This document shows positions 1-64,000 of a stretch of DNA of 64,000 bases, piece by piece. The notes beneath the pieces were generated by a model that made no database searches, was not told the origin of the DNA, and saw nothing but the letters and a program-made list of their open reading frames with translations. The stretch is taken from the NCBI GenBank assembly GCA_029776205.1, contig JAKOTQ010000118.1, forward strand, positions 1 through 64,000, in the 5' to 3' direction. This stretch comes from Bacillota bacterium. Lineage in GTDB: Bacteria; Bacillota; UBA4882; UBA8346. The position numbers were made by a program, and so were the translations under genes. Position 1 is the stretch's first letter. Each line of letters starts with the position of its first letter.

Positions 1-1
1 G

Positions 2-664
2 ATCTTAAATGTATTAAAGGAAAAAGGGAAAATAACCAATCAAGACCTTAGAAAATTAGGATTTGATGCAAAGAATGAAGCCGGCGATAGAATTACCCTA
101 ATGTATAAGTTGGCTAAGTTTGAGACAACGATTAAGGAGATTGAACATCTGGAATCAGAACAGCGCTCAAACGATTTGATTTTTGCATTTGCATTGTTAC
201 AAGGGTCTTCTTCGACGAAGAGTGTAACAATAAACGGGAGGAAGTTTACTGAAAAGGAAGTAAAGATATTATCAGGAAATATTAAGGAAACGAGCAGTTC
301 TACTAAAGGGATTGACATTATAACTGGAAAGATTCCTAAAGACAAACCAATTGTTGTAATAGGTGAATCAATGGGAAGGGTAAATTCTGTAGCGGAACAG
401 CTAAAACAAGCAGGATTTGATGTGAAAACTTATAATCCAAAGAATTTCAGATCTTCACCAGGAAATTTAAATAGACTTGATGTAGAAGCTAATCGTTCTT
501 GGATTAGGTACTGGACACAAGAAAAAGGTGCAACTGTAATTGATATAGGTATTGATCCAAACAGAACTACACGAAGCCCATTTTATGGGGTAGAATACAG
601 AAATATTTATCAAAATTGGAACTATCCAAATGTTATAAAATACAATCCTGAAAGTAGGCGATAA
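2..664 (+). CDS. C-terminal part of a probable polymorphic (Rhs/contact-dependent type) toxin, 5' end outside window
   Basis: The reading frame is open from base 2 with no stop, so the gene starts upstream of the window; about 220 residues are visible. An internal ATG at 101 is not preceded by a convincing ribosome binding site. The last ~100 residues form a compact domain that begins with the strand-like segment PIVVIGESMGRV and ends with WIRYW...IDIGID..R..RSPFYGVE, which I associate with the variable toxin tails of Rhs-like proteins (recognised from memory, not searched). It ends one base before the next ORF, the usual toxin-immunity spacing. The DNA is much AT-richer than the rest of the window, suggesting transfer. 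The toxic activity is not identified. Confidence 0.6.
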   Translation: MLNVLKEKGKITNQDLRKLGFDAKNEAGDRITLMYKLAKFETTIKEIEHLESEQRSNDLIFAFALLQGSSSTKSVTINGRKFTEKEVKILSGNIKETSSSTKGIDIITGKIPKDKPIVVIGESMGRVNSVAEQLKQAGFDVKTYNPKNFRSSPGNLNRLDVEANRSWIRYWTQEKGATVIDIGIDPNRTTRSPFYGVEYRNIYQNWNYPNVIKYNPESRR

Positions 665-665
665 A

Positions 666-1196
666 ATGGATATAATATTGCAAGAATTTATTTCTGAAGT
701 AAATCTAAAGTTTGCATTTTTGGAAGAATACGGATACAAAAAAATTGAGGATAATATCGAAAACGAAGATTATTATCCAGACTCAGAAGTGGTAGTAAAA
801 TATATCGGGGATACTGTGGGTATAGAGGTTTACTGGTATTTTGCTGGAGCAAATATTGGAGTAGTATTTTTCGAACTACAAAAAGGAGAAATACCTGTGA
901 AAAAAATTTTTTTCGGTGAGTCTGAGGATGCTTCAAGGGCTATTAACCTTTATACTCTTGCTAAATATTTAGACAAATGGGATAATAAATTATTCCTCTT
1001 AAAAGATGTTGACAATGTAGCTATATCTGAGATTAAGAAAAGAGAAAAAGTTATTAAAGAGAATATGTCTGGAATAATTGAAGGGTTATCAACAGCAGTA
1101 ATTAAATTAGCCGCAAATATTATTAGCGGTGATACATCTATTTTTAATGATGTAATGCATTACCAAAGTGAGTTAATAAAGAAGCAGTTTTCTTAG
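666..1196 (+). CDS. Putative cognate immunity protein
   Basis: A 176-residue, acidic, cytoplasmic-looking protein without signal peptide or membrane segment. Its ATG lies one base after the stop of the upstream toxin-like frame, so the two are almost certainly co-translated. A small standalone protein directly behind a toxin tail is the standard position of an immunity protein, and that is the only basis for the call; I do not recognise its family. Codon use and AT content match the upstream gene and differ from the core genes after 2 kb. The C-terminal third (from about residue 125) is helical and contains a hydrophobic stretch, IIEGLSTAVIKLAANII. Confidence 0.55.
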   Translation: MDIILQEFISEVNLKFAFLEEYGYKKIEDNIENEDYYPDSEVVVKYIGDTVGIEVYWYFAGANIGVVFFELQKGEIPVKKIFFGESEDASRAINLYTLAKYLDKWDNKLFLLKDVDNVAISEIKKREKVIKENMSGIIEGLSTAVIKLAANIISGDTSIFNDVMHYQSELIKKQFS

Positions 1197-1343
1197 TTTT
1201 TACATATGCATTATATGGTCACATAGCTTAGGCTAGTGTGGCCATTTTTCTTTATAGGATATTGCTGCCCAATTATGCTGATATTGATATCAAATGTTCG
1301 ATATGGCAAGTATAATTCAGTTCGCAATTTCATAAAAAGAGAA

Positions 1344-1444
1344 AGCCATCAGGAACCCTGAAATGGTAAGTTGCTGAGACAAACCAAAAAGGAGTGATTC
1401 TGATGGCTTACTATAAGAGTAACTTCTTCTCCAACAATAAATAA
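1344..1444 (+). other. Mini-ORF (13 codons) whose start codon sits in an inverted repeat
   Basis: A perfect 9-bp inverted repeat pairs AGCCATCAG (1344-1352) with CTGATGGCT (1400-1408). The right arm contains an ATG at 1403 preceded by AAGGAG (1389-1394), an excellent ribosome binding site. The frame reads MAYYKSNFFSNNK and stops at 1444. It could be the beginning of a decayed transposase gene, with the arm as a terminal repeat, or a small translated peptide whose start is masked by RNA folding. No transposase sequence follows. Confidence 0.35.
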
Positions 1445-1577
1445 CTTCAAAGAAACGGCCTGTCGGCCTATCGGGGTGAGCTCAATGAACGAATTTTCCT
1501 AAAAGGGTTGTGCGGTCAACCCCTTTGGAATAGCTACCGCTGGGGATAATTGTGTCTCCAGACCCCTCCAATTCGGA

Positions 1578-1876
1578 TGGTCATCCCTGACCATCAATAG
1601 GTAAGGCTACTCCATTACTATCATTGCCGCCGCATCCATTGCGCCGGCTTCAAGGCCTAAATTGTATATCAACGGCTGTGATTCATCCTAAATCAAAGCC
1701 GCGGGCCCGCCATCCATGGCGGGCCACTCTTATATTGATTTTTCCTTGTATAGTCGAAGCTATCGCTGAGGAAAGGCTCCAGGGATGGAGCCTTGCGACG
1801 CATCTTTTCAGGGATGGAAAACTGCGGTCGCCATCGGAAGCCCTTGCCTGATTGACAGTCAAAAGGCCATGGATGG
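1578..1876. repeat. Array of five small hairpins with 6-nt A(G/T)GGAT loops
   Basis: Five palindromes share one geometry: a C-G closing pair around a six-base loop AGGGAT or ATGGAT, with unrelated stem sequences. On the plus strand they are 1773-1794 (8-bp stem AAGGCTCC/GGAGCCTT), 1805-1820 (5 bp including one wobble) and 1865-1876 (3 bp). On the minus strand they are 1578-1593 (TGGTC/GACCA) and 1704-1725 (8-bp stem GGCCCGCC/GGCGGGCC). The stems covary while the loop is conserved, which argues for selection on loop sequence and fold. GGA in a hairpin loop is the recognition feature of CsrA/RsmA, but a dispersed palindromic repeat family is an equal possibility. Confidence 0.6.
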
Positions 1877-1950
1877 CGAAGACCTACGAGAAACCTTGGA
1901 TGATTAAAGGGAGGGTCCGGGAACCCTGGGGTTCACCGGCGCCTTTTTGC

Positions 1951-1978
1951 GCCGCTTTTTTGGCGGTAAAAAAGCGGC
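1951..1978. repeat. Strong 11-bp hairpin
   Basis: GCCGCTTTTTT (1951-1961) pairs perfectly with AAAAAAGCGGC (1968-1978) around a GGCGGT loop. No T-tract follows on either strand, so it is not a standard intrinsic terminator. A weaker GGCGC/GCGCC hairpin lies just upstream (1938-1953). It sits between the hairpin array and the secreted-protein gene. Confidence 0.5.
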
Positions 1979-2050
1979 AGTGGGCGTTCAGTAATGCATT
2001 CACGGGTAACCTAAAGAATCTATTTTAAGTTGAAATATGAAATCAAAGTG

Positions 2051-2083
2051 CAGGAGGGCGAACAGCGCCTCCTGTCGACAGAC
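2051..2083. repeat. Degraded copy of the CAGGAG...CTCCTG hairpin repeat
   Basis: CAGGAG (2051-2056), loop GGCGAACAGCGC and CTCCTG (2069-2074) reproduce the core of the hairpin at 5182-5221, including 11 of 12 loop bases. The outer stem has decayed here. The two copies bracket the secreted-protein gene 2191-5016. Confidence 0.65.
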
Positions 2084-2190
2084 GAATCAGGGGATTTTTT
2101 ATGCTAAGACAGACTTGATGAAAAGTAAAGGCAAGTCGATAATTATACTACAAACAGAATTAGCTTTCTAAAGATACGAAGGTGCAAATC

Positions 2191-5016
2191 ATGCCTATTA
2201 CTTATTTTACAAATCATTCTCTCTTACCTTGCCGTCTGATATTCGTGACACTCCTTGGATTATTGCTATTTTCTTCCGGTATTGTGGCTGAAACCAGCGA
2301 CCCCCTTCGCCTCGAAGCAGAAAACTTCAAGTTAACCGGATTTATTACAGAAAACAATGCAAATGCTTCCGGTCGAAAAGTGATTCGTAGCGTCTTAGCT
2401 GAAAATGTTTATGCTGAGGCTGAGACGGAGTTTAAAGGGAAGAGCGGTTATTATGACCTGGTGATTCATTATTTCGATGAATCAGACGGCGTTAGCGGCT
2501 TTAAACTTTGGTGTGGTTCCAAATGGGTCGATAACTGGAAGGCCTGCCGGGATTTTGACAATGACGGCACCGGTCCCGACAATTTAGTCAGCCGGAAGGT
2601 TACCCGGATTCGATTGAACCGGGGAGATAAAATCAAAATTGCAGGATATAGAAATCAGGGCGAGTATGGCCGGATTGACTGTATCGATCTGTTCTTTTTA
2701 GGAGAGCAATTGGCCGATGTACCTGACCGGGAGGTTGAAAAGGAGCGATTTATCCCCTTTAAACTGGATCAACAAGGTTTTGTGAGAACTTGGCAAACTC
2801 TCGGGCCCATCCTCAGCCCTGTTAATCAAGACCTGGGCAATGAAAAAGAGGCACGGACATGGCTGCTTTCGCGTCTCAGATCACCGGAATTTATCAAGCT
2901 GGAACGGGTACCTAGGATAACCTCTTCCGGTGACGCCTGGGAACTGTATAGCGGCGGGCAAAATGTTTTTGTCGAAACCTATCGCTTCTTCTATAATCTG
3001 ACAGCTTCGGATTATTACGGGTTAACGTATCTAACGGCTCCGGCCAAAACCCGGGTCAAAGCCAGGCTTTGGTCAACCCGGGGAAAAACTCAAGTGTGGT
3101 GCCGCGGCCGTCTGGTGGCCGAACGGGTTCAAGCCTCCGGTACGAAACCGTCTTTTGTCGATGTTGAGCTCCCATTGGAGGCAGGCATCAATCCGGTGAT
3201 CGTCCGGCAATGGGATTTGGGTGCCCGGAATACGCCCCAACTCTTTGGCCTCCAACTCCTTGACGGGGCGGAACAGGTTGAGGCAGGCCTTTTTGGCAAT
3301 GAACAAACAGAAGCCTTTTTTGAAGCGGAAGAGTGGCTTTACTCGGTAAAGTTAAATTCAAGCGGTAATTTGGAAGCAGCCAAGCCTGCACCGCTGGATG
3401 CTTTTGTTCAGTTTGAAAAAGAAAAACGGCGTTGGGCTGCAGGAGAGCGATCGTTTTCCTTTAGCGAAGGAGAAACCCCATTTCAACTGAATCTGGTGGT
3501 TAACCTGGATGACACAGTATTGGTCCGGAAGGTGGAGAACCCTCGGTATTATCCCTATCATTCACCGATTACAGCGGATACTCTTTCCGGGTATCGCCGG
3601 GAATACCTTCGCCTGCTTTTGCCGAAGGAGCAGAAGTCCCTTTATGGCTTGATCATCAAAGCGGTTTTAGGCGAAAAAATGACCAATCGGGATCAGATCC
3701 TCAAAACGGAGTTGGCCCGGATTGACAGCCGGGCGGATTGTTCGGACTTTTATCTCTCGGCAATCTTGCGTTTATACCGGATGGGTGGTCTAACTCCGGA
3801 AGAACAACAGAGGGTTCGAAAGACTGTGCTTGAGTTCCGTTATTGGACTGATGAGAGCGGTACTGATGCCATGTCCATGAGCAGTGAAAACCATCAGCTG
3901 TTGTTCCATGGCTGTCAACTGCTAGCCGGAAATCTGTTTCCGGAGGAACGGTTTAAACGTAGCGGCCGAAAGGGAAAAGAACAGGCCCGGATCGCCAAAG
4001 AGCGCCTTAACCGGTGGTTAAGCCGGGTGGAGCAGAGAGGGTTTGAGGAGTTTTTAAGCAGTGCCTATGTGCCGATTACCATGGGCGGCTTGTTAAACCT
4101 GGTGGATTTTGCGGATGATCAGGAAATAAGCAGGAGAGCTGAAAAACTTGTCGATTCGCTTCTCGTTCGGCTGGCACAGCACAGTTTTGACGGTGTAACT
4201 TCCGGGCCCCAAGGCAGAGTCTACCGTGATGGTGCCTTATATCCGCGAAACAGCGGTACTCAGGCCATTCTGTCCTATGTTACGCCAAAGGCAAAGCTCA
4301 GTCTAAATCCATGGGTTTCTTTTCTGGCCTCATCGCGTTATACGATTCCCTCCGTGGATCAGTGGCTGGATCAGCCGATTGATTTGGTGTATCCTCAGGG
4401 AGGCACCGTCATTACGCTGCGGAAGACGGCTGATTATGCCATAAGTTCGGCCACAGTGCCCTCGCCTTCAGGCGGGAAGGAGTATTGGCCCGGTGCTCTC
4501 GGGACGCAGGAACATCTATGCGATATCAACCTGGGGGATGACACCCATATTTTCCTGAACCATCCCGGTGCTTCTTACGAAACGTCCCAAAGCAGGCCGG
4601 GGTATTGGAACGGGAACGGGGTTTTACCAACTTTGAAGCAAAAAGGTTCGACAATGATGGCCATCTTTGACATCCCCGAAAGTTATCCCATTCAATTTAC
4701 CCATGCTTATTGGCCGGCAGATCAATTTGACCAGGAAGAAAAATACGCCGGATGGTCATTTGCCAGGAAAGGTGACGCATACATCGGCTTATGGTGCAGC
4801 CGTCCCACCATGTTGACCGGCGATATGGTCATGGGACGGGAGTTGAGAGCCAATGGACGCAAAACCGCCTGGGTGGCGGTGGTGTCTTCCCAGGCGGAAG
4901 CTGGTTCCTTCGAAACGTTTATCCATCGATGCCGTGCGATGGCGCCCAGATTTGATTCGGAAGCGAAGGCGTTGTGGGTTGATGGGGAGGTTCAATTGCA
5001 GAGTAGCAGAAGATGA
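2191..5016 (+). CDS. Large secreted protein, putative carbohydrate-binding/processing enzyme
   Basis: About 941 residues. I chose the ATG at 2191 because GAAGGTG lies about six bases upstream; a GTG at 2182 is part of that site. The N-terminus is a typical signal peptide: short polar start, hydrophobic core around FVTLLGLLLFSSGIVA, then cleavage. The next ~145 residues begin DPLRLEAENF and look like a beta-sandwich carbohydrate-binding module (CBM6/35 style), with Asp/Gly-rich DFDNDGTGPDN. The middle and C-terminal parts (from about residue 480), with SSENHQLLFHGCQLL and repeated helices, resemble an alpha/alpha-toroid as in heparinase II/III-like lyases. The fold call is my inference; no catalytic residues can be named. 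No operon partner; flanked by hairpin repeats. Confidence 0.6.
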   Translation: MPITYFTNHSLLPCRLIFVTLLGLLLFSSGIVAETSDPLRLEAENFKLTGFITENNANASGRKVIRSVLAENVYAEAETEFKGKSGYYDLVIHYFDESDGVSGFKLWCGSKWVDNWKACRDFDNDGTGPDNLVSRKVTRIRLNRGDKIKIAGYRNQGEYGRIDCIDLFFLGEQLADVPDREVEKERFIPFKLDQQGFVRTWQTLGPILSPVNQDLGNEKEARTWLLSRLRSPEFIKLERVPRITSSGDAWELYSGGQNVFVETYRFFYNLTASDYYGLTYLTAPAKTRVKARLWSTRGKTQVWCRGRLVAERVQASGTKPSFVDVELPLEAGINPVIVRQWDLGARNTPQLFGLQLLDGAEQVEAGLFGNEQTEAFFEAEEWLYSVKLNSSGNLEAAKPAPLDAFVQFEKEKRRWAAGERSFSFSEGETPFQLNLVVNLDDTVLVRKVENPRYYPYHSPITADTLSGYRREYLRLLLPKEQKSLYGLIIKAVLGEKMTNRDQILKTELARIDSRADCSDFYLSAILRLYRMGGLTPEEQQRVRKTVLEFRYWTDESGTDAMSMSSENHQLLFHGCQLLAGNLFPEERFKRSGRKGKEQARIAKERLNRWLSRVEQRGFEEFLSSAYVPITMGGLLNLVDFADDQEISRRAEKLVDSLLVRLAQHSFDGVTSGPQGRVYRDGALYPRNSGTQAILSYVTPKAKLSLNPWVSFLASSRYTIPSVDQWLDQPIDLVYPQGGTVITLRKTADYAISSATVPSPSGGKEYWPGALGTQEHLCDINLGDDTHIFLNHPGASYETSQSRPGYWNGNGVLPTLKQKGSTMMAIFDIPESYPIQFTHAYWPADQFDQEEKYAGWSFARKGDAYIGLWCSRPTMLTGDMVMGRELRANGRKTAWVAVVSSQAEAGSFETFIHRCRAMAPRFDSEAKALWVDGEVQLQSSRR

Positions 5017-5126
5017 TTTGGCCACAGGAATCTTCGGGCTTAAATTATAACCACAGTATTATCCGGTAATTAACCATGGAATAAGCAAAGGTAATAAGCG
5101 GGCTTTAGTCCAGTTGGTTTTAGCAG

Positions 5127-5146
5127 CCGAGGGTTTTAACCCTCGG
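5127..5146. repeat. 9-bp hairpin CCGAGGGTT/AACCCTCGG
   Basis: A perfect 9-bp stem with a two-base nominal loop lies downstream of the secreted-protein gene. There is no T-tract, so it is probably a REP-like palindrome rather than a terminator. Apart from this, the next hairpin and the terminator, I see nothing in 5017-5418. Confidence 0.5.
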
Positions 5147-5181
5147 ATTGGCTCGTTGTTTAAATGAATTCTAGTGTTTTG

Positions 5182-5221
5182 TCTGCCGACAGGAGGGCGA
5201 ACAGCGTCTCCTGTCGGCAGA
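5182..5221. repeat. Intact 14-bp hairpin repeat (second copy)
   Basis: TCTGCCGACAGGAG (5182-5195) pairs perfectly with CTCCTGTCGGCAGA (5208-5221) around the 12-nt loop GGCGAACAGCGT. A degraded copy is at 2051-2083. The strong symmetry and preserved loop suggest a small dispersed palindromic element (REP/MITE-like). Confidence 0.7.
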
Positions 5222-5283
5222 TAAAACGGTGAGAGAATGAATAACCCGAGCAGATACTCGAATGAAAATAAGGATGTATCAAG

Positions 5284-5320
5284 AAAAAAACCGCTATATC
5301 CTTTATATAGCGGTTTTTTT
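5284..5320. terminator. Bidirectional intrinsic terminator
   Basis: CCGCTATAT (5291-5299) pairs with ATATAGCGG (5305-5313); seven A on the left and seven T on the right give U-tracts on both strands. It separates the plus-strand secreted-protein gene from convergent dapB. Confidence 0.9.
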
Positions 5321-5418
5321 CACACCTTCATCTCTTCAATTTCCTTCTTGCCCATCATCATCGGATCATTTTTAAGTAAGAATAATTAATAAGAAGAATG
5401 AAATGGGGGAGAGGGGGA

Positions 5419-6294
5419 TTAAGCCTCCAATGCCCCTGTATAATCCAACGGCGGGATTCCGGCTGCATCCATGGAGACAGCTTCCCGTTCCAGCTCCGCC
5501 TGGATCACATCCTCCATGCTGAAAAATCCGATGTGTTTCGTGATAAAGCGGGCTGCCTGTAAAGCGCCTTCCGCAAAGACCTTCCGGGAATAGGAACGGT
5601 GAGTAATTTTAATTTCATCGGATTCCCCGGCGAAAAGGACCTCATGGACGCCGACGATACCTCCGGCCCGGATAGCGTGGTTGCCGATCTCTGATTTATC
5701 CCGAAGATGCATCCCTTTTCGGCCGTGAATATATTTGTAGCTTTTATGTCTGCGGACAGCGGCGATTTCATGGGCGATTTTAAGGGCAGTGCCGGAAGGG
5801 GAGTCCTTTTTGTGTTTGTGGTGGGATTCGGTAATCTCCACATCATAGTCGGGTAGTAACCGGCTAACGGTTTTGACGATGGACAACAACAGGTTGATAC
5901 CTAAGGAAATGTTTGGAGCATAGACGATGCCGACTTGATTTTTCTGAGCCAGGCTTTTCAGTTCATAAATTTCCATGGTATTGAACCCGGTGGTTCCAAT
6001 GACCATCGGAATGCCATGTTCAGCTAAGATTCGGGCGTTTTTCAACGTGGCCTCAGGTGATGTGAAGTCGATCGCCACATCCCAGCGATGCTGACGGACT
6101 TCATCGGCCAGCATGTCGGTACTCTGGATCATCAGCTGATTACCACCTAAAATATAGTCGGCCAATTTTTTCCCTTTTTTAGGGCTGTTAGGCCGGGCCA
6201 TAGCAGTAGTCAGGTTGAAGTCAGGTGCTTTAAGTAATTCTTCGGCGATGACCATACCGGTACGACCTAATCCTAATAGACAGGTTTGAATCAT
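5419..6294 (-). CDS. dapB: 4-hydroxy-tetrahydrodipicolinate reductase DapB
   Basis: Reduces the DapA product with NAD(P)H in the diaminopimelate/lysine pathway, which also supplies dipicolinate for spores; cytoplasmic. The 291-residue protein has the N-terminal nucleotide-binding motif GLGRTG (residues 8-13), DFTSPEAT, GTTGF, the catalytic segment ESHHKHKKDSPSGTA and the C-terminal hinge strand. A longer frame to 6381 exists, but its extra 29 codons run through the leader terminator; the ATG at 6294 has AAAGGAGGG in front and is the real start. A C-terminal tail of about 20 residues extends beyond the usual end of the family. Expression should be governed by the c-di-AMP riboswitch and terminator directly upstream. 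Confidence 0.95.
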   Translation of the reverse strand: MIQTCLLGLGRTGMVIAEELLKAPDFNLTTAMARPNSPKKGKKLADYILGGNQLMIQSTDMLADEVRQHRWDVAIDFTSPEATLKNARILAEHGIPMVIGTTGFNTMEIYELKSLAQKNQVGIVYAPNISLGINLLLSIVKTVSRLLPDYDVEITESHHKHKKDSPSGTALKIAHEIAAVRRHKSYKYIHGRKGMHLRDKSEIGNHAIRAGGIVGVHEVLFAGESDEIKITHRSYSRKVFAEGALQAARFITKHIGFFSMEDVIQAELEREAVSMDAAGIPPLDYTGALEA

Positions 6295-6323
6295 GGTGAG
6301 TCCCTCCTTTAATGTTTTTTGGC

Positions 6324-6357
6324 AAAAGAAAACGCCATAGCAAAAGAGGCCATGGCG
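6324..6357 (-). terminator. Riboswitch-controlled intrinsic terminator in the dapB leader
   Basis: In the transcript, CGCCATGGC (6357-6349) pairs with GCTATGGCG (6341-6333) with one wobble, followed by GTTTTCTTTT. It lies between the c-di-AMP aptamer and the dapB ribosome binding site, the expected place for the expression platform. Confidence 0.8.
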
Positions 6358-6395
6358 GGCAAAAGGCGACAACAAGACCATGATACCTCTCTGGC

Positions 6396-6508
6396 GACGC
6401 TGACGAGGTTAGCTGACGGGTTCGGATCGTCGAGTAACCCTACACCGGACGGTGATTCACCCCAAAAAAGTGGTTCCCCCGCTCTCCTGTAAGAGGAGAT
6501 TGAGCGTT
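6396..6508 (-). promoter_or_regulatory. c-di-AMP riboswitch (ydaO/yuaA type) controlling dapB
   Basis: The minus strand carries the conserved blocks of the ydaO aptamer in order: ACGCTCAATC at the 5' side, GCGGGGGAACC, GGGGTGAATC, GTGTAGGG, then CCGAACCCGTCAGCTAACCT and a closing AGCGT that pairs with the starting ACGCT. This matches the B. subtilis ydaO aptamer block by block as I remember it. Known members bind c-di-AMP and switch transcription off by favouring a downstream terminator, and a terminator hairpin is present at 6324-6357. High c-di-AMP should therefore lower dapB expression. Confidence 0.92.
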
Positions 6509-6548
6509 ATTAGGAAATGGTTTCGTTTAAGATTATTCAGTTTTCTTT

Positions 6549-6577
6549 ATTATATGCTTAAAAAATAAATTAGTCAA
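6549..6577 (-). promoter_or_regulatory. Sigma-A promoter for the dapB leader
   Basis: On the minus strand, TTGACT (6577-6572), a 17-bp spacer and a perfect TATAAT (6554-6549). The -35 box overlaps the last codons of prs, so dapB has its own promoter; transcription would start about 35 bases before the riboswitch. Confidence 0.85.
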
Positions 6578-7517
6578 ATAATACGCTGACCGAGATATCC
6601 TGATGAATCCGGCGGATGGCGTCACCCAAAAGGGGAGCTACCGATAGTGTGGTGATCTTCGGTAATTGTTTTTCAGGGGTCAACGGAATGGTGTTGCAAA
6701 TCACAATTTCTTTAATAGCCGGATGGCTTAAGCGTTCAATGGCCGGTGGTGAAAAAATTGCATGAGTGGTTAACAGATGGATTTCCGGTCTGGCTCCACG
6801 GTTTAACAAGGTTTCCACCACTTGCATGATGCTTCCGGCGGTATCCACCATATCATCAATGATAATCGGCGTTTTGTCTTTAACATCGCCGATGAAGAAA
6901 GTCATCTCAGCCACATTGGGTGCAGGGCGTCGCTTGTACATCACTCCGAGGGGCATGTCCAATCGGGTTGCCAATTTTTCCGCTTTTTTAACGCTGCCCG
7001 CATCCGGCGCGATGACAACGCCGTCGCTAATTTTTTTCTGCTTAATGTACTGTGCCAACATCGGAAGTGCGGTCATATGATCCACCGGAATATTGAAGAA
7101 ACCTTGAATGGCCGGAGCATGCAAATCCATCGTAATTACCCGGTTGGCACCGACGGTCGAGAGGACATCAGCGATCATCCGGGCGGTAATCGGTTCCCGG
7201 GGTGCGGTTTTCTTCTCCTGCCGTGCATAACAGTAATAAGGAATAACGGCGGTTATCTGCCCGGCCGATGCTCTTTTTAAAGCATCGATCATGATCAATA
7301 ATTCCATAAGGGAATCATTGATGTTGTTAGAAAAGGACTGAACGATAAAAACATCGGAACCCCGAATACTTTCGCTGAATCGGACATAGATTTCGCCGTT
7401 GGCGAACCGGGATATATGGACTTCGCCGAGGCGTACGCCTAAGTAATCGGCAATTTCCTGTCCCAATTCGGGATGGGTCGTTCCGGAAAACAGTTTCATC
7501 GGTCCATACTGTGACAA
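6570..7517 (-). CDS. prs: Ribose-phosphate pyrophosphokinase (PRPP synthetase)
   Basis: Makes PRPP from ribose 5-phosphate and ATP for nucleotide, His and Trp synthesis. The 315-residue length is typical. Visible features are the N-terminal KLFSGTTHPELGQEIA, the catalytic segment YYCYARQEKKTAPREPI, the metal-binding MDLHAPAIQGFF and the PRPP loop IIDDMVDTAGS. The start is the TTG at 7517: GGAGGTGG (7530-7523) is five bases upstream, whereas the longer frame to 7574 adds 19 unrelated residues. It follows rpmB on the same strand but beyond a terminator. Confidence 0.96.
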   Translation of the reverse strand: MSQYGPMKLFSGTTHPELGQEIADYLGVRLGEVHISRFANGEIYVRFSESIRGSDVFIVQSFSNNINDSLMELLIMIDALKRASAGQITAVIPYYCYARQEKKTAPREPITARMIADVLSTVGANRVITMDLHAPAIQGFFNIPVDHMTALPMLAQYIKQKKISDGVVIAPDAGSVKKAEKLATRLDMPLGVMYKRRPAPNVAEMTFFIGDVKDKTPIIIDDMVDTAGSIMQVVETLLNRGARPEIHLLTTHAIFSPPAIERLSHPAIKEIVICNTIPLTPEKQLPKITTLSVAPLLGDAIRRIHQDISVSVLFD

Positions 7518-7573
7518 GTTGTCCACCTCCGTAAATGATGAGAAACCATGAACGCTTTGGGTTGGGCAAAACA

Positions 7574-7595
7574 AAAAAGACCCGCAGGTCTTTTT
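7574..7595 (-). terminator. Intrinsic terminator between rpmB and prs
   Basis: AAAAAGACC (7574-7582) pairs with GGTCTTTTT (7587-7595) around CGCA. On the minus strand the hairpin is followed by TTTTTTGTTTT. It should stop rpmB transcription, although prs starts only ~57 bases further on. Confidence 0.8.
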
Positions 7596-7607
7596 GGTAT
7601 ATTTTTT

Positions 7608-7799
7608 TTACACTGCTCTTTGGACTTTATTTGACCGTAAGCAGCGAGTGCAGACGCGAATGCGTTTGGAAGCACCATTAACTATCGCTTTGACTGTGCG
7701 AATATTCGCTTTCCAACGACGATGAGTTTTAATATTTGAGTGGCTGACCAGGTTACCGCTTTGAAAATCTTTGCCACAGACTGAGCAACGGTTTGACAT
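7608..7799 (-). CDS. rpmB: 50S ribosomal protein L28
   Basis: A 63-residue basic protein of normal length. It carries the zinc-binding form with two Cys pairs (CSVCG near the N-terminus and CTRCL near the C-terminus) and the typical SHSNIKTHRRWKANI segment. AGGTGT precedes the ATG. Monocistronic: a good promoter lies 40-70 bases upstream and a terminator directly downstream. Confidence 0.97.
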   Translation of the reverse strand: MSNRCSVCGKDFQSGNLVSHSNIKTHRRWKANIRTVKAIVNGASKRIRVCTRCLRSNKVQRAV

Positions 7800-7839
7800 C
7801 CCTTACACCTCCAAAATGACATGCATTAGAAACACAAAT

Positions 7840-7868
7840 ATTTTATCATAAACAATCAGTAATGACAA
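7840..7868 (-). promoter_or_regulatory. Sigma-A promoter for rpmB
   Basis: Minus strand TTGTCA (7868-7863), 17-bp spacer, TAAAAT (7845-7840), about 40 bases before the rpmB start. Confidence 0.7.
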
Positions 7869-8259
7869 GCAAAATTGTGAATAATGTTGGGAAATTACTT
7901 CTTTCTTAACATATATTCTATAATCTGCATTCGGAAAAGAAAAGACTGATAGGGTTTTCAGCAGGAATTTGATAAATAGGTCACGAAAATAATAAAAATT
8001 AAGGCAGTAAATCATAAGTCATAACCGAAATAAATTGCTACTGTACAGAGTAAAATGATCGTGTATAATAGTAACCGGTTATTTTCTTCCAGAATTGGAT
8101 TGCAGTTGCGGTTAATTTTAGGTTTGACGGGAGAAGCTTAAATCAAAACGGTAAGAAGGAAACCCTTATTTTTGGTGAGAGATTTAACGGATAGTGCAGG
8201 AAAATTTCTTTTTTTCTCGAAATATTTGCCGAAATTTATTATAATAAGGGGGAGCCTCG
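7869..8259. other. Divergent intergenic region between rpmB and the Asp23-family gene
   Basis: About 390 AT-rich bases without a believable gene; the 70-codon minus-strand frame at 7803-8015 lacks a ribosome binding site and has shadow-like composition. A possible plus-strand promoter is TGTACA (8042-8047), 16-bp spacer, TATAAT (8064-8069), which would give a leader of nearly 190 bases before the gene at 8260. Confidence 0.5.
8042..8069 (+). promoter_or_regulatory. Possible promoter for the asp23-fakA operon
   Basis: A perfect TATAAT at 8064-8069 has a weak -35-like TGTACA 16 bases upstream. The long distance to the first gene leaves this tentative. Confidence 0.4.
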
Positions 8260-8631
8260 GTGGCAGAAAAAAGCAATTCAGGAACTTTGGGGAGTATTAA
8301 TATTTCACCCAATGCGATTGCGATGGTCGCAGGTATCGCGGCATTGCAATGTTTCGGAGTTGTTGGAATGGCCTCGCGGACCATTCAGGATGGGATCTCC
8401 GAGCTGCTTACCGGAAAAGACAATCTTAGTAAAGGAATTGAGGTTGATATTGACGGTGAACGCGTTACTGTGGATCTCTACATCATAGTCGAATATGGGG
8501 TTCGGATTAAAGAAGTTGCTTATAATGTTATCGAAAATGTCAAGTATGCCATCGAGAATCAGCTGGGTTTGAAAATACTGAAAGTGAACGTCATCGTCCA
8601 GGGCGTACGCATCGATAAAAATAAATCCTGA
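8260..8631 (+). CDS. Asp23/Gls24 family envelope-stress protein (YloU-like)
   Basis: 123 residues covering the whole Asp23 domain: NISPNAIAMVAGIAALQCFGVVGM, a central VDLYIIVEYGVRI strand and the closing LKVNVIVQGVRI strand. Proteins of this family are small cytosolic or membrane-associated proteins linked to envelope stress and alkaline tolerance. The start is a GTG at 8260 behind GGGGGAG. It is followed after 41 bases by the fatty-acid kinase gene, the same order as yloU-yloV in Bacillus, which supports the assignment. Confidence 0.9.
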   Translation: MAEKSNSGTLGSINISPNAIAMVAGIAALQCFGVVGMASRTIQDGISELLTGKDNLSKGIEVDIDGERVTVDLYIIVEYGVRIKEVAYNVIENVKYAIENQLGLKILKVNVIVQGVRIDKNKS

Positions 8632-8672
8632 TCGCGTGAGACGAATTTAGGAGCAAAAGGGAGGATACACCT

Positions 8673-10319
8673 TTGCAGCCAGATGCAATAGGAATAGATA
8701 GTGTATTATTGAAGGAACTTGTGGCATCGGCCACTGCCAATATGTATTTGCATAAGGGCGATGTGGACGCGCTCAATGTTTTCCCGGTTCCGGACGGTGA
8801 TACCGGAACCAATATGTATTTAACATTTCAGGCGGCATTTAGGGAACTCAGCAATAATCCTTCGACAAATATCATTGAGCTGTTGGAATCTGCGGCCTAT
8901 GGCGCCTTAATGGGAGCCCGGGGGAACAGCGGCGTTATCGTATCCCAATTTTTCCGGGGATTTGTCAAAGCCCTTCCTAAAGAGACTCAGGTCATTGGTA
9001 AGAAGGAATTGGCGCTGGGTATTTCCGGTGCGGCTTCGATGGCCCTTAAAGCCGTCCGTCAACCGGTTGAGGGAACGATTCTGACGGTCATTCGGGAAAT
9101 GGCCAACTATGCGACTGATAATGTGAATAATGATCGGACGCTCAAAGAATATATGAATGATATTTACGAACATGCCAACCTGGTACTTTCGAAAACCCCG
9201 GAGATGCTCCCGGTTTTACGACAGGCTGGGGTTGTGGATGCCGGCGGTCAAGGGTTGGTTTATTTTGTTGAAGGTATTGTTCAGCATATTAACGGAAAGG
9301 CCGTTTCTACCGAGAAGATGAATGAGGCTGCCGTATCCAAAAAAGTGGTGAGCGTCGCTTCATATACGGACGATGAGTTATTATCTGATACGGAGATTAA
9401 TTTCCAATATTGTACCGAGTTTATTTTAAAGGGCAAAGAATTAGATCTGGAACATATTAAAAACAGCCTCAGTCCGCACGGTGATTGCCTGTTGGTGGTC
9501 GGAGACGAAAATACCACTAAAATCCACATTCACACCAACAATCCTGGGATTATCCTTGATTTTGCCGTTCGGCTGGGTGAAATGTTTGAAATTCAAATCC
9601 ATAATATGGTGGAACAAAGCCAGCAACGGTTGGCCAAATTGGTTTCTCAGGAAAGTGGCGGAGGCCAGATCGGGGTTGTTGCCATTTCAACCGGGGACGG
9701 AATGGATAAAATCTTTAAGAGCTTAGGCGTTAATATCGTTATTAACGGTGGACAAACTATGAATCCCAGCGTTGAGGATATGGCGAACGTTGTGTCGAAA
9801 TTAGAGGCTTCCAAAGTCATTCTGTTACCTAACAACAGTAATATCGTGATGACGGCTAACCATGTCCAGGATTTGGTTAAAAAAGAGGTTCGGGTAGTTC
9901 CTACTCAAAGTGTACCTGAGGGATTGGCTGCTATGATGAGCTTTTCCCAGGAACGCACTTTAGATGAGAATGTCGAAAAAATGACTGAAAAAAGCAGTCA
10001 TATCATCACCGGAGAAGTCACCTATGCCGTTCGGAGTATTCAGTTGGGTGACTTGGACATCAATCAGGGAGATATCATCGGTTTGGTTAACGGCGATATT
10101 GTAACCTATGGAGATAACCCTGAAAAAGTCGTGGAAGAGGCGTTGAAGAAAATTCCTTCGGCAGCAAGCAGCCTGGTAACGATTTATTTCGGTGCTGATG
10201 TTTCCGAACTGACGGCACAGGAATTATTGAATCGTTTGGAAAAAGTCTTCCCTGATGCTGAATTTGAACTCTATTACGGTGGTCAGCCTTTATATTACTA
10301 TTTATTCTCAGTGGAGTAG
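8673..10319 (+). CDS. fakA: Fatty acid kinase catalytic subunit FakA (DAK2 domain, YloV family)
   Basis: Phosphorylates fatty acids held by a FakB/DegV carrier so that exogenous acyl chains enter phospholipids. 548 residues, the family length. The N-terminal DAK2 kinase domain shows NVFPVPDGDTGTNMY (metal/ATP site, about residues 35-50) and GARGNSGVI; the middle and C-terminal DAK1-like domain follows. Start is TTG at 8673 behind AGGGAGG. The DegV protein gene follows within 9 bases, consistent with an encoded partner. Confidence 0.9.
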   Translation: MQPDAIGIDSVLLKELVASATANMYLHKGDVDALNVFPVPDGDTGTNMYLTFQAAFRELSNNPSTNIIELLESAAYGALMGARGNSGVIVSQFFRGFVKALPKETQVIGKKELALGISGAASMALKAVRQPVEGTILTVIREMANYATDNVNNDRTLKEYMNDIYEHANLVLSKTPEMLPVLRQAGVVDAGGQGLVYFVEGIVQHINGKAVSTEKMNEAAVSKKVVSVASYTDDELLSDTEINFQYCTEFILKGKELDLEHIKNSLSPHGDCLLVVGDENTTKIHIHTNNPGIILDFAVRLGEMFEIQIHNMVEQSQQRLAKLVSQESGGGQIGVVAISTGDGMDKIFKSLGVNIVINGGQTMNPSVEDMANVVSKLEASKVILLPNNSNIVMTANHVQDLVKKEVRVVPTQSVPEGLAAMMSFSQERTLDENVEKMTEKSSHIITGEVTYAVRSIQLGDLDINQGDIIGLVNGDIVTYGDNPEKVVEEALKKIPSAASSLVTIYFGADVSELTAQELLNRLEKVFPDAEFELYYGGQPLYYYLFSVE

Positions 10320-10328
10320 GTGCGATCA

Positions 10329-11177
10329 ATGGCTGTTAAAATTGTGACAGACAGTACAGCGGATATTCCGGAAAAGCTCGTCAAAGAGTATGGAATCGGT
10401 GTTGTTCCCCTCAATATTCATTTTGGGGATGAAGTATTAAAAGACGGTGTCGATATTTGGAGCGAAGAGTTTTATCACCGCTTGAAAAACGAAGCGGTGT
10501 TGCCTACGACCTCTCAACCGGCTCCTGGTGAATTCTTAAAAGTCTATGAATCCATCGGTGAGCCCGGCGATACGATCATTTCGATTCATATCTCCGGCGA
10601 AATGAGCGGAACGGTAAGGACAGCCAGAATTGCAGCAGATATGCTGGAGGATAAACTTAAGATTCATGTTATTGACAGCCGGTATGTATGCATGGCTTTG
10701 GGAATGTTGGTTCTTCGAGCCGCTAAACTGGCTAAGGAGGGTGCCTCGCCGGAGGTTATCATCGCGGAAGTTGAACGGCTTTCGAAGGAACTGGCCGTTT
10801 ATTTCACAGTAAACAGCCTGGAATATTTATCAAGAAACGGGCGGATTGGTAAAGCTACTTCTTTCCTCGGTGGGTTGCTCAATATTAAGCCATTATTGGG
10901 TATTGAAGGCGGTGTAATTGTTCCTACTGAAAGGATCCGGGGTAATTTTAGTAAAATTGCAACCGAATTGGTAACCCGTTTTGTCGAACGTTATGGGGAA
11001 AAACCGGTGGAACTCTGGTGTGTTCATACTGAAATGCCGGAATTGGCCGTGGCTCTGCAACAAGAGGCGATGAAGCGCCTCAATGTGGCAGCTTCCCATA
11101 TCGGATTGATTGGTCCGATCGTTGGTACTCATGCCGGGCCGTATATTGTTGGAATGATTGGGTTGCCGATGGAATGA
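10329..11177 (+). CDS. DegV family fatty-acid-binding protein (FakB type)
   Basis: 282 residues with the N-terminal VKIVTDSTADIP motif, a TTSQPAPGEF lipid-pocket segment, the ISGEMSGTVRTA motif and the C-terminal GTHAGPYIVGM stretch, all DegV signatures. These proteins bind one fatty acid and present it to FakA, which is encoded just upstream. I prefer the ATG at 10329 over a GTG at 10320, because AGGTG overlapping the fakA stop gives proper spacing. Overlaps rsmD by four bases. Confidence 0.92.
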   Translation: MAVKIVTDSTADIPEKLVKEYGIGVVPLNIHFGDEVLKDGVDIWSEEFYHRLKNEAVLPTTSQPAPGEFLKVYESIGEPGDTIISIHISGEMSGTVRTARIAADMLEDKLKIHVIDSRYVCMALGMLVLRAAKLAKEGASPEVIIAEVERLSKELAVYFTVNSLEYLSRNGRIGKATSFLGGLLNIKPLLGIEGGVIVPTERIRGNFSKIATELVTRFVERYGEKPVELWCVHTEMPELAVALQQEAMKRLNVAASHIGLIGPIVGTHAGPYIVGMIGLPME

Positions 11178-11731
11178 GAGTGATTTCAGGAAAATACCGC
11201 GGCCGGACCATTCAAGGGCCGAAACATAAAGGGTTGCGGCCAACGGCCGATCGAGTGAAGGAAGCGTTGTTTAATATTATCGGGGCCCGGATCGACGGAG
11301 CTGTGATGTTGGATCTCTTCGCCGGAACCGGCGGAGTTGGGATTGAAGCGTTAAGCCGCGGTGCTCAAGCCGTGGTTTTTTCAGATGTTAATCCTCAAAG
11401 TATTAAGTTGCTCCGTCAAAATCTGGCCTTTCTTGATCCGGAAGATAACGTTCGGGTGTTACAATTACGGGCTGAGAAAACCCTGGAGTTAATGGCAAAG
11501 GAAAAGCAGCAGTTTGATTTGATTTTTGTTGATCCGCCTTATGAAGCCGGGTTGTTCGATAAGACGATTCGGTCCATTAAAGCCCTTGATCTATTAAAGA
11601 CAGATGGGATTTTGGTGATTGAACATCCCGATAAAATGCGGGATTTTTTAGATGAAACGCCTTTTGAGTTAGTAAGTACCCGAACCTATGGTGACATAGC
11701 GTTGACTTTTTTGGTCCATTCTAAAGAATGA
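11174..11731 (+). CDS. rsmD: 16S rRNA (guanine(966)-N2)-methyltransferase
   Basis: SAM-dependent methyltransferase that modifies G966 of 16S rRNA. 185 residues: N-terminal MRVISGKYRGR, SAM-binding MLDLFAGTGGVGIEALSRGA and the catalytic FVDPPYE. The ATGA overlap with degV indicates translational coupling, and coaD follows 27 bases later, a very common rsmD-coaD order. Confidence 0.95.
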   Translation: MRVISGKYRGRTIQGPKHKGLRPTADRVKEALFNIIGARIDGAVMLDLFAGTGGVGIEALSRGAQAVVFSDVNPQSIKLLRQNLAFLDPEDNVRVLQLRAEKTLELMAKEKQQFDLIFVDPPYEAGLFDKTIRSIKALDLLKTDGILVIEHPDKMRDFLDETPFELVSTRTYGDIALTFLVHSKE

Positions 11732-11758
11732 TCTTGATATAAATGGTAGGTAAATACG

Positions 11759-12253
11759 ATGAAGGATTATTCAGTGACGACAGCAGTATGCCCCGGCAGT
11801 TTCGATCCGGTCACCCGCGGGCATTTGGATATCATTGAACGAGCGGCTGACGTTTTCCCAAGAGTTGTGGTGGGAGTTTTAGAAAATCCAAGTAAAAAAC
11901 CGCTGTTTACATTGGAAGAGCGGGTGGAGTTGATCCGGGCTGCCGTAAAGCACCTTCCCAACGTGGAGGTTGACTTTTTCAGCGGTTTACTTATTGATTT
12001 CGTCCGCAAAGTGAATGGAAATTTGATCATCAAGGGTTTGCGGGCCATCTCTGATTTTGAGATTGAATTTCAAATGGCGATGAATAACAAACGAATGGCT
12101 CCCGAGATCGAGACCATGTTTATGATGACAAAGAATGAATATTCATTTTTAAGTTCCAGTATGGTTAAGGAGATTGTCCGATTCGGCGGGGATATTCGGG
12201 ACTTAGTCACACCCGAAGTGGAGCAAGCATTGCGTCGTAAATATTTCGCATAA
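11759..12253 (+). CDS. coaD: Phosphopantetheine adenylyltransferase
   Basis: Fourth step of coenzyme A synthesis: joins ATP and 4'-phosphopantetheine to dephospho-CoA. 164 residues with the nucleotidyltransferase motif CPGSFDPVTRGHLDII (T/HxGH type) at residues 11-26 and the C-terminal SFLSSSMVKEI motif. Follows rsmD in the same operon. Confidence 0.96.
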   Translation: MKDYSVTTAVCPGSFDPVTRGHLDIIERAADVFPRVVVGVLENPSKKPLFTLEERVELIRAAVKHLPNVEVDFFSGLLIDFVRKVNGNLIIKGLRAISDFEIEFQMAMNNKRMAPEIETMFMMTKNEYSFLSSSMVKEIVRFGGDIRDLVTPEVEQALRRKYFA

Positions 12254-12265
12254 CAGGAGTTTAAA

Positions 12266-12724
12266 ATGACAAAAATGAATTTGCTGCTATTGATCGAACG
12301 TTTACAGGAGACGATTAACTCAAATTTCCAAATTGCCGGCAAAATATTGGTGGATCGGGAAGAGCTCGAAGAACTGATTGAGAAGATTCAAATTGCTCTT
12401 CCTGACGAGATTAAGCAGGCCGAATGGGTAAGCCGGGAAAAAGAACGTTATCTGCAGCAAGCCAATGAAGAAGCCAGAAAAATTATCAGTGAAGCCGAGG
12501 CCTATGCCGAAGAATTGATTCGTCAAGACCGGATACTTCTTAAAGCGGAAGAAGAAGCTGCCCGAATTATTCAAAATGCCAGGTTAAATGCTGAAGAGAT
12601 TGAAAATGAAGCCCGGGATTATGCTAACCGAATCCTTGAACGCCTGGAAGAGAGTTTGGACCGGACGTTGAAAGTAGTCCGTGAAGGACGGGAAAGTTTA
12701 TTGGAAGAAGATACCAATTCATGA
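12266..12724 (+). CDS. Coiled-coil protein of unknown function, ATP synthase b-subunit-like
   Basis: 152 residues, almost wholly helical. The first ~50 residues form a small helical head with LVDREELEELIEKIQIALP; the rest is a long Ala/Glu/Arg coiled coil with repeated A.R.I..A...AEE.I resembling F0 subunit b stalks, but there is no membrane anchor. Such genes commonly follow coaD in Clostridia. AGGAG lies in front of the ATG. Role unknown; a division- or scaffold-type function is only a guess. Confidence 0.75.
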   Translation: MTKMNLLLLIERLQETINSNFQIAGKILVDREELEELIEKIQIALPDEIKQAEWVSREKERYLQQANEEARKIISEAEAYAEELIRQDRILLKAEEEAARIIQNARLNAEEIENEARDYANRILERLEESLDRTLKVVREGRESLLEEDTNS

Positions 12725-12782
12725 GATACATAAAAAATCTCTAGTGAGATTTAACAGACGAACATTGTTTCGGAGGATACCG

Positions 12783-13496
12783 ATGGTTTCACGGATTAGA
12801 ATAGCTCTGGATGGCCCGGCCGGTTCAGGAAAAAGTACGGTGGCTAAAGGAGTTGCCCATAAATTAAATTACATTTATATCGATACCGGCGCCATGTACC
12901 GGGCGGTTACCTTGAAAGCATTAGAAAACAATATTCCTGTTGATGACGCTGAAATGCTGACCAGGATGATGGAAGATACGGAGATAGTTCTCAGATATGA
13001 ACGGCACGGAAATGAATCGGTGATGCATGTTTTTCTCGATGGCCGGGATGTGAGCGAAGCGATTCGAGGGTTGGAAGTTACGGCCAATGTTTCTCCGGTT
13101 GCTGCAGTGGCCGGTGTAAGACAAGCTTTGGTATCCATGCAGCGGAAAATGGCTGAACAGGGCGGCGTTGTAATGGACGGCCGGGATATTGGCACAGTGG
13201 TGTTACCCCAGGCAGAGCTGAAAGTCTTTTTAACGGCTTCCGTGGCCGAACGGGGGCGGAGACGTTGGCTGGAATTGCGGGAAAAGCAGATGGAAGTCGA
13301 TTTGGCCGAGATTATTGCACAGATCGAAAAGAGAGACGATTATGACAGCCATCGGGAAGTGGATCCGCTGCGCCAGGCTGACGACGCGATTTTGGTAGAT
13401 ACGACGGAAATGAGTAAGGAAGAAGTGATTGATTATATTGTAAAGCTGGCGTTGGAACGCGGGGCCCGGATTGAACCGAGTTCTGTGGATGCTTAA
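12783..13496 (+). CDS. cmk: Cytidylate kinase
   Basis: Phosphorylates CMP/dCMP. 237 residues with Walker A ALDGPAGSGKST near the N-terminus, YIDTGAMYRAVT, the GRDIGTVVLP motif and the lid region RRRWLEL. The frame is open upstream to 12681, but GGAGG followed by the ATG at 12783 and family alignment fix the start. The cmk-ispH-rpsA order is a conserved clostridial arrangement. Confidence 0.96.
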   Translation: MVSRIRIALDGPAGSGKSTVAKGVAHKLNYIYIDTGAMYRAVTLKALENNIPVDDAEMLTRMMEDTEIVLRYERHGNESVMHVFLDGRDVSEAIRGLEVTANVSPVAAVAGVRQALVSMQRKMAEQGGVVMDGRDIGTVVLPQAELKVFLTASVAERGRRRWLELREKQMEVDLAEIIAQIEKRDDYDSHREVDPLRQADDAILVDTTEMSKEEVIDYIVKLALERGARIEPSSVDA

Positions 13497-13511
13497 TAAG
13501 GAGTGTCGAAG

Positions 13512-14363
13512 ATGGAGATCACCGTTGCCAAAACAGCGGGTTTTTGTTTTGGGGTCAAACGGGCCTTAGAGCTGGTCCAAAGTTCGCTGGCATCCGATAC
13601 CTCACCCATATGCAGTTTGGGGCCGTTGATTCACAATCCGGCCGTTGTGGCGGAGTTGGAGTCCAAAGGATTAAAAGTGGTTTCGGATATTAAGGATGTG
13701 AAAGAAGGCCGGGTTGTCATTCGTTCTCACGGAGCCGGTCCCAGTATTTACGATTACGCCTCAGAACAAGGATTGGAATTGATCGATGCCACCTGTCCGT
13801 TTGTTAAGAATGTTCACGAACTGGCATTGATGTTGAAGAAGGAAGGGTATCAAGTCATTATTGTCGGTGAAAGCGATCATGCTGAAGTCGTTGGAGTCAT
13901 GGAAACCCTTTCCGGAGATGCCTTAGTTGTGAATGATCCTCGTCAGCTGGATTCGGTGTATATCGAGTATAAAGTGGGGATCATCAGCCAGACCACACAG
14001 GATATTACCACATTTCAGCAGGTAGTGTCGGAAGTTCTCCCCAAGACCAAGGAATGTCGGATCTTTAATACGATATGTTTGGCAACGACCCAACGTCAAC
14101 AGGAAACGGCCCGGTTAAGCCAGGAGGTAGACCTGATGATCGTTGTTGGAGGGAAAAATTCCGCCAATACTAAGCGCTTGGCAGAGATCAGCGCTCAGTT
14201 CGGGACACGCACCTATCAAGTGGAATCTCCGGAAGAGCTTGTTCCTGAGTGGTTTGAAGGCGTTCGTAAAGTCGGTGTTACAGCCGGAGCTTCAACTCCG
14301 GATCAACATATTACTGCAGTAATCCAACAAATTAATGCATTGGGAGGTACCGGTTGTGGTTGA
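13512..14363 (+). CDS. ispH: 4-hydroxy-3-methylbut-2-enyl diphosphate reductase
   Basis: Last enzyme of the MEP isoprenoid pathway, a [4Fe-4S] enzyme making IPP and DMAPP. The three cluster cysteines are in AGFCFGVKRA, DATCPFV and NTICLATTQRQ; the substrate loop SSANTKRL appears as KNSANTKRLAEI. 283 residues from the ATG at 13512, eight bases after AAGGAG; an upstream GTG at 13503 overlaps that site. The 3' end overlaps rpsA. Confidence 0.96.
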   Translation: MEITVAKTAGFCFGVKRALELVQSSLASDTSPICSLGPLIHNPAVVAELESKGLKVVSDIKDVKEGRVVIRSHGAGPSIYDYASEQGLELIDATCPFVKNVHELALMLKKEGYQVIIVGESDHAEVVGVMETLSGDALVVNDPRQLDSVYIEYKVGIISQTTQDITTFQQVVSEVLPKTKECRIFNTICLATTQRQQETARLSQEVDLMIVVGGKNSANTKRLAEISAQFGTRTYQVESPEELVPEWFEGVRKVGVTAGASTPDQHITAVIQQINALGGTGCG

Positions 14364-15540
14364 AGAAACAAAAAGTGGGTTAGAAGCAACAGAGATGGAA
14401 ACAGCATTCAACATGGACTTTGAGGATGATCGTTTTCGTACCGTCGAAGTCGGCCAGGTGATTGAGGCGAAAGTGATTTTAGTTCGTGATGATGAAGCCT
14501 ATGTCGACATTGGCGGTAAATCCGATATGGTGATTCCTTTAAAAGAATTGACTGCCGAAACGGTATCCAGTGCCAAAGAGGTTGTTAAACCCGGCGATGT
14601 GATTAAAGTGATGGTCGTGAAGGCAGGAGGAGAAGACGGTGTTGTATTATCAAAGCGCCGGGTCGATCAGGAGAAAGTTTGGGAAGAGTTAGCGAAAGAC
14701 TTTGAGGCCGGGACAGTTTTGACGGCTACGGTGAAAGAGGCCGTCAAAGGCGGATTAAGCCTTTCGTTAAAAGGAATTCGTGCCTTTATGCCGGCTTCCC
14801 AATCGAACTTGAGTTTTCAAGCAGATTTATCGAATTTGGTTGGCCAGGACGTTCAGGTAAAGATCATTGAGTTCGATGCTTCCAAACGTCGGGTTGTCGT
14901 CTCCCGCCGGGTTGTTTTGGAAGCCAAGAAAGAAAAAGCGGAAGCTGAATTTTATCAAAAGGTTGAAGTCGGCCAGCGGATGCAGGGTAAAGTGACCCGA
15001 ATTACCCAATTTGGCGCTTTTGTCGATCTGGGGTCCGGGATCGAAGGTCTCATTCATATTTCCGAATTAAGCTGGAACCGGGTTAAATCCGTTGAAGAAG
15101 TGTTACAGGTCGGCCAAACTGTCGAAGTTGTCGTAATTAAAGTTGATGCTGAAAATAAGAAGATTTCCCTGTCCTTGAAACAGATCAAAACCCATCCGTG
15201 GGTTGAGGCCATTCAACAGTTCAGCGAAGGCCAGGTTTGTTCGGGTGAAGTGACCAAATTAGAGACCTTTGGCGCATTTGTCCGCATTGCTCCTCATGTG
15301 GAAGGATTGGTTCATATTTCCCAAATCTCTGAAAAACGGATCAGTAAACCGGACGAGGTGCTGAAAGTCGGAGATAAAGTTAACGTGAAGATCCTGAAGA
15401 TCGATTACGAGAATCGGAAAGTTTCCCTGAGCATTAAGCAAATTGCCAGCGATCAACAGGAGCAAGAGAAAGATGCATTTTTAAACGAACAGAATGATCA
15501 ACCGATGGCCCAATCTTTGGGTGAATTCTTCGAAAAATAA
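14356..15540 (+). CDS. rpsA: Ribosomal protein S1 (four S1 domains)
   Basis: About 394 residues with four consecutive S1 RNA-binding domains (roughly residues 30-100, 115-180, 200-270 and 285-355); the last two carry the canonical GAFV.(L/I)......GL(I/V)HIS. This is the shorter Gram-positive type rather than the six-domain proteobacterial one. The GTG at 14356, eight bases behind GGGAGG, is a better start than the in-frame ATG at 14335; it overlaps the end of ispH by 8 bases, so the two are probably translationally coupled. A terminator follows. Confidence 0.93.
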   Translation: MVEETKSGLEATEMETAFNMDFEDDRFRTVEVGQVIEAKVILVRDDEAYVDIGGKSDMVIPLKELTAETVSSAKEVVKPGDVIKVMVVKAGGEDGVVLSKRRVDQEKVWEELAKDFEAGTVLTATVKEAVKGGLSLSLKGIRAFMPASQSNLSFQADLSNLVGQDVQVKIIEFDASKRRVVVSRRVVLEAKKEKAEAEFYQKVEVGQRMQGKVTRITQFGAFVDLGSGIEGLIHISELSWNRVKSVEEVLQVGQTVEVVVIKVDAENKKISLSLKQIKTHPWVEAIQQFSEGQVCSGEVTKLETFGAFVRIAPHVEGLVHISQISEKRISKPDEVLKVGDKVNVKILKIDYENRKVSLSIKQIASDQQEQEKDAFLNEQNDQPMAQSLGEFFEK

Positions 15541-15602
15541 TCTTTAATTCATCTTGTTAAATCAGAGTTGTCGTTATTATATCATTATCTCATTATTATT
15601 AG

Positions 15603-15627
15603 CCCTTCCTCTATGGAAGGGTTTTTT
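15603..15627 (+). terminator. Intrinsic terminator after rpsA
   Basis: CCCTTCC (15603-15609) pairs with GGAAGGG (15615-15621), followed by six T. Ends the asp23-to-rpsA run. Confidence 0.9.
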
Positions 15628-15737
15628 CATTTGGAAAAATTTAAGCTTCTATTTCCACGCCAGATAATTCCATTCCTCAAATAGCAGCATAAGCACAATA
15701 AAGAGAGGAAAGGCTATGGGCTAAAGGAGGAGTAAAG

Positions 15738-16424
15738 ATGACGGGTATTGTGTTGCTAGTTATTGTTAGCGTCCTAATTTTTTTAGGTTTAGCCCACCAG
15801 GTGCTTGATCGGCTCTATCTGAGCGACAAAGGCGGCTTGCTGGTGATTGGAGCAATGGTGGTCGGAAGCTTTATCGACATTCCAATATGGCGTAATCCGC
15901 AGATCAGCCTTAATGTGGGTGGAGGTATTATTCCTTTGGCTTTGGCCATCTATGTACTTACCAAAGCAGGATCGGCGAAAGAGTGGACACGCTCGATTAT
16001 TGGGATCGTGGTTACCACCGGTATTATTTATGGCGTCAGTAAACTCTACAAATTTGATATCCACCAGGGTGTGATTGAACCCCAGTATCTGTGGGCGATC
16101 ATCGCTGCCATTGTGGCTTATGTCATCGGCCGTTCTCGCAGGTTGGCATTTATCGTATCCACGTTGAGCTTGTTATTTATGGATGTGGTCCGCATCATCG
16201 AAGTCAGCATCCTTAATATTAATTCGCCCACCCGGATCGGAGGTGCCGGTGCTTTTGATACGATCATTATTGCCGGAGTATTGGCGGTACTGTTGGCCGA
16301 GATCATCGGCGAAAGCCGTGAAGCGTTGCAAGGTGGCCCATCTGCTGAAGGGAAGCCGGAGGCGTTGCGAGAGGCGTTGGACCATCCCGAAATGGATCGT
16401 AAAGGGAAGGGGGAAGGGAAATGA
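15738..16424 (+). CDS. DUF1614 family membrane protein
   Basis: 228 residues with about six or seven hydrophobic segments and a polar, charged C-terminal tail of ~35 residues. The segment RIGGAGAFDTIIIAGVLAVLLAE near the C-terminal membrane helix is characteristic of DUF1614; no function is established that I know of. AAAGGAGGAG precedes the ATG. It overlaps spoIIP by four bases, so the two are co-translated, and the genes after it are sporulation-related; a role in sporulation is an inference from that context. Confidence 0.8.
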   Translation: MTGIVLLVIVSVLIFLGLAHQVLDRLYLSDKGGLLVIGAMVVGSFIDIPIWRNPQISLNVGGGIIPLALAIYVLTKAGSAKEWTRSIIGIVVTTGIIYGVSKLYKFDIHQGVIEPQYLWAIIAAIVAYVIGRSRRLAFIVSTLSLLFMDVVRIIEVSILNINSPTRIGGAGAFDTIIIAGVLAVLLAEIIGESREALQGGPSAEGKPEALREALDHPEMDRKGKGEGK

Positions 16425-17527
16425 AGAGATTACGATTTATATTAGTGGCTTTTATCTTGGCATTAGCGGTTTCCGCATCTGCGTTTGGTCATCATGAGTT
16501 GGACGGCAAATATATGACATTGGTCACCAGTGAGGGTAAAGTGATTTGCCGGACTGCCCATGATGTGGTGGTCGGAGACCGGTACCTCGACAGTGACGAT
16601 CATCTGTATGAAGTTTTTCGGATTCGCGGGGATAAGGCCTACTGTAAACTGGTGAAAGAGCGGAACAAGGCACTTTCCAGCGTGATTTCCTTTCTGACTT
16701 CCGTGTGGAACGGATCACTATTTAAAGCCGAATCTCAAAAACAAGGCCCCGTCGGCATCTACCACACCCATTCGGATGAGTCCTATGCTCCAACGGACGG
16801 TTCTTCCAGCCAACGCGGAAGTGGCGGTATCTTTAAAGTTGGTGAAACCCTGAGTCAAGCCTTTGAAAAAGAAGGGATCAAAGCAATCCAGCTTAAGACC
16901 GCCCACGACCCTCATGATGCCATGGCTTATGATCGTTCCCGACGAACAGCAGCTCAGCTTCTGAAAAAAGGGCCTTCTGTGTTGCTGGATGTTCACCGGG
17001 ATGCGGTTCCCCGTGAAGAATATGCCACCGAAATTAACGGCCAGGGTGTCACCAAAGTCCAATTGGTGGTTGGCCGGGAAAATCCCAATTTTGATGCAGT
17101 TAATCAGTTTGCAAAGCAAATCAAAAAGGTGGTCGACAAGAAACATCCTGGGTTTATCAAAGGGATATATTATGGTAAAGGCAAATACAATCAAGATTTA
17201 TCCCCTCGGATGCTGCTTCTGGAGTTTGGCACCAATACCAACAGTCGGGAATCGGCGGAACGGGCTGCTCAGATCTTTGCGGCCTCGGTTAAAGATGTTA
17301 TTACAGGAGGAGCCGGGAACAAAATCAGCAACCGGGGAAGCTGGCGCAGTCTAATTTGGATTATCGCCGCCCTTGTGATAGGGGTAGGCCTGTTTATGCT
17401 GATCAACCGCGGAAGCTTAAAAGATATCGGTAAAGAATTTACCGGTGCCCTGGGTAATGAAGTTCCGGAAGAATTAACCAAAGATTATCAGGAGAAGGAA
17501 GATTCGACGGACGGAGATCAACGGTGA
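16421..17527 (+). CDS. spoIIP: Stage II sporulation protein P (engulfment peptidoglycan hydrolase)
   Basis: SpoIIP is the amidase/endopeptidase that thins septal peptidoglycan during engulfment. 368 residues: N-terminal signal/anchor helix, an extended region, then the amidase_3-like SpoIIP domain with VGIYHTHSDESY, LLDVHRDAVP and LLLEFGTNTN, which hold the metal and catalytic positions. A second membrane helix (WIIAALVIGVGLFMLI) lies near the C-terminus, which is unusual: the B. subtilis protein has only the N-terminal one. It therefore may be a SpoIIP paralogue. Overlaps neighbours on both sides. Confidence 0.85.
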   Translation: MKRLRFILVAFILALAVSASAFGHHELDGKYMTLVTSEGKVICRTAHDVVVGDRYLDSDDHLYEVFRIRGDKAYCKLVKERNKALSSVISFLTSVWNGSLFKAESQKQGPVGIYHTHSDESYAPTDGSSSQRGSGGIFKVGETLSQAFEKEGIKAIQLKTAHDPHDAMAYDRSRRTAAQLLKKGPSVLLDVHRDAVPREEYATEINGQGVTKVQLVVGRENPNFDAVNQFAKQIKKVVDKKHPGFIKGIYYGKGKYNQDLSPRMLLLEFGTNTNSRESAERAAQIFAASVKDVITGGAGNKISNRGSWRSLIWIIAALVIGVGLFMLINRGSLKDIGKEFTGALGNEVPEELTKDYQEKEDSTDGDQR

Positions 17528-18018
17528 AGGTTGTTTATCATTGTTACGGAGGAGCTCATGCTTCGCCAACGGCTGCTGCTATTCATCTGGGAATATTAAA
17601 TAGCCGCAAAATGCCAAAGGCTAGCGATTTTAAGCAAGTCCCTTATTATGATACCATCACCAATCTTGATCATGGACGGTTGATTAAAGTTGGTGATGAT
17701 CATCTGGGAAATGAAGTCTATATATTAGGCCGAAGAAATTCAGCCAAAATAGCAGTGAACCTGATTCGGGAGTTTACCCGCTTAACGGGCGGGAATCCCG
17801 ATGATTATTTCTTTGTTGATTGTGTTCAACTCTATAATGTCTTTATGGTGACCGGGGGATTTACGTCACGGGGGCTTGGTTTGGTTCGGTTTGGCAGGCC
17901 GCTGGTGATCTTCGGAACCCGGTTATCCTTTTTCATACTGGCCGGGATTGTCCAACGAACCTTGAAGACTCTTGAGGCTTATCAAAGAAATAAGGAGGTT
18001 AAGATTTTGGAACGATGA
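17524..18018 (+). CDS. DUF3189 family protein (first of two)
   Basis: 164 residues starting at GTG 17524, which overlaps the spoIIP stop. The N-terminus MKVVYHCYGGAHASPTAAAIHLG is the DUF3189 hallmark; it recurs in the next gene. Family members are found in spore-forming Clostridia and have no established activity. The C-terminal third contains a hydrophobic segment (LSFFILAGIV). Its position between spoIIP and spoVAE suggests, but does not show, a sporulation role. Confidence 0.75.
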   Translation: MKVVYHCYGGAHASPTAAAIHLGILNSRKMPKASDFKQVPYYDTITNLDHGRLIKVGDDHLGNEVYILGRRNSAKIAVNLIREFTRLTGGNPDDYFFVDCVQLYNVFMVTGGFTSRGLGLVRFGRPLVIFGTRLSFFILAGIVQRTLKTLEAYQRNKEVKILER

Positions 18019-18025
18019 TAAACCG

Positions 18026-18496
18026 ATGAAAGTATTTTATTATTGTTTTGCAGGAACGCATTCTTCAGTGATCGCCGCAGCGATTCATCTGAACCGGTTA
18101 CCAATGGATCGGATACCGGACCGGAATGAGATCTTAAATACGGTTCCCTTTGATTTACGTGAATCGGAGGATATCGGGATTCCCTATTTCATGGGCATTG
18201 ATGAGTGTGGCCACGAGATTTATGTGTTGGGTTTCGGCAAGGATCCTGCCTTGGGTTTGCAAGTGGTTCAGCATCTGATTGAAGGCCGGGCAGACCATGA
18301 GGAGTGGAAGTTTTTCAATACATTGCCGTGTATCAATTGGACAACCCGGTGTGGAGGATATTTATCCAGGAGGTGGAAATGGGTGGGTATTGGCCGTTTC
18401 CTTCTGATTCGGGGCATACGGCAATGTTATCCGAAAATCTGTAAACTGGTTCAGCAAATAAAGGAGTGGAACCCTTGCCAAGAAAAATTGTCGTGA
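18026..18496 (+). CDS. DUF3189 family protein (second of two)
   Basis: A tandem paralogue of the preceding gene: MKVFYYCFAGTHSSVIAAAIHLN parallels its N-terminus, and ECGHEIYVLGFGKD parallels HLGNEVYILGRRN. 156 residues from the ATG at 18026. The only strong Shine-Dalgarno (AAGGAGG, ~17993-17999) is about 27 bases upstream of that ATG, so translation may depend on coupling to the upstream gene. It overlaps the start of spoVAE. Function unknown. Confidence 0.72.
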   Translation: MKVFYYCFAGTHSSVIAAAIHLNRLPMDRIPDRNEILNTVPFDLRESEDIGIPYFMGIDECGHEIYVLGFGKDPALGLQVVQHLIEGRADHEEWKFFNTLPCINWTTRCGGYLSRRWKWVGIGRFLLIRGIRQCYPKICKLVQQIKEWNPCQEKLS

Positions 18497-19029
18497 TTAC
18501 GGATGGGGATAAGATTGCAACGCGGGTGGTGGAAGAGGTCGCCCGAAATGTGGGCGGCCGGGCGATAACATTATCCGGGGGTAATCCGACGGAAGTTTCG
18601 GGAGAAGTGATCATCGAAGCCATCAAAGAGGCTCCCTATGATCCGGTCCTTGTGATGGTCGATGATTGCGGCGCTAAAGGCGTCGGCCGCGGTGAACAGA
18701 TATTAATCCAATTGGCCAATCATCCTGATATTGAAATTTTGGGAGTGGTGGCTGTCGCTTCCAATACTTCCGGAGTGTCCGGCGTCAAACCTGATGTATC
18801 AATAACAAGGGATGGAAAAGTCATTCATCGGGCAGTAGACAAAGACGGCAATGCCCATGGGCGTCGCATTAAAGGGGATACGGTGGATATTTTAAATTAT
18901 CTCGATATCCCGGTGATTGTAGGAATTGGGGATTTAGGAAAGATGGAAGATGCAGACCATGTAAAGACTGGGGCGCGGATTACCACTATTGCGGTTGAAG
19001 AGGTTTTAAAACGAAGTCATTTTCGATGA
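18475..19029 (+). CDS. spoVAE: Stage V sporulation protein AE (SpoVAEa-like)
   Basis: 184 residues matching the soluble SpoVAEa type: KIVVITDGDKIATRVVEEVA at the N-terminus, SGGNPTEVSGEVIIE, VMVDDCGAKGVGRGE and the C-terminal VGIGDLGKMEDADHVKTGA. SpoVA proteins move calcium-dipicolinate into the forespore. Here it stands apart from the usual spoVA operon. Start TTG at 18475, eight bases after AAGGAG; the GTG at 18466 abuts that site and is unlikely. Confidence 0.88.
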   Translation: MPRKIVVITDGDKIATRVVEEVARNVGGRAITLSGGNPTEVSGEVIIEAIKEAPYDPVLVMVDDCGAKGVGRGEQILIQLANHPDIEILGVVAVASNTSGVSGVKPDVSITRDGKVIHRAVDKDGNAHGRRIKGDTVDILNYLDIPVIVGIGDLGKMEDADHVKTGARITTIAVEEVLKRSHFR

Positions 19030-19111
19030 GAAATTTCCATAAAAAGCAGGAAAATTACCAGAGGGTTAAGAAGTATAAGCCGGTAGAAATTACGAAGAAA
19101 GGATATGGACG

Positions 19112-20038
19112 GTGAAAATAGGTATTCCCCGGGCGCTGTTGTATTACTGGTATGGCTTTACCTGGCGGACTTTTTGGGAAGAGGCCGGTGCGGAAGTGGT
19201 GGTGTCCGGTCCGACAGAACGTTCTACAGTGGCGATCGGCTCAAAAGCCGGTGTGGATGAATTGTGTCTACCGATTAAAATATTTCTTGGCCATGTCCGT
19301 CAAATCGCCGATCAGGCAGATTGGATCATGATTCCTCATTTGATTAAGGTGGAAACCGGGGCTTATCTTTGCCCTAAGTTCATGGGATTGCCGGATTTGG
19401 TTTATCATGCGCTGCCTGACGTACGTGACAAGGTTTGTGTGGTGACTGTCGGCCCCCGAAATATTGATATGCTACAGTCATTAAAGGGCGCTGCCTTAAT
19501 GGTAGGGATCCCGGAACGGCAGATTCCTAAAACATTGGATGTAAACAATCGGTTGCCGGCCTTATATGAACTGGCAAAATCCGGTTATCCGCGGCAATCG
19601 GACCTGCAAAGGGGACGACTGCGCATAGGGATCTTAGGCCATCCATATTGTATATATGACCGTTGCTTTAATTTGAACGTATTTGACAAATTGAACGGGT
19701 TGGACGTAGATATTTTTACACCGGAAATGATGCCTGGAAATATGCTCGGGATTGGTTCCGGTCGATTGCATAAAGAACTCTTTTGGTCGTTAGGCCGTTT
19801 TCAATTCGATGCGTTAGAATGGATGATCGGCAAATTGAAGGTTGACGGGTTTATCCATTTGTCTCCTTTTGCCTGCGGACCGGAAGCGATAATCGGTGAT
19901 ATGTTGGAACGCCGGATTAAGCAAGCCGGCTTGCCCATTTTAAAACTTTTATTTGAAGAACATAGCGGTGAGGCGGGGATGGTCACCCGTTTGGAAGCGT
20001 TTATTGATCTCATTCACTATCGGAGTCGCGTATGCTAA
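19112..20038 (+). CDS. Acyl-CoA dehydratase activase-related protein, DUF2229 type (CoA protein activase, part 1)
   Basis: 308 residues beginning MKIGIPRALLYYWYG, the signature of the DUF2229/COG3580 domain found in large 2-hydroxyacyl-CoA dehydratase activases. Conserved Cys-containing segments CLPIKIFLGHV, LCPKFMG and FACGPEA could hold an iron-sulfur cluster. GTG start at 19112 behind AAAGGA. Overlaps the next gene by 7 bases; together with the next two genes it reconstitutes the domains of the large fused activases, here as separate polypeptides. The substrate is unknown. Confidence 0.78.
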   Translation: MKIGIPRALLYYWYGFTWRTFWEEAGAEVVVSGPTERSTVAIGSKAGVDELCLPIKIFLGHVRQIADQADWIMIPHLIKVETGAYLCPKFMGLPDLVYHALPDVRDKVCVVTVGPRNIDMLQSLKGAALMVGIPERQIPKTLDVNNRLPALYELAKSGYPRQSDLQRGRLRIGILGHPYCIYDRCFNLNVFDKLNGLDVDIFTPEMMPGNMLGIGSGRLHKELFWSLGRFQFDALEWMIGKLKVDGFIHLSPFACGPEAIIGDMLERRIKQAGLPILKLLFEEHSGEAGMVTRLEAFIDLIHYRSRVC

Positions 20039-21153
20039 AAGTAACTTTTCCCCACATTGGCAATTCCTATATTCCCTTTCGAACGTTGCTGATGGAGTTG
20101 GGAGTAGAGCCGGTGATTCCGCCGCCCATTACTCAAAGGACGATCTCTTTAGGAACTCAAATTGCACCGGAATTCGCCTGCTTTCCTCTTAAGATCAATT
20201 TAGGAAATTATATTGAAACGATGGAAAAAGGGGCAGAAATGATTTTAATGGCCGGAGGGGTTGGACCCTGCCGGTTTGGTTACTATGGAGAAGTTCAGCG
20301 GGAGATATTGCAGGATGCCGGGTATGAAATTGATTTTTTGGTTCTGGAAGCACCGAAGACTCATCCCCGGGAACTGTGGGAGAAAATTAAACGAATTTTC
20401 CCCTGCCATCAGCCTCATGATTTGATCCGGGCACTGCGCAAAGCTTGGATTAAGGCTGATCTGTTGGATCAATTTGACCGGTTGGCCAATCACGTTCGGG
20501 CCCGGGAGTTAAAGAGAGGACAGGTCAGTCAATTACAGGCCCGCTTCTACCATCAGTTGGACCAGGCGGTCCTTCTGGATGAAATCCAACGGGTGGCTCG
20601 TCAGTTTATGGAGGAATTGAAAGACGTACCAACCCGCAAGGATGAGCAACCCCTCCGTGTCCGGCTTGTAGGCGAGATTTATATGGTTTTGGAACCCAAC
20701 GTCAATTTTCATATCGAACGGGTGTTAGGGGAGATGGGAGTGGATGTCGAACGGACCATTTATTTTACGGACTGGGTGAAGGATACTCTTTTGAAAAGCA
20801 TTTATGATCCGAACTGGCGGGCTCAGATGTTAGCGGTTGCCAGACCCTATCTAAAAAATTTCGTGGGCGGCCATGGGTTGGAGACAGTGGCCCATACGGT
20901 TGAAGCCGGTGTAAACCGCTATGATGGCGTGATTCAATTAGCGCCGTTCACCTGTATGCCGGAGATTGTGGCCATGCAGGCACTGCCCGCAGTTTCTCAA
21001 GATTTGGATATTCCATATTTGACGTTGATCATCGATGAGCATGCTGCGGAAGCCGGAATTATGACCCGGTTGGAAGCCTTTATTGATCTCTTAAGTTATC
21101 AGCGAAATTCGCGGGGTGGAGGAAAAACGCGTGAAGTTGTTTCTGGGTATTGA
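20032..21153 (+). CDS. Acyl-CoA dehydratase activase-related protein (CoA protein activase, part 2)
   Basis: 373 residues, COG3581-like. It has the same fold pattern as the upstream gene, with repeated motifs: FACFPLKINLGNYIETM, GGVGPCRFGYYGEV, LAPFTCMPEIVAMQALP and the ending IDEHAAEAGIMTRLEAFIDLL, which closely parallels EEHSGEAGMVTRLEAFIDLI in its neighbour. This internal similarity suggests an ancient duplication. Conserved cysteines may bind an Fe-S cluster. Overlaps both adjacent genes, implying a tight operon. Confidence 0.78.
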   Translation: MLKVTFPHIGNSYIPFRTLLMELGVEPVIPPPITQRTISLGTQIAPEFACFPLKINLGNYIETMEKGAEMILMAGGVGPCRFGYYGEVQREILQDAGYEIDFLVLEAPKTHPRELWEKIKRIFPCHQPHDLIRALRKAWIKADLLDQFDRLANHVRARELKRGQVSQLQARFYHQLDQAVLLDEIQRVARQFMEELKDVPTRKDEQPLRVRLVGEIYMVLEPNVNFHIERVLGEMGVDVERTIYFTDWVKDTLLKSIYDPNWRAQMLAVARPYLKNFVGGHGLETVAHTVEAGVNRYDGVIQLAPFTCMPEIVAMQALPAVSQDLDIPYLTLIIDEHAAEAGIMTRLEAFIDLLSYQRNSRGGGKTREVVSGY

Positions 21154-22126
21154 TGTCGGATCAGTGAGTACCAATATTGTGGTGATCGACTCCAATGGGC
21201 AATTGCTGGATAAACTCTATATCCGCTCCCGGGGAAATCCGGTGGGATCGGTCCAGCAAGGCTTGGCCACGGTTTTAAAGACATTGAAAGGCCATGAGAT
21301 TGCCGGAGTGGGCACTACCGGATCCGGCCGACAGTTGATTGGAACCTTGGTGGGGGCAGATCTGATCAAAAATGAGATCACAGCCCATGCCGTGGCATGT
21401 CTGAATCTGGTTCCTGATGTGCAAACCATTATTGAAATCGGGGGACAGGATTCCAAATTAATTTTGATCCGGGACGGGATCGTCAGTGATTTTGCCATGA
21501 ATACTGTCTGTGCAGCCGGAACCGGTTCCTTTTTGGATCAGCAGGCAGCCCGGTTAAATATGGATATCGGACAATTGGGCGACATGGCTGCCCAGGGCGA
21601 GCATCCGGTACGGATTGCCGGGCGTTGTGCTGTCTTTGCGGAATCAGATATGATTCACAAACAACAGATGGGGCATAAGATCGAAGATATTCTGGCCGGA
21701 TTGTGCCGGGCTTTGGTCCGTAATTTCTTAAGTAATTTGGGAAAAGGCCGGGAAATTAAAGCGCCGGTCATCTTTCAGGGAGGAGTGGCTGCCAATCACG
21801 GAATTCGGCTGGCTTTTGAAGAAGCATTGGGCTTTCCGTTGATTATTCCGGAACATTATGATGTAATGGGCGCATTGGGCGTGGCCTTGCTGGCCCGGGA
21901 CAAGATGCTTATCAGCGAACAGCCCAGTGCTTTTAAAGGTATGGAGATTGTGGATTCGGCCATTGAAACCAGCAGTTTTGACTGTGATAGCTGTGCTAAT
22001 CAATGCGAAGTGATTGAACTTCGGCAAGAAGGTGTGCTCATTGCTTGTCTCGGAGACAGATGCGGCAAATGGAGCAACCGAGTTCACTTTTCTCATGGAG
22101 TGCGGGAAACTGTCCAGGTTGGTTAA
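21131..22126 (+). CDS. Acyl-CoA dehydratase activase (BadF/BcrA/HgdC ATPase family)
   Basis: 331 residues. An ASKHA-fold ATPase: LFLGIDVGSVSTNIVVID (phosphate 1), GTTGSGRQ, IIEIGGQDSKLI (phosphate 2), NTVCAAGTGSFLDQQA and the cluster Cys in GRCAVFAESDMI; the C-terminal tail adds CDSCANQCE and GDRCGKW, a possible extra metal site. Family members drive one-electron reduction of 2-hydroxyacyl-CoA dehydratases by ATP hydrolysis. No dehydratase subunits lie nearby. GTG start at 21131, eight bases after GGTGGAGG. Confidence 0.88.
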   Translation: MKLFLGIDVGSVSTNIVVIDSNGQLLDKLYIRSRGNPVGSVQQGLATVLKTLKGHEIAGVGTTGSGRQLIGTLVGADLIKNEITAHAVACLNLVPDVQTIIEIGGQDSKLILIRDGIVSDFAMNTVCAAGTGSFLDQQAARLNMDIGQLGDMAAQGEHPVRIAGRCAVFAESDMIHKQQMGHKIEDILAGLCRALVRNFLSNLGKGREIKAPVIFQGGVAANHGIRLAFEEALGFPLIIPEHYDVMGALGVALLARDKMLISEQPSAFKGMEIVDSAIETSSFDCDSCANQCEVIELRQEGVLIACLGDRCGKWSNRVHFSHGVRETVQVG

Positions 22127-22150
22127 GGTCCTTTTGAAGGTGGTGACGGT

Positions 22151-22780
22151 ATGAAACCGTTAATCGTTGTTACGGCGGATGTCATTGATTCCCGGTCCCA
22201 TCCTGAAGTTGCGGATGTATTACGCCGAAAAATGCAACAATGGATGCAACCGGGCTTACTAACCCCTTTTTCTCTAGCGGTAGGCGATGAACTTCAAGCC
22301 GTCTGTGAATGGTCCGAAGCCTTACCTGCGCTTATCCGGCGGCTTCGCTGGAAGTGCCATCCGTTTCAGATCCGAGTGGGCATCGGTTTTGGTACAGTGG
22401 ATGATTGGCGTCCTGATGCAGCATCTTGGGAGATGAATGGATCTGCTTTTTATCATGCCCGTGATGCCTTGGAAGCCATTTCCCAATCGAAACAGCCTTT
22501 AACCCGGGTGGGCGCAGGAGATGAGGGCTTTGCTTTGGCTTTAAATACCATCTATCCGTTGCTCGATCTATTAATGAGTCGTTGGACCTTTGAACAATGG
22601 GAAGCTATTGCTGCATACGAAGAACTGCAGACGTACGAGAAGGCAGCCGGACGGCTTGGGATTACCCGGCAAAATGTTCAAAAACGGTGTTACGCTGCTT
22701 CTTGGGATTTAGTTCAAGCTACTGAGGAACGATTGGGCCGTCTGATTGTCATGCATAGGCCGACTTACAACGCACCCTAA
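22151..22780 (+). CDS. SatD family protein
   Basis: 209 residues: N-terminal VVTADVIDSR, central QIRVGIGFGTVDD and a C-terminal helix-turn-helix-like segment (YEKAAGRLGITRQNVQKRCYAAS, about residues 158-180). SatD was named from the acid-tolerance locus of Streptococcus mutans; the biochemical role is not defined. The fold resembles a DNA-binding or nucleotide-sensing regulator. Pairing with a DUF3307 membrane protein gene, as here, recurs in Firmicutes. Its stop codon lies within a perfect inverted repeat. Confidence 0.78.
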   Translation: MKPLIVVTADVIDSRSHPEVADVLRRKMQQWMQPGLLTPFSLAVGDELQAVCEWSEALPALIRRLRWKCHPFQIRVGIGFGTVDDWRPDAASWEMNGSAFYHARDALEAISQSKQPLTRVGAGDEGFALALNTIYPLLDLLMSRWTFEQWEAIAAYEELQTYEKAAGRLGITRQNVQKRCYAASWDLVQATEERLGRLIVMHRPTYNAP

Positions 22781-22819
22781 AAAGGGTGCATTTATAAAAA
22801 GCACCCTTTTTAGGGTGCG
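22771..22819. repeat. Perfect 19-bp inverted repeat with nested hairpins, overlapping the satD stop
   Basis: The left arm 22771-22789 and right arm 22801-22819 are exact reverse complements, separated by ATTTATAAAAA. Each arm is itself a hairpin (GCACCCT/AGGGTGC with an AAAA or TTTT loop). The RNA can thus fold as one long stem or as two short ones. It includes the last codons of satD and lies just before the ribosome binding site of the next gene. Confidence 0.85.
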
Positions 22820-22838
22820 GATAACGAGGTGATGACCA

Positions 22839-23633
22839 ATGACCTCATTGCTTCTGACGTTATTAGCTCATGGCTTGGCAGATTTCGTCTTGCAGTCGGA
22901 ACGAACGGTTCATCGAAAAGAGAACCGGGATTGGCTGGGTTTTTTAGGACATGGACTGACCGTTTTTTTCTCTGGATTTCTGTTGCTTATCGGCTATGAG
23001 TGGACGACAGTCCTACCTTATGCGGGAATTATCACTATGAGTCATATTATTATTGATATGATCAAGATCGTTTTAGGGTCTCGCCGTCCGGCCAAAGATC
23101 TGGCATGGTTTTTGGGGGATCAGTTGATTCATTTGACTATCATTCTTATGGTTTGGCAGCATTTTCAGTTTCAGCCTTCGGAGGTATTTTTGAAATTCAG
23201 TACGTTTCTTCTGACTCCGACTGCTGTTGCAACATTTAGTCGTTCTTTCCCAAAGGAAGGATGGGCCTTTCATTCTATCTTGTCCTGTCTCCTTGTATAT
23301 ATTTATACTTGCTGGGGCGGCGGTTTTTTTATAAAAAAGGTTTTAACTGCATTGCAGGCTCAAACGTTGGCGGGCAGTCCGAAACCTGATAAGGAGCGGT
23401 TGCAACATACCGGGTTTTGGATCGGAGCCTTGGAACGGTTTATAATTATCACCTTGGTACTCAATAATGCATTGACAGCGGTGGCGTTTATCTTCACAGC
23501 CAAGTCCATCGCCAGATTTAGCGAGTTGAACGATCAGGCCTTTGCCGAATATTATCTCACCGGAACCTTGCTCAGTACCGCCTTGGGCATCGCCGGGGGA
23601 TATTTTCTGCTTTGGCTGATAGCATGGGTTTGA
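22839..23633 (+). CDS. DUF3307 domain-containing membrane protein (SatD partner)
   Basis: 264 residues with about seven hydrophobic helices. The N-terminal LLTLLAHGLADFVLQSERTV and the SHIIIDMIKI / LGDQLIHLTIIL segments, with conserved His and Asp inside the membrane, are DUF3307 features. GAGGTGA lies before the ATG. Located immediately after satD, separated only by the inverted repeat that may tune expression between the two. Function unknown. Confidence 0.78.
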   Translation: MTSLLLTLLAHGLADFVLQSERTVHRKENRDWLGFLGHGLTVFFSGFLLLIGYEWTTVLPYAGIITMSHIIIDMIKIVLGSRRPAKDLAWFLGDQLIHLTIILMVWQHFQFQPSEVFLKFSTFLLTPTAVATFSRSFPKEGWAFHSILSCLLVYIYTCWGGGFFIKKVLTALQAQTLAGSPKPDKERLQHTGFWIGALERFIIITLVLNNALTAVAFIFTAKSIARFSELNDQAFAEYYLTGTLLSTALGIAGGYFLLWLIAWV

Positions 23634-23845
23634 GTTGGCTGATAGTATCAGTTGACAGTGTTCATCTCTGTGAACTGTCTAATGTCTCAACTGTTAACTC
23701 GCTTAAATCCACTGACTCCTGTCTCTTAACCCGGCACCCGTGACCGTATGTATACCGCTGTATGTATCGAGAAATACTATGCGGTGAGAAACGGGGCCGA
23801 CGGAGCGGTACCGGATCTAGAAAATTACGAGTCAGGGGTGATGTG

Positions 23846-24034
23846 GTGAAAGCCCAGGTTAATCAGGATTTATGTATAAGTTGCGGACTCTGCGTCTCTA
23901 CGTGTCCGGAAGTTTTCAGCTGGAATGGGGATGAGAAAGCAGAGGCTATCAAAGAAGATGTACCGTCCGAACATGAAGACTGTGTGCAGGACGCTGCCGA
24001 TGGTTGTCCGACGGATGCCATCGAAACCCAATAG
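23846..24034 (+). CDS. Single-cluster [4Fe-4S] ferredoxin
   Basis: 62 residues, acidic, with C-I-S-C-G-L-C-V-S-T-C-P and a distant GCPTDAIE cysteine: one [4Fe-4S] cluster, plus an extra Cys (EDCVQD). GTG start at 23846 behind AGGGGTG; the longer frame from 23762 adds Arg/Gly-rich sequence without a ribosome binding site. The preceding 200 bases contain ACTGT-rich repeat sequence and nothing else I can identify. It stands alone, so it is probably a general electron carrier. Confidence 0.88.
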   Translation: MKAQVNQDLCISCGLCVSTCPEVFSWNGDEKAEAIKEDVPSEHEDCVQDAADGCPTDAIETQ

Positions 24035-24086
24035 TTCTACCCGATATTCCTCTCCCATATAATTGCAAAAAGGGAGGGGAATTTTT

Positions 24087-24842
24087 ATGACTGGTATAAA
24101 TTCCGAGATCAATGAGGAACTGACGGATGAAACCCTATCGGATATGAATATGGAAGATTGGGAAACCGATAACTATTCGCTCATTTCCCCTAAATTCATT
24201 TCCCAGCTGATTATCGCTGCGATGGCCCTATTATTGATGTTTGGCATCTCTCATTACAGGAGCGGATGGGCCGGGCGGGTCCGGGCAGCTCTTCATCAGG
24301 CCATCAATGCCGGCAAACACGAAACTTTTGGAGTGATCGCGGAGTCAAAAGTGATCCGGCAAATCATCAACAATGTCCGTAACCTGGTACGCCTCGAAGA
24401 GATTACCCGGCAAATTCAAACCAGCGGGATGCCTTTGGAACAACCGGTGTTTCAAAATTGGAATTGGCCTTTGAATGGAGATATAACTAAAAGGTTCGGA
24501 TGGGAAGAGGGGGGAACGGATAAACTTAAGCGGTTCAATCCCGGAATTGAAATTACGGCTCCAGCCGATGGTAAGATTCAGGCGGTAGCAGCCGGGCGGA
24601 TCCAAGAATTACGACAGGAGGCAGACGGCCGGTGGACGGTGGTGGTACAACATGCTCAAGGCTGGCAGTCTTCCTATACCTATTTGGGGCAGGTCGAGGT
24701 GAAAGTGGGCCAATGGATTAAGGCAGGCCAAATTTTAGGGCGTTTAACTACAAAGGACAGTTCTGGCCTGGCCCGACTGGGATTTGAACTTAAAAAAGAC
24801 AATCGGCCTGTGGATCCTTTAACAGTGTTGGTGAATTATTGA
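24087..24842 (+). CDS. spoIVFA: SpoIVFA-like regulator with degenerate M23 domain
   Basis: 251 residues: an acidic cytoplasmic N-terminus, one membrane helix (FISQLIIAAMALLLMFGI, about residues 35-52), a helical linker and a C-terminal LytM/M23 domain (from about residue 125). In that domain the zinc motif HxG.D is FNPGIEI and HxHFE is RLGFELK, so the metal ligands are lost. This matches SpoIVFA, which holds the sigma-K protease SpoIVFB in check. The next gene is the SpoIVFB homologue and overlaps it. ATG at 24087 behind GGGAGGGG. Confidence 0.85.
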   Translation: MTGINSEINEELTDETLSDMNMEDWETDNYSLISPKFISQLIIAAMALLLMFGISHYRSGWAGRVRAALHQAINAGKHETFGVIAESKVIRQIINNVRNLVRLEEITRQIQTSGMPLEQPVFQNWNWPLNGDITKRFGWEEGGTDKLKRFNPGIEITAPADGKIQAVAAGRIQELRQEADGRWTVVVQHAQGWQSSYTYLGQVEVKVGQWIKAGQILGRLTTKDSSGLARLGFELKKDNRPVDPLTVLVNY

Positions 24843-24844
24843 CA

Positions 24845-25738
24845 ATGCCGAAAATACCATTAAAAATCAGCGCTGCTTCAATCATGTTGTTGGTCATCTT
24901 GTTTTTTCAGGGAGGCAGCGCGCTCCATTTTTTAATGCTGCTTTCTGCCTTGGCCTTGCATGAAATATCGCACCTGATTACCATCAATCTTTTTGAATAT
25001 CAGGTCAATGAACTTAAATTGACGCCTTTCGGCGGCTGTTTAAGCGTTGACCCGCTGTTTGAGACCAATCCGACAGCAGAATTTATTATCGCAGCCAGCG
25101 GCCCTTTTATGAATTGGGCGATGGTTGGAGGCGTTGCTTATTTAAAGTTGTTGGGCGTTGAAAACGCCATCTTAACCAGTTGGCAGCTTTATCATATTCT
25201 GATTGGCTTTATCAATTTGATTCCGGCCTTTCCTTTGGATGGCGGGCGGATGCTCCATGCCTGGCTGGTAAAGCATTGCGGTTTGGCAGCGGCCGCAGTG
25301 TGGTCCAAAGTGTTATCATTGATCAGTGCGGTTATATTGATGGGATATGGGGTGGAACGGTTATCTAAGCGGCAGGGGGGCAGCTTTTATTTATTTGTTG
25401 GGCTGTTTATTCTCTGTCATCTGTTTTTTATCAATAAACCTCGCCTAGCTCTTTATTGGCGTTTGTTGCAACGAAAGAAGAGGATATTGGGTAGAAAAGG
25501 GCATATGCCCATTCGCCACGTGATGGTCAGGCTGGAGACACCGCTCAGGGACGCATTGGCCCATAATGTATCCGATGATTATCTTTATTTCTCCGTTTAC
25601 AAAGGGGGAGAAGTTATTTTTACGGTCAGCGAAGAGACTGCATGGGAAACTTTGACCCAAAAAGGTTTTCAAGCGACTTTTCTGGAAACAATGAAGAGAG
25701 AGAATACTGAGAGTTGGAAGAATTTTCATACGTGTTAA
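24845..25738 (+). CDS. spoIVFB: Site-2 (M50) intramembrane metalloprotease SpoIVFB
   Basis: 297 residues from ATG 24845 (TTG at 24839 is a possible alternative). Multi-pass membrane protein with the zinc motif HEISH in the second hydrophobic segment and the third ligand in FPLDGGRML. A cytoplasmic CBS-like C-terminal region (from about residue 215, RHVMVRLETPLRDAL) is typical of SpoIVFB, where it senses ATP. It processes pro-sigma-K in the mother cell. Directly coupled to spoIVFA. Confidence 0.9.
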   Translation: MPKIPLKISAASIMLLVILFFQGGSALHFLMLLSALALHEISHLITINLFEYQVNELKLTPFGGCLSVDPLFETNPTAEFIIAASGPFMNWAMVGGVAYLKLLGVENAILTSWQLYHILIGFINLIPAFPLDGGRMLHAWLVKHCGLAAAAVWSKVLSLISAVILMGYGVERLSKRQGGSFYLFVGLFILCHLFFINKPRLALYWRLLQRKKRILGRKGHMPIRHVMVRLETPLRDALAHNVSDDYLYFSVYKGGEVIFTVSEETAWETLTQKGFQATFLETMKRENTESWKNFHTC

Positions 25739-25844
25739 AAATTATCTTTTAAAAGGTAGGTATGGTCTTTGCTTGCACAATGTAGGTAGATGATGTAGAA
25801 TTAACCTTGCATCCATAGATTTTGGAGAAATTAGGTGATTATTT

Positions 25845-27692
25845 TTGTCAGAATGGGAACGGATTGCAAGCCGCCTGGTCGAAGTGAATAAACCGACGCG
25901 TTATACCGGCGGCGAATATAATTCGGTTACGAAAGATTGGGATACTGTTGATTTAAAAGTCGCGTTGGCTTTTCCGGATGTCTACGAAATCGGTTTGTCC
26001 CATTTGGGACTGCGCATTTTATATGAGATGATCAACGACCATCCCCAAATGTTGGCCGAACGGGTTTATGCACCCTGGAAGGATTTCCAAGAAGTGCTGC
26101 GTTCGGAAGGGTATCCTCTTTATGCTCTTGAAAGCAAACACGGGCTTAAAGCCTTTGATGTGGTTGGTTTTTCGCTCCAATATGAATTGAGTTATACCAC
26201 GGTTTTGACCATGTTGGATTTGGCCGGAATCCCGATCCGGTCTGCTGAACGGAGTGAAACGGACCCGCTAATTATTGCCGGCGGCCCCTGTGTATATAAT
26301 CCGGAGCCGATGGCTGACTTTATTGATCTGTTTCTAATCGGCGAAGCGGAAGAGGTCCTTATCGGATTGTTTGAAAAGATTATGGCTTACCGGAAACAGG
26401 GTTTGGCCAAAGCCCGGATGTTGGAGGAACTGGCGAAGTTACCCGGCGTTTATGTTCCCAGCCATTTTACAATAGAGTATAAAGAAGACGGGACGATCGC
26501 GGGGGTTCATTCGGTTACGGGGCAAAAAGCTGTTCGGGCCGTGGTGCGCGATTTTAACAATGCGCCCTCTCCGAAACGTTGGATCGTTCCGTTTATGGAA
26601 ATCGTTCATGATCGGGTAGCCTATGAGATTCAAAGGGGTTGCACAAAGGGATGCCGTTTTTGTCAGGCGGGGATGATTTACCGGCCGGTTCGGGAACGGG
26701 ATCCTCAACGCATCATGGATTCCCTAAAACAACTGGTCCGGGATACCGGTTATGAAGAGCTGTCACTGACCTCATTAAGCAGTGCCGACTATAGCCATAT
26801 TCAGCGTTTGCTGGAAGAAGCCTGCGGTTGTTTTACCCCGGCTCAGGTCAATGTTTCTTTACCGTCCCTCAGGATTGACTCTTTTTCCGTGGATCTGGCA
26901 AAGACCTTCCAAAGCAACCGGAAGGGAAGCCTTACTTTTGCTCCGGAAGCGGGAACGGAACGGATGCGCCGAGTGATCAATAAGGGCGTTACTGAAGAAG
27001 ATCTCATGGCTGCTTCTGAAGCTGCCTTTCGTTCCGGTTGGCAAAAGCTGAAACTGTACTTTATGTTGGGGCTCCCTACGGAAACCGAGGAGGATCTGGA
27101 GGGCATCGTCCGGTTAGCCCGTAAGGTGGAGCAATTGGGTAGACAAGTTTATCCCAAGACCAATGCTTTACGGATTACGGTCAGTGTGTCCACCTTTGTT
27201 CCCAAGGCTCATACACCTTTTCAATGGCATCGTCAGATTTCGGTTGTGGAAACTCGGGAAAAACAGAAATATCTTCAGGACAATCTCCGCAGCAAAGTGG
27301 TTCAGCTCAATTGGCATGATCCCATACTTTCCCGGATGGAAGGCATATTTGCCCGGGGAGACCGCCGTTTGGGCCCTGTGATTTATAAAGCCTGGCAAAA
27401 GGGAGCCAGCTTTGACAGCTGGACTGATGAATTTAAATATGAATGTTGGACCGCAGCTTTCGACGAAGTCGGAATCGATCCCGATTTTTACCTGCGAGAA
27501 CGGTCTTATGATGAAATATTGCCCTGGGATCACCTGGATTCCGGGGTGAGCCGGGAATTCCTGAAAGCTGAAAACGAACGGGCGAAACGCGGAATATTAA
27601 CCGCAGATTGCCGGAACCAGCCCTGTACCCAATGTGGCGTCTGTTTCAACTTGGGCGTTGGAACCCGATTGGCAGGTGATGATCATGGCTGA
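25845..27692 (+). CDS. B12-binding-type radical SAM protein, TIGR03960 family
   Basis: 615 residues. An N-terminal Rossmann-like region (LAFPDVYEIGLSHLGLRILYE) precedes a radical SAM core with the cluster cysteines C266-x3-C270-x2-C273 (GCTKGCRFC). The C-terminal part ends with CRNQPCTQCGVC, a possible second metal site. It always pairs with the TIGR03936/DUF2344 gene that follows, and the pair sits upstream of rng-rplU in many Clostridia; a tRNA or ribosome-modifying function is suspected but not known to me. TTG start at 25845 after AGGTGAT. Confidence 0.88.
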   Translation: MSEWERIASRLVEVNKPTRYTGGEYNSVTKDWDTVDLKVALAFPDVYEIGLSHLGLRILYEMINDHPQMLAERVYAPWKDFQEVLRSEGYPLYALESKHGLKAFDVVGFSLQYELSYTTVLTMLDLAGIPIRSAERSETDPLIIAGGPCVYNPEPMADFIDLFLIGEAEEVLIGLFEKIMAYRKQGLAKARMLEELAKLPGVYVPSHFTIEYKEDGTIAGVHSVTGQKAVRAVVRDFNNAPSPKRWIVPFMEIVHDRVAYEIQRGCTKGCRFCQAGMIYRPVRERDPQRIMDSLKQLVRDTGYEELSLTSLSSADYSHIQRLLEEACGCFTPAQVNVSLPSLRIDSFSVDLAKTFQSNRKGSLTFAPEAGTERMRRVINKGVTEEDLMAASEAAFRSGWQKLKLYFMLGLPTETEEDLEGIVRLARKVEQLGRQVYPKTNALRITVSVSTFVPKAHTPFQWHRQISVVETREKQKYLQDNLRSKVVQLNWHDPILSRMEGIFARGDRRLGPVIYKAWQKGASFDSWTDEFKYECWTAAFDEVGIDPDFYLRERSYDEILPWDHLDSGVSREFLKAENERAKRGILTADCRNQPCTQCGVCFNLGVGTRLAGDDHG

Positions 27693-28365
27693 ATACCGGC
27701 TGTCTTTTACGAAAGGATCTTCCGTTCAGTTTTTATCCCATTTGGATTTGGCCAAAACTATCGAACGGGCTTTACGCCGTGCGGATATTCCGTTAGCATA
27801 TTCCGAGGGGTTTCATCCTCATCCCAAAATGAGTTTTGGCCCGGCATTAGCAGTGGGTATCAGCAGCCTGGAGGAGTATCTGGATTTGGAGACAGTGATC
27901 GACATTCCTGCGGAAGACCTGCAGAAACGGTTGAACCGGTCGCTGCCCGATGGTTTGCAGATCCTGGCGGTGAAACGTTGCCTGAAACATCCGAAGCCGT
28001 TAAATGCCGTGATCAATCGGGCTGTTTATAATCTCATTTTTGAGGTGGATCCTTCCCAACAGCCTGCCATTGTTGATGCCCTTCATCATATGATGGACAG
28101 CGACAGATTGGAGGTAACCCGCACCAATAAAAATGGTCAAAAAGTAGTCAATATTCGCCCCTGGCTGCATAATTTAAAAACAGAAACTCTTGAGGAGGGT
28201 GAGTTGCAGGTGGTTATTACCGGAGAGATCGGTAGTAACGGCAATCTTCGCCCCGATGATATTGTGCAATTAATACCTTTTCCGGTCAAAGTTCGGAGGA
28301 TCGTACGGACCGAAATGTGGCATGAAGAAAATGGTATCATTGTCAAACCCCTGGATTTATGCTGA
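27685..28365 (+). CDS. Radical SAM-associated protein, TIGR03936/DUF2344 family
   Basis: 226 residues starting MAEYRLSFTKGSSVQFLSHLDL and containing SEGFHPHPKMSFGPALAVG, the family signature. Starts inside the end of the radical SAM gene (8-base overlap; AGGTGAT precedes the ATG). In some genomes the two are fused into one protein, so they probably act as one enzyme. Product of the reaction unknown. Confidence 0.88.
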   Translation: MAEYRLSFTKGSSVQFLSHLDLAKTIERALRRADIPLAYSEGFHPHPKMSFGPALAVGISSLEEYLDLETVIDIPAEDLQKRLNRSLPDGLQILAVKRCLKHPKPLNAVINRAVYNLIFEVDPSQQPAIVDALHHMMDSDRLEVTRTNKNGQKVVNIRPWLHNLKTETLEEGELQVVITGEIGSNGNLRPDDIVQLIPFPVKVRRIVRTEMWHEENGIIVKPLDLC

Positions 28366-28382
28366 ATTCCGGAGGATATTGG

Positions 28383-30071
28383 ATGCCCAAAGAAATCCTT
28401 GTGAATATAGGAATCAATGAAACAAGAGTGGCGATCGTTGAAGATGGGGATTTGGTTGAATTCTCGGTAGAATATCCGGATGAGCAGCGCTGGGCCGGGA
28501 ATATTTACCGGGGGAGAGTTGAAAACGTTCTCCCGGGGATGCAAGCCGCTTTTATCGATATCGGCGAAGAAAAAAACGCCTTTTTGTATATTGATGATGT
28601 GCTTCCTGCTAAAGCAAACGATTCGGAAGTCGCGGAACGCCCCAAAAATGTGTCCATCACTGATTTGCTCCATCCGGGCCAGGAATTGATCGTCCAAATG
28701 ATCAAAGAGCCAATGGGAACCAAAGGAGCCCGGGTGGTGACTCAGATCACCATCGCCGGCAGGTATCTGGTGTTGATCCCCAATGTGGATTATATCGGGA
28801 TATCCCGTAAAATTCAGGATGAACACGAACGGGAACGGTTGAAGTCCATCGTAAGTAAATTTAAATCTCCCGATGTGGGGTTAATTGTCCGGACGGTGGC
28901 GGAGGAAGTTGAGGCGGCGGAGCTTCAAAATGATTATGAATTTTTAATCAGCGTTTGGAAGAAAATACTGAAAAAAGGGAAAAAAGGGCCTTGCCCGGCG
29001 CTTTTATATCGGGATCATGATTTGCTTTACCGTATTTTACGGGATTATCTCAGTAAAGATGTGAGCAGCCTGCTAATCGATGACCCGGATGCTTATGCGA
29101 AAGCGTTGGAATTGGTGAAGATACTGGCTCCTTCCCTTAAAAACCGGATTCAGCTATACCAAGGCGAACAGCCAATTTTTGAATTGTACAATATTGAAAA
29201 CCAATTGCTTAAAGCGTTAAAACGCAAGGTATGGCTGGATTGCGGGGCCTATCTCATTTTTGATCAGACGGAAGCCCTAACTGTGGTGGATGTGAATACC
29301 GGCAAATTTACCGGCACCACCAGTTTGGAGGATACAGTCTTTCAAACCAATTTAATGGCTGCCAGTGAGATCGCACGACAGATCCGGTTGCGTAACCTGG
29401 CTGGAATTATCATCATCGATTTTATTGATATGGTATCCGACGAAGAGCGGGCTCAGATCATTGCCAAGCTTGAGGAGGAGTTTAAACGGGATAAGATTAA
29501 AGTCAATATTCTTGGTTTTACGTCGCTGGGGCTTTTGGAATTAACCCGAAAAAAGGTGAAGCAAAGTTTACGGGAGATTTTGCAGACAGAGTGCACCCAT
29601 TGTGACGGAACCGGATATGTTTATTCGTTAGATTCCTGGGCGCATCGCGCGGGACGAACCATACAACAGTTGGCCCGTAATACCGCAGATGAAGCTTTGC
29701 TGTTGGCCGTCAACCCTCAAATCGGCTCTTTGCTCATCGGTCCCGGAGGGGTCAACCTGGAGAAGATGGAAAATGTGTTGGGTAAAACCATTTATATAAA
29801 AGGGCAGGAACAGTTGGAACTTAGCCAGGTCCGTTTAATCGCCAGCGGACGCCGGGAAGAGGTGGAAGCACTGGCTTTGCCGGTACGGCAGGGACAGGAG
29901 TTGGAGCTGAAAGTCCATGAATTGCATATTGCCAACGAAGGCGACGGCATTTCCCGGATCGAAGGATATGTCATCGATATCGAAGGGGCTGGGCCCATGG
30001 TGGGTAAAGTCGTCAAGATCCTGATTACTAAGACTTTCAAAACCTATGCCAAAGCCCGGTTGTTAGAATAA
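28383..30071 (+). CDS. rng: Ribonuclease G/E family endoribonuclease
   Basis: About 562 residues. The N-terminal S1-like domain (roughly residues 35-120, RGRVENVLPGMQAAFIDIG...NAFLY) is followed by an RNase H-like and DNase I-like catalytic core with VVDVNTGKFTG and IIIDFIDM (metal-binding Asp residues), and the zinc-link CTHCDGTGY. It lacks the long degradosome scaffold of RNase E, so it is the short RNase G form. ATG at 28383 follows CCGGAGG. Upstream of rplU-prp-rpmA as in many Firmicutes and Proteobacteria. Confidence 0.94.
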   Translation: MPKEILVNIGINETRVAIVEDGDLVEFSVEYPDEQRWAGNIYRGRVENVLPGMQAAFIDIGEEKNAFLYIDDVLPAKANDSEVAERPKNVSITDLLHPGQELIVQMIKEPMGTKGARVVTQITIAGRYLVLIPNVDYIGISRKIQDEHERERLKSIVSKFKSPDVGLIVRTVAEEVEAAELQNDYEFLISVWKKILKKGKKGPCPALLYRDHDLLYRILRDYLSKDVSSLLIDDPDAYAKALELVKILAPSLKNRIQLYQGEQPIFELYNIENQLLKALKRKVWLDCGAYLIFDQTEALTVVDVNTGKFTGTTSLEDTVFQTNLMAASEIARQIRLRNLAGIIIIDFIDMVSDEERAQIIAKLEEEFKRDKIKVNILGFTSLGLLELTRKKVKQSLREILQTECTHCDGTGYVYSLDSWAHRAGRTIQQLARNTADEALLLAVNPQIGSLLIGPGGVNLEKMENVLGKTIYIKGQEQLELSQVRLIASGRREEVEALALPVRQGQELELKVHELHIANEGDGISRIEGYVIDIEGAGPMVGKVVKILITKTFKTYAKARLLE

Positions 30072-30073
30072 AC

Positions 30074-30100
30074 GTCAACCTTTTTTTGGTTGACTTCTTT
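30074..30100 (+). terminator. Terminator-like hairpin after rng, overlapping the rplU promoter
   Basis: GTCAACC (30074-30080) pairs with GGTTGAC (30088-30094), followed by TTCTTT. The right arm contains the -35 box of the rplU promoter, so ending of rng transcripts and initiation of rplU are interleaved. Confidence 0.6.
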
Positions 30101-30118
30101 TATGAACCATGATATTAT
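30090..30118 (+). promoter_or_regulatory. Sigma-A promoter for rplU-prp-rpmA
   Basis: TTGACT (30090-30095), 17-bp spacer, TATTAT (30113-30118). Gives a leader of about 95 bases before rplU. Confidence 0.85.
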
Positions 30119-30124
30119 TACATT

Positions 30125-30218
30125 TGTGGGTTTTTACCCCACATATAACCGTTCGATAAGGTTTAAACACTTCGGTGTACCGAGTTCGGCGAGTCTGATG
30201 CGGGGGAGGTGTAACAGA
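30125..30218 (+). promoter_or_regulatory. 5' leader of rplU, possible L21 leader RNA
   Basis: The leader can fold several ways: GTGGGTTTTTACCCCAC (30126-30142) is a hairpin, and CCGAGTTCGGCGAG gives a second one near 30179-30195, before GGGGGAGGTG. L21 operons in Firmicutes often carry a conserved autoregulatory leader; I recognise the position and general layout but not enough primary sequence to be sure. Confidence 0.4.
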
Positions 30219-30617
30219 ATGTATGCGATTATTGAGTGTGGTGGAAAGCAATATCGGGTCGCTGAAGGCGATGTGATCCGGGTTGAAAAACTTACGGCTG
30301 AAGTCGGCACGACTTTGGATATTGACAAAGTTTTATTAGTCGGCGGCGACAATACTGTCATTGGAACGCCGTTAGTGGCTGGAGCGAAAGTATCCTGCAG
30401 AGTATTGAACCATGACAAGGCCAAGAAGATTTTGGTTTTCCGTTATAAACCCAAAAAGAATATTCGTAAAAAATATGGCCATCGTCAACCGTTTACCATG
30501 TTGTTGATCGAAAAGATCGTGATGGGCGGTTCGGCCCAGTCGGAAACTGCAGCTGCTGCTGAAAAACCGAAACGTACGCGTAAAGCTGCTGCAACGGCTG
30601 AAGTGGCAGAAGCCTAA
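30219..30617 (+). CDS. rplU: 50S ribosomal protein L21
   Basis: 132 residues. [18 protein letters not shown] is the canonical start, with VLLVGGD and [15 protein letters not shown] further on. The frame is open upstream, but GGGGGAGGTG followed by this ATG fixes the start. An Ala/Lys-rich tail of about 30 residues extends past the usual ~103-residue L21. Confidence 0.97.
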
Positions 30618-30967
30618 TGGTACGGATTACGCTTTATCGGGATGGCTCCAATCATTACATCGGGTTTGACTGCAGTGGACATGCCGATTTTGCCGAGGCT
30701 GGTTCGGATATTGTCTGTGCCGGAATTTCTGCCTTGACGCAGACGACTATCCTTGCGTTGGATCGTCTGGTGGGGTTGGATATGGATGTACAGGCTGACC
30801 AGAAAACCGGACGTTTGCGGTGTTTATGGACGAATCAGCCGGTGACGGTAGATAAATCGGATTTACTGATACAAACCATGATGATAGGTTTGAAGGAAAT
30901 TCAAAACCTATTTCCTGAGCATCTGAGTCTCAGTGAAACGGAGGTGTTATCAAATGATAGTATTTAA
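30617..30967 (+). CDS. prp: Ribosomal-processing cysteine protease Prp
   Basis: 116 residues. Prp removes the N-terminal extension of L27 in Firmicutes and some relatives. The catalytic His22 and Cys34 are at exactly the positions described for the S. aureus enzyme (CSGHAD and DIVCAG). The gene shares one base with the end of rplU and overlaps rpmA by 14 bases. The presence of a cleavable motif in the neighbouring L27 supports function. Confidence 0.95.
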
Positions 30968-31247
30968 TCTTCAATTCTTTGCTCATAAAAAAGGAGTCGG
31001 AAGTACCAGAAACGGTCGTGATAGTGAATCGAAACGACTCGGCGTTAAACGTTTTGGCGGTCAATTCGTCACTGCCGGCAGCATTTTGGTTCGTCAACGC
31101 GGCACCAAATTTCATCCTGGCGTGAATGTGGGAATTGGCAAGGATGATACTTTGTTTGCCAAGATCGATGGATATGTGACGTTTGAACGTAAAGGGAAGA
31201 ACGATAAACAAGTGAGCGTTTATTCGGAACAACCTGTTACTGCTTAA
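30954..31247 (+). CDS. rpmA: 50S ribosomal protein L27 with cleavable N-terminal extension
   Basis: 97 residues. The N-terminus [17 protein letters not shown] has the Prp recognition motif; by homology cleavage occurs after LQFFA, exposing HKKG as the mature end that reaches the peptidyl-transferase centre. The rest ([19 protein letters not shown]) is canonical. GGAGGTG seven bases before the ATG at 30954. Ends the rplU-prp-rpmA operon. Confidence 0.97.
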
Positions 31248-31275
31248 CCCGGTATTTACCGGGTTTTCTTTTTTG
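31246..31275 (+). terminator. Intrinsic terminator after rpmA
   Basis: AACCCGGTA (31246-31254) pairs with TACCGGGTT (31257-31265), followed by TTCTTTTTT. The first bases overlap the rpmA stop codon. Confidence 0.88.
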
Positions 31276-31304
31276 GAGACAGGAGAAGCCCGGGTAAAGA
31301 ATAT

Positions 31305-31378
31305 AACGTCCTTTTTTTGTGCATGATCTATACAGAGCAATGCGTGATGTTTCTGTATAAACACAAAAAAGGGGCGTT
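31305..31378 (+). promoter_or_regulatory. Long imperfect hairpin directly before dacF
   Basis: AACGTCCTTTTTTTGTG (31305-31321) is nearly complementary to CACAAAAAAGGGGCGTT (31362-31378), and inside it TATACAGA (31329-31336) pairs exactly with TCTGTATA (31352-31359). The right arm includes the AAGGGG ribosome binding site of dacF, so the fold could hide it; alternatively it is a small inverted-repeat element. Confidence 0.55.
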
Positions 31379-31383
31379 TTTTG

Positions 31384-32559
31384 ATGAAGAAATACGGAAA
31401 AATATTAGCCGGGATGCTTGCGGTGTTTATGGTCATGACCATGGGTTTAGGACAGGCCGCTATTGCTGCTGAACCGGTGTTAAATTTGGATTCCCATGCG
31501 GCGATTTTGATGGAACCGTTGTCAGGTGAGATCCTCTATCAAAAAAATGCGGATCAAAAAATGCATCCGGCCAGTGTCACTAAGTTAATGGTCATTTTAC
31601 TTACGCTGGAAGCTGTGGAACGGGGCGATCTCAAATTAACCGATGTGGTCAGTGCATCGCCTGAAGCCTGTAAAATGGGAGGATCCCAAATTTGGCTTGA
31701 ACCCGGAGAGCAGATGTCTGTTGAAGAATTGCTAAAGGCTGTCTGTATTGTTTCGGCGAATGATGCTTCCTATGCTTTGGGAGAGCATATCGCCGGATCC
31801 GAAGCGAATTTTATCGCGTTGATGAATAAACGGGCGAAAAGTTTGGGCCTGAAAAATACGACTTATGTGAATACTACCGGCTTGGAACCGGATGGTGGCG
31901 GACCGGGTAATCTGACATCAGCTCGGGATATGGCGATCCTGGCCCGGGAAGTTTTGAAATATCCCTATGTGTTAAAATGGACTGGAACTTGGATTGACCA
32001 TTTACGGGGCGGAAAATCCTTTTTACGGAATACCAACCGTCTGGTCCGGTTTTATAATGGCTGTGACGGTTTGAAAACCGGTTATACCGGGGAAGCTGGA
32101 TATTGTCTGGTGGCGACGGCTAAACGGGACGGCGTACGGATGATTGCTGTTACGATGAAAGCCAGCACCGATAAAGCCCGTGCCAAAGATATTTCCAGTT
32201 TATTCAATTATGGTTTTTCGCTTTATAAAGCACACCGGGTATATCAAGGCGGCGAGATTGTCGGAAAGGTCAAGGTTTTCCAGGGTAAGGAGAAATATGT
32301 TCAAGCCAAGGCTGCCGGTGAGCTTTCGGCAGTGATCAAACGGTCTGCCAAAGGCAGTATCACCAAGCAGATCAAATTGGCCGAGTGGGTCAAGGCACCT
32401 GTCAAATCCGGCCAGAAACTCGGGGAAGTTATTCTTTCGGTGGACGGGAAGCCTTGCGGCAGAGTGGATCTGGTAGCCGCCAAAAACGTTCAAAAGAATT
32501 CTTTCTTCGGGATACTGGGCGAATTTTTCAGGACGATGATTGGCCGCGGGACCCACTGA
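31384..32559 (+). CDS. dacF: D-alanyl-D-alanine carboxypeptidase (DacF-type, PBP5 family)
   Basis: 391 residues. Signal peptide (MLAVFMVMTMGLGQAAIAA), then a penicillin-binding peptidase S11 domain with the three motifs SVTK (HPASVTKLM), SAN (IVSANDAS) and KTG (GLKTGYTGEAG), and a PBP5_C beta domain. The C-terminus has a weak amphipathic anchor (FGILGEFFRTMIG). Its position before spoIIA is that of B. subtilis dacF, which trims cortex stem peptides in the forespore. ATG at 31384 after AAGGGG. A terminator separates it from spoIIAA. Confidence 0.9.
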   Translation: MKKYGKILAGMLAVFMVMTMGLGQAAIAAEPVLNLDSHAAILMEPLSGEILYQKNADQKMHPASVTKLMVILLTLEAVERGDLKLTDVVSASPEACKMGGSQIWLEPGEQMSVEELLKAVCIVSANDASYALGEHIAGSEANFIALMNKRAKSLGLKNTTYVNTTGLEPDGGGPGNLTSARDMAILAREVLKYPYVLKWTGTWIDHLRGGKSFLRNTNRLVRFYNGCDGLKTGYTGEAGYCLVATAKRDGVRMIAVTMKASTDKARAKDISSLFNYGFSLYKAHRVYQGGEIVGKVKVFQGKEKYVQAKAAGELSAVIKRSAKGSITKQIKLAEWVKAPVKSGQKLGEVILSVDGKPCGRVDLVAAKNVQKNSFFGILGEFFRTMIGRGTH

Positions 32560-32595
32560 AACGGCAATCAAAACATTTCTTCGCCGAATGACTCA

Positions 32596-32621
32596 AGAGG
32601 TGTGATAAACACCTCTTTTTT
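32596..32621 (+). terminator. Intrinsic terminator between dacF and spoIIAA
   Basis: AGAGGTGT (32596-32603) pairs with ACACCTCT (32609-32616), followed by T residues. It uncouples dacF from the spoIIA operon. Confidence 0.85.
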
Positions 32622-32692
32622 GTTTGGGAAATTCGTTGTCAAAACCCTTTGGATTCCTTGAAAAACAGCTATTTTCCGTCATTTTCGGCAGC

Positions 32693-32719
32693 AGGAACTG
32701 ATGAGCTATTGCCGAAATA
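32693..32719 (+). promoter_or_regulatory. Candidate sigma-H promoter of the spoIIA operon
   Basis: AGGAACT (32693-32699), 11-bp spacer, GCCGAAATA (32711-32719) resembles the sigma-H consensus (RnAGGAWWW, RnnGAAT). B. subtilis spoIIA is sigma-H dependent. No good sigma-A boxes are seen here. Confidence 0.42.
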
Positions 32720-32748
32720 TACCATGGAAGATGAAAGGGGGATTTCAC

Positions 32749-33087
32749 TTGGTTATCGAAACCGAACGGATCGGATCCAATTTAGTGGTCACCATCGATG
32801 GCGAGCTGGATCTGGAGACTTCGCCGGAGTTCCGAAAGGTTATTGAAGAAAAGCTCGACAGCTATAAAACTATCCGCCATTTGATCCTGGATTTGAAGAA
32901 GGTTCATTTTATAGATAGTTCTGGACTGGGAGTTATTTTAGGAAGGTTTAAACGGATTACGCAAGATGGCGGCCGGATGTCAGCGGTCAATGTATCGGAT
33001 CAGGTGAAGCGGATCTTTGAATTGTCAGGTTTATTGAAGATTATGAATATTTATCCTGACCGAAAAGACGCGCTGGATAATTGTTAG
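32749..33087 (+). CDS. spoIIAA: Anti-sigma F factor antagonist SpoIIAA
   Basis: 112-residue STAS-domain protein. The phosphorylatable serine is in FIDSSGLG and falls at residue 58 when counting from the TTG at 32749, the same position as in B. subtilis, which supports this start; AAAGGGGG lies seven bases upstream. Dephosphorylated SpoIIAA frees sigma-F from SpoIIAB in the forespore. First gene of spoIIAA-spoIIAB-sigF. Confidence 0.95.
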   Translation: MVIETERIGSNLVVTIDGELDLETSPEFRKVIEEKLDSYKTIRHLILDLKKVHFIDSSGLGVILGRFKRITQDGGRMSAVNVSDQVKRIFELSGLLKIMNIYPDRKDALDNC

Positions 33088-33100
33088 TGGAGGCAGAGGG

Positions 33101-33550
33101 ATGTTTGAAAACTATTTAAAACTGGAGTTTCCCAGCATACCTCAGAATGTCAGCTTTGCACGGACTATCGTGGCGACCTTTGCTGCGCAGTTGGAATTTA
33201 CTCTGGCTGAGATCGAAGAGATTCGGGTAGCTATTTCCGAGGCAGTTTCCAATTGTGTCATTCATGCCTATCCGAATGAAGTTGGTATCGTGAAACTGGA
33301 ACTTCGGGCGGAAGATCAACTATTAACCATCCGGATCCAAGATTTTGGTATCGGAATTGCCGATATTGAGCAGGCAAAGCAAGCAACATATTCCACGCAG
33401 CCGGAGCGGATGGGGTTGGGATTGGTCTTTATGGAGTCATTCATGGATGAGATGGAGCTCATCTCCAAACCGGCGGAAGGAACCACCGTAGTGATGAAAA
33501 AGCGGCCGGAACGGGGGTTCGCCAATGCTGAGCTCTCCCGGAGTAGTTAA
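33101..33550 (+). CDS. spoIIAB: Anti-sigma F factor / serine kinase SpoIIAB
   Basis: 149 residues. GHKL-type kinase with N-box EAVSNCVIHAY, G1 box DFGIGI and G2 box MGLGLVFM. Binds sigma-F and phosphorylates SpoIIAA. GGAGG precedes the ATG. Its 3' end overlaps sigF by 26 bases, more than the usual close spacing, implying coupled translation. Confidence 0.95.
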   Translation: MFENYLKLEFPSIPQNVSFARTIVATFAAQLEFTLAEIEEIRVAISEAVSNCVIHAYPNEVGIVKLELRAEDQLLTIRIQDFGIGIADIEQAKQATYSTQPERMGLGLVFMESFMDEMELISKPAEGTTVVMKKRPERGFANAELSRSS

Positions 33551-34307
33551 GCGTGAGATTGTCCTTCCAAACAATGGCCTGTTATCAGATGAGGAATTCT
33601 ATGAGTTAATGATGGCTTACCGGAAAGGCAATCCGGAAGCAAAAGAAGTTATTATCCAATGTAATTTGCGTTTAGTGATGAGCATTGCCCAGCGGTTTGC
33701 GGGCCGCGGCGAAATGGAAGATCTTTTTCAAATCGGGTGTCTTGGTTTGCTGAAAGCCGTCGATAAGTTCGATCCGTCCTATGGTGTAAAGTTTTCAACC
33801 TATGCGGTTCCGTTAATCATCGGGGAGATCAAGCAGTACTTACGGGATGAGGGCCCGTTAAAGGTCAGTCGGGGAATTAAAGAGATTGCGGCCAAGGTCG
33901 AACAGACACGGTATCAGCTTGCTAATGAACTGGGGAAGGAACCAACTCTTTCGGAATTGGTTGAAGCCAGCGGATTATCCCGGGAAGAGATTGCCAGCGC
34001 CTTGGAAGCTACCCGGCCGTTAAACTCCCTTCAAGAGGTCATCTATGAGGAAGAGGGCGAAAGTATCAGCCGGGAATATTTAATCGGCGAAGAAGATACT
34101 GAGCACCATCGATGGTTGGAACGGTATGCGTTAAAAGAAGTCATTGCGAAGTTGCCGGAGCGGTTGCGGCTTTTAGTTGAACTCCGGTTTTTTCAGGAAA
34201 AAACCCAAAGCGAAGTTGCGGAATATTTGGGTGTTTCACAAGTTCAGGTTTGCCGGTTGGAAAAAGAAGCGTTGTTGCAATTGCGTAAATTATATCTGAG
34301 CGAGTAA
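33525..34307 (+). CDS. sigF: RNA polymerase sporulation sigma factor SigF
   Basis: 260 residues. Region 2 (NLRLVMSIAQRFAGRGEMEDLFQIGCLGLLKAVDKFD...FSTYAVPLIIGEIK), region 3 (LGKEPTLSELVEASGLS) and the region 4 helix-turn-helix (TQSEVAEYLGVSQVQVCRLEK) are all intact. First compartment-specific sigma factor of the forespore. It starts inside spoIIAB. A terminator begins within its last codons. Confidence 0.95.
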   Translation: MLSSPGVVKREIVLPNNGLLSDEEFYELMMAYRKGNPEAKEVIIQCNLRLVMSIAQRFAGRGEMEDLFQIGCLGLLKAVDKFDPSYGVKFSTYAVPLIIGEIKQYLRDEGPLKVSRGIKEIAAKVEQTRYQLANELGKEPTLSELVEASGLSREEIASALEATRPLNSLQEVIYEEEGESISREYLIGEEDTEHHRWLERYALKEVIAKLPERLRLLVELRFFQEKTQSEVAEYLGVSQVQVCRLEKEALLQLRKLYLSE

Positions 34308-34319
34308 TGCTCAGTTTTT
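34296..34319 (+). terminator. Terminator overlapping the sigF stop codon
   Basis: CTGAGC (34296-34301) pairs with GCTCAG (34309-34314), followed by TTTTT. The left arm is coding sequence and the TAA is in the loop. Confidence 0.7.
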
Positions 34320-34466
34320 ATTTATCACGACATTGAAATGGAGGGAAAGTCCGCAACAAAAAAGAATATACTTCTATAACTGTTCATTGCTGACTGTGGG
34401 TTTTCTATTATTAGAGAAGTTGTGCATTATTGCTGCGTTTTACACCATAATATAGGAGAGCGACAC

Positions 34467-35501
34467 ATGATCTATCAAAATATGGAATTTCATAATGTGG
34501 CGGAACTTCAATCGATTCAAAACGTGGCTGGCCTTCGGTTGCAGCGTTTTCCGGAGTCTGTCCGTTATTCATTGGGCCATGGGGATCATGAGCGGGGCCG
34601 GTTCTATGCGGAACGTTCCGTTGGGTGTGAGATCCGCTTTGTGACGGATGCCCCATTTTTTAGAATAACGCTTTCGGCTGTTGAAAATGAAGGCATGGTC
34701 TTTATATATAAAGGAAATTTTCTGCATGATAGTTTCCGGCTTCAGCCGGGGGTACCTACAACCCTTCATGTGGAAACACCTCCGAAATTTGAGACGGTTA
34801 ACTCTTCGGCCTTGAAAGCGCCTTTTTCGCCGGCGGTGTGGCGCATCCTGTTTGGTCATGAAGCCTGTTTTGCCTTTCATCATCTTGAAACCTTCGGCCA
34901 TGCGGTACGGCCGCCCCGGGAGGGAGAAAGGCCTGCGCTTCGCTGGTTGGCTTATGGTTCATCCATCACTTTTGGCGGTAATGCGTTGCTATATACCAAC
35001 ACCTATATTCAACAGGCAGCCAAAAGGCTGGGCGTAGATGTTGCGTGTAAAGGGATGCCGGGTTCCTGTTTTTGCGATCCTCTGATGGTGCGATACATAG
35101 CTGAAGAAACCGAATGGGACTTTATTACGCTGGAATTAGGCGTCAATATGCGGGGACGATTTACCGCCGCTGAATTTGAAGAGAGGATTCGCGGGCTGAT
35201 TCGGGAAGTTCAGACCCATCATCCCGCCAAACCAGTGATTGTTATCAATATTTATCCGAATGAGGCTATTCATTTGAAAGATCAAAATGATCGAATCGCT
35301 CAGGATAACTGGGAATTTAACCGTATTGTCCAACAGGTCGTTTCCGAGTTGGGCAGCCCCAATCTCCATTTTATCGATGGTGCTGACATTTTGACGGATT
35401 TCTCGGGATTGACCACGGACTTGCTTCACCCGTCCGATGACGGCCATATTCACATGGGCGACAATTTGGCTAGACGGTTGAAGGCGATACTGAATATATA
35501 G
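34467..35501 (+). CDS. SGNH/GDSL-type hydrolase
   Basis: About 344 residues. N-terminal beta-sandwich-like domain (residues 1-~150), then an SGNH esterase domain: Block I YGSSITFGG with the nucleophile Ser, GMPGSCF (Gly block), LELGVNM in place of GxND, and DLLHPSDDGHIHM with the catalytic Asp and His. No signal peptide, so it acts in the cytosol. ATG at 34467 behind AGGAG. Neighbour genes give no substrate clue; a carbohydrate esterase is plausible for this two-domain layout. Confidence 0.8.
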   Translation: MIYQNMEFHNVAELQSIQNVAGLRLQRFPESVRYSLGHGDHERGRFYAERSVGCEIRFVTDAPFFRITLSAVENEGMVFIYKGNFLHDSFRLQPGVPTTLHVETPPKFETVNSSALKAPFSPAVWRILFGHEACFAFHHLETFGHAVRPPREGERPALRWLAYGSSITFGGNALLYTNTYIQQAAKRLGVDVACKGMPGSCFCDPLMVRYIAEETEWDFITLELGVNMRGRFTAAEFEERIRGLIREVQTHHPAKPVIVINIYPNEAIHLKDQNDRIAQDNWEFNRIVQQVVSELGSPNLHFIDGADILTDFSGLTTDLLHPSDDGHIHMGDNLARRLKAILNI

Positions 35502-35683
35502 GAGACGGGAGAGTTAGTAGATTTAAACGAGCGGAGAATTAGGACAGACCTCACCCCTGCCCTCTCCTGGAGCGAGGGATGTCGAAGTCTGAAATTTAAA
35601 TGTATTGGGAAAGCGTGTGTGTCTTCGCTATGAACTGTGTACTGTGAACTATGTACGCATATTAAATGAAGAAGGTGATTGAT

Positions 35684-36847
35684 ATGGATGTCAAACGGGT
35701 GTTTTTAATCGTACTGGACGGGGTTGGAGTCGGAGAACTGCCGGATGCGGCCAAATACGGAGACGTCGGCAGTAACACTGTGGGAAATATTGCGGAAGCT
35801 CTCGGCGGTTTATCTATGCCTAATATGGAAAAGGCCGGGCTCGGAAAGATTATCCCGATTAAAGGGGTATCAGCCGAGGTTCCCGGTGGCATCTGGGGAA
35901 AGATGGGTGAAAAATCGCCGGGAAAGGATACGACTACTGGGCATTGGGAGATTGCCGGATTGATTTTGGATCATCCTTTTCCAACTTTTCCGCAGGGTTT
36001 TCCGGAACGGATCATCCGGGAGTTTTGTCAGCAAACCGGCAGGGGCGTTATTGGTAACAAAGTGGCTTCAGGCACGGTGATCATCGATGAGTTGGGCGAA
36101 GAACATCTGAAAACCGGTGACCTGATCGTGTATACGTCAGCGGACAGCGTTTTCCAGATCGCTGCCCACGAAGAGGTTGTGCCGCTTTCGGAATTATACC
36201 GATATTGTGAAATTGCCCGCAATATTTTAACCGGGCCCGATGCGGTCGGCCGTGTCATCGCCCGTCCTTTCCTGGGAGAACCCGGTTCCTTCTACCGGAC
36301 GCCCGGACGGAAAGATTTTTCGGTGGAACCCTTTGGCCCGACAATTCTCGACCGGATGAAAGAAGCTGGATACACGGTATATGGGGTGGGCAAGATCGAA
36401 GATATTTTCAACAACCGGGGATTGACGGATTCCAACCATACCCATAACAATCAGGAAACGTTGGCGTTTGTCAGCGAATTGCTTGACCAAGATTTTAGGG
36501 GATTGGTCTTTGCAAATTGCATTGATTTCGATATGATTTACGGCCATCGGAATGACGTAAAAGGATTTGCCAAAGCCTTGGAAGATGTCGACAGCTGGCT
36601 GGGTGAAAATGTGGGTAAGTTAAGAGAAGGCGATGTGATGATTTTCACCGGCGATCACGGCGGTGATCCGACAACGGTAAGCACCGATCATTCCCGGGAG
36701 TATACTCCGTTATTGGTGATTGGGCCCGGATTGCCGGAAAATATAAATTTGGGTACCAGAGAAACCTTTGCCGATGTTGCAGCAACGTTGTCCCAATGGT
36801 TTGGCCTTGGGAAATGGCCGGTGGGTAAGGCCTTTGAAATCCTATGA
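35684..36847 (+). CDS. deoB: Phosphopentomutase
   Basis: Interconverts (deoxy)ribose 1- and 5-phosphate in nucleoside catabolism. 387 residues, an alkaline-phosphatase-superfamily enzyme: [15 protein letters not shown] (metal), [13 protein letters not shown] with the phosphorylated Thr, and [23 protein letters not shown] at 35684 after GAAGGTGAT. The interval 35502-35683 contains repeat-like sequence rather than a gene. Operon with the phosphorylase that follows. Confidence 0.95.
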
Positions 36848-36920
36848 AACGCGATGGCATGGTCGTAACGGCAGCAACATGGGAAAATTAAATTTTGGTA
36901 TGGAAACCGAGGTGGGAGCC

Positions 36921-38222
36921 ATGCGGGTTTATGATTTGATCTGGAAGAAGCGTCAGGGCCAGGCGTTAACAGCGGATGAGATCCGCTACTTGATTAACGG
37001 GTATGTGCGGGGCGATATCCCGGATTATCAGATGAGCGCCTGGTGTATGGCAGTTTTCTTTCAAGGGATGAGTTTTGAGGAAGCCACTGCATTAACATTG
37101 GCTATGGTTGAGTCCGGCGATACGGTAGATCTTTCGTCCATTCCAGGGATTAAAGTTGATAAACACAGCACCGGCGGGGTGGGAGATAAGACTTCCTTAG
37201 TGGTATTGCCTTTGGTGGCTGCTGCTGGAGTTCCAGTGGCCAAGATGTCCGGGCGCGGCTTGGGCCATACCGGCGGGACCCTTGACAAGCTGGAGTCTAT
37301 TCCCGGATTTTCCGTTGCCGTTTCACGGGAGCGGTTTTTGAAACAAGCGGCGGAGATTGGCATCGTTTTGGCAGGGCAAACCGCTGATCTGGTCCCTGCA
37401 GATAAAAAGTTATACGCCTTGCGGGATTTAACCGCGACTATCGAAAGTATCCCATTAATCGCCGGAAGTATAGTTTCGAAGAAATTGGCTTCCGGAGCGG
37501 ATGCGGTGGTGCTTGACGTGAAATATGGGGATGGCGCCTTTATGAAAAATTTGGAGGATGCCCGTTCTCTGGCTAGGACTATGGTGGAGATCGGCAACCG
37601 GTCAGGACGGCATTTTAGGGCGCTTCTTACGTCCATGGAACAGCCGTTGGGGTTGGCGATTGGCAACAGCCTGGAAGTGATGGAAGCCATTGAAACATTG
37701 CAAGGAAAAGGCCCGGCGGACCTTACCGAGCTCAGCCTGAAATTGGGCGGAATGATGGTGGTTATGGCCGGTCTTGCTGACGGCCTGGAGGCCGGTGAAG
37801 CCCGAGTCCGTCAGGTGTTATCTAGCGGAGATGCCCTGGCGAAATTTGCTCAATTGGTAGAAGCGCAAGGAGGTAATCCCGAGGTCATTCAGGATTTTTC
37901 TCTGCTTCCTCAAGCCGGGGTGGTTCGTTCAGTTTGGGCGGAAACCGAAGGTTGGGTGGAACGGATCGATTGTCGGGAGCTGGGGCTCATTGCCATGCGT
38001 TTGGGTGCCGGCCGCAACCGGTTGGAAGATCGGATTCATCCGGAGGTTGGATTGCGGTTCTTCCCGAAGATCGGAACCTATCTTCATCGCGGCGACATGA
38101 TAGCCGAAATTTACGCTCGGAGCGAAGCGGATGCAGCTGCTGCCGAGGAGCAGCTTAGGACGTGTATTCATCTGGCGGCCCAACCGGTTCAGCCGGAACC
38201 ATTAATAAAGGAAATTATTTAA
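36921..38222 (+). CDS. pdp: Pyrimidine-nucleoside phosphorylase
   Basis: 433 residues from ATG 36921 (MRVYDLIWKKRQG), the length of B. subtilis Pdp; GAGGTG is six bases upstream. Glycine-rich KHSTGGVGDKTSL (phosphate/substrate binding) and KMSGRGLGHTGGTLDKLE are diagnostic. Cleaves uridine and thymidine, giving the pentose 1-phosphate that DeoB isomerises. The frame is open into deoB, but those residues do not align with the family. A terminator follows. Confidence 0.94.
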   Translation: MRVYDLIWKKRQGQALTADEIRYLINGYVRGDIPDYQMSAWCMAVFFQGMSFEEATALTLAMVESGDTVDLSSIPGIKVDKHSTGGVGDKTSLVVLPLVAAAGVPVAKMSGRGLGHTGGTLDKLESIPGFSVAVSRERFLKQAAEIGIVLAGQTADLVPADKKLYALRDLTATIESIPLIAGSIVSKKLASGADAVVLDVKYGDGAFMKNLEDARSLARTMVEIGNRSGRHFRALLTSMEQPLGLAIGNSLEVMEAIETLQGKGPADLTELSLKLGGMMVVMAGLADGLEAGEARVRQVLSSGDALAKFAQLVEAQGGNPEVIQDFSLLPQAGVVRSVWAETEGWVERIDCRELGLIAMRLGAGRNRLEDRIHPEVGLRFFPKIGTYLHRGDMIAEIYARSEADAAAAEEQLRTCIHLAAQPVQPEPLIKEII

Positions 38223-38239
38223 ACCAAAATTATGAAATA

Positions 38240-38273
38240 GACGCCCAATTGATTATATTGGGTGTCTTTTTTT
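38240..38273 (+). terminator. Intrinsic terminator after pdp
   Basis: GACGCCCAAT (38240-38249) pairs with ATTGGGTGTC (38257-38266) with one wobble, followed by TTTTTTT. Confidence 0.88.
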
Positions 38274-38391
38274 AGTTTTCTTTTTAAAAAATCTTTGTTA
38301 TTTTAATAACAATAATTGCGAAAATTGCCTGCCAAATAAAGATTTTGAAATATTTATCATTCTTCTGTGAACCTTATGTAACAAAAAATGC

Positions 38392-38420
38392 TTGTTCCGC
38401 ATATCGGAATACGTTATATT
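38392..38420 (+). promoter_or_regulatory. Sigma-A promoter of the rnf operon
   Basis: TTGTTC (38392-38397), 17-bp spacer, TATATT (38415-38420), about 45 bases before rnfC. Confidence 0.75.
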
Positions 38421-38464
38421 AGTATGTGAAGTTTTGGATAGTATATCATGTGTGAGGTGACAAA

Positions 38465-39781
38465 ATGCGTGCTAAAACCTTTCAGGGAGGCGTTCATCTC
38501 CATTACCATAAAGAAGCGACAGCTTCTAAACCTATAGTGGAGATGCCTGAACCGAAACAAGTCATTTTACCGGTTCAACAACATATTGGCGCGCCGGCTG
38601 AGGTCTGTGTCCAGGTTGGCGATGAAGTTAAGATCGGAGATGTGGTTGCAAAAGCCAAAGGTTTTGTATCAGCTTCGGTCCATGCGAGTATTGCCGGGAA
38701 AGTGACTGCGGTTGGGCCTGCGCCTCATCCGGGTGGTCGCAATATTATGGCTGTAACCATTGAAAATGACGGCAGTGGTGCAACAGCTTATGCAGCAGTC
38801 AAGGGGTTAGATGCTTTGTCTGCTGATGAATTGAAACAAATGATGCAGGATATCGGTTTAGTGGGTATGGGTGGAGCCGGATTCCCAACTCATGTGAAAT
38901 ATTTTCCGCCCGAAGGGAAAAAGATCGAAACCGTGATTTTGAACGGGGCTGAATGTGAGCCTTATTTAACTTGCGATCACCGGTTGATGGTGGAAGAACC
39001 GGAAAAGGTGATCCTGGGATTGCAGGCGATGATGAAGGCTGCCGGGACAGACGACGGTTATATCGGCATTGAGGTGAATAAGCCTGATGCCATTGAGATA
39101 CTGACGAAGGCTGCTGCCTCGGATCCCCGGATCAAAGTCGTGCCGCTGGAGGTGAAATATCCTCAGGGCGAGGAAAAGATGCTGATCAATGCCATCACCG
39201 GGAAAGTGATTCCGTCCGGCGGGTTGCCTGTGGATGTAGGAATCGTGGTGAACAATATTGCCACGGCAGTAACTTTGGCTGAAGCTATTTTAGAAGGAAA
39301 ACCTTTGATCAGCCGGATTGTTACAGTAACCGGAGCGGTAAAAAATCCGCAAAATCTCCGGGTGCGTCTGGGCACATCAGTGAATGAACTGGTCGATTAT
39401 TGCCAAGGATTTACCGGAACGCCGGGACGTATCGTTCTGGGCGGGCCGATGACCGGACCGGCCCAATACCGGTTGGATCTTCCGGTGACCAAAACCACTT
39501 CCGGTGTTTTGGTACAGGACCGGGGCCAAATCAAGTTGTTGGAGAGTTCCCCCTGTGTCCGTTGTGCCCGGTGCGTGGACGTTTGCCCGTACAACTTGAT
39601 GCCGTGTATGCTCGGAAGTGCCATTGAAGCCGGCGATCTGACGCAAGCTGAAAATCTTGGCATTATGGACTGCCGGGAATGTGGCTCCTGTACCTTTGTT
39701 TGCCCGGCCTGCCGTCCCATCGTGCAAACGATCAAATATGCCAAATCCAAGATCGCGGCTCAGAAGAGAAAGAACAGTTAA
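38465..39781 (+). CDS. rnfC: Rnf complex subunit C
   Basis: 438 residues. Peripheral flavin/Fe-S subunit that receives electrons for NAD+ reduction. N-terminal barrel-sandwich (GGVHLHYHKEAT), the NADH/FMN-binding GLVGMGGAGFPTHVK and NGAECEPYLTCDHRL, and near the C-terminus two [4Fe-4S] motifs, CVRCARCVDVCP and CRECGSCTFVCP. GAGGTGA before the ATG. First gene of rnfCDGEAB; Rnf couples ferredoxin oxidation by NAD+ to Na+ or H+ export. Confidence 0.96.
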   Translation: MRAKTFQGGVHLHYHKEATASKPIVEMPEPKQVILPVQQHIGAPAEVCVQVGDEVKIGDVVAKAKGFVSASVHASIAGKVTAVGPAPHPGGRNIMAVTIENDGSGATAYAAVKGLDALSADELKQMMQDIGLVGMGGAGFPTHVKYFPPEGKKIETVILNGAECEPYLTCDHRLMVEEPEKVILGLQAMMKAAGTDDGYIGIEVNKPDAIEILTKAAASDPRIKVVPLEVKYPQGEEKMLINAITGKVIPSGGLPVDVGIVVNNIATAVTLAEAILEGKPLISRIVTVTGAVKNPQNLRVRLGTSVNELVDYCQGFTGTPGRIVLGGPMTGPAQYRLDLPVTKTTSGVLVQDRGQIKLLESSPCVRCARCVDVCPYNLMPCMLGSAIEAGDLTQAENLGIMDCRECGSCTFVCPACRPIVQTIKYAKSKIAAQKRKNS

Positions 39782-39828
39782 AGAGTTTTCCAAACACCCA
39801 TAGGTATTGATCGAAAGGAGAGGATGAG

Positions 39829-40800
39829 ATGCTGGATACCCAGGTTGTAGTTTCACCAGCTCCTCATATCAAAGATGTTATTACGACTGAAAAGGCAATG
39901 AAAATGGTGATGCTTGCCTTACTGCCTGCAACATTGTTTTCCGTCATTGCCTTTGGATTTAAAGCATTAGGGTTAATCGTATGTTCGATGGTGTTTGCAG
40001 TGGCTACGGAATATACGATTCAAAAAGCCTTGAAAAAACCGGTGACCATTCATGATGGCAGTGCTGCTCTGACTGGATTGTTATTGGCATTAACCGTTAC
40101 GCCTGAGCTTCCCTGGTGGATGATTGCCGTTGGTGCGGTAGTCTCCATCGGCCTCGGGAAACATATTTTCGGCGGATTGGGTTACAACATGTTCAATCCG
40201 GCGCTGATCGGGCGGGCGTTTCTGCTTGCTTCCTGGCCGGTTGCCATGACTACCTGGTCCTGGCCATCCAAATCCTTGGGTTGGGCCGGAAGCCAGATGG
40301 ATGCCGTTTCCGGGGCAACTGCGCTCAACTTAGATAAGATGGGTATGTTGCAAAGCCTTAATTTGGATCTTCCTTATTTCAATTTACTAATCGGTAATAT
40401 TTCCGGGTCTCTGGGAGAGACTTCAGCGATTTTGCTCTTAGTCGGCGGTTTATATCTGATCATTACCAAAGTTATTGATTGGCGGATTCCGGTTTCCTTT
40501 ATCGGGACGGTCTTCGTATTGGCGCTGGTTTTCCAGAAAGATCCTATCTATCAGGTATTAGCCGGCGGTATTTTCTTAGGTGCTTTCTTCATGGCTACGG
40601 ACTGGGTAACCTCTCCGGTGACGAAGAAAGGCCGGATTTATTTCGGGATCGGCTGTGGCGTGATCACTATGTTAATCCGGCTCTTCGGCGGTTATCCGGA
40701 AGGGGTATGTTACTCCATCTTGATCATGAATGCTGTGACGCCGCTACTGGATCGGATGACATTGCCCAAACGGTTTGGGGAGGTGAAGGCCCGTGCGTGA
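39829..40800 (+). CDS. rnfD: Rnf complex subunit D
   Basis: 323 residues, about eight to ten membrane helices. The covalent FMN site is DAVSGATAL (Thr in S-G-A-T). HIKDVITTEKAMKMVMLALLP is a typical N-terminus, and the conserved ITKVIDWRIP and GYPEGVCYSILIMNA are present. AAAGGAGAGG before the ATG; overlaps rnfG by eight bases. Confidence 0.96.
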   Translation: MLDTQVVVSPAPHIKDVITTEKAMKMVMLALLPATLFSVIAFGFKALGLIVCSMVFAVATEYTIQKALKKPVTIHDGSAALTGLLLALTVTPELPWWMIAVGAVVSIGLGKHIFGGLGYNMFNPALIGRAFLLASWPVAMTTWSWPSKSLGWAGSQMDAVSGATALNLDKMGMLQSLNLDLPYFNLLIGNISGSLGETSAILLLVGGLYLIITKVIDWRIPVSFIGTVFVLALVFQKDPIYQVLAGGIFLGAFFMATDWVTSPVTKKGRIYFGIGCGVITMLIRLFGGYPEGVCYSILIMNAVTPLLDRMTLPKRFGEVKARA

Positions 40801-41386
40801 TTATTTGCGATTGATGATTGTACTCGCAGCGATCGGAGCGGTGGCTGCCGGACTGTTGGCTTTGGTGGATTCCTTCACTGAACCGAAGATTCAGGCGATT
40901 AAAATTCAAGCGGAGTCTGAAGCTTATCAACAGGCATTGCCGCAAGCCAAATCCTTTAAGGATGATGCCAAACTGCTGGAGAAGGTTAAATCCAATCCGA
41001 ATCTCGCTGATATTAACGGATTGAAAGTCGGATATGACGGTGACCAACCCGTAGGGTGGGTTTGTAAAGTATCTCCCCGCGGTTATAGCAGTAACATTGA
41101 AATGTTAGTGGGTGTTAAACCCGATGGGCAATTAGCTAAAGTAATTATCCTTTCTCAGTCGGAAACGCCGGGATTGGGAACAAATATCGTGAATCCCGAA
41201 TTTATCGAGCAACCAGCAATTTACAACAGTAATGGAGAGGATTTGAAAGTGACCAAAGACGGCGGTAAGGTGGATGCCGTGACCGGAGCGACCATCTCTT
41301 CCCGTGCCGTTCTCCGGGGCATCAATCAAGTCTTCGGATTTTACCGTTTGCAGGTACCAGAAAGCGGGGGTGGAAGTCAGCAATGA
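40793..41386 (+). CDS. rnfG: Rnf complex subunit G
   Basis: 197 residues: one N-terminal membrane helix (LMIVLAAIGAVAAGLLALV) and an extracytoplasmic FMN-binding domain with covalent-flavin motif DAVTGATISSRAV. Conserved ETPGLGTNI lies before it. GTG start at 40793 behind GGGGAGGTG. The stop overlaps the start of rnfE. Confidence 0.95.
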   Translation: MRDYLRLMIVLAAIGAVAAGLLALVDSFTEPKIQAIKIQAESEAYQQALPQAKSFKDDAKLLEKVKSNPNLADINGLKVGYDGDQPVGWVCKVSPRGYSSNIEMLVGVKPDGQLAKVIILSQSETPGLGTNIVNPEFIEQPAIYNSNGEDLKVTKDGGKVDAVTGATISSRAVLRGINQVFGFYRLQVPESGGGSQQ

Positions 41387-42030
41387 ATTTTGGGAAAATC
41401 ATTAAGAACGGATTGTTCGCAGAAAATCCGACTTTTCGTCTGGTTCTCGGGATGTGTCCGACGCTGGCCGTCAGTACGGCGGCAGTCAACGGCATCGGTA
41501 TGGGTTTGGCGGCGACTGCCGTATTGATCGGTTCCAACGTATTAATCTCTTTGTTGCGTAATGTGATACCTTCCGAAGTTCGGATTCCTGCTTATGTCGT
41601 GGTCATAGCTTCCTTTGTAACCATCGTCGACAAACTGATGGCTGCTTACATTCCCGGATTACATTCGGTGTTAGGGATTTTTATTCCGCTTATTGTGGTG
41701 AACTGTATCATTCTGGCCCGAGCTGAGGCATTTGCTTCCAAACAAACGGTGGGTAAGGCGTTTGCCGACGGTTTGGGCATGGGTTTGGGATTTACCCTTG
41801 CTTTGACTTGTATCGGTGCCATTCGGGAGCTGTTCGGTACCGGTAACCTGATGGTTGCCAAAGATTTCGGTTTTGACGGCTTTGCGTCCTGGCTTTCGGC
41901 CGGTGTAGCCAATGCTTTGAAAGAAGTTTCGGCCTTGATCATGATCCTGCCGCCGGGGGCCTTTATCACGCTTGGGCTTGTCCTTGGGTTTATCAATTGG
42001 TTAAGCAACCGTAAGGAGGCCAAACAATGA
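41383..42030 (+). CDS. rnfE: Rnf complex subunit E
   Basis: 215 residues, six membrane helices. [18 protein letters not shown] carries one of the Cys ligands of the intramembrane iron-sulfur cluster shared with Rnf[15 protein letters not shown] is the second conserved Cys segment. ATGA overlaps on both sides with rnfG and rnfA show tight coupling. Confidence 0.95.
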
Positions 42031-42671
42031 TCGATATCTTGGTAATTATTTTTGGTGCTATTTTGGTCAATAACTTCGTGTTAGCACAATTTTTAGGGAT
42101 CTGTCCGTTTCTGGGCGTTTCCAAACAGGTCGAAACGGCCATTGGAATGGGTTTTGCCGTTACCTTCGTTATGGCTTTGGCATCAGGGCTTACTTATGGG
42201 GTTCAAAAGATTTTAGATTTCTATCATTTGGAAGTTTTGCAGACGTTAACCTATATCCTGGTGATTGCTGTTTTGGTTCAGTTTGTGGAGATGGTTTTGA
42301 AAAAGACCAGTCCCGGGCTTTATCAGTCTCTCGGAATTTATTTACCACTTATCACTACCAACTGTGCAGTGCTTGGTGTGACGTTGATCAACTTCAATAA
42401 TCATTACAACTTTTTGAGTTCGATCATTAACGGAACGGCTGCAGCTTTAGGATTTACATTGGCGATCGTGTTGTTTGCCGGTATTCGGGAACGGATGGCC
42501 AATGCGCCGATCCCAAAATCATTGCAAGGATTTCCGATTGCATTATTGACGGCTGGCCTTTTGTCCATTGCCTTTTTGGGATTCAGCGGATTGAACCTGA
42601 AAGCGTTCTTCGAATATTTCGCCAATTTTAACTGGTCTGATTATCAGGCGTATATCAGCCAACTTTTTTAA
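42027..42671 (+). CDS. rnfA: Rnf complex subunit A
   Basis: 214 residues, six membrane helices, homologous to RnfE but with inverted topology. [19 protein letters not shown] and [12 protein letters not shown] carry the paired cysteines that complete the membrane Fe-S cluster. Starts in the stop codon of rnfE. Confidence 0.95.
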
Positions 42672-42686
42672 TCGGGGGGTGAGGGT

Positions 42687-43514
42687 ATGAATTCAATTAT
42701 CATTGCAAGTGTCATGTTAGCGTTAATGGGAATTCTTTTTGGGACGATTTTGGCCTTTGCCTCTAAAAAGTTTGCGGTGGAAAACGATCCGCGGATCGAT
42801 GAGATCATTGCCGTATTGCCGGGGGCCAATTGCGGTGCCTGTGGATTCCCCGGTTGCAGCGGTTTGGCGGAAGCTATAGTTAACGGAGGAGCTCCGGTCA
42901 ACGCCTGTCCGGTAGGTAAAGCACCATGTGCCCAAAAGATTGCGGCGATTATGGGCGTGGAAGTCGATGAAAACGCGAAACCCAGGTTTGCTCGATTGCT
43001 TTGTCAAGGCGGAAAAGCGGAACGGGTGGACCGTTATTACTACATGGGCGTGGCCGATTGTGCGGCAGCCCAGCTTCTTAACGGCGGGCCCAAATTGTGC
43101 GAATACGGATGCCTTGGTTTGGGGAACTGCGTTCGTTCCTGTAAATTCGGGGCCATGCGAATCAATGATAATATGTTGCCCGAGATTGACATCGACAAAT
43201 GCACCGGTTGCGGCGCTTGCGCTAAAGCGTGCCCGCGCAGCCTGATTAAACTGGTGGACGACAGCTATCGGGTGATGGTGCGTTGCAAGAGCCACAGCAA
43301 AGGGCCGGAGGTCCGCAAAGCCTGCAAAGTAGGATGCATCGGTTGCGGCATCTGCGCCAAGAATTGTCCGGCCAATGCCATTACTGTCACGGATTTTCTG
43401 GCCGAGATCAATCCCGAGCTTTGCACGGCCTGCGGTATCTGCGTCGAAAAATGTCCGATGAAAACCATCAAATTTACCTTCGAAACCGGAGAGGCTAAAG
43501 CGCAAGTTGTCTGA
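42687..43514 (+). CDS. rnfB: Rnf complex subunit B
   Basis: 275 residues: N-terminal membrane helix, an Fe-S domain CGACGFPGCSGLAEA...CPVG, then several ferredoxin-like clusters (CTGCGACAKACP, CIGCGICAKNCP, CTACGICVEKCP). This subunit takes electrons from reduced ferredoxin and so is the entry point of the complex. Last gene of the operon, followed by a terminator. Confidence 0.96.
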   Translation: MNSIIIASVMLALMGILFGTILAFASKKFAVENDPRIDEIIAVLPGANCGACGFPGCSGLAEAIVNGGAPVNACPVGKAPCAQKIAAIMGVEVDENAKPRFARLLCQGGKAERVDRYYYMGVADCAAAQLLNGGPKLCEYGCLGLGNCVRSCKFGAMRINDNMLPEIDIDKCTGCGACAKACPRSLIKLVDDSYRVMVRCKSHSKGPEVRKACKVGCIGCGICAKNCPANAITVTDFLAEINPELCTACGICVEKCPMKTIKFTFETGEAKAQVV

Positions 43515-43614
43515 TCCGGGAAGACGATAGTTTAAACTAACTATTTTATGTTGAAAGTTATGCAATATGTCAACAGTTTTTATCCCCAAATGTGGATAAA
43601 TTTGTAAAAGAAAA

Positions 43615-43644
43615 TAAAAAAGCCGCGTTAGACGCGGCTTTTTT
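43615..43644. terminator. Intrinsic terminator after the rnf operon
   Basis: AAAAAAGCCGCG pairs with CGCGGCTTTTTT around TTAGA. U-tracts exist on both strands. Confidence 0.92.
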
Positions 43645-43683
43645 ACGTTGTGGATATTGCCGGAAAAGACTCATAATTGTAAT

Positions 43684-43708
43684 AAAAAAACCGCAAAATG
43701 CGGTTTTT
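43684..43708 (-). terminator. Terminator of the tRNA-Pro transcript
   Basis: CCGCA (43691-43695) pairs with TGCGG (43699-43703). Read on the minus strand it is followed by GGTTTTTTT, 50 bases after the tRNA 3' end. Confidence 0.75.
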
Positions 43709-43759
43709 GATTTTGAAAAAAGGAATTTTCCGTTTAATGTGGAAAATAGTCAAAATAAA

Positions 43760-43836
43760 TGGTCGGGGTGAGAGGATTTGAACCTCCGACCTTTCGGTCC
43801 CGAACCGAACGCTCTACCAAGCTGAGCCACACCCCG
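43760..43836 (-). tRNA. tRNA-Pro (anticodon CGG)
   Basis: Minus strand: acceptor CGGGGTG/CACCCCG, D-arm GGCTCAGCTTGGTAGAGC, anticodon stem TTCGG/CCGAA around loop TTCGGGA (anticodon CGG), T-arm GGAGG TTCAAAT CCTCT, discriminator A and an encoded 3' CCA. Single tRNA gene with its own promoter and terminator. Confidence 0.97.
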
Positions 43837-43851
43837 ATAACGACAAGATAT

Positions 43852-43880
43852 AGTATAGCAAAGACCAAATGATTTGTCAA
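43852..43880 (-). promoter_or_regulatory. Sigma-A promoter for tRNA-Pro
   Basis: Minus strand TTGACA (43880-43875), 17-bp spacer, TATACT (43857-43852), ending 16 bases before the tRNA 5' end. Confidence 0.88.
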
Positions 43881-43940
43881 AGGTAAAACGCAGTTTTTTT
43901 AAAAATTCTCATCATATTATCCGATGCTAGGAGGGCTTTT

Positions 43941-45548
43941 ATGGAAATTACATTTTGCGGTGCGGCCGGGACAGTGACTGGTTCTTGTTTCATGATTGAA
44001 ACCGACCGGGGAGTCCGGTTTATCGTCGATTGCGGCATGTATCAGGGGAGCAAGGAGATTCGCCGTTTTAACCAGGAACCTTTTCAGTTTGACCCTGAAA
44101 AGCTGGACTTCATGATTTTGACCCACGCCCATATCGATCATTCAGGGCTGATTCCCAAGTTATGCAAGTCCGGTTTTAAAAAGCCTATCTATACTACAAA
44201 AGCCACGGCTGAATTGTGCAAAATATCCCTTCGGGATTCGGCCCATATCCAAGAGATGGATACCGAATGGCGAAACCGGAAACGGCTTCGTAAAGGGGAA
44301 CCGCCCGAGGAGCCGTTGTATACCGTTCAGGATGCCGAGGCGTCACTGGAGTATTTTTATTCCTATCACTATCAGGAGATCTTTGAGCCGGCTCCCGGTG
44401 TGAAAGTGCGTTTCCAGGATGCAGGCCATATCATGGGGTCGGCCATTGCGGAAATTTGGATTACCGAAGACGGGGATACGGTGAAAATCGTCTTCTCCGG
44501 AGATCTGGGGCAAAAGAATCAGCCGATTATTAAAGACCCTACGGTCATCAGCGAAGCCGATTATGTGCTGATGGAAACCACCTATGGCAACCGGCTGCAT
44601 GAAGACAGTGGCAATAAAGCGGAATTACTGAAAGACGTCATTTTGCAGATGGTGCGTTCCGGAGGCAATCTGGTCATCCCCGCATTTACCATCGGCCGGA
44701 CCCAAGATTTGCTGTATCATATCAAAACGCTGTTGCTGAGGAAGGAGATTCCCAAAATTCCGGTGTATATCGACAGCCCGATGGCCGTATCCATCACTGA
44801 AATCTACCGGGAACATCCGGGTTATTATGATGAGCAGATGTTGGCCATGTTGATGGCCGGGGAAAGCCCCTTTGAATTTGAAGGGTTGCATTTTGTCAGG
44901 ACGGTGGAGGAGTCAAAACGGTTAAATGAAACCGCCAACCGTTCCATCATCATTTCTGCCAACGGGATGTGTGAATCGGGACGTATTTTGCATCATTTGA
45001 AACATAATCTGTGGCGCCCGGATTCCCATATCCTCTTCTCCGGATATCAGGCCGAAGGAACTCTGGGGCGACGTTTATTGGAAGGGGCAAAGGTGGTTAA
45101 AATTATGGGAGAAGAGATCTATGTCCAGGCCACCATTCATTCCATTGACGGCTTCTCAGCTCATGCGGATCAAGCGGGACTACTCGAATGGTTATCCGGT
45201 TTTGTTAAAAAACCCCGAGGGGTGTTTTTGGTTCATGGCGAACCGGATGTGGCCAGAGAATTTGCAGCCAAGATTCAACAGCAATTGAATATTCCGGTTC
45301 AAATTCCCAAACAGGGTGAGAGTTTCCAGCTAAATGCCACAGCCCATTTAGCCCATATGCATTTGGAGTTCGAACCGACCGAACTGCGGAAGTATCATGC
45401 AGTTCGAACGGTTACCGATATGGAGCATATGGTACTGGCATTCAAGAATCGGTTGCGTAAAGCGGATTATTCGGACAGCAAACGGTATTTGGAGGGTCTC
45501 CGAAAGCTTCTGGATGAGTTGGAAACCACTATAGAAAAACATGGGTGA
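43941..45548 (+). CDS. Metallo-beta-lactamase/beta-CASP family RNA exonuclease-like protein (Ysh1/COG1236)
   Basis: 535 residues. MBL motif THAHIDHSG (residues ~60-68, two-metal site), GHIMGSA, FSGDLG, then a beta-CASP insert with METTYGNR and IPAFTIGRTQD, closing with FSAHAD and VHGEPD of the RMMBL region. This family includes CPSF73-like and RNase J-like nucleases. A role in RNA processing is inferred from family. AGGAGGG is before the ATG. The following small ORF begins close to its stop. Confidence 0.88.
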   Translation: MEITFCGAAGTVTGSCFMIETDRGVRFIVDCGMYQGSKEIRRFNQEPFQFDPEKLDFMILTHAHIDHSGLIPKLCKSGFKKPIYTTKATAELCKISLRDSAHIQEMDTEWRNRKRLRKGEPPEEPLYTVQDAEASLEYFYSYHYQEIFEPAPGVKVRFQDAGHIMGSAIAEIWITEDGDTVKIVFSGDLGQKNQPIIKDPTVISEADYVLMETTYGNRLHEDSGNKAELLKDVILQMVRSGGNLVIPAFTIGRTQDLLYHIKTLLLRKEIPKIPVYIDSPMAVSITEIYREHPGYYDEQMLAMLMAGESPFEFEGLHFVRTVEESKRLNETANRSIIISANGMCESGRILHHLKHNLWRPDSHILFSGYQAEGTLGRRLLEGAKVVKIMGEEIYVQATIHSIDGFSAHADQAGLLEWLSGFVKKPRGVFLVHGEPDVAREFAAKIQQQLNIPVQIPKQGESFQLNATAHLAHMHLEFEPTELRKYHAVRTVTDMEHMVLAFKNRLRKADYSDSKRYLEGLRKLLDELETTIEKHG

Positions 45549-45637
45549 AAAAACTGATAATTCTTTGCCAAAAGTCTCCCCGACGTTCACTGTTTCACAT
45601 ATTATATAGCAGAGATTATGCCTGGGGAGGAACATTG

Positions 45638-45994
45638 GTGAAAATGGGATTTGCAACGCATTTCATGGCGGATCTTTATTTGTGCCAAAATCAATTATGG
45701 CTTGCCCCATCGGATTTTATGGAGAAGATCCGGGAGTTGGCAAGCTTTAAAAATATATCGGATTTTCAATGGGTGTTCCAGTCCATCGAGCCGGGAAGGA
45801 TTCGGATTAGCGGCGAATTTGCGGAATCATTCATTATGATTCAGGTGTTTCCGGAGAAGAACTTTATTGCCATCGACATTTTCTCCTGGGAACCCAAAGT
45901 TGATATAAAAAATTTCAGTGAAGCCCTGATTCAAATTTTCAGTCCGCAGGTGGTCGCTGCTGAATCCAAAGTCCGGGCCGAACACTGGCAATAG
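45638..45994 (+). CDS. Small protein with distant similarity to S-adenosylmethionine decarboxylase (SpeD)
   Basis: 118 residues from GTG 45638 behind GGGGAGG. The central part, with the strand-like IRISGEFAESFIMIQVFPEKNFIAIDIFSW, recalls the beta-sheet of SpeD (SHISIHTWPE...AAVDVFTC), but the self-cleaving Ser and the catalytic His are not where SpeD has them. It could be an inactive relative binding another small molecule, or unrelated. A longer frame starts at 45545 without a ribosome binding site. Its stop directly abuts the convergent trmL stop. Confidence 0.5.
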   Translation: MKMGFATHFMADLYLCQNQLWLAPSDFMEKIRELASFKNISDFQWVFQSIEPGRIRISGEFAESFIMIQVFPEKNFIAIDIFSWEPKVDIKNFSEALIQIFSPQVVAAESKVRAEHWQ

Positions 45995-46453
45995 TCAGTC
46001 AAGGCCCGGGAAATCTAATTGCCGCAAAGCTTCATACAGAATGATTGCTACCGAATTACTTAAGTTTAACGAGCGGGCTTCTCTGAACATGGGGATACGG
46101 ATATTGTGTTCCGGTTGAAGGCTCAAAATATGGTCGGGCAATCCCCGGCTTTCCGGGCCGAAGACGATGCTGTCGTTAGGGGTAAAGTTGATCTCTGCGT
46201 AACTTTTGGAAGCTTTGGTGGTGGCATAGAATAACCGCTGGTTCGGATATTTTTCCCGATATGCCTCAAAGGTCAGGTGCCGTTGAACGGTGACCAGATG
46301 CCAATAATCCAGCCCAGCCCGTTTCATCCGTTTATCATCCCAAATAAAAGCGAAGGGTTCAATCAGGTGAAGTTCGACCTGGGTGGCTGCACAAAGTCGG
46401 GCAATATTTCCAGTATTTTGCGGAATTTCAGGTTGATATAGAACGATATGCAT
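45995..46453 (-). CDS. trmL: tRNA (cytidine(34)-2'-O)-methyltransferase (SPOUT family)
   Basis: 152 residues, knotted SPOUT methyltransferase: N-terminal IVLYQPEIPQNTGNIARLC, SAM-binding FGPESRGLP and IRIPMFREARSLNLSNSVAI. Methylates the wobble nucleotide of leucine tRNAs. GGAGG lies before the ATG. It is convergent with the SpeD-like gene with no bases between the stop codons and no visible terminator. Confidence 0.93.
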   Translation of the reverse strand: MHIVLYQPEIPQNTGNIARLCAATQVELHLIEPFAFIWDDKRMKRAGLDYWHLVTVQRHLTFEAYREKYPNQRLFYATTKASKSYAEINFTPNDSIVFGPESRGLPDHILSLQPEHNIRIPMFREARSLNLSNSVAIILYEALRQLDFPGLD

Positions 46454-46455
46454 AA

Positions 46456-46655
46456 TGACCTCCGATGATAGTGTACAGTTTACAGTTTACAGGTGACAGT
46501 TATTAAAAATGTAGGGTTGGATATCTAACGCTCAACTATCAACTGCTTCTGAACAGTGGTTACTAGCACTTTTTTTGCACTGTGTACCGTGAACAGTGCA
46601 CAGGGTAACCTTGAATAATTAATTGTCCACTGTCAACTGTCCACTGATTAAGTAC
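46456..46655. repeat. ACTGT/ACAGT-rich short repeats
   Basis: The region contains many half-sites: TACAGTTTACAGTTTACAGGTGACAGTT at 46475-46501, GCACTG...CAGTGC (46578-46600) and CCACTGTCAACTGTCCACTG (46627-46646). Related stretches occur at 23655-23700 and 35630-35655. I see no gene here. Confidence 0.6.
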
Positions 46656-46685
46656 CCGTACCTGTCCCTTTGATAGTTTGACAAG

Positions 46686-46714
46686 TTGTGCTAAAATAAT
46701 TTTGGAAATATTAT
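46686..46714 (+). promoter_or_regulatory. Promoter of folC
   Basis: TTGTGC (46686-46691), 17-bp spacer, TATTAT (46709-46714). A TTGACA (46678-46683) lies just upstream but has no -10 at correct spacing. Confidence 0.65.
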
Positions 46715-46720
46715 ATCACT

Positions 46721-46765
46721 AAACGGTTTCGGAGACAAAACCAGGTTGAAACCGTTTTTGTTTTT
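46721..46765 (+). terminator. Leader hairpin with T-tract directly before folC (possible attenuator)
   Basis: AAACGGTTTC (46721-46730) pairs perfectly with GAAACCGTTT (46748-46757), followed by TTGTTTTT. It lies between the promoter and the folC ribosome binding site, so it would stop the folC transcript unless opened. The 17-nt loop could be a binding site. Confidence 0.65.
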
Positions 46766-46776
46766 GGAGAGTCACT

Positions 46777-48075
46777 ATGGAAACTTATGAAGAAGCGTTG
46801 CAGTATATCAAAGAATGCACTAAATTTGGGATGAAACTGGGTTTGGAGCGGATCGGAGAAATTTTACGGCGGCTGGGCCACCCTGAACAGCGTTTTCGTT
46901 CCATTCATATTGCAGGGACCAATGGCAAGGGAAGCACCAGTGCCATGTTTGACAGTATTCTGCAGCAGGCCGGATACCGTACCGGCCGTTATAATTCGCC
47001 TCATCTGGTGAGTTACAGGGAGCGTTTCAATGTCAACGGCGACATGATCACCAAAGCCCAACTGATTCGGGTTATTGAGCAAATCAAACCCGTTTTGGAA
47101 CAGGTGGAGGCGGAGGGTTTCGGAGCGCCGACTGAATTTGAAGTGGGAACTGCCATAGCCTTTCAACACTTTGCCAACGAACAGGTAGATGTGGCCATCG
47201 TCGAAGTGGGGATGGGCGGCCGCTTTGATGCTACCAATGTGCTGACGCCCGTTTTAAGTGTAATCACTCATATTGCCCTGGATCATCAGGAGTATCTGGG
47301 GGATACCTTGGAGAAGATCGCTTTTGAAAAAGCGGGGATCATTAAAGAAAATATTCCGGTGGTTGTGGGTGTTCAGGAAGAGTCAGTCCGGGAATTTTTG
47401 AAAAACATCGCTATGGAACGACATGCCCCTTGTCTTGCTGTGGATGAAAGCCAGGTACAATCGGTGGCCTTAAATGAAAACGGCACGCAGATCCGGCTTT
47501 TACATCCGGCCTATGGCGAACTTAAGTTTCAGTTGGCGCTGCATGGTTACCATCAGGCCCATAATGCGCTCGGGGTTATCGCCGGGTGTGAAATGTTAAA
47601 CCGGTCAGGCTTGACGATCAGCTGCGATGCATTGCTTGCCGGATTGGAGGCTGCCCGGTGGCCGTCACGTTTTGAACGTATCCTTACAGTTGAACCGTTA
47701 AAACTATATTTGGACGGCACCCACAATCCAGATGGGGCCCGGGCACTGGTCCAGACGGTCAAAACGTTATATCCTGGAGAAAAAGTCGATTTGTTAATGG
47801 GTATGCTCAATAATCGGCCGATGGATGAGATGGCATCCATCTTAAGCGAAATCACCCGGCAGGTCATTACAACCCGGGTGCCGGATCCAAAAAGTGCTTC
47901 GGAAGTCGAATTGGGTCGGGAATTTGCTAAATTGGGCATCCCGGTAACGGTGGAACCGGATCCGGCGAAAGCTCTATCGAAACTTCTGGAAACTGACAAT
48001 CCGTTAGCCGTTATTACCGGTTCCTTTTATTTATCCGGATTATTACGGGGAATCTTATTAAATATCGGAGATTGA
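46777..48075 (+). CDS. folC: Bifunctional folylpolyglutamate synthase/dihydrofolate synthase
   Basis: 432 residues. Mur-ligase fold: P-loop IAGTNGKGSTSAM (residues ~46-58), SPHLVSYRERFNVNG, central DATNVLTPVLSVITHIALDH and the C-terminal domain with YLDGTHNPDGARAL. Adds glutamate to folates. Starts behind GGAGA, 11 bases after a terminator-like hairpin. Followed after three bases by a P-loop protein gene. Confidence 0.95.
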   Translation: METYEEALQYIKECTKFGMKLGLERIGEILRRLGHPEQRFRSIHIAGTNGKGSTSAMFDSILQQAGYRTGRYNSPHLVSYRERFNVNGDMITKAQLIRVIEQIKPVLEQVEAEGFGAPTEFEVGTAIAFQHFANEQVDVAIVEVGMGGRFDATNVLTPVLSVITHIALDHQEYLGDTLEKIAFEKAGIIKENIPVVVGVQEESVREFLKNIAMERHAPCLAVDESQVQSVALNENGTQIRLLHPAYGELKFQLALHGYHQAHNALGVIAGCEMLNRSGLTISCDALLAGLEAARWPSRFERILTVEPLKLYLDGTHNPDGARALVQTVKTLYPGEKVDLLMGMLNNRPMDEMASILSEITRQVITTRVPDPKSASEVELGREFAKLGIPVTVEPDPAKALSKLLETDNPLAVITGSFYLSGLLRGILLNIGD

Positions 48076-48078
48076 ATC

Positions 48079-48759
48079 ATGGAAAAACGAATTACAGTTA
48101 TCGGGGGAGCTTATGGCAGCGGGAAAACCGAGTTTTCCATGGCCTATGCTTTAGAACAGGCTAAGAAAGGATATCAAGTCGGGTTGATCGATTTAGATAT
48201 TGTCAACCCTTATTTTCGGTCACGGGATCAGGCAGAAGAACTTGCCCATCTGGGGATAAATGTCGTTTCGACGGAGCCTGGATTGGAAAATTCGGATATT
48301 CCGGCCTTGTCTCCCAGGATCTATGCATTATTTCAAGACCAAGCCTATCAACGGGTGATTTTCGACGTGGGCGGCGATCCGGTAGGAGCCCGGGCATTGG
48401 GGCGCTTCAATCCTTATTTTGCTTTGGCCGGTTATGAATACTGGATGGTGATCAATCCTTTCCGGCCGGGGACCCGTAGTGTTCAGGAAACGACGGAGCT
48501 TATTGGCAAACTGCAAACGGCCAGTCGGCTTCAGATCACCGGGTTAGTCGGCAATATTAATTTGGGGCGGGAAACCACTCCCGAACTTTGGCTGGAAGGA
48601 TTGCCGTTAATTGAAACCATCTCTGATATATTGGAGATACCTATCGTTTATCAGATGGTATCCAGTCAGTTTGCGCCCATGCTCCGCCCAGTCATCCCAG
48701 TAAAATATGACGTATTTGAAGTCGACCTTCGGATGCGTCCGTCTTGGATGGATATGTGA
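48079..48759 (+). CDS. P-loop nucleotide-binding protein of unknown function
   Basis: 226 residues. Walker A GGAYGSGKTEF at residues 9-19, then GLIDLDIVNPYFRSR (MinD/CobB-like switch), VIFDVGGDPVGARAL and a C-terminal region without an obvious partner domain. It resembles the dethiobiotin synthetase/MinD superfamily. Directly follows folC and precedes the ferredoxin:2-oxoacid oxidoreductase operon; similar P-loop genes occur next to such operons in Clostridia, so a link to ferredoxin enzyme assembly is possible but unproven. Confidence 0.75.
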   Translation: MEKRITVIGGAYGSGKTEFSMAYALEQAKKGYQVGLIDLDIVNPYFRSRDQAEELAHLGINVVSTEPGLENSDIPALSPRIYALFQDQAYQRVIFDVGGDPVGARALGRFNPYFALAGYEYWMVINPFRPGTRSVQETTELIGKLQTASRLQITGLVGNINLGRETTPELWLEGLPLIETISDILEIPIVYQMVSSQFAPMLRPVIPVKYDVFEVDLRMRPSWMDM

Positions 48760-48777
48760 ACGATTAAGTAAAACCAT

Positions 48778-48814
48778 GGAGAATTGCTGCAATTCGGTGA
48801 AAATTCTCCTTTCT
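48778..48814 (+). terminator. Terminator-like hairpin after the P-loop gene
   Basis: GGAGAATT (48778-48785) pairs with AATTCTCC (48802-48809), followed by TTTCT. Confidence 0.55.
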
Positions 48815-48817
48815 TGG

Positions 48818-48846
48818 TTGAAAATAAAAATTCAGAGAGTTATAAT
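48818..48846 (+). promoter_or_regulatory. Sigma-A promoter of the kor/vor operon
   Basis: TTGAAA (48818-48823), 17-bp spacer, perfect TATAAT (48841-48846). Leader of about 120 bases. Confidence 0.85.
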
Positions 48847-48972
48847 GTGTAAGACATATAAAATTTGGTTTTAGATGGTCTGTGCTTTTTGGTTCACAGT
48901 TGAATATTGTCCGGCTTAAATTTTTTATTTTTTGTAATCTATTATGAATCTATTTATACGGGAGGATATGTT

Positions 48973-49176
48973 ATGGCAAAAGTTACATTTAACGAAGAAC
49001 GCTGTAAAGGTTGCGAACTTTGCGTCAGCGTTTGCCCCAAGCAAATCATTCACATGGCCGATCGGTTTAATTCCAAGGGCTACCGTCCGGCGGAAGTCAT
49101 CGAACAGGATAAGTGTATCGGCTGTGCTTTTTGTGCCCGGATGTGTCCGGATGTTGTCATTGAAGTTTATAAATAA
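48973..49176 (+). CDS. korD: 2-oxoacid:ferredoxin oxidoreductase delta (ferredoxin) subunit
   Basis: 67 residues with two [4Fe-4S] motifs, CKGCELCVSVCP and CIGCAFCARMCP. It starts at the ATG 48973 behind GGGAGG. As the first gene of a four-gene operon it is the electron-transfer subunit. Confidence 0.92.
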   Translation: MAKVTFNEERCKGCELCVSVCPKQIIHMADRFNSKGYRPAEVIEQDKCIGCAFCARMCPDVVIEVYK

Positions 49177-49191
49177 GGAGGCTAATCGAAA

Positions 49192-50265
49192 ATGGCAGAA
49201 CGCATTATGATGAAGGGGAATGAAGCCTTTGCGGAAGGTGCCATTAAGGCCGGTTGCCGATTCTTCTTTGGTTATCCGATTACCCCGCAAAATGAGATTC
49301 CGGAGTATATGTCCCGCCGGATGCCGGAAGTGGGTGGGACATTTATTCAAGCTGAAAGTGAAGTCAGTGCAATTAATATGGTCTATGGAGCCGGCGGTGC
49401 AGGAGCCCGGGCCATGACTTCTTCCTCCAGCCCGGGGATTAGTTTGAAACAAGAGGGAATTTCCTATATTGCCACCGCCGAAGTTCCCTGTGTCATTGTG
49501 AACGTGGCCCGTGGAGGACCGGGGTTGGGGGGCCTTACTCCGTCTCAAGCCGATTACTTTCAAGCGGTGAAAGGCGGGGGCCATGGTGATTATCATATGA
49601 TTGTTTTTGCTCCCGGGTCGGTACAAGAGATTATCGACTTGATGTATGAAGCGTTCGTAACCGCAGATAAGTACCGCAATCCAGTGATGGTTCTGGCTGA
49701 CGGTTTGCTGGGGCAAATGATGGAACCCGTGGTATTAAGGGATTGGGAAGATTTACAGATTCCTGAAAAACCGTGGGCTTCCACAGGGATGGTTGCCGGT
49801 AAGCCCCAAAGTGTGATTAACAGTTTGGGATTGGCTCCGGAAGAGTTGGAAAATATGAATATCCGTCTTCAAAATAAATACCGGACGATTGAGGAGAATG
49901 AGGTCCGGTATGAGGAAGACGGCGTTGAAGATGCAGAGCTCATTATCGTTGCTTATGGGACCTCGGCGCGGGTATCCAAATCTGCCATCAACAAAGCCCG
50001 GGCAGAAGGGAAAAAAGTGGGCCTTTTCCGTCCGATTACCTTATGGCCGTTCCCGTCCAAACGCCTGGCCGAGCTGGCTGAAGCGGGTAAACGGTTTATG
50101 ACGGTTGAAATGAGTGCCGGACAAATGATCGAAGATGTTAAACTCGCAGTCAACGGTAAATCCGAGGTGGAGTTTTATGGCCGGTATAATGGTGCGATCC
50201 CGTCGGTTACCGAAGTCTATCAAGCGATTATGAAAAGTTTTGAAGGCCGGGAGGTGCACAAATGA
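49192..50265 (+). CDS. korA: 2-oxoacid:ferredoxin oxidoreductase alpha subunit (Kor/VorB type)
   Basis: 357 residues. Opens with [35 protein letters not shown], the signature of the pyrimidine-binding domain of 2-oxoacid:acceptor oxidoreductases, followed by [19 protein letters not shown] and the C-terminal [16 protein letters not shown]. Oxidises branched-chain 2-oxo acids or 2-oxoglutarate to the acyl-CoA with ferredoxin as acceptor; which substrate cannot be told here. GGAGG before the ATG. Confidence 0.93.
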
Positions 50266-51011
50266 AACAGGTATTTGGTTATCCGGAAAGCTTGCAAAAT
50301 CGTCCGAATCACTATTGTCCCGGTTGTACCCACGGGATCATCCACCGGTTAGTGGCTGAAGCCATCGATGAACTTCAGGTGCGGGAGAAAACCATTGCCG
50401 TGGCACCGGTGGGATGCGCAGTATTAGCCTATAATTATTTTAACTGTGATGCCCAACAGGCTGCTCACGGCCGGGCACCGGCTGTAGCTACCGGGATTAA
50501 ACGGGCTTTACCCGATCGGATCGTCTTTACGTATCAGGGAGACGGTGACTTGGCCTCCATCGGTATGGCGGAGATCGTCCATGCAGCCAACCGGGGGGAA
50601 AATATCACTGTAATCTTTGTGAATAATGCTATTTACGGGATGACCGGCGGCCAGATGGCCCCGACGACCCTTCCGGGTCAAAAAACCACTACATCCCCTT
50701 ATGGCCGGGATACGGCGACCACGGGGTATCCGATTCAAGTCTGTGAAATGTTAAATACCCTCAAAGCGCCGGCTTTTATTGCCCGGGTGAGCGTCCATGA
50801 TCCCAAAAATGTGATGAAGGCGAAAGAAGCCATTAAAAAGGCCTTTGAATATCAAGTGAATGGGAAAGGGTTCTCATTGGTCGAAGTTCTCTCCACTTGC
50901 CCGACCAACTGGGGAATGACTCCGGTTGAGGCGCTCAAATGGTTGGAGAATAATATGGTTCCGGTATTCCCGTTAGGGACGTTCCGTTCGCTGGAGGAGG
51001 TATCGAAATGA
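50262..51011 (+). CDS. korB: 2-oxoacid:ferredoxin oxidoreductase beta (TPP) subunit
   Basis: 249 residues. Binds thiamine diphosphate: [53 protein letters not shown] (GDG...NN). Starts in the stop of korA and ends overlapping korC. Confidence 0.94.
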
Positions 51012-51544
51012 CATTAGAAGGGATTTTCGCCGGGTTCGGCGGTCAAGGTGTAATGTTAATTGGGCAGTTGCTGGCTTATGCTGGTATGTATGAAGGGAAA
51101 CAGGTTTCCTGGTTTCCGTCCTACGGCCCGGAAATGCGCGGCGGTACAGCTAACTGTTCGGTGGTTGTATCGGATGAGCCGGTGGGATCTCCGGTCATTT
51201 CCGAACCGGATCTCCTGGTGGCCATGAACCGTCCGTCTCTGGAGAAATTTGAACCCATGCTGAAGTCCGGCGGGATGTTGTTTTACAACTCATCACTGAT
51301 TCATGTCACGCCGAAGCGGACGGATATCCAAGTGATTCCGATTCCTGCCAATGATATTGCCACCGAACTTGGCAATGCCAAGGTTGCGAATATGGTGGTC
51401 ATGGGAGCCATTTTAAAGAAAACCGGCGTTGTGAAGTTGGAAACCGTCGTTTCGGTGTTGAAAAAAACCATGACCGGAAATAAAGAAAAATTGATCGCCC
51501 TCAACCAGCAAGCTCTGGAAAAAGGGATGGAACTTGTCGGTTAA
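51008..51544 (+). CDS. korC: 2-oxoacid:ferredoxin oxidoreductase gamma subunit
   Basis: 178 residues with the gamma-domain start [21 protein letters not shown] and [19 protein letters not shown], complete. Last of the korDABC operon, followed by a strong terminator shared with the convergent acyl-CoA ligase gene. Confidence 0.94.
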
Positions 51545-51570
51545 TTTGGTACTGTTCAAAGGCAAAAAGA

Positions 51571-51600
51571 AAACCCCGGATATTGATCCGGGGTTTTTTA
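51571..51600. terminator. Bidirectional terminator between korC and the acyl-CoA ligase gene
   Basis: AAACCCCGGA (51571-51580) pairs with TCCGGGGTTT (51587-51596), followed by TTT; A-rich sequence on the left gives a U-tract on the other strand. Confidence 0.9.
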
Positions 51601-53214
51601 TATTGCTTTTTCAAATTGCTCTTTCAAGAGACGACGGAGAACTTTTCCCACCGAACTTCGGGGCAAGGCGTCCACAATGGAAACTTTATGGGGTACCTTG
51701 AATTTGGACAAGTGTTGACTGCAGAATTGCTTCAACTCTTTTTCGGTTACAACGGCACCTTCTTTAAGAACCACGAATGCTTGAGGTACTTCGCCCCGCA
51801 ATTCATGGGGAACTCCGATAACGGCTACTTCTTTCACTGCCGGGTGGGTATAAAGCAAGTCTTCGATTTCACGAGGATAGATCTTTTCGCCGCCCATAAT
51901 GATCATATCCTTAAGCCGGTCTGCAATATACAGGTAACCATCAGCATCGCGTTTGACCAGATCACCCGTATGGAGCCATCCGTCTTTAAGGACCAAGGCC
52001 GTTTCGTCGGGTTTTTGCCAATATCCTTGCATCACCTGAGGCCCTTTGACGACCAGTTCCCCAATGCGTTCCGGAGCTGTAATGATTTCACCGGTTTGGG
52101 GATCAACGATGCGGACTTCTGTGTCGGGGAAGGGCAGGCCGATACTTCCGGTTTTAACCGTGCCATAAATCGGATTAACGGCAACGATGGGCGAAGCTTC
52201 GGAAAGGCCATAACCTTCTACCAGTTTTCCTCCGGTTAGTTTTTGAAATTTATCCTGGATGGCCGGGGGAAGTGGCGCGGATCCGCTGACGCACGCTTCG
52301 ATGGAGCTCAGATCATAGTTGTGGTTTTCCCGGGCAGCGATAGCGCCATACATGGCAGGCACGCCCATAAACAAGTTGGGACGATGTTTATCGATTAAGG
52401 CCATCAGTTCATTAAGATCAAATTTGGGCATGAGTAACATCGAAGAACCGGTATAAACGGGAACATTCATACTGGTGGTCAAACCGTAAATATGGAAAAG
52501 CGGAATGACAGCGACAAATCGGCCGTCGCCATCTTGGAAGACATTTTTGAACCACTCCCGGAATTGGATTACATTGGCTAAAAGATTGAAATGGGTTAAA
52601 ACAGCGCCTTTCGACCGTCCGGTGGTTCCGCCTGTATATTGGAGAGTGGCGATGGACCGACTGGTGATGGGTGCCTGAGGGTCCGACGTCGAGCAGGAGA
52701 AAAGGTGTTGCTCTAAACGAATAGCTTCCGGTAAGGACGGCGTGTATTCCTGCGATGGGGAAAAGGGCGTTTTAATGTCGGTTACAATGACTTGAGCTTT
52801 GGATGCAATATCTTTGTATACAGGTAAAATTTCAACGCAAGTAACGACGGCTTTTAAAGCGCTGTCATCAACTAAAAAGGTCAGATCGTCCCCTTTGAAT
52901 TGGGGATTGATGGGGACGGCAATAGCTCCGGCCCGTAAGGTACCATAGTAAGCGATGATAAATTGGGGAGAGTTCGGCAATTGAATACCTACCCGGTCTC
53001 CAGGTTGAATGCCGCGGCCGATCAGAAAATTGGCCATTTGAGAGACGAGATCATTCAGTTGGGTATAAGACCATGAGGCATTTTGATAGACCATGGATGT
53101 ATGTTGCGGATACTTTTCAGCCGTTTGATGAAGGACTGCGGGTAAAGTTAAGTCAGGATAATCTAAATGATATGAAATACCGGATTCATAATGTTCTAAA
53201 CCTGGTTGTTTCAC
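51598..53214 (-). CDS. Long-chain fatty acid--CoA ligase (AMP-forming)
   Basis: 538 residues. Adenylate-forming enzyme: A3 motif LQYTGGTTGRSKGAVLTH (about residues 170-187), YGLSEASP, GWLHTGDLVKRDADGYLYIADRLKDMII and the C-terminal PRSSVGKVLRRLL with the catalytic Lys. The GTG at 53214 after GAGAGGAG is the start. Activates fatty acids for degradation or lipid synthesis. Convergent with kor; no partner gene on its own strand except the distant rluA-type gene. Confidence 0.9.
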   Translation of the reverse strand: MKQPGLEHYESGISYHLDYPDLTLPAVLHQTAEKYPQHTSMVYQNASWSYTQLNDLVSQMANFLIGRGIQPGDRVGIQLPNSPQFIIAYYGTLRAGAIAVPINPQFKGDDLTFLVDDSALKAVVTCVEILPVYKDIASKAQVIVTDIKTPFSPSQEYTPSLPEAIRLEQHLFSCSTSDPQAPITSRSIATLQYTGGTTGRSKGAVLTHFNLLANVIQFREWFKNVFQDGDGRFVAVIPLFHIYGLTTSMNVPVYTGSSMLLMPKFDLNELMALIDKHRPNLFMGVPAMYGAIAARENHNYDLSSIEACVSGSAPLPPAIQDKFQKLTGGKLVEGYGLSEASPIVAVNPIYGTVKTGSIGLPFPDTEVRIVDPQTGEIITAPERIGELVVKGPQVMQGYWQKPDETALVLKDGWLHTGDLVKRDADGYLYIADRLKDMIIMGGEKIYPREIEDLLYTHPAVKEVAVIGVPHELRGEVPQAFVVLKEGAVVTEKELKQFCSQHLSKFKVPHKVSIVDALPRSSVGKVLRRLLKEQFEKAI

Positions 53215-53305
53215 AATTAGTCTCCTCTCATTTAAAATGACAAAAAACAACTCCAAAAAATTTCTGTATAATTTTTTAAATTCCTCTAAATTATTTTATA
53301 TTTCG

Positions 53306-54202
53306 TTACATTTTGACTAACAAGTTTTTCAAGAGATGGTATAAATCTTCCGGTATATCAGCCCGAAACCGGAGACGTTTCCGAGTTCTGGGATGAATAA
53401 AAGAAAGAAGAGCGGCATGAAGCGCCGGACGATGGAACTCCGAATGGACACTGTCATATAGGGTGTCGCCCCATAAGGGATGTCCGGTATGGGAGAGATG
53501 AACCCGGATCTGATGGGTCCGTCCGGTAAAGATTTTAACGGCCAATAACGAAGCCTCTGACGAGCGAATTAATGAACGGAATCGGGTGATCGAAGGTTTT
53601 CCCAAGGCAGAAATCTGGCGTTTGGGGGTTTCCGCCAGTGACAGAATGGGAGCATCAATACGGCCGCTGGTTTTAGGGATTTCACCTTCGCAAATGGCCA
53701 GGTAGAGACGGTGAATTTGGTTGGATTCGATTTGGAGATCCAGTTGTTGATGGGCCCAGGCATTTTTAGCAATGAGAATCAGGCCGGATGTAAGTCGATC
53801 CAAACGGTGCACCGGATGAAATCCGGCATTTTCTCCACGAGTTTCCCAATGATAACGCAAAGCATTGGCTAACGTTCCGGAGCGGTGTTTCATTGTAGGA
53901 TGGACCACCATGCCAGCGGGTTTGTTGATGACGATCAGATCGGAATCCTCATAGACAATATCTAACGGGATGTTTTCGCCGGCAAACGGTTGGGGAGGAG
54001 TTTCAGGAAAAGCAATCACTAAAATATCTCCGGTTTGAAGCAGGTATCTGACGGTAACGATATGACCGTTGACCTGTATCGCATTGTGACGTTTGAGGGA
54101 ACGGATACCGGTTCGTGACAGATTTAAATATTGGCGTAAAAAGGAGTGAAGCGTCATTCCGGACCATTCTGCCGGAATATGAATGGTGTGAATATTGGAC
54201 AT
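53306..54202 (-). CDS. RluA family pseudouridine synthase
   Basis: 298 residues. N-terminal S4-like domain (TLHSFLRQYLNLSRTGIRSLKRHNAIQVNG), then the catalytic domain with VHRLDRLTSGLILIAK (catalytic Asp) and GRTHQIRVHLSHTGHPLWGDTLY. Modifies rRNA or tRNA uridines; the exact position is not predictable. Minus strand, upstream of the ligase gene with about 90 bases between. Confidence 0.92.
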   Translation of the reverse strand: MSNIHTIHIPAEWSGMTLHSFLRQYLNLSRTGIRSLKRHNAIQVNGHIVTVRYLLQTGDILVIAFPETPPQPFAGENIPLDIVYEDSDLIVINKPAGMVVHPTMKHRSGTLANALRYHWETRGENAGFHPVHRLDRLTSGLILIAKNAWAHQQLDLQIESNQIHRLYLAICEGEIPKTSGRIDAPILSLAETPKRQISALGKPSITRFRSLIRSSEASLLAVKIFTGRTHQIRVHLSHTGHPLWGDTLYDSVHSEFHRPALHAALLSFIHPRTRKRLRFRADIPEDLYHLLKNLLVKM

Positions 54203-54433
54203 GTAAATACCGCCATCTCTAAATTACTTTTTTATATTATATCAGATAAACGGGTTTTTCTCAGAACTTTCGGTTTGAGAAAGGATAGGTTATGGGGAAA
54301 AGGACGCTTAGTCAAACTGGTTACTCCAAATCCTATTTGGTTCACCGAATCTTTGTCCTTTGAATATATTAACAATGAGCTAAAAGCATAAAAACGGGTG
54401 TTACAAAAATCGCGAGATAAGGCGGGATTTAAC

Positions 54434-55357
54434 ATGGAGAGTATAAATCGAATCAAGCGGGAACTTATCGTAGTGTTATTGTGGTTGATCGAAAAATTGG
54501 ATAAACGGTTGAGTACTCCGATTCAACAAGCATTGTCCATAGTAAAAGGCGATTTGCCAGATATTGATGTAATCTCCGAGATTGAAGATAAGATCAAGCA
54601 AATGAGTGCCGGGGTAACTGGGGATCCACTGGTTATCGAAACCCAAGTCTATTTGCGGTTACTTGGATTTCCTATCGGGAGTTTCGGACCCAATCAAAAT
54701 GGGGTTGATGCCAAATTTGGCGATGCGACCAGAGAAGCGCTAGGTGTATTTGAAAAGATGCATCAAATCGAGGTGACTGGTGAAATTACCCATTCTACAT
54801 TGGCTTTGTTGGAAAAACAGGTTTATAACGGGGCAAGTTATCGACAATTAGCAAAAGAAGCTTGGGACCGGGGAGTACGGCTGGATATTGGAAAAGCGGT
54901 TTCGAAAGCAGCATTTGTAAATGTCATTTATTATTATGCGGTCATTGATGAGTTTGAAAGTAAAGTTCCGGCAGCAGTGACGACGGTTCAGGCGATTTTG
55001 GAATCCGGCTATGGGCAATCGGTTCCGGTGGATATCAACACCAAACAGTATAGTTACAATTTGTTTGGGATTAAAGGAACCGGTCCGGCCGGATCCGTCA
55101 GCAGTTGGACCCGGGAAGAAACCAGCAGTGGCATATGGGAGCCCCAACTGGCCCGGTTTAAAGCTTTTCATTCTTATGAGGAATCAATTAAAGGTCACAG
55201 TCAGTTCTTTTATGATAATCTCAAGCGGTATGGAGCTGCGTTTCAAACCAACAATCCGAAAGACTTCGCACGGGAAATCGCTAAGGCAGGATATGCTACC
55301 GATTCAAAATATGCGGATAAACTTATTTATTTGATGACGTATTGGGGACTTGTTTGA
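54434..55357 (+). CDS. Peptidoglycan-binding protein with glucosaminidase (GH73-type) domain
   Basis: 307 residues. A short N-terminal helical segment (ELIVVLLWLIEKLDKRL) is followed by a peptidoglycan-binding domain (about residues 60-135: ETQVYLRLLGFPIGSFGPNQNGVDAKFGDATREALGVF) and a C-terminal endo-beta-N-acetylglucosaminidase domain with the catalytic Glu in ILESGYGQS and YNLFGIKGTGPAGSVS. No clear signal peptide. Start at ATG 54434 is chosen for the MESINRIK start; the ribosome binding site is weak. Next to cwlD, so probably cell-wall or spore-cortex related. Confidence 0.85.
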   Translation: MESINRIKRELIVVLLWLIEKLDKRLSTPIQQALSIVKGDLPDIDVISEIEDKIKQMSAGVTGDPLVIETQVYLRLLGFPIGSFGPNQNGVDAKFGDATREALGVFEKMHQIEVTGEITHSTLALLEKQVYNGASYRQLAKEAWDRGVRLDIGKAVSKAAFVNVIYYYAVIDEFESKVPAAVTTVQAILESGYGQSVPVDINTKQYSYNLFGIKGTGPAGSVSSWTREETSSGIWEPQLARFKAFHSYEESIKGHSQFFYDNLKRYGAAFQTNNPKDFAREIAKAGYATDSKYADKLIYLMTYWGLV

Positions 55358-55366
55358 CTGCCTGTG

Positions 55367-55392
55367 TAAAACCGCTTCTCGGAGGTTTTTTT
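55367..55392 (+). terminator. Terminator after the glucosaminidase gene
   Basis: AAAACC (55368-55373) pairs with GGTTTT (55384-55389) via an imperfect loop, followed by TTT. Moderate. Confidence 0.5.
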
Positions 55393-55494
55393 ATTGGTTT
55401 GGATCAAGGTAGGCTCCTTTTCATAACCGGACCATCTTTGAAATATATTTAAAAGAATTCAAATGGAATGGATGAGATGAAGAGGTGGTCTTTG

Positions 55495-56220
55495 ATGGTA
55501 ATTATCCTTTCCAAACCGATGGTTCGGTTGATTTTATTAATTGCTGCCATCATCTGTGTTGGAATGTCCTATATATGCTGGTATTTTGAATCATTTTGGA
55601 CACAGGGCAGCCTGAGTCGGTTGACGCTATTGATTGATCCCGGCCACGGTGGAGTGGACGGAGGGGCACAGGATGACCATGGAAACCTGGAGAAACATAT
55701 CAATTTAGCCATCGGGTTAAAAGTTCGGGAACAGTTGAAAGCCAGCGGGATTCATATCGTGATGACCCGGGAGGAGGATACGGATTTGGCGCCTTTTCGC
55801 ATTGGACAACGAGGAAGGCACCGCCGGGATCTGATGGCCCGGATTGAAAAGGCCCGGAGTAATAACTGCCTCTTTTTGGTGAGCATTCATTGTGATGCTT
55901 CGGTGGAGACGAAACGCCGGGGAGCATTTGTTTTTTATAATTATCTGTCTGCTGAAAGCAAGGAGTTGGCCCAGACCATTCAACAAGAGCTTAATCAACT
56001 CCAACAACGGCAATTTAAAGCTGCTCCCGGCAAATATTTGATTATTCGCCAACCCGGAATTACCGGGGTTTTGATTGAAGTCGGCTTTTTATCAAATCCA
56101 GAAGAAGCTGCTTTACTACAGCAGGAAGAATATCAGTCAAAGCTGGCTTTGGCGATAGCCAAGGGTATTCTTCAATATTGCCGTAATTTTGCAACGCAAT
56201 CAGCGGATTCCAAAAGATGA
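55495..56220 (+). CDS. cwlD: N-acetylmuramoyl-L-alanine amidase CwlD (spore cortex)
   Basis: 241 residues from the ATG 55495 behind AGAGGTGG. Signal/anchor helix (VRLILLIAAIICVGMSYIC), then amidase_3 with LLIDPGHGGVDGGA (zinc His), Glu in NLEKHINL, VSIHCDAS (His) and GVLIEVGFLSNPEE (catalytic Glu). In B. subtilis CwlD with PdaA forms muramic-lactam in cortex peptidoglycan. It lies after the glucosaminidase gene. Confidence 0.9.
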   Translation: MVIILSKPMVRLILLIAAIICVGMSYICWYFESFWTQGSLSRLTLLIDPGHGGVDGGAQDDHGNLEKHINLAIGLKVREQLKASGIHIVMTREEDTDLAPFRIGQRGRHRRDLMARIEKARSNNCLFLVSIHCDASVETKRRGAFVFYNYLSAESKELAQTIQQELNQLQQRQFKAAPGKYLIIRQPGITGVLIEVGFLSNPEEAALLQQEEYQSKLALAIAKGILQYCRNFATQSADSKR

Positions 56221-56276
56221 GATAAATGGAAATATATGAGTCGATATATGATAAAATTGGCAATATTTATAAAAAT

Positions 56277-56307
56277 TTGTGCAAAAATTAACCTTTTTTG
56301 TTATAAT
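56277..56307 (+). promoter_or_regulatory. Extended -10 promoter for the AraC-type gene
   Basis: TTGTGC (56277-56282), 19-bp spacer, and TTGTTATAAT (TGn plus perfect TATAAT at 56302-56307). Confidence 0.6.
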
Positions 56308-56365
56308 GATATTAACAAACAGTCAACTTCAGGCAACGGATGATTCCCCTAGGGGAGGGAGACGA

Positions 56366-57232
56366 TTGGAAGAATTACACTTGTATTATAAGAATAAAGC
56401 GGATTCTCTCCTATTACTTCACCGTACGGAACATGACCGGTTTTCGATGAAAAGTTGCCATTTTCATAAGCGCTATGAGATTTACTATTTGTTTTCTGGA
56501 GAAAGGTACTATTTCATTAAAGACCGGTCTTACCGTGTTCAGGCCGGAGATTTGGTTTTTATTCCGCCGAATGCCATTCATAAAACAGCAGATACTGAAA
56601 GAGCCGTTCCTCATGAGCGGGTGGTGATTGAGGCCGATACATCGATCTTTTCTACTATGGATGAAGCGATCTGCACTGCTTTTCAACCTCATATTTTGGG
56701 AGATGGTATTATCAAGCTATCCTTAAAAGAGCAATTATTTGTCGAAAATATCTTGCGTTCCATGTTAAATGAAGCTGCAACACAACATTTGGGGTTTGAA
56801 AATTATTTACATGCTTTGCTGCAGCAGTTACTGATATTCGTTGCCCGGTTTATCCAATATTCCGGTCGAAATACCGGCCAGGGCCATCTTCCCAAAACCC
56901 ATCAGAAAGTCAATGAAATTGTGGAATATATCAACAAGAATTATGCTTCCAATTTGACATTGAGCAATGTAGCTAATGCCTACAATTTGAATCCGGTCTA
57001 TCTTAGCCGGATCTTCAAAGAAATTACTGGATTTACGTTTTTGGAATACCTGAACAATGTCCGCATTTCTGAAGCAAAGCGGCTGTTGCGGGAGAGTGAG
57101 ATGAAGGTGATCGCTATTGCAAATGAAGTGGGGATGGACAACCAGTCTCATTTTGGCAGAGTGTTTAAAGCAGTTACCGGTACAACGCCATTGCAATATC
57201 GGAAAGAGATCGGACGGTTGGCAGAACGTTAA
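56366..57232 (+). CDS. AraC family transcriptional regulator with cupin domain
   Basis: 288 residues from the TTG at 56366, five bases after AGGGGAGGGA. N-terminal cupin sensor (KSCHFHKRYEIYYLFSGERYYFIKDRSYRVQAGDLVFIPPNAIHK; His residues may bind metal or ligand). C-terminal AraC DNA-binding domain with two helix-turn-helices (NLTLSNVANAYNLNPVYLSRIFKEITG; IAIANEVGMDNQSHFGRVFK). Single gene; the effector is unknown and no sugar locus is adjacent. Confidence 0.9.
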   Translation: MEELHLYYKNKADSLLLLHRTEHDRFSMKSCHFHKRYEIYYLFSGERYYFIKDRSYRVQAGDLVFIPPNAIHKTADTERAVPHERVVIEADTSIFSTMDEAICTAFQPHILGDGIIKLSLKEQLFVENILRSMLNEAATQHLGFENYLHALLQQLLIFVARFIQYSGRNTGQGHLPKTHQKVNEIVEYINKNYASNLTLSNVANAYNLNPVYLSRIFKEITGFTFLEYLNNVRISEAKRLLRESEMKVIAIANEVGMDNQSHFGRVFKAVTGTTPLQYRKEIGRLAER

Positions 57233-57340
57233 TATTTCTTCGAGGATTTTGAGGTAATCCTTGATAAACTCCAAAATTTTGGGTGGCAGCAAATACACCA
57301 AATGATCACAATTTTCAGATACAGAATAAGCTAAAAATGA

Positions 57341-57366
57341 AAGAGCCGGCAGAAGTACCGGCTCTT
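57341..57366 (-). terminator. Terminator of the oadB operon
   Basis: AAGAGCCGG (57341-57349) pairs with CCGGCTCTT (57358-57366). On the minus strand it is followed by TCATTTTTAG. Confidence 0.75.
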
Positions 57367-57412
57367 ATCGTCTATTGAACATTCATAGTTTAAAACGTAG
57401 ACTCTATTGTTC

Positions 57413-57529
57413 TTACTTAATGAATTTCATCATCAGTTTGGTTATGATATAAAACAGGATCAAAACTGCAAAGACGCCGCTTAAACCGTAAAGAGAGGCG
57501 AGTAAGCCTAATTGAAATGTATGACCCAT
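57413..57529 (-). CDS. OadG-related small membrane subunit
   Basis: A 38-residue protein, too small for routine ORF lists. Minus-strand AAGGAGG lies eight bases before the ATG. The peptide is one hydrophobic helix (YGLSGVFAVLILFYIITKLM) with a short FQLGLLASLY start, the pattern of small OadG-like subunits encoded next to decarboxylase beta subunits. It lies 30 bases behind oadB in the same direction, so it is probably an accessory subunit of the sodium pump. Confidence 0.8.
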   Translation of the reverse strand: MGHTFQLGLLASLYGLSGVFAVLILFYIITKLMMKFIK

Positions 57530-57559
57530 AACGAATTCCTCCTTTATTTCATCTCACCA

Positions 57560-58675
57560 TTATTTTAAGAGTGCCGGGACAATCGCCAGTAATAAACCAC
57601 CGGCTACGATGGAACCTAATTGGCCTGCAACATTTGCGCTGATGGCCTGCATTAAAACAAAGTTGGTAGGATCTTCTTTTTGGGCCATTCGTTGAATAAC
57701 CCGGGCAGACATCGGAAATGCGGAAATACCGGCTGCGCCCACCATCGGATTGACTTTCTTCTTCAGGAAAAGGTTGAGGAATTTCGCAAACAAAACGCCA
57801 CCGGCAGTGTCGAATACGAATGCTAACAAGCCCATACCCATAATCATCAAGGTGTTAATGTTCAGGAAGTCTTCGGCGACCATGGTTGATCCAATGGTGA
57901 TACCAAGTAAGAGAGTGACGAGGTTTGCCAGTTCGTTTTGGGCGGATTTGGAAAGGCGATCCAACACGCCACATTCCCGAATCAGGTTACCGAACATCAA
58001 CAATCCGACGAGTGCCACGCTGATCGGAGCGACAATACCGGCAATAACAGTAATCATGATCGGGAAGAGGATCCGGATCAGTTTGGGAACTTCCACAGCT
58101 TTTTGGGCTTCCATCCGGATCATCCGTTCCTTTTTCGTCGTTAACATGCGGATGACCGGCGGCTGAATGATGGGAACCAGTGACATATAAGAATACGCAG
58201 CCACCGAAATGGGAGCCAGTAATTTCTGAGCGAATTTGGTTGCTACGAAGATGGATGTCGGGCCGTCTGCAGCACCGATAATACCGATGGATGCTGCTTC
58301 TTTGAGATCAAACCCCAATAAGATGGCGAACAGCATGGTAGCAAAGATACCAAATTGAGCGGCTGCACCAAAGAACAGCATGAACGGATTTTGGAGCAAC
58401 GGTCCGAAATCGATCATGGCTCCGACAGCGACGAAAATTAAGACAGGGAAGAGTTCAGTCTTAATGCCTGCATTGTATAAAATGCTGAGAACGCCTTCAT
58501 CTCCGAGAACAGACGAAAAGGGGATATTGGCTAAAATAGCTCCAAAACCGATGGGAAGGAGGAGCATCGGTTCATAATCTTTGGCAATGGCCAAATAGAT
58601 TAGAATGCCTCCAATTGCAAACATGACCAGGTTTGTCCAATGTAGATTGAGTATCCCTGATAACAATTCTTCCAT
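57560..58675 (-). CDS. oadB: Na+-translocating decarboxylase beta subunit
   Basis: 371 residues, about nine to eleven membrane helices. GAADGPTSIFVATKFA and the SVAAYSYMSLVPIIQPP stretch carry the conserved Asp and Tyr used for Na+ transport and decarboxylation of carboxybiotin. It is divergent from oadG-BCCP-oadA rather than in one operon with them. The reaction class (oxaloacetate, methylmalonyl-CoA or glutaconyl-CoA decarboxylase) is set by the alpha subunit. Confidence 0.93.
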   Translation of the reverse strand: MEELLSGILNLHWTNLVMFAIGGILIYLAIAKDYEPMLLLPIGFGAILANIPFSSVLGDEGVLSILYNAGIKTELFPVLIFVAVGAMIDFGPLLQNPFMLFFGAAAQFGIFATMLFAILLGFDLKEAASIGIIGAADGPTSIFVATKFAQKLLAPISVAAYSYMSLVPIIQPPVIRMLTTKKERMIRMEAQKAVEVPKLIRILFPIMITVIAGIVAPISVALVGLLMFGNLIRECGVLDRLSKSAQNELANLVTLLLGITIGSTMVAEDFLNINTLMIMGMGLLAFVFDTAGGVLFAKFLNLFLKKKVNPMVGAAGISAFPMSARVIQRMAQKEDPTNFVLMQAISANVAGQLGSIVAGGLLLAIVPALLK

Positions 58676-58818
58676 AAAATTTACGCCTCCTGATGAATGT
58701 TTAGTATGTAATATCTTAGTGGGTGCATCGGCAGGTATGTCTTCGCATAAGATTCACCGAATCCGTTGATGCTATTCATACCCAAAAGGAGCAGCCAAAA
58801 AACCCCCACTTTAAGTTT

Positions 58819-58847
58819 AATTTATCATAAGAATATAAAGTTGTCAT
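58819..58847 (-). promoter_or_regulatory. Promoter for oadB
   Basis: Minus strand ATGACA (58847-58842), 17-bp spacer, TAAATT (58824-58819). The leader of ~140 bases can form a bulged GCAT..CGG/CCGATGC stem (58720-58775). No known riboswitch recognised. Confidence 0.5.
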
Positions 58848-58879
58848 TAGAATTTTAGAAAAGTTAAAGTGGTAAACTC

Positions 58880-58908
58880 TTGATTTTGAAAGTCTTAACT
58901 TGTATCAT
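58880..58908 (+). promoter_or_regulatory. Promoter for oadG-BCCP-oadA
   Basis: TTGATT (58880-58885), 17-bp spacer, TATCAT (58903-58908). Divergent from the oadB promoter by about 35 bases, so one regulator could govern both operons. Confidence 0.5.
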
Positions 58909-59033
58909 ATTAACTATATAAGAGTTTTCTTATTTGAATTAGTTTCATTGTTAAAGTTTTGCCAAAGTTTGTCGAAATTAAAGCCGTTCGGTTTTAAAGC
59001 ATATATTCAAAACTTAGTAAAGGGGAGAAATTG

Positions 59034-59306
59034 ATGGATCAAGCTACACTTATTAATATCGGACTGGCTCTCGTCGGCTTGATAGCGGTTATTTTATTGT
59101 TCATTTTAAAAGCAATAAATAACTTAAACAGCCTGTTAGAGACGATGAAGCTTCAACCGGGAATGTCTGCAGCTGCAGCTCCGGCTTCGGTTCCGACCGT
59201 AGCTGCTGATGGAATTTCCGAAGAAGAAGTGGCTGTCATTTCGGCTGTTATCGCCCAATTGATGCCCGGAAAAACGATTCAGTCGATTCGTTTACACCAG
59301 AAGTAA
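59034..59306 (+). CDS. OadG-type gamma subunit of the sodium-pumping decarboxylase
   Basis: 90 residues: N-terminal membrane helix (LINIGLALVGLIAVILLFILKAI), a flexible Ala/Pro linker and a small acidic C-terminal part. This layout fits OadG/MmdD subunits, which tether the complex. ATG 59034 follows GGGGAG. First gene of a three-gene operon. Confidence 0.8.
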   Translation: MDQATLINIGLALVGLIAVILLFILKAINNLNSLLETMKLQPGMSAAAAPASVPTVAADGISEEEVAVISAVIAQLMPGKTIQSIRLHQK

Positions 59307-59352
59307 ATTAAAGGTTATCTTGTTTAACTAAAAAACGAGGAGGCACTATATA

Positions 59353-59745
59353 ATGCAAAATTTTAAAGTTACCGTGAATGGAAGAGTTTATGAAGTAACC
59401 GTTGAAGAAGGTAGCGGCGCTACAGCTCCGGCTGCAGTTGCTCCGGCCGCTCCGGCCGCTCCGGTTGCTGATGCAGCACCTGCCGCTGCTCCGGCAGCCC
59501 CGAAACCCGTAGGAACTGTTGAAGCCGGGGATGTTGTGGTTAATGCACCGTTGGCCGGTGTAATCCTGTCCGTTAAAGTTAAACCGGGTGAATCGGTGAA
59601 ATATGGTCAGGTATTGCTTACCCTGGAAGCATTGAAGATGGAAAACGAGATCGTTGCTCCCCAAGACGGTGTGGTCAAAGAGATTCTGGTTGATACCGGA
59701 ACCAATGTTAACGTAGGAGATGCCCTGGTTACACTTAAAGCGTAA
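59353..59745 (+). CDS. Biotin carboxyl carrier protein subunit
   Basis: 130 residues: N-terminal FKVTVNGRVYEVTVEE, an Ala/Pro-rich linker (residues 22-52) and a C-terminal biotinyl domain (LAGVILSVKVKPGESV ... EALKMENEI). The biotin Lys is in EALKME; the usual EAMKM is altered at the third residue. AGGAGG before the ATG. It carries the CO2 transferred by the alpha subunit. Confidence 0.93.
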   Translation: MQNFKVTVNGRVYEVTVEEGSGATAPAAVAPAAPAAPVADAAPAAAPAAPKPVGTVEAGDVVVNAPLAGVILSVKVKPGESVKYGQVLLTLEALKMENEIVAPQDGVVKEILVDTGTNVNVGDALVTLKA

Positions 59746-59783
59746 AATGGCTCTCAAAAAATATAAAGAAGGAGGGTATCTCT

Positions 59784-61124
59784 ATGAAACGTCAGGTAGG
59801 AATCACTGAAACTGTATTCCGTGATGCCCATCAATCCTTGTGGGCGACGCGGATGAAAACCGAGGAAATGATGGCTATTGCCGAAGCCATCGACGAAGTA
59901 GGATTTCATTCATTAGAGGCTTGGGGTGGAGCCACCTTTGATAGCTGTTTGCGGTTTTTAAAAGAAGATCCGTGGGTGCGGTTACGCCGGTTAAAAGCGG
60001 TTATTCGTAAAACTCCTTTGCAAATGTTACTCCGCGGTCAAAACATTTTAGGTTACCGCCACTATCCGGATGAAGTTGTTAAAGCTTTTTGTAAAAAAGC
60101 AGTTGATAATGGGATCGGAATTATCCGGGTATTTGATGCCCTGAATGATATCCGCAATATGGAAGTGGCGATCAGAGCTTCCAAAGAAGCCGGTGCCCAT
60201 GTTCAAGGAACCGTGGTTTATACCATCAGTCCGGTTCATAACATTGATGCTTATGTGAAGCTGGCTAAGGATTTAAAGGAGTTGGGCTGTGATTCCATTT
60301 GTATTAAAGACATGGCCGGTCTCCTCAAACCGTATGAAGCCGAGCAATTGGTCAAACGGCTTAAATCCGAAGTTGGAATTATGCTTCAATTGCATACCCA
60401 TTATACCAGCGGTTTGGCATCCATGACGTACTTGAAAGCCATTGAAGCCGGTGTAGATGTTATCGATACGGCCTTGTCTCCTTTGGCGCTGGGAACCTCT
60501 CAACCGCCGACAGAGTCGATCATTGCTGCGCTTCAGGGTACTCCGTATGATACAGGGCTGGATCTGGAAAAGATCGCTCCGATCAGTCAACATTTTAAAG
60601 AAGTTAAGAAAAATTATCAAAATATTTCCGCACCGATCGAAGTGGATACGGCTGTGCTTTTCTATCAGATTCCGGGCGGTATGATCTCTAACCTGCGGAA
60701 TCAATTGGCTGGTCAAAATGCAGCCCATCGTTATGAAGAAGTGTTGGCGGAAGTTCCCAAAGTCCGTGAAGAACTCGGATATCCGCCTTTGGTTACACCC
60801 ACCAGTCAAATGGTCGGTACTCAGGCAGTGCTCAATGTCATAACCGGTAAACGCTATAGCGTAGTGCCCAAAGAAATTCGGGATTATGTGAAGGGGATGT
60901 ATGGACGTCCGCCGGCACCGATCAATCCGGAAGTTCAAAAATTGATTATCGGTGATGAACAACCGATTACCCATCGTCCGGCTGATGATCTGGAACCTAT
61001 GCTTGATAAGGCCCGCAAAGAAATTATGCCTTATTATCAGCAGGAAGAAGATGTTCTCTCCTATGTTCTCTTCCCGGAAGTGGCCATGGAATTCTTCAAA
61101 TATCGGGCCAATCAAAAGAACTGA
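59784..61124 (+). CDS. oadA: Decarboxylase alpha subunit (oxaloacetate decarboxylase/pyruvate carboxylase B type)
   Basis: 446 residues. Carboxyltransferase domain: VGITETVFRDAHQSLWATRM, VRVFDALND (as IIRVFDALND), CIKDMAGLL and LHTHYTSGLA (metal His). It ends after the conserved carrier-interaction part with no biotinyl domain; that domain is encoded by the preceding gene, so this is a split form, not a truncation. Decarboxylates oxaloacetate or a similar substrate and passes CO2 to biotin. GAAGGAGGG before the ATG. Confidence 0.92.
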   Translation: MKRQVGITETVFRDAHQSLWATRMKTEEMMAIAEAIDEVGFHSLEAWGGATFDSCLRFLKEDPWVRLRRLKAVIRKTPLQMLLRGQNILGYRHYPDEVVKAFCKKAVDNGIGIIRVFDALNDIRNMEVAIRASKEAGAHVQGTVVYTISPVHNIDAYVKLAKDLKELGCDSICIKDMAGLLKPYEAEQLVKRLKSEVGIMLQLHTHYTSGLASMTYLKAIEAGVDVIDTALSPLALGTSQPPTESIIAALQGTPYDTGLDLEKIAPISQHFKEVKKNYQNISAPIEVDTAVLFYQIPGGMISNLRNQLAGQNAAHRYEEVLAEVPKVREELGYPPLVTPTSQMVGTQAVLNVITGKRYSVVPKEIRDYVKGMYGRPPAPINPEVQKLIIGDEQPITHRPADDLEPMLDKARKEIMPYYQQEEDVLSYVLFPEVAMEFFKYRANQKN

Positions 61125-61143
61125 GATTAAATATTAGTAAGTT

Positions 61144-61169
61144 AAAAAAGAGGCGAAAGCCTCTTTTTT
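61144..61169 (+). terminator. Intrinsic terminator after oadA
   Basis: AAAAAAGAGGC (61144-61154), loop GAAA, GCCTCTTTTTT (61159-61169). Confidence 0.92.
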
Positions 61170-61190
61170 GTTTCCTAAATTGTTAATTAT

Positions 61191-61219
61191 TTGTAAAGTT
61201 TCACAGGTTTTTCTTTAAT
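61191..61219 (+). promoter_or_regulatory. Possible promoter for glpX
   Basis: TTGTAA (61191-61196), 17-bp spacer, TTTAAT (61214-61219), 60 bases before glpX. Confidence 0.42.
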
Positions 61220-61278
61220 TAAGCTGCGGCGGATGATACCATAAAAAAGTATTGGAATCTGTCTTAGGGAGGATATGG

Positions 61279-62271
61279 ATGGCAGACTTACAACGGGGAC
61301 TTGCGATGGAATTGGTCCGGGTAACTGAGGCAGCCGCCTTAAGAGCCAGCCGGTGGCTGGGAAATGGGAATAAAGATATGGTGGACAAGGCGGCATCCGA
61401 TGCCATGCGTGGTATGTTGGATCTCGTTTCAGTCAAAGGAAAAGTAATCATTGGCGAAGGCGAAAAAGATAAAGCGCCAATGTTGTATATTGGTGAAAAG
61501 GTCGGCGACTGGAAGGAAGATTCACCAGCTGTAGATATAGCCGTCGATCCGGTGGATGGAACCCGTCTGGTGGCCAATGGTTTGCCCAATGCCATTTCGG
61601 TTTTGGCGGCAGGCGCCAAAGATTCATTAATGCCTTTTCCAAGTTTCTATATGCATAAACTGGCCTGTGGTCCGGAACTTAAAGGAAAATTAGATATCAA
61701 TGCCAGTGTGCGGGAAAATCTAAAAGTTGCCGCCGCAGTTCTTCAAAAAGATGTGAAGGACTTAACGATTGTGATGCTGGATCGGGAACGCCATCAGGAT
61801 ATAATCGAAGAGATCCGGACGGCTGGCGCCCGAATTAAACTCATTGCGGACGGGGATGTTGCCGGCGCCATTTCGACGGCTTTAGGAAATGTAGATATCT
61901 ATATGGGAATCGGCGGAGCTCCGGAAGGGGTCATTGCGGCCGCAGCGTTAAAATGTTTGGATGGAGAGATTCAAACCCGTTTTTATCTTAAAGATGATAA
62001 GGAAACCGCTTCCATCCGTGCCATGGGATTTGATACGGATAAGGTGTATTTTACCGATGATTTAGCTAAAGGGGACGATATTATTTTTGCGGCTACCGGA
62101 GTAACTTCCGGAGAATTTTTGGAAGGGATTACTTTCGGCAGTCAGAAAGCGACCAGCCATTCTATTTTAATGCGGGCGAAATATCGGACAGTTCGGTATA
62201 TCACGACAGTCCACAATTTAAAGTATAAAACGATTCCGTCGCGGGAACGAAATCAAGAGGAGAAGATCTAA
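61279..62271 (+). CDS. glpX: Class II fructose-1,6-bisphosphatase
   Basis: 330 residues, Li+-sensitive phosphatase fold. Metal-binding GEGEKDKAPMLYIGE and DPVDGTRLVANGLPNAISV, with a GIGGAPEGVIAAAALKC segment. Hydrolyses fructose 1,6-bisphosphate in gluconeogenesis. ATG 61279 after GGGAGG; the longer upstream frame is not conserved. Two hairpins follow. Confidence 0.95.
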   Translation: MADLQRGLAMELVRVTEAAALRASRWLGNGNKDMVDKAASDAMRGMLDLVSVKGKVIIGEGEKDKAPMLYIGEKVGDWKEDSPAVDIAVDPVDGTRLVANGLPNAISVLAAGAKDSLMPFPSFYMHKLACGPELKGKLDINASVRENLKVAAAVLQKDVKDLTIVMLDRERHQDIIEEIRTAGARIKLIADGDVAGAISTALGNVDIYMGIGGAPEGVIAAAALKCLDGEIQTRFYLKDDKETASIRAMGFDTDKVYFTDDLAKGDDIIFAATGVTSGEFLEGITFGSQKATSHSILMRAKYRTVRYITTVHNLKYKTIPSRERNQEEKI

Positions 62272-62302
62272 CCAGCATTATCCTGAAGGATAAAGGATTT
62301 CC

Positions 62303-62359
62303 AACTATAACTTGTTCTTATCAAGATATGGACGATGAGACGGGTTATAGTTATTATTT
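62303..62359 (+). terminator. Hairpin with T-rich end after glpX
   Basis: AACTATAAC (62303-62311) pairs with GTTATAGTT (62344-62352), followed by ATTATTTTTTT. Confidence 0.5.
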
Positions 62360-62364
62360 TTTTG

Positions 62365-62405
62365 AAACAACCCGGTATGATTTGTAAAGACCGGGTTGTT
62401 TTTCA
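62365..62405. terminator. Terminator between convergent glpX and the zinc-ribbon gene
   Basis: AAACAACCCGGT (62365-62376) pairs with ACCGGGTTGTTT (62390-62401), followed by TT on the plus strand. Confidence 0.75.
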
Positions 62406-62417
62406 GTAATAACTTGG

Positions 62418-62573
62418 TTATATTCGGGATTCGAAATGTTTGCCGATAAATGAAATGCCATCGCATTTCGGGCATGGGGGAAGTGCTTTTCGCGAATTGT
62501 CCATCTTGACCAGATGGTCGCAGATAATGCATTTGTATATCCCGTTTCTGGGACGGGAACCTGCTAAAGCCAA
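62418..62573 (-). CDS. Small zinc-ribbon protein
   Basis: A 51-residue protein below the usual ORF size limit. Start TTG at 62573, with GAGAGGAGGTG ending about six bases upstream on the minus strand. Two CxxC pairs (YKCIICD and PPCPKCDG) form a zinc ribbon. The rest is basic. The frame is supported by the strong ribosome binding site and by the terminator that follows its stop. Likely a rubredoxin-type or nucleic-acid-binding zinc ribbon; no function assigned. Confidence 0.72.
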   Translation of the reverse strand: MALAGSRPRNGIYKCIICDHLVKMDNSRKALPPCPKCDGISFIGKHFESRI

Positions 62574-62707
62574 GCTCATCACCTCCTCTCCGAGAGTTTA
62601 TTGTATGAACGTGCTGTCTTAAATAAGGTAAACAACGGGTTACGATTTAGCAAAATTTCGGCGACAACCTTCTTTGCTGTAAACAGCTGTGGCTGGAAAT
62701 CCTGATA

Positions 62708-62718
62708 TTTGCTATAAT
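62708..62718 (+). promoter_or_regulatory. Extended -10 promoter for the DUF362 gene
   Basis: TTTGCTATAAT: TGn plus a perfect TATAAT (62713-62718). The -35 region is poor. About 30 bases before the gene. Confidence 0.45.
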
Positions 62719-62748
62719 GAAATGAGTTAAATTAAATGAGGGACGGTC

Positions 62749-63888
62749 ATGGAGCAAGTCTCACTATTAAAAGCGGAATCCTATCAGAGCGATGTGAAGC
62801 AAAAAATAGTCGAATTATTGGAACCTTTAGGCGGGCTAGGTACATTTTGCAAAAGCGGTGATAGAGTCTTAATAAAACCCAACTTTATCCTGCCAAGAAG
62901 TCCGGAGAGCGCTGCCACCACTCATCCGGCAGTGATTCTTGCAGTCGTTTCTTTATTAAAAGACATGGGGTGTCATGTTGCAATCGGAGACAGTCCCGGA
63001 ATGGGAAGCGCTGAAGCGGTTATCCGTAAATTGGGAATCTATGATGCATTAAAGCAATATCGTGCTGAATTGGTCGAATTTCGTACTCCGGCGGCGGTGT
63101 CAGCGAGTCAACGGCTTCCCTTTGAACCTCGGTTTAAAAATTTATTATTAGCTAAAGAAGTCTTCGATTATGACCGAGTGATCAATTTGCCGAAGTTAAA
63201 ATCCCATGGACAGATGGGGATTACGTTGGCAACCAAAAATCTCTATGGATGCTTACCTGGACCCGCTAAAGGACAGTGGCATTTTGCCGCCGGCCGGGAT
63301 TTAAAAACCTTTGCCAGACTGTTAGTGGAAATTGCCTTCACTGTCAATCCGGTACTTCATATTTTAGACGGGATTGTCGGGATGGACGGGAATGGGCCTT
63401 CCAACGGACGTCCCCGGGAATTTCAGCTGTTGGCCGCCTCATCCAATCCGATTGCGTTAGACCGGATGATCGTCGAAATAATACGGCACAAGCCGGAAAA
63501 GTTCCCGATTTTCGAAGCAGCCACTGAGTTGAAGCTGCCTGGGGTACAACTTGACGAGATTCAGCCTTTAGGCACCGATCCGGCCTTGTGTGTGATTGAC
63601 GACTTTCAGGTTCCCAGTTTGGGACCGCCTAATTGGGTGGGCAATAAACCCCTTACGATACTGGTGGAGCACTTGATCAGTCGCAGGCTGATCTTGAAAC
63701 GGAAAGTGTGTATTCACTGTCGGAAATGTGAACAGTATTGTCCGGCAAAAGCCATTATATATCGAAGAGGTATACGCATTAATGAAAGTAAATGTATTAA
63801 GTGTTGCTGCTGCCAGGAGTTATGTCCTGTTGGAGCTTTAGAGGTCGCCGATCCCTGGCTGATTCGCTGGTTTGGACGGAGACGTTGA
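62749..63888 (+). CDS. DUF362 domain-containing protein with C-terminal ferredoxin domain
   Basis: 379 residues. DUF362 core: RVLIKPNFILPRSPESAATTHPAVI, AIGDSPGMGSAEAV, VINLPKLKSHGQMGITLATKNLYG and LHILDGIVGMDGNGPSNG. The C-terminal ~60 residues hold two [4Fe-4S] motifs, CIHCRKCEQYCP and CIKCCCCQELCP. DUF362 proteins are probably iron-sulfur redox or assembly proteins; the substrate is not known. Not in an operon with the preceding genes. Confidence 0.88.
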   Translation: MEQVSLLKAESYQSDVKQKIVELLEPLGGLGTFCKSGDRVLIKPNFILPRSPESAATTHPAVILAVVSLLKDMGCHVAIGDSPGMGSAEAVIRKLGIYDALKQYRAELVEFRTPAAVSASQRLPFEPRFKNLLLAKEVFDYDRVINLPKLKSHGQMGITLATKNLYGCLPGPAKGQWHFAAGRDLKTFARLLVEIAFTVNPVLHILDGIVGMDGNGPSNGRPREFQLLAASSNPIALDRMIVEIIRHKPEKFPIFEAATELKLPGVQLDEIQPLGTDPALCVIDDFQVPSLGPPNWVGNKPLTILVEHLISRRLILKRKVCIHCRKCEQYCPAKAIIYRRGIRINESKCIKCCCCQELCPVGALEVADPWLIRWFGRRR

Positions 63889-63937
63889 GATTGTCATACT
63901 ACTTACAATGAGACGATGTGAAATGGGAGGAAAACCG

Positions 63938-64000
63938 ATGAAGCGATTGGCTAATGTGGAAAAAGAATTTGCAGTACTGGGGTTGGGAGAAGTTTTACTG
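63938..64000 (+). CDS. Start of a further gene, cut by the window end
   Basis: Open frame of 21 codons to the end of the window, ATG at 63938 behind GGGAGG. The reading MKRLANVEKEFAVLGLGEVLL includes VLGLGEVLL, reminiscent of the start of PfkB-type sugar kinases, but the fragment is too short to decide. Confidence 0.5.
   Translation, partial: MKRLANVEKEFAVLGLGEVLL

What the first reader, a model, noticed from the sequence alone, without database searches (positions are those of the whole stretch)
6324..6577. c-di-AMP riboswitch placed on dapB
Promoter, ydaO-type aptamer, terminator hairpin, ribosome binding site and dapB follow in order on the minus strand. ydaO switches are best known before K+/osmolyte transporters and wall hydrolases; dapB as sole target would make diaminopimelate and dipicolinate supply directly responsive to c-di-AMP. 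I do not recall dapB as a common target.
Basis: partly seen in the sequence, partly recalled or inferred. Interest (0 to 1): 0.78.

Follow-up and report, generated by a model that had tools for sequence, protein, structure and literature searches.

The report
c-di-AMP riboswitch on second dapB
A standard c-di-AMP-sensing RNA switch sits in front of a spare copy of the lysine/cell-wall precursor gene dapB, while the main copy answers to lysine instead; linking this switch to dapB has been published before, so the new part is that the two copies are divided between two switches, a pattern conserved across a bacterial family.

Summary
A full-length RF00379 aptamer (101.7 bits, cut-off 38) lies at 6516-6382(-). 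It follows a good promoter and precedes an intrinsic terminator, a ribosome binding site and a DapB-family gene (6294-5419). A competing antiterminator is predicted, so this should be an ordinary transcriptional OFF switch.

The interpretation needs correcting on three points. (1) This dapB is a second copy. The canonical dapB1 is elsewhere, in a lysine-riboswitch operon dapB1-dpaA-dpaB-dapG-dapA, so the switch does not govern diaminopimelate or dipicolinate supply as a whole. From pathway knowledge, DapB competes with dipicolinate synthesis rather than feeding it. (2) A c-di-AMP riboswitch before dapB is already published: a Na+/c-di-AMP tandem in Acetivibrio cellulolyticus (PMC9337991). (3) The 'sole target' part holds: only one RF00379 in a 99.4%-complete assembly.

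New here: in the family, all ten genomes have dapB1 with a lysine riboswitch nearby, and eight also carry a monocistronic dapB2 behind a c-di-AMP riboswitch. DapB2 is an old, separate clade. This genome has one dapA and no detectable lysine 2,3-aminomutase, so the published beta-lysine rationale does not carry over directly. The likely role, inferred, is a lysine-independent boost of the DapB step when c-di-AMP is low.

The parts
6549..6577 (-). sigma-70-type promoter TTGACT-17-TATAAT, overlapping the end of the upstream prs gene (6570-7574)
   Evidence: 11 of 12 matches; consensus match only
6382..6516 (-). c-di-AMP (ydaO/yuaA) riboswitch aptamer, RF00379, full length
   Evidence: 101.7 bits, E 5.2e-23, gathering score 38
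6377..6392 (-). left strand of the predicted antiterminator, AGAGAGGT..CATGGT, made largely from the aptamer's 3' tail
   Evidence: duplex -18.2 kcal/mol with the terminator's left arm and loop; 8 of 1000 shuffles as good; also seen
6343..6356 (-). right strand of the predicted antiterminator (GCCATGGCCTCTTT), overlapping the terminator's left arm and loop
   Evidence: mutually exclusive with the terminator stem
6333..6357 (-). intrinsic terminator hairpin CGCCATGGC-ctctttt-GCTATGGCG followed by TTTTCTTTTG
   Evidence: -13.6 kcal/mol
6302..6310 (-). ribosome binding site AAAGGAGGG
   Evidence: sequence
5419..6294 (-). dapB2: second 4-hydroxy-tetrahydrodipicolinate reductase gene, 291 aa, monocistronic
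   Evidence: E-x-H-H-x-x-K-x-D-x-P-S-G-T motif present

Best explanation
A canonical c-di-AMP riboswitch controls dapB2, a stand-alone second copy of dapB, by transcription termination. With c-di-AMP bound, the aptamer keeps its 3' tail and the hairpin 6357-6333 terminates transcription (OFF). When c-di-AMP falls, as in low-K+ or high-osmolarity conditions, the tail AGAGAGGT..CATGGT pairs with GCCATGGCCTCTTT, breaks the terminator, and dapB2 is transcribed (ON). The canonical dapB1-dpaA-dpaB-dapG-dapA operon is instead under a lysine riboswitch. One enzymatic step is thus split between two sensors: DapB1 follows lysine demand, and DapB2 is added under osmotic or envelope demand whatever the lysine level, pulling flux towards diaminopimelate/lysine and away from dipicolinate. 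Shown: aptamer, terminator, gene identity, two copies, two riboswitch classes, conservation in the family. Predicted from folding: the antiterminator. Inferred: ligand response, sign, enzyme activity and physiological role.
For: Aptamer 101.7 bits. Mutually exclusive terminator (-13.6) and antiterminator (-18.2, 8 of 1000 shuffles as good) in the window; the same kind of pairing in the genus sister G001 and in G009, G006b and G328 at 23 of 1000 or better. dapB2 behind RF00379 in 8 of 10 family genomes and in one genome of another family, G328. dapB1 with a lysine riboswitch nearby in all 10. One dapA and one lysine riboswitch in this genome. c-di-AMP OFF behaviour by the same logic was shown in vitro for the Dehalobacter switch (PMC9337991). 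Two cyclase-domain genes present.
Against: No binding, transcription or enzyme data for this locus. Antiterminator complementarity is not above shuffles in G002, G005 and G006a (221, 470 and 235 of 1000), is marginal in G007 (51 of 1000), and G008 has no terminator found by the same search. Upstream enzymes (dapG, dapA) stay under lysine control, so raising DapB alone may change flux little. The genome has no AblA-type aminomutase match, so the known beta-lysine rationale is missing.
Confidence: 0.8

Rival explanations
1. dapB2 serves osmolyte synthesis: lysine made under osmotic stress becomes N-epsilon-acetyl-beta-lysine through AblA and AblB.
For: Published rationale for Na+/c-di-AMP tandems before ablA and dapB (PMC9337991). 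Ten of 70 RF00379 hits in relatives precede a group of aminomutase-like genes (recognised by eye). In G006 a second switch-controlled dapB lies about 2.8 kb from an ablA-ablB pair.
Against: No TIGR03820 match in G000 to G004, although G000, G001 and G002 carry the switch and dapB2.
Confidence: 0.2
2. DapB2 is no longer a DapA-product reductase but a relative acting on another substrate in an osmolyte or envelope pathway.
For: Separate clade, about 28% identical to DapB1. NAD-motif GLGRTG where DapB1 has GCCGRMG. G005, G006 and G008 homologues have CH for HH, and G008 has PSAT for PSGT.
Against: Catalytic His/Lys and the DSPSGT motif are kept in the window protein. It scores 241.7 bits to the dapB equivalog model (cut-off 122) and does not match 2,4-diaminopentanoate dehydrogenase in the same scan. 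Closest solved structures are annotated dihydrodipicolinate reductases.
Confidence: 0.15
3. The association is a neutral relic: a mobile or misplaced riboswitch on a redundant gene.
For: dapB2 is redundant with dapB1, and two family members (G003, G004) lack it.
Against: The arrangement is kept across 8 genomes with DapB2 proteins 41-90% identical to the window's and was found in a second family (G328). Aptamer, terminator and reading frame are intact in nearly all.
Confidence: 0.07

Closest known systems
Na+-I/c-di-AMP tandem riboswitch before dapB in Acetivibrio cellulolyticus (White et al. 2022, PMC9337991, Extended Data Fig. 6)
   Same: c-di-AMP riboswitch directly before a dapB gene, linked by its authors to osmotic stress.
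   Different: Here there is a single c-di-AMP switch: no other Rfam family reached its cut-off in the leader. Whether the Acetivibrio gene is a second copy is not stated in the text read.
ydaO/kimA c-di-AMP riboswitch of Bacillus subtilis
   Same: Same aptamer family, transcription-termination OFF logic.
   Different: Target is a K+ importer there and an amino-acid pathway enzyme here.
Lysine riboswitch (RF00168) on dap operons
   Same: Controls the same enzymatic step, in this same genome, on dapB1.
   Different: Different ligand and a different gene copy.
c-di-AMP riboswitch on ablA (Dehalobacter sp. CF)
   Same: Puts lysine-derived metabolism under c-di-AMP; the alternative pairing involves the P1 and pseudoknot region.
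   Different: ablA was not detected in this genome.

Membership tests
c-di-AMP riboswitch (RF00379) | Full-length covariance-model match above the gathering score | tested here: met
   101.7 bits versus 38, model positions 1-134
c-di-AMP riboswitch (RF00379) | Leader position with an expression platform (terminator plus alternative pairing) | tested here: met
   Terminator -13.6 and antiterminator -18.2 kcal/mol, mutually exclusive; computed only
c-di-AMP riboswitch (RF00379) | Host can make c-di-AMP | tested here: met
   Two PF02457 proteins in the genome
c-di-AMP riboswitch (RF00379) | Binds c-di-AMP and raises termination | not testable with these tools
   needs in-line probing and in vitro transcription
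DapB (4-hydroxy-tetrahydrodipicolinate reductase) | Match to the curated dapB equivalog model above cut-off | tested here: met
   TIGR00036 241.7 bits versus 122
DapB (4-hydroxy-tetrahydrodipicolinate reductase) | Catalytic motif E-x-H-H-x-x-K-x-D-x-P-S-G-T | tested here: met
   ESHHKHKKDSPSGT in the window protein
DapB (4-hydroxy-tetrahydrodipicolinate reductase) | Reductase activity on the DapA product | not testable with these tools
   needs enzyme assay or complementation
Na+-I/c-di-AMP tandem riboswitch | Na+-I aptamer upstream of the c-di-AMP aptamer | tested here: not met
   Only RF00379 and one distant tRNA reach the cut-off in the window; the predicted -10 element ends about 33 bases before the aptamer

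The most novel reading that the evidence does not exclude
A whole bacterial family keeps two dapB isoenzymes divided between two riboswitch classes, lysine for dapB1 and c-di-AMP for dapB2. c-di-AMP can then open the DapB step independently of lysine feedback and steer the branch point from dipicolinate to diaminopimelate, for osmotic or wall needs rather than for beta-lysine.
Probability: 0.4. Interest if true: 0.6.

Novelty: new member of a known kind. Interest (0 to 1): 0.42.

Why it matters
c-di-AMP is best known for controlling K+ and osmolyte transport. A conserved c-di-AMP-gated isoenzyme in the diaminopimelate/lysine pathway, beside a lysine-gated copy, gives a simple testable case of one metabolic step shared between a metabolite sensor and a second-messenger sensor. 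It bears on how wall-precursor supply is tied to turgor. The riboswitch and its link to dapB are already known, which limits the surprise.

Tried and rejected
Considered that this dapB is the cell's main DapB: rejected, because a second dapB with dpaA, dpaB, dapG and dapA sits behind a lysine riboswitch. Considered the beta-lysine osmolyte route in this genome: no AblA match. Considered a Na+/c-di-AMP tandem: no other Rfam family in the leader. Considered 2,4-diaminopentanoate dehydrogenase: no match of the window protein to that model. Considered a recent lineage duplication of dapB1: rejected, since DapB2 and DapB1 fall on separate branches with full support. The full-leader minimum-energy fold was not informative (z -0.44), as expected for a pseudoknotted aptamer. 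Nelson et al. 2013 (PMC3830699) is not held, so its target list could not be checked. A larger phylum-wide cross of RF00379 with all DapB genes was not run.

Full report
Observation. The gene is followed by a convergent ORF (2182-5016) and so appears monocistronic. It is the only RF00379 in a 2.73-Mb assembly rated 99.4% complete, and the genome has two diadenylate cyclase-domain proteins.

Mechanism. The aptamer's 3' tail can pair with the terminator's left arm and loop: AGAGAGGT..CATGGT with GCCATGGCCTCTTT, -18.2 kcal/mol, 8 of 1000 shuffles of the left segment as good. The two pairings exclude each other, which is the usual layout of an OFF switch. The same test gives 4 of 1000 in G001, 8 in G009, 51 in G007, 23 in G006b and 6 in G328. 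It is not better than shuffles in G002, G005 and G006a, although those leaders show the same CATG(G)/CCATGG arrangement and a clear terminator. G008 has no terminator found by the same search. White et al. describe the same logic for the Dehalobacter switch and show c-di-AMP-dependent termination in vitro (PMC9337991). Ligand response at this locus is inferred, not shown.

Which dapB. The genome has a second dapB on another contig. There a lysine riboswitch (RF00168, 100.5 bits, the only one in the genome) precedes dapB1, dpaA, dpaB, aspartate kinase and dapA, and this dapA is the only one in the genome. The switch in the window therefore controls an additional isoenzyme, dapB2, and not the whole supply of diaminopimelate and dipicolinate.

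Conservation. In the ten genomes of the family, a lysine riboswitch was found at every canonical dapB1 locus scanned, including one cut short by the contig in G004. A dapB2 behind RF00379 is present in eight: G000, G001, G002, G005, G006 (twice), G007, G008 and G009. G003 and G004 show a single dapB. A profile of DapB2 found only eight further loci of this type outside the family in 399 phylum genomes, at 280-373 bits and then a gap to 195 bits. Of the eight, seven were scanned; one (G328, another family) has RF00379 in front and six do not. The tree puts DapB1 and the switch-borne DapB2 on separate, fully supported sides, with two DapB2 branches carrying the switch. So DapB2 is an old separate lineage, and its link to c-di-AMP is a stable trait of this family.

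Targets of the switch in relatives. Among 70 RF00379 hits in the relatives whose downstream genes were read, dapB accounts for nine, all in this family. Ten precede a group of aminomutase-like genes, nine a SulP-like transporter group and seven a transporter group that looks like amino-acid/K+ carriers. Smaller groups include octopine-dehydrogenase-family genes, asparagine-synthase-like genes and trehalose-type enzymes. Most of these names were recognised by eye from the sequence; only a few were scanned with profile libraries. The set fits osmoadaptation.

Role. The published rationale for dapB under c-di-AMP control is osmoprotection through lysine (and beta-lysine) or peptidoglycan (PMC9337991). 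In this genome and in G001 to G004 there is no AblA match, so the beta-lysine route cannot explain dapB2 here unless an unrecognised enzyme does it. The simplest reading is a lysine-independent supplement of the DapB step when c-di-AMP is low. A weak point is that the upstream steps remain under lysine control. A change of substrate cannot be excluded: some homologues have altered motif residues (G005, G006, G008). The window protein keeps the catalytic motif, and its closest solved relatives are annotated dihydrodipicolinate reductases.

Novelty. The switch is a textbook member of RF00379, and its link with dapB was reported in 2022. The split of two dapB copies between lysine and c-di-AMP riboswitches did not appear in the papers that could be searched, but that library is partial and the main target list (Nelson et al. 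2013) was not available.

Noticed in passing
L011 (G051), L065 (G029), L079 (G008): RF00379 riboswitches directly before octopine/nopaline-dehydrogenase-family genes (PF02317 confirmed for L011), a target I do not recall as described.
   Followed up: partly
L066 (G003), L069 (G006), L082 (G005): RF00379 before asparagine-synthase-like genes in three genomes of the same family; the G005 copy lies next to ablA.
   Followed up: partly
L172 (G006), 3751-9600: A second switch-controlled dapB2-type gene about 2.8 kb from an ablA-ablB-like pair, linking dapB2 to beta-lysine synthesis in that genome.
   Followed up: partly
L097 2303-3214 (G008): DapB2 with altered active-site motif (CH for HH, PSAT for PSGT) and a leader without a recognisable terminator: perhaps decaying or changed in function.
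   Followed up: no
L169 3149-3997 (G007), L170 2995-3843 (G009): A third, DapB2-derived copy next to a cysteine-synthase-like gene, without a riboswitch.
   Followed up: no
L097 148-233: A c-di-GMP-I riboswitch lies about 1.9 kb from the c-di-AMP riboswitch in G008, on the opposite strand.
   Followed up: no
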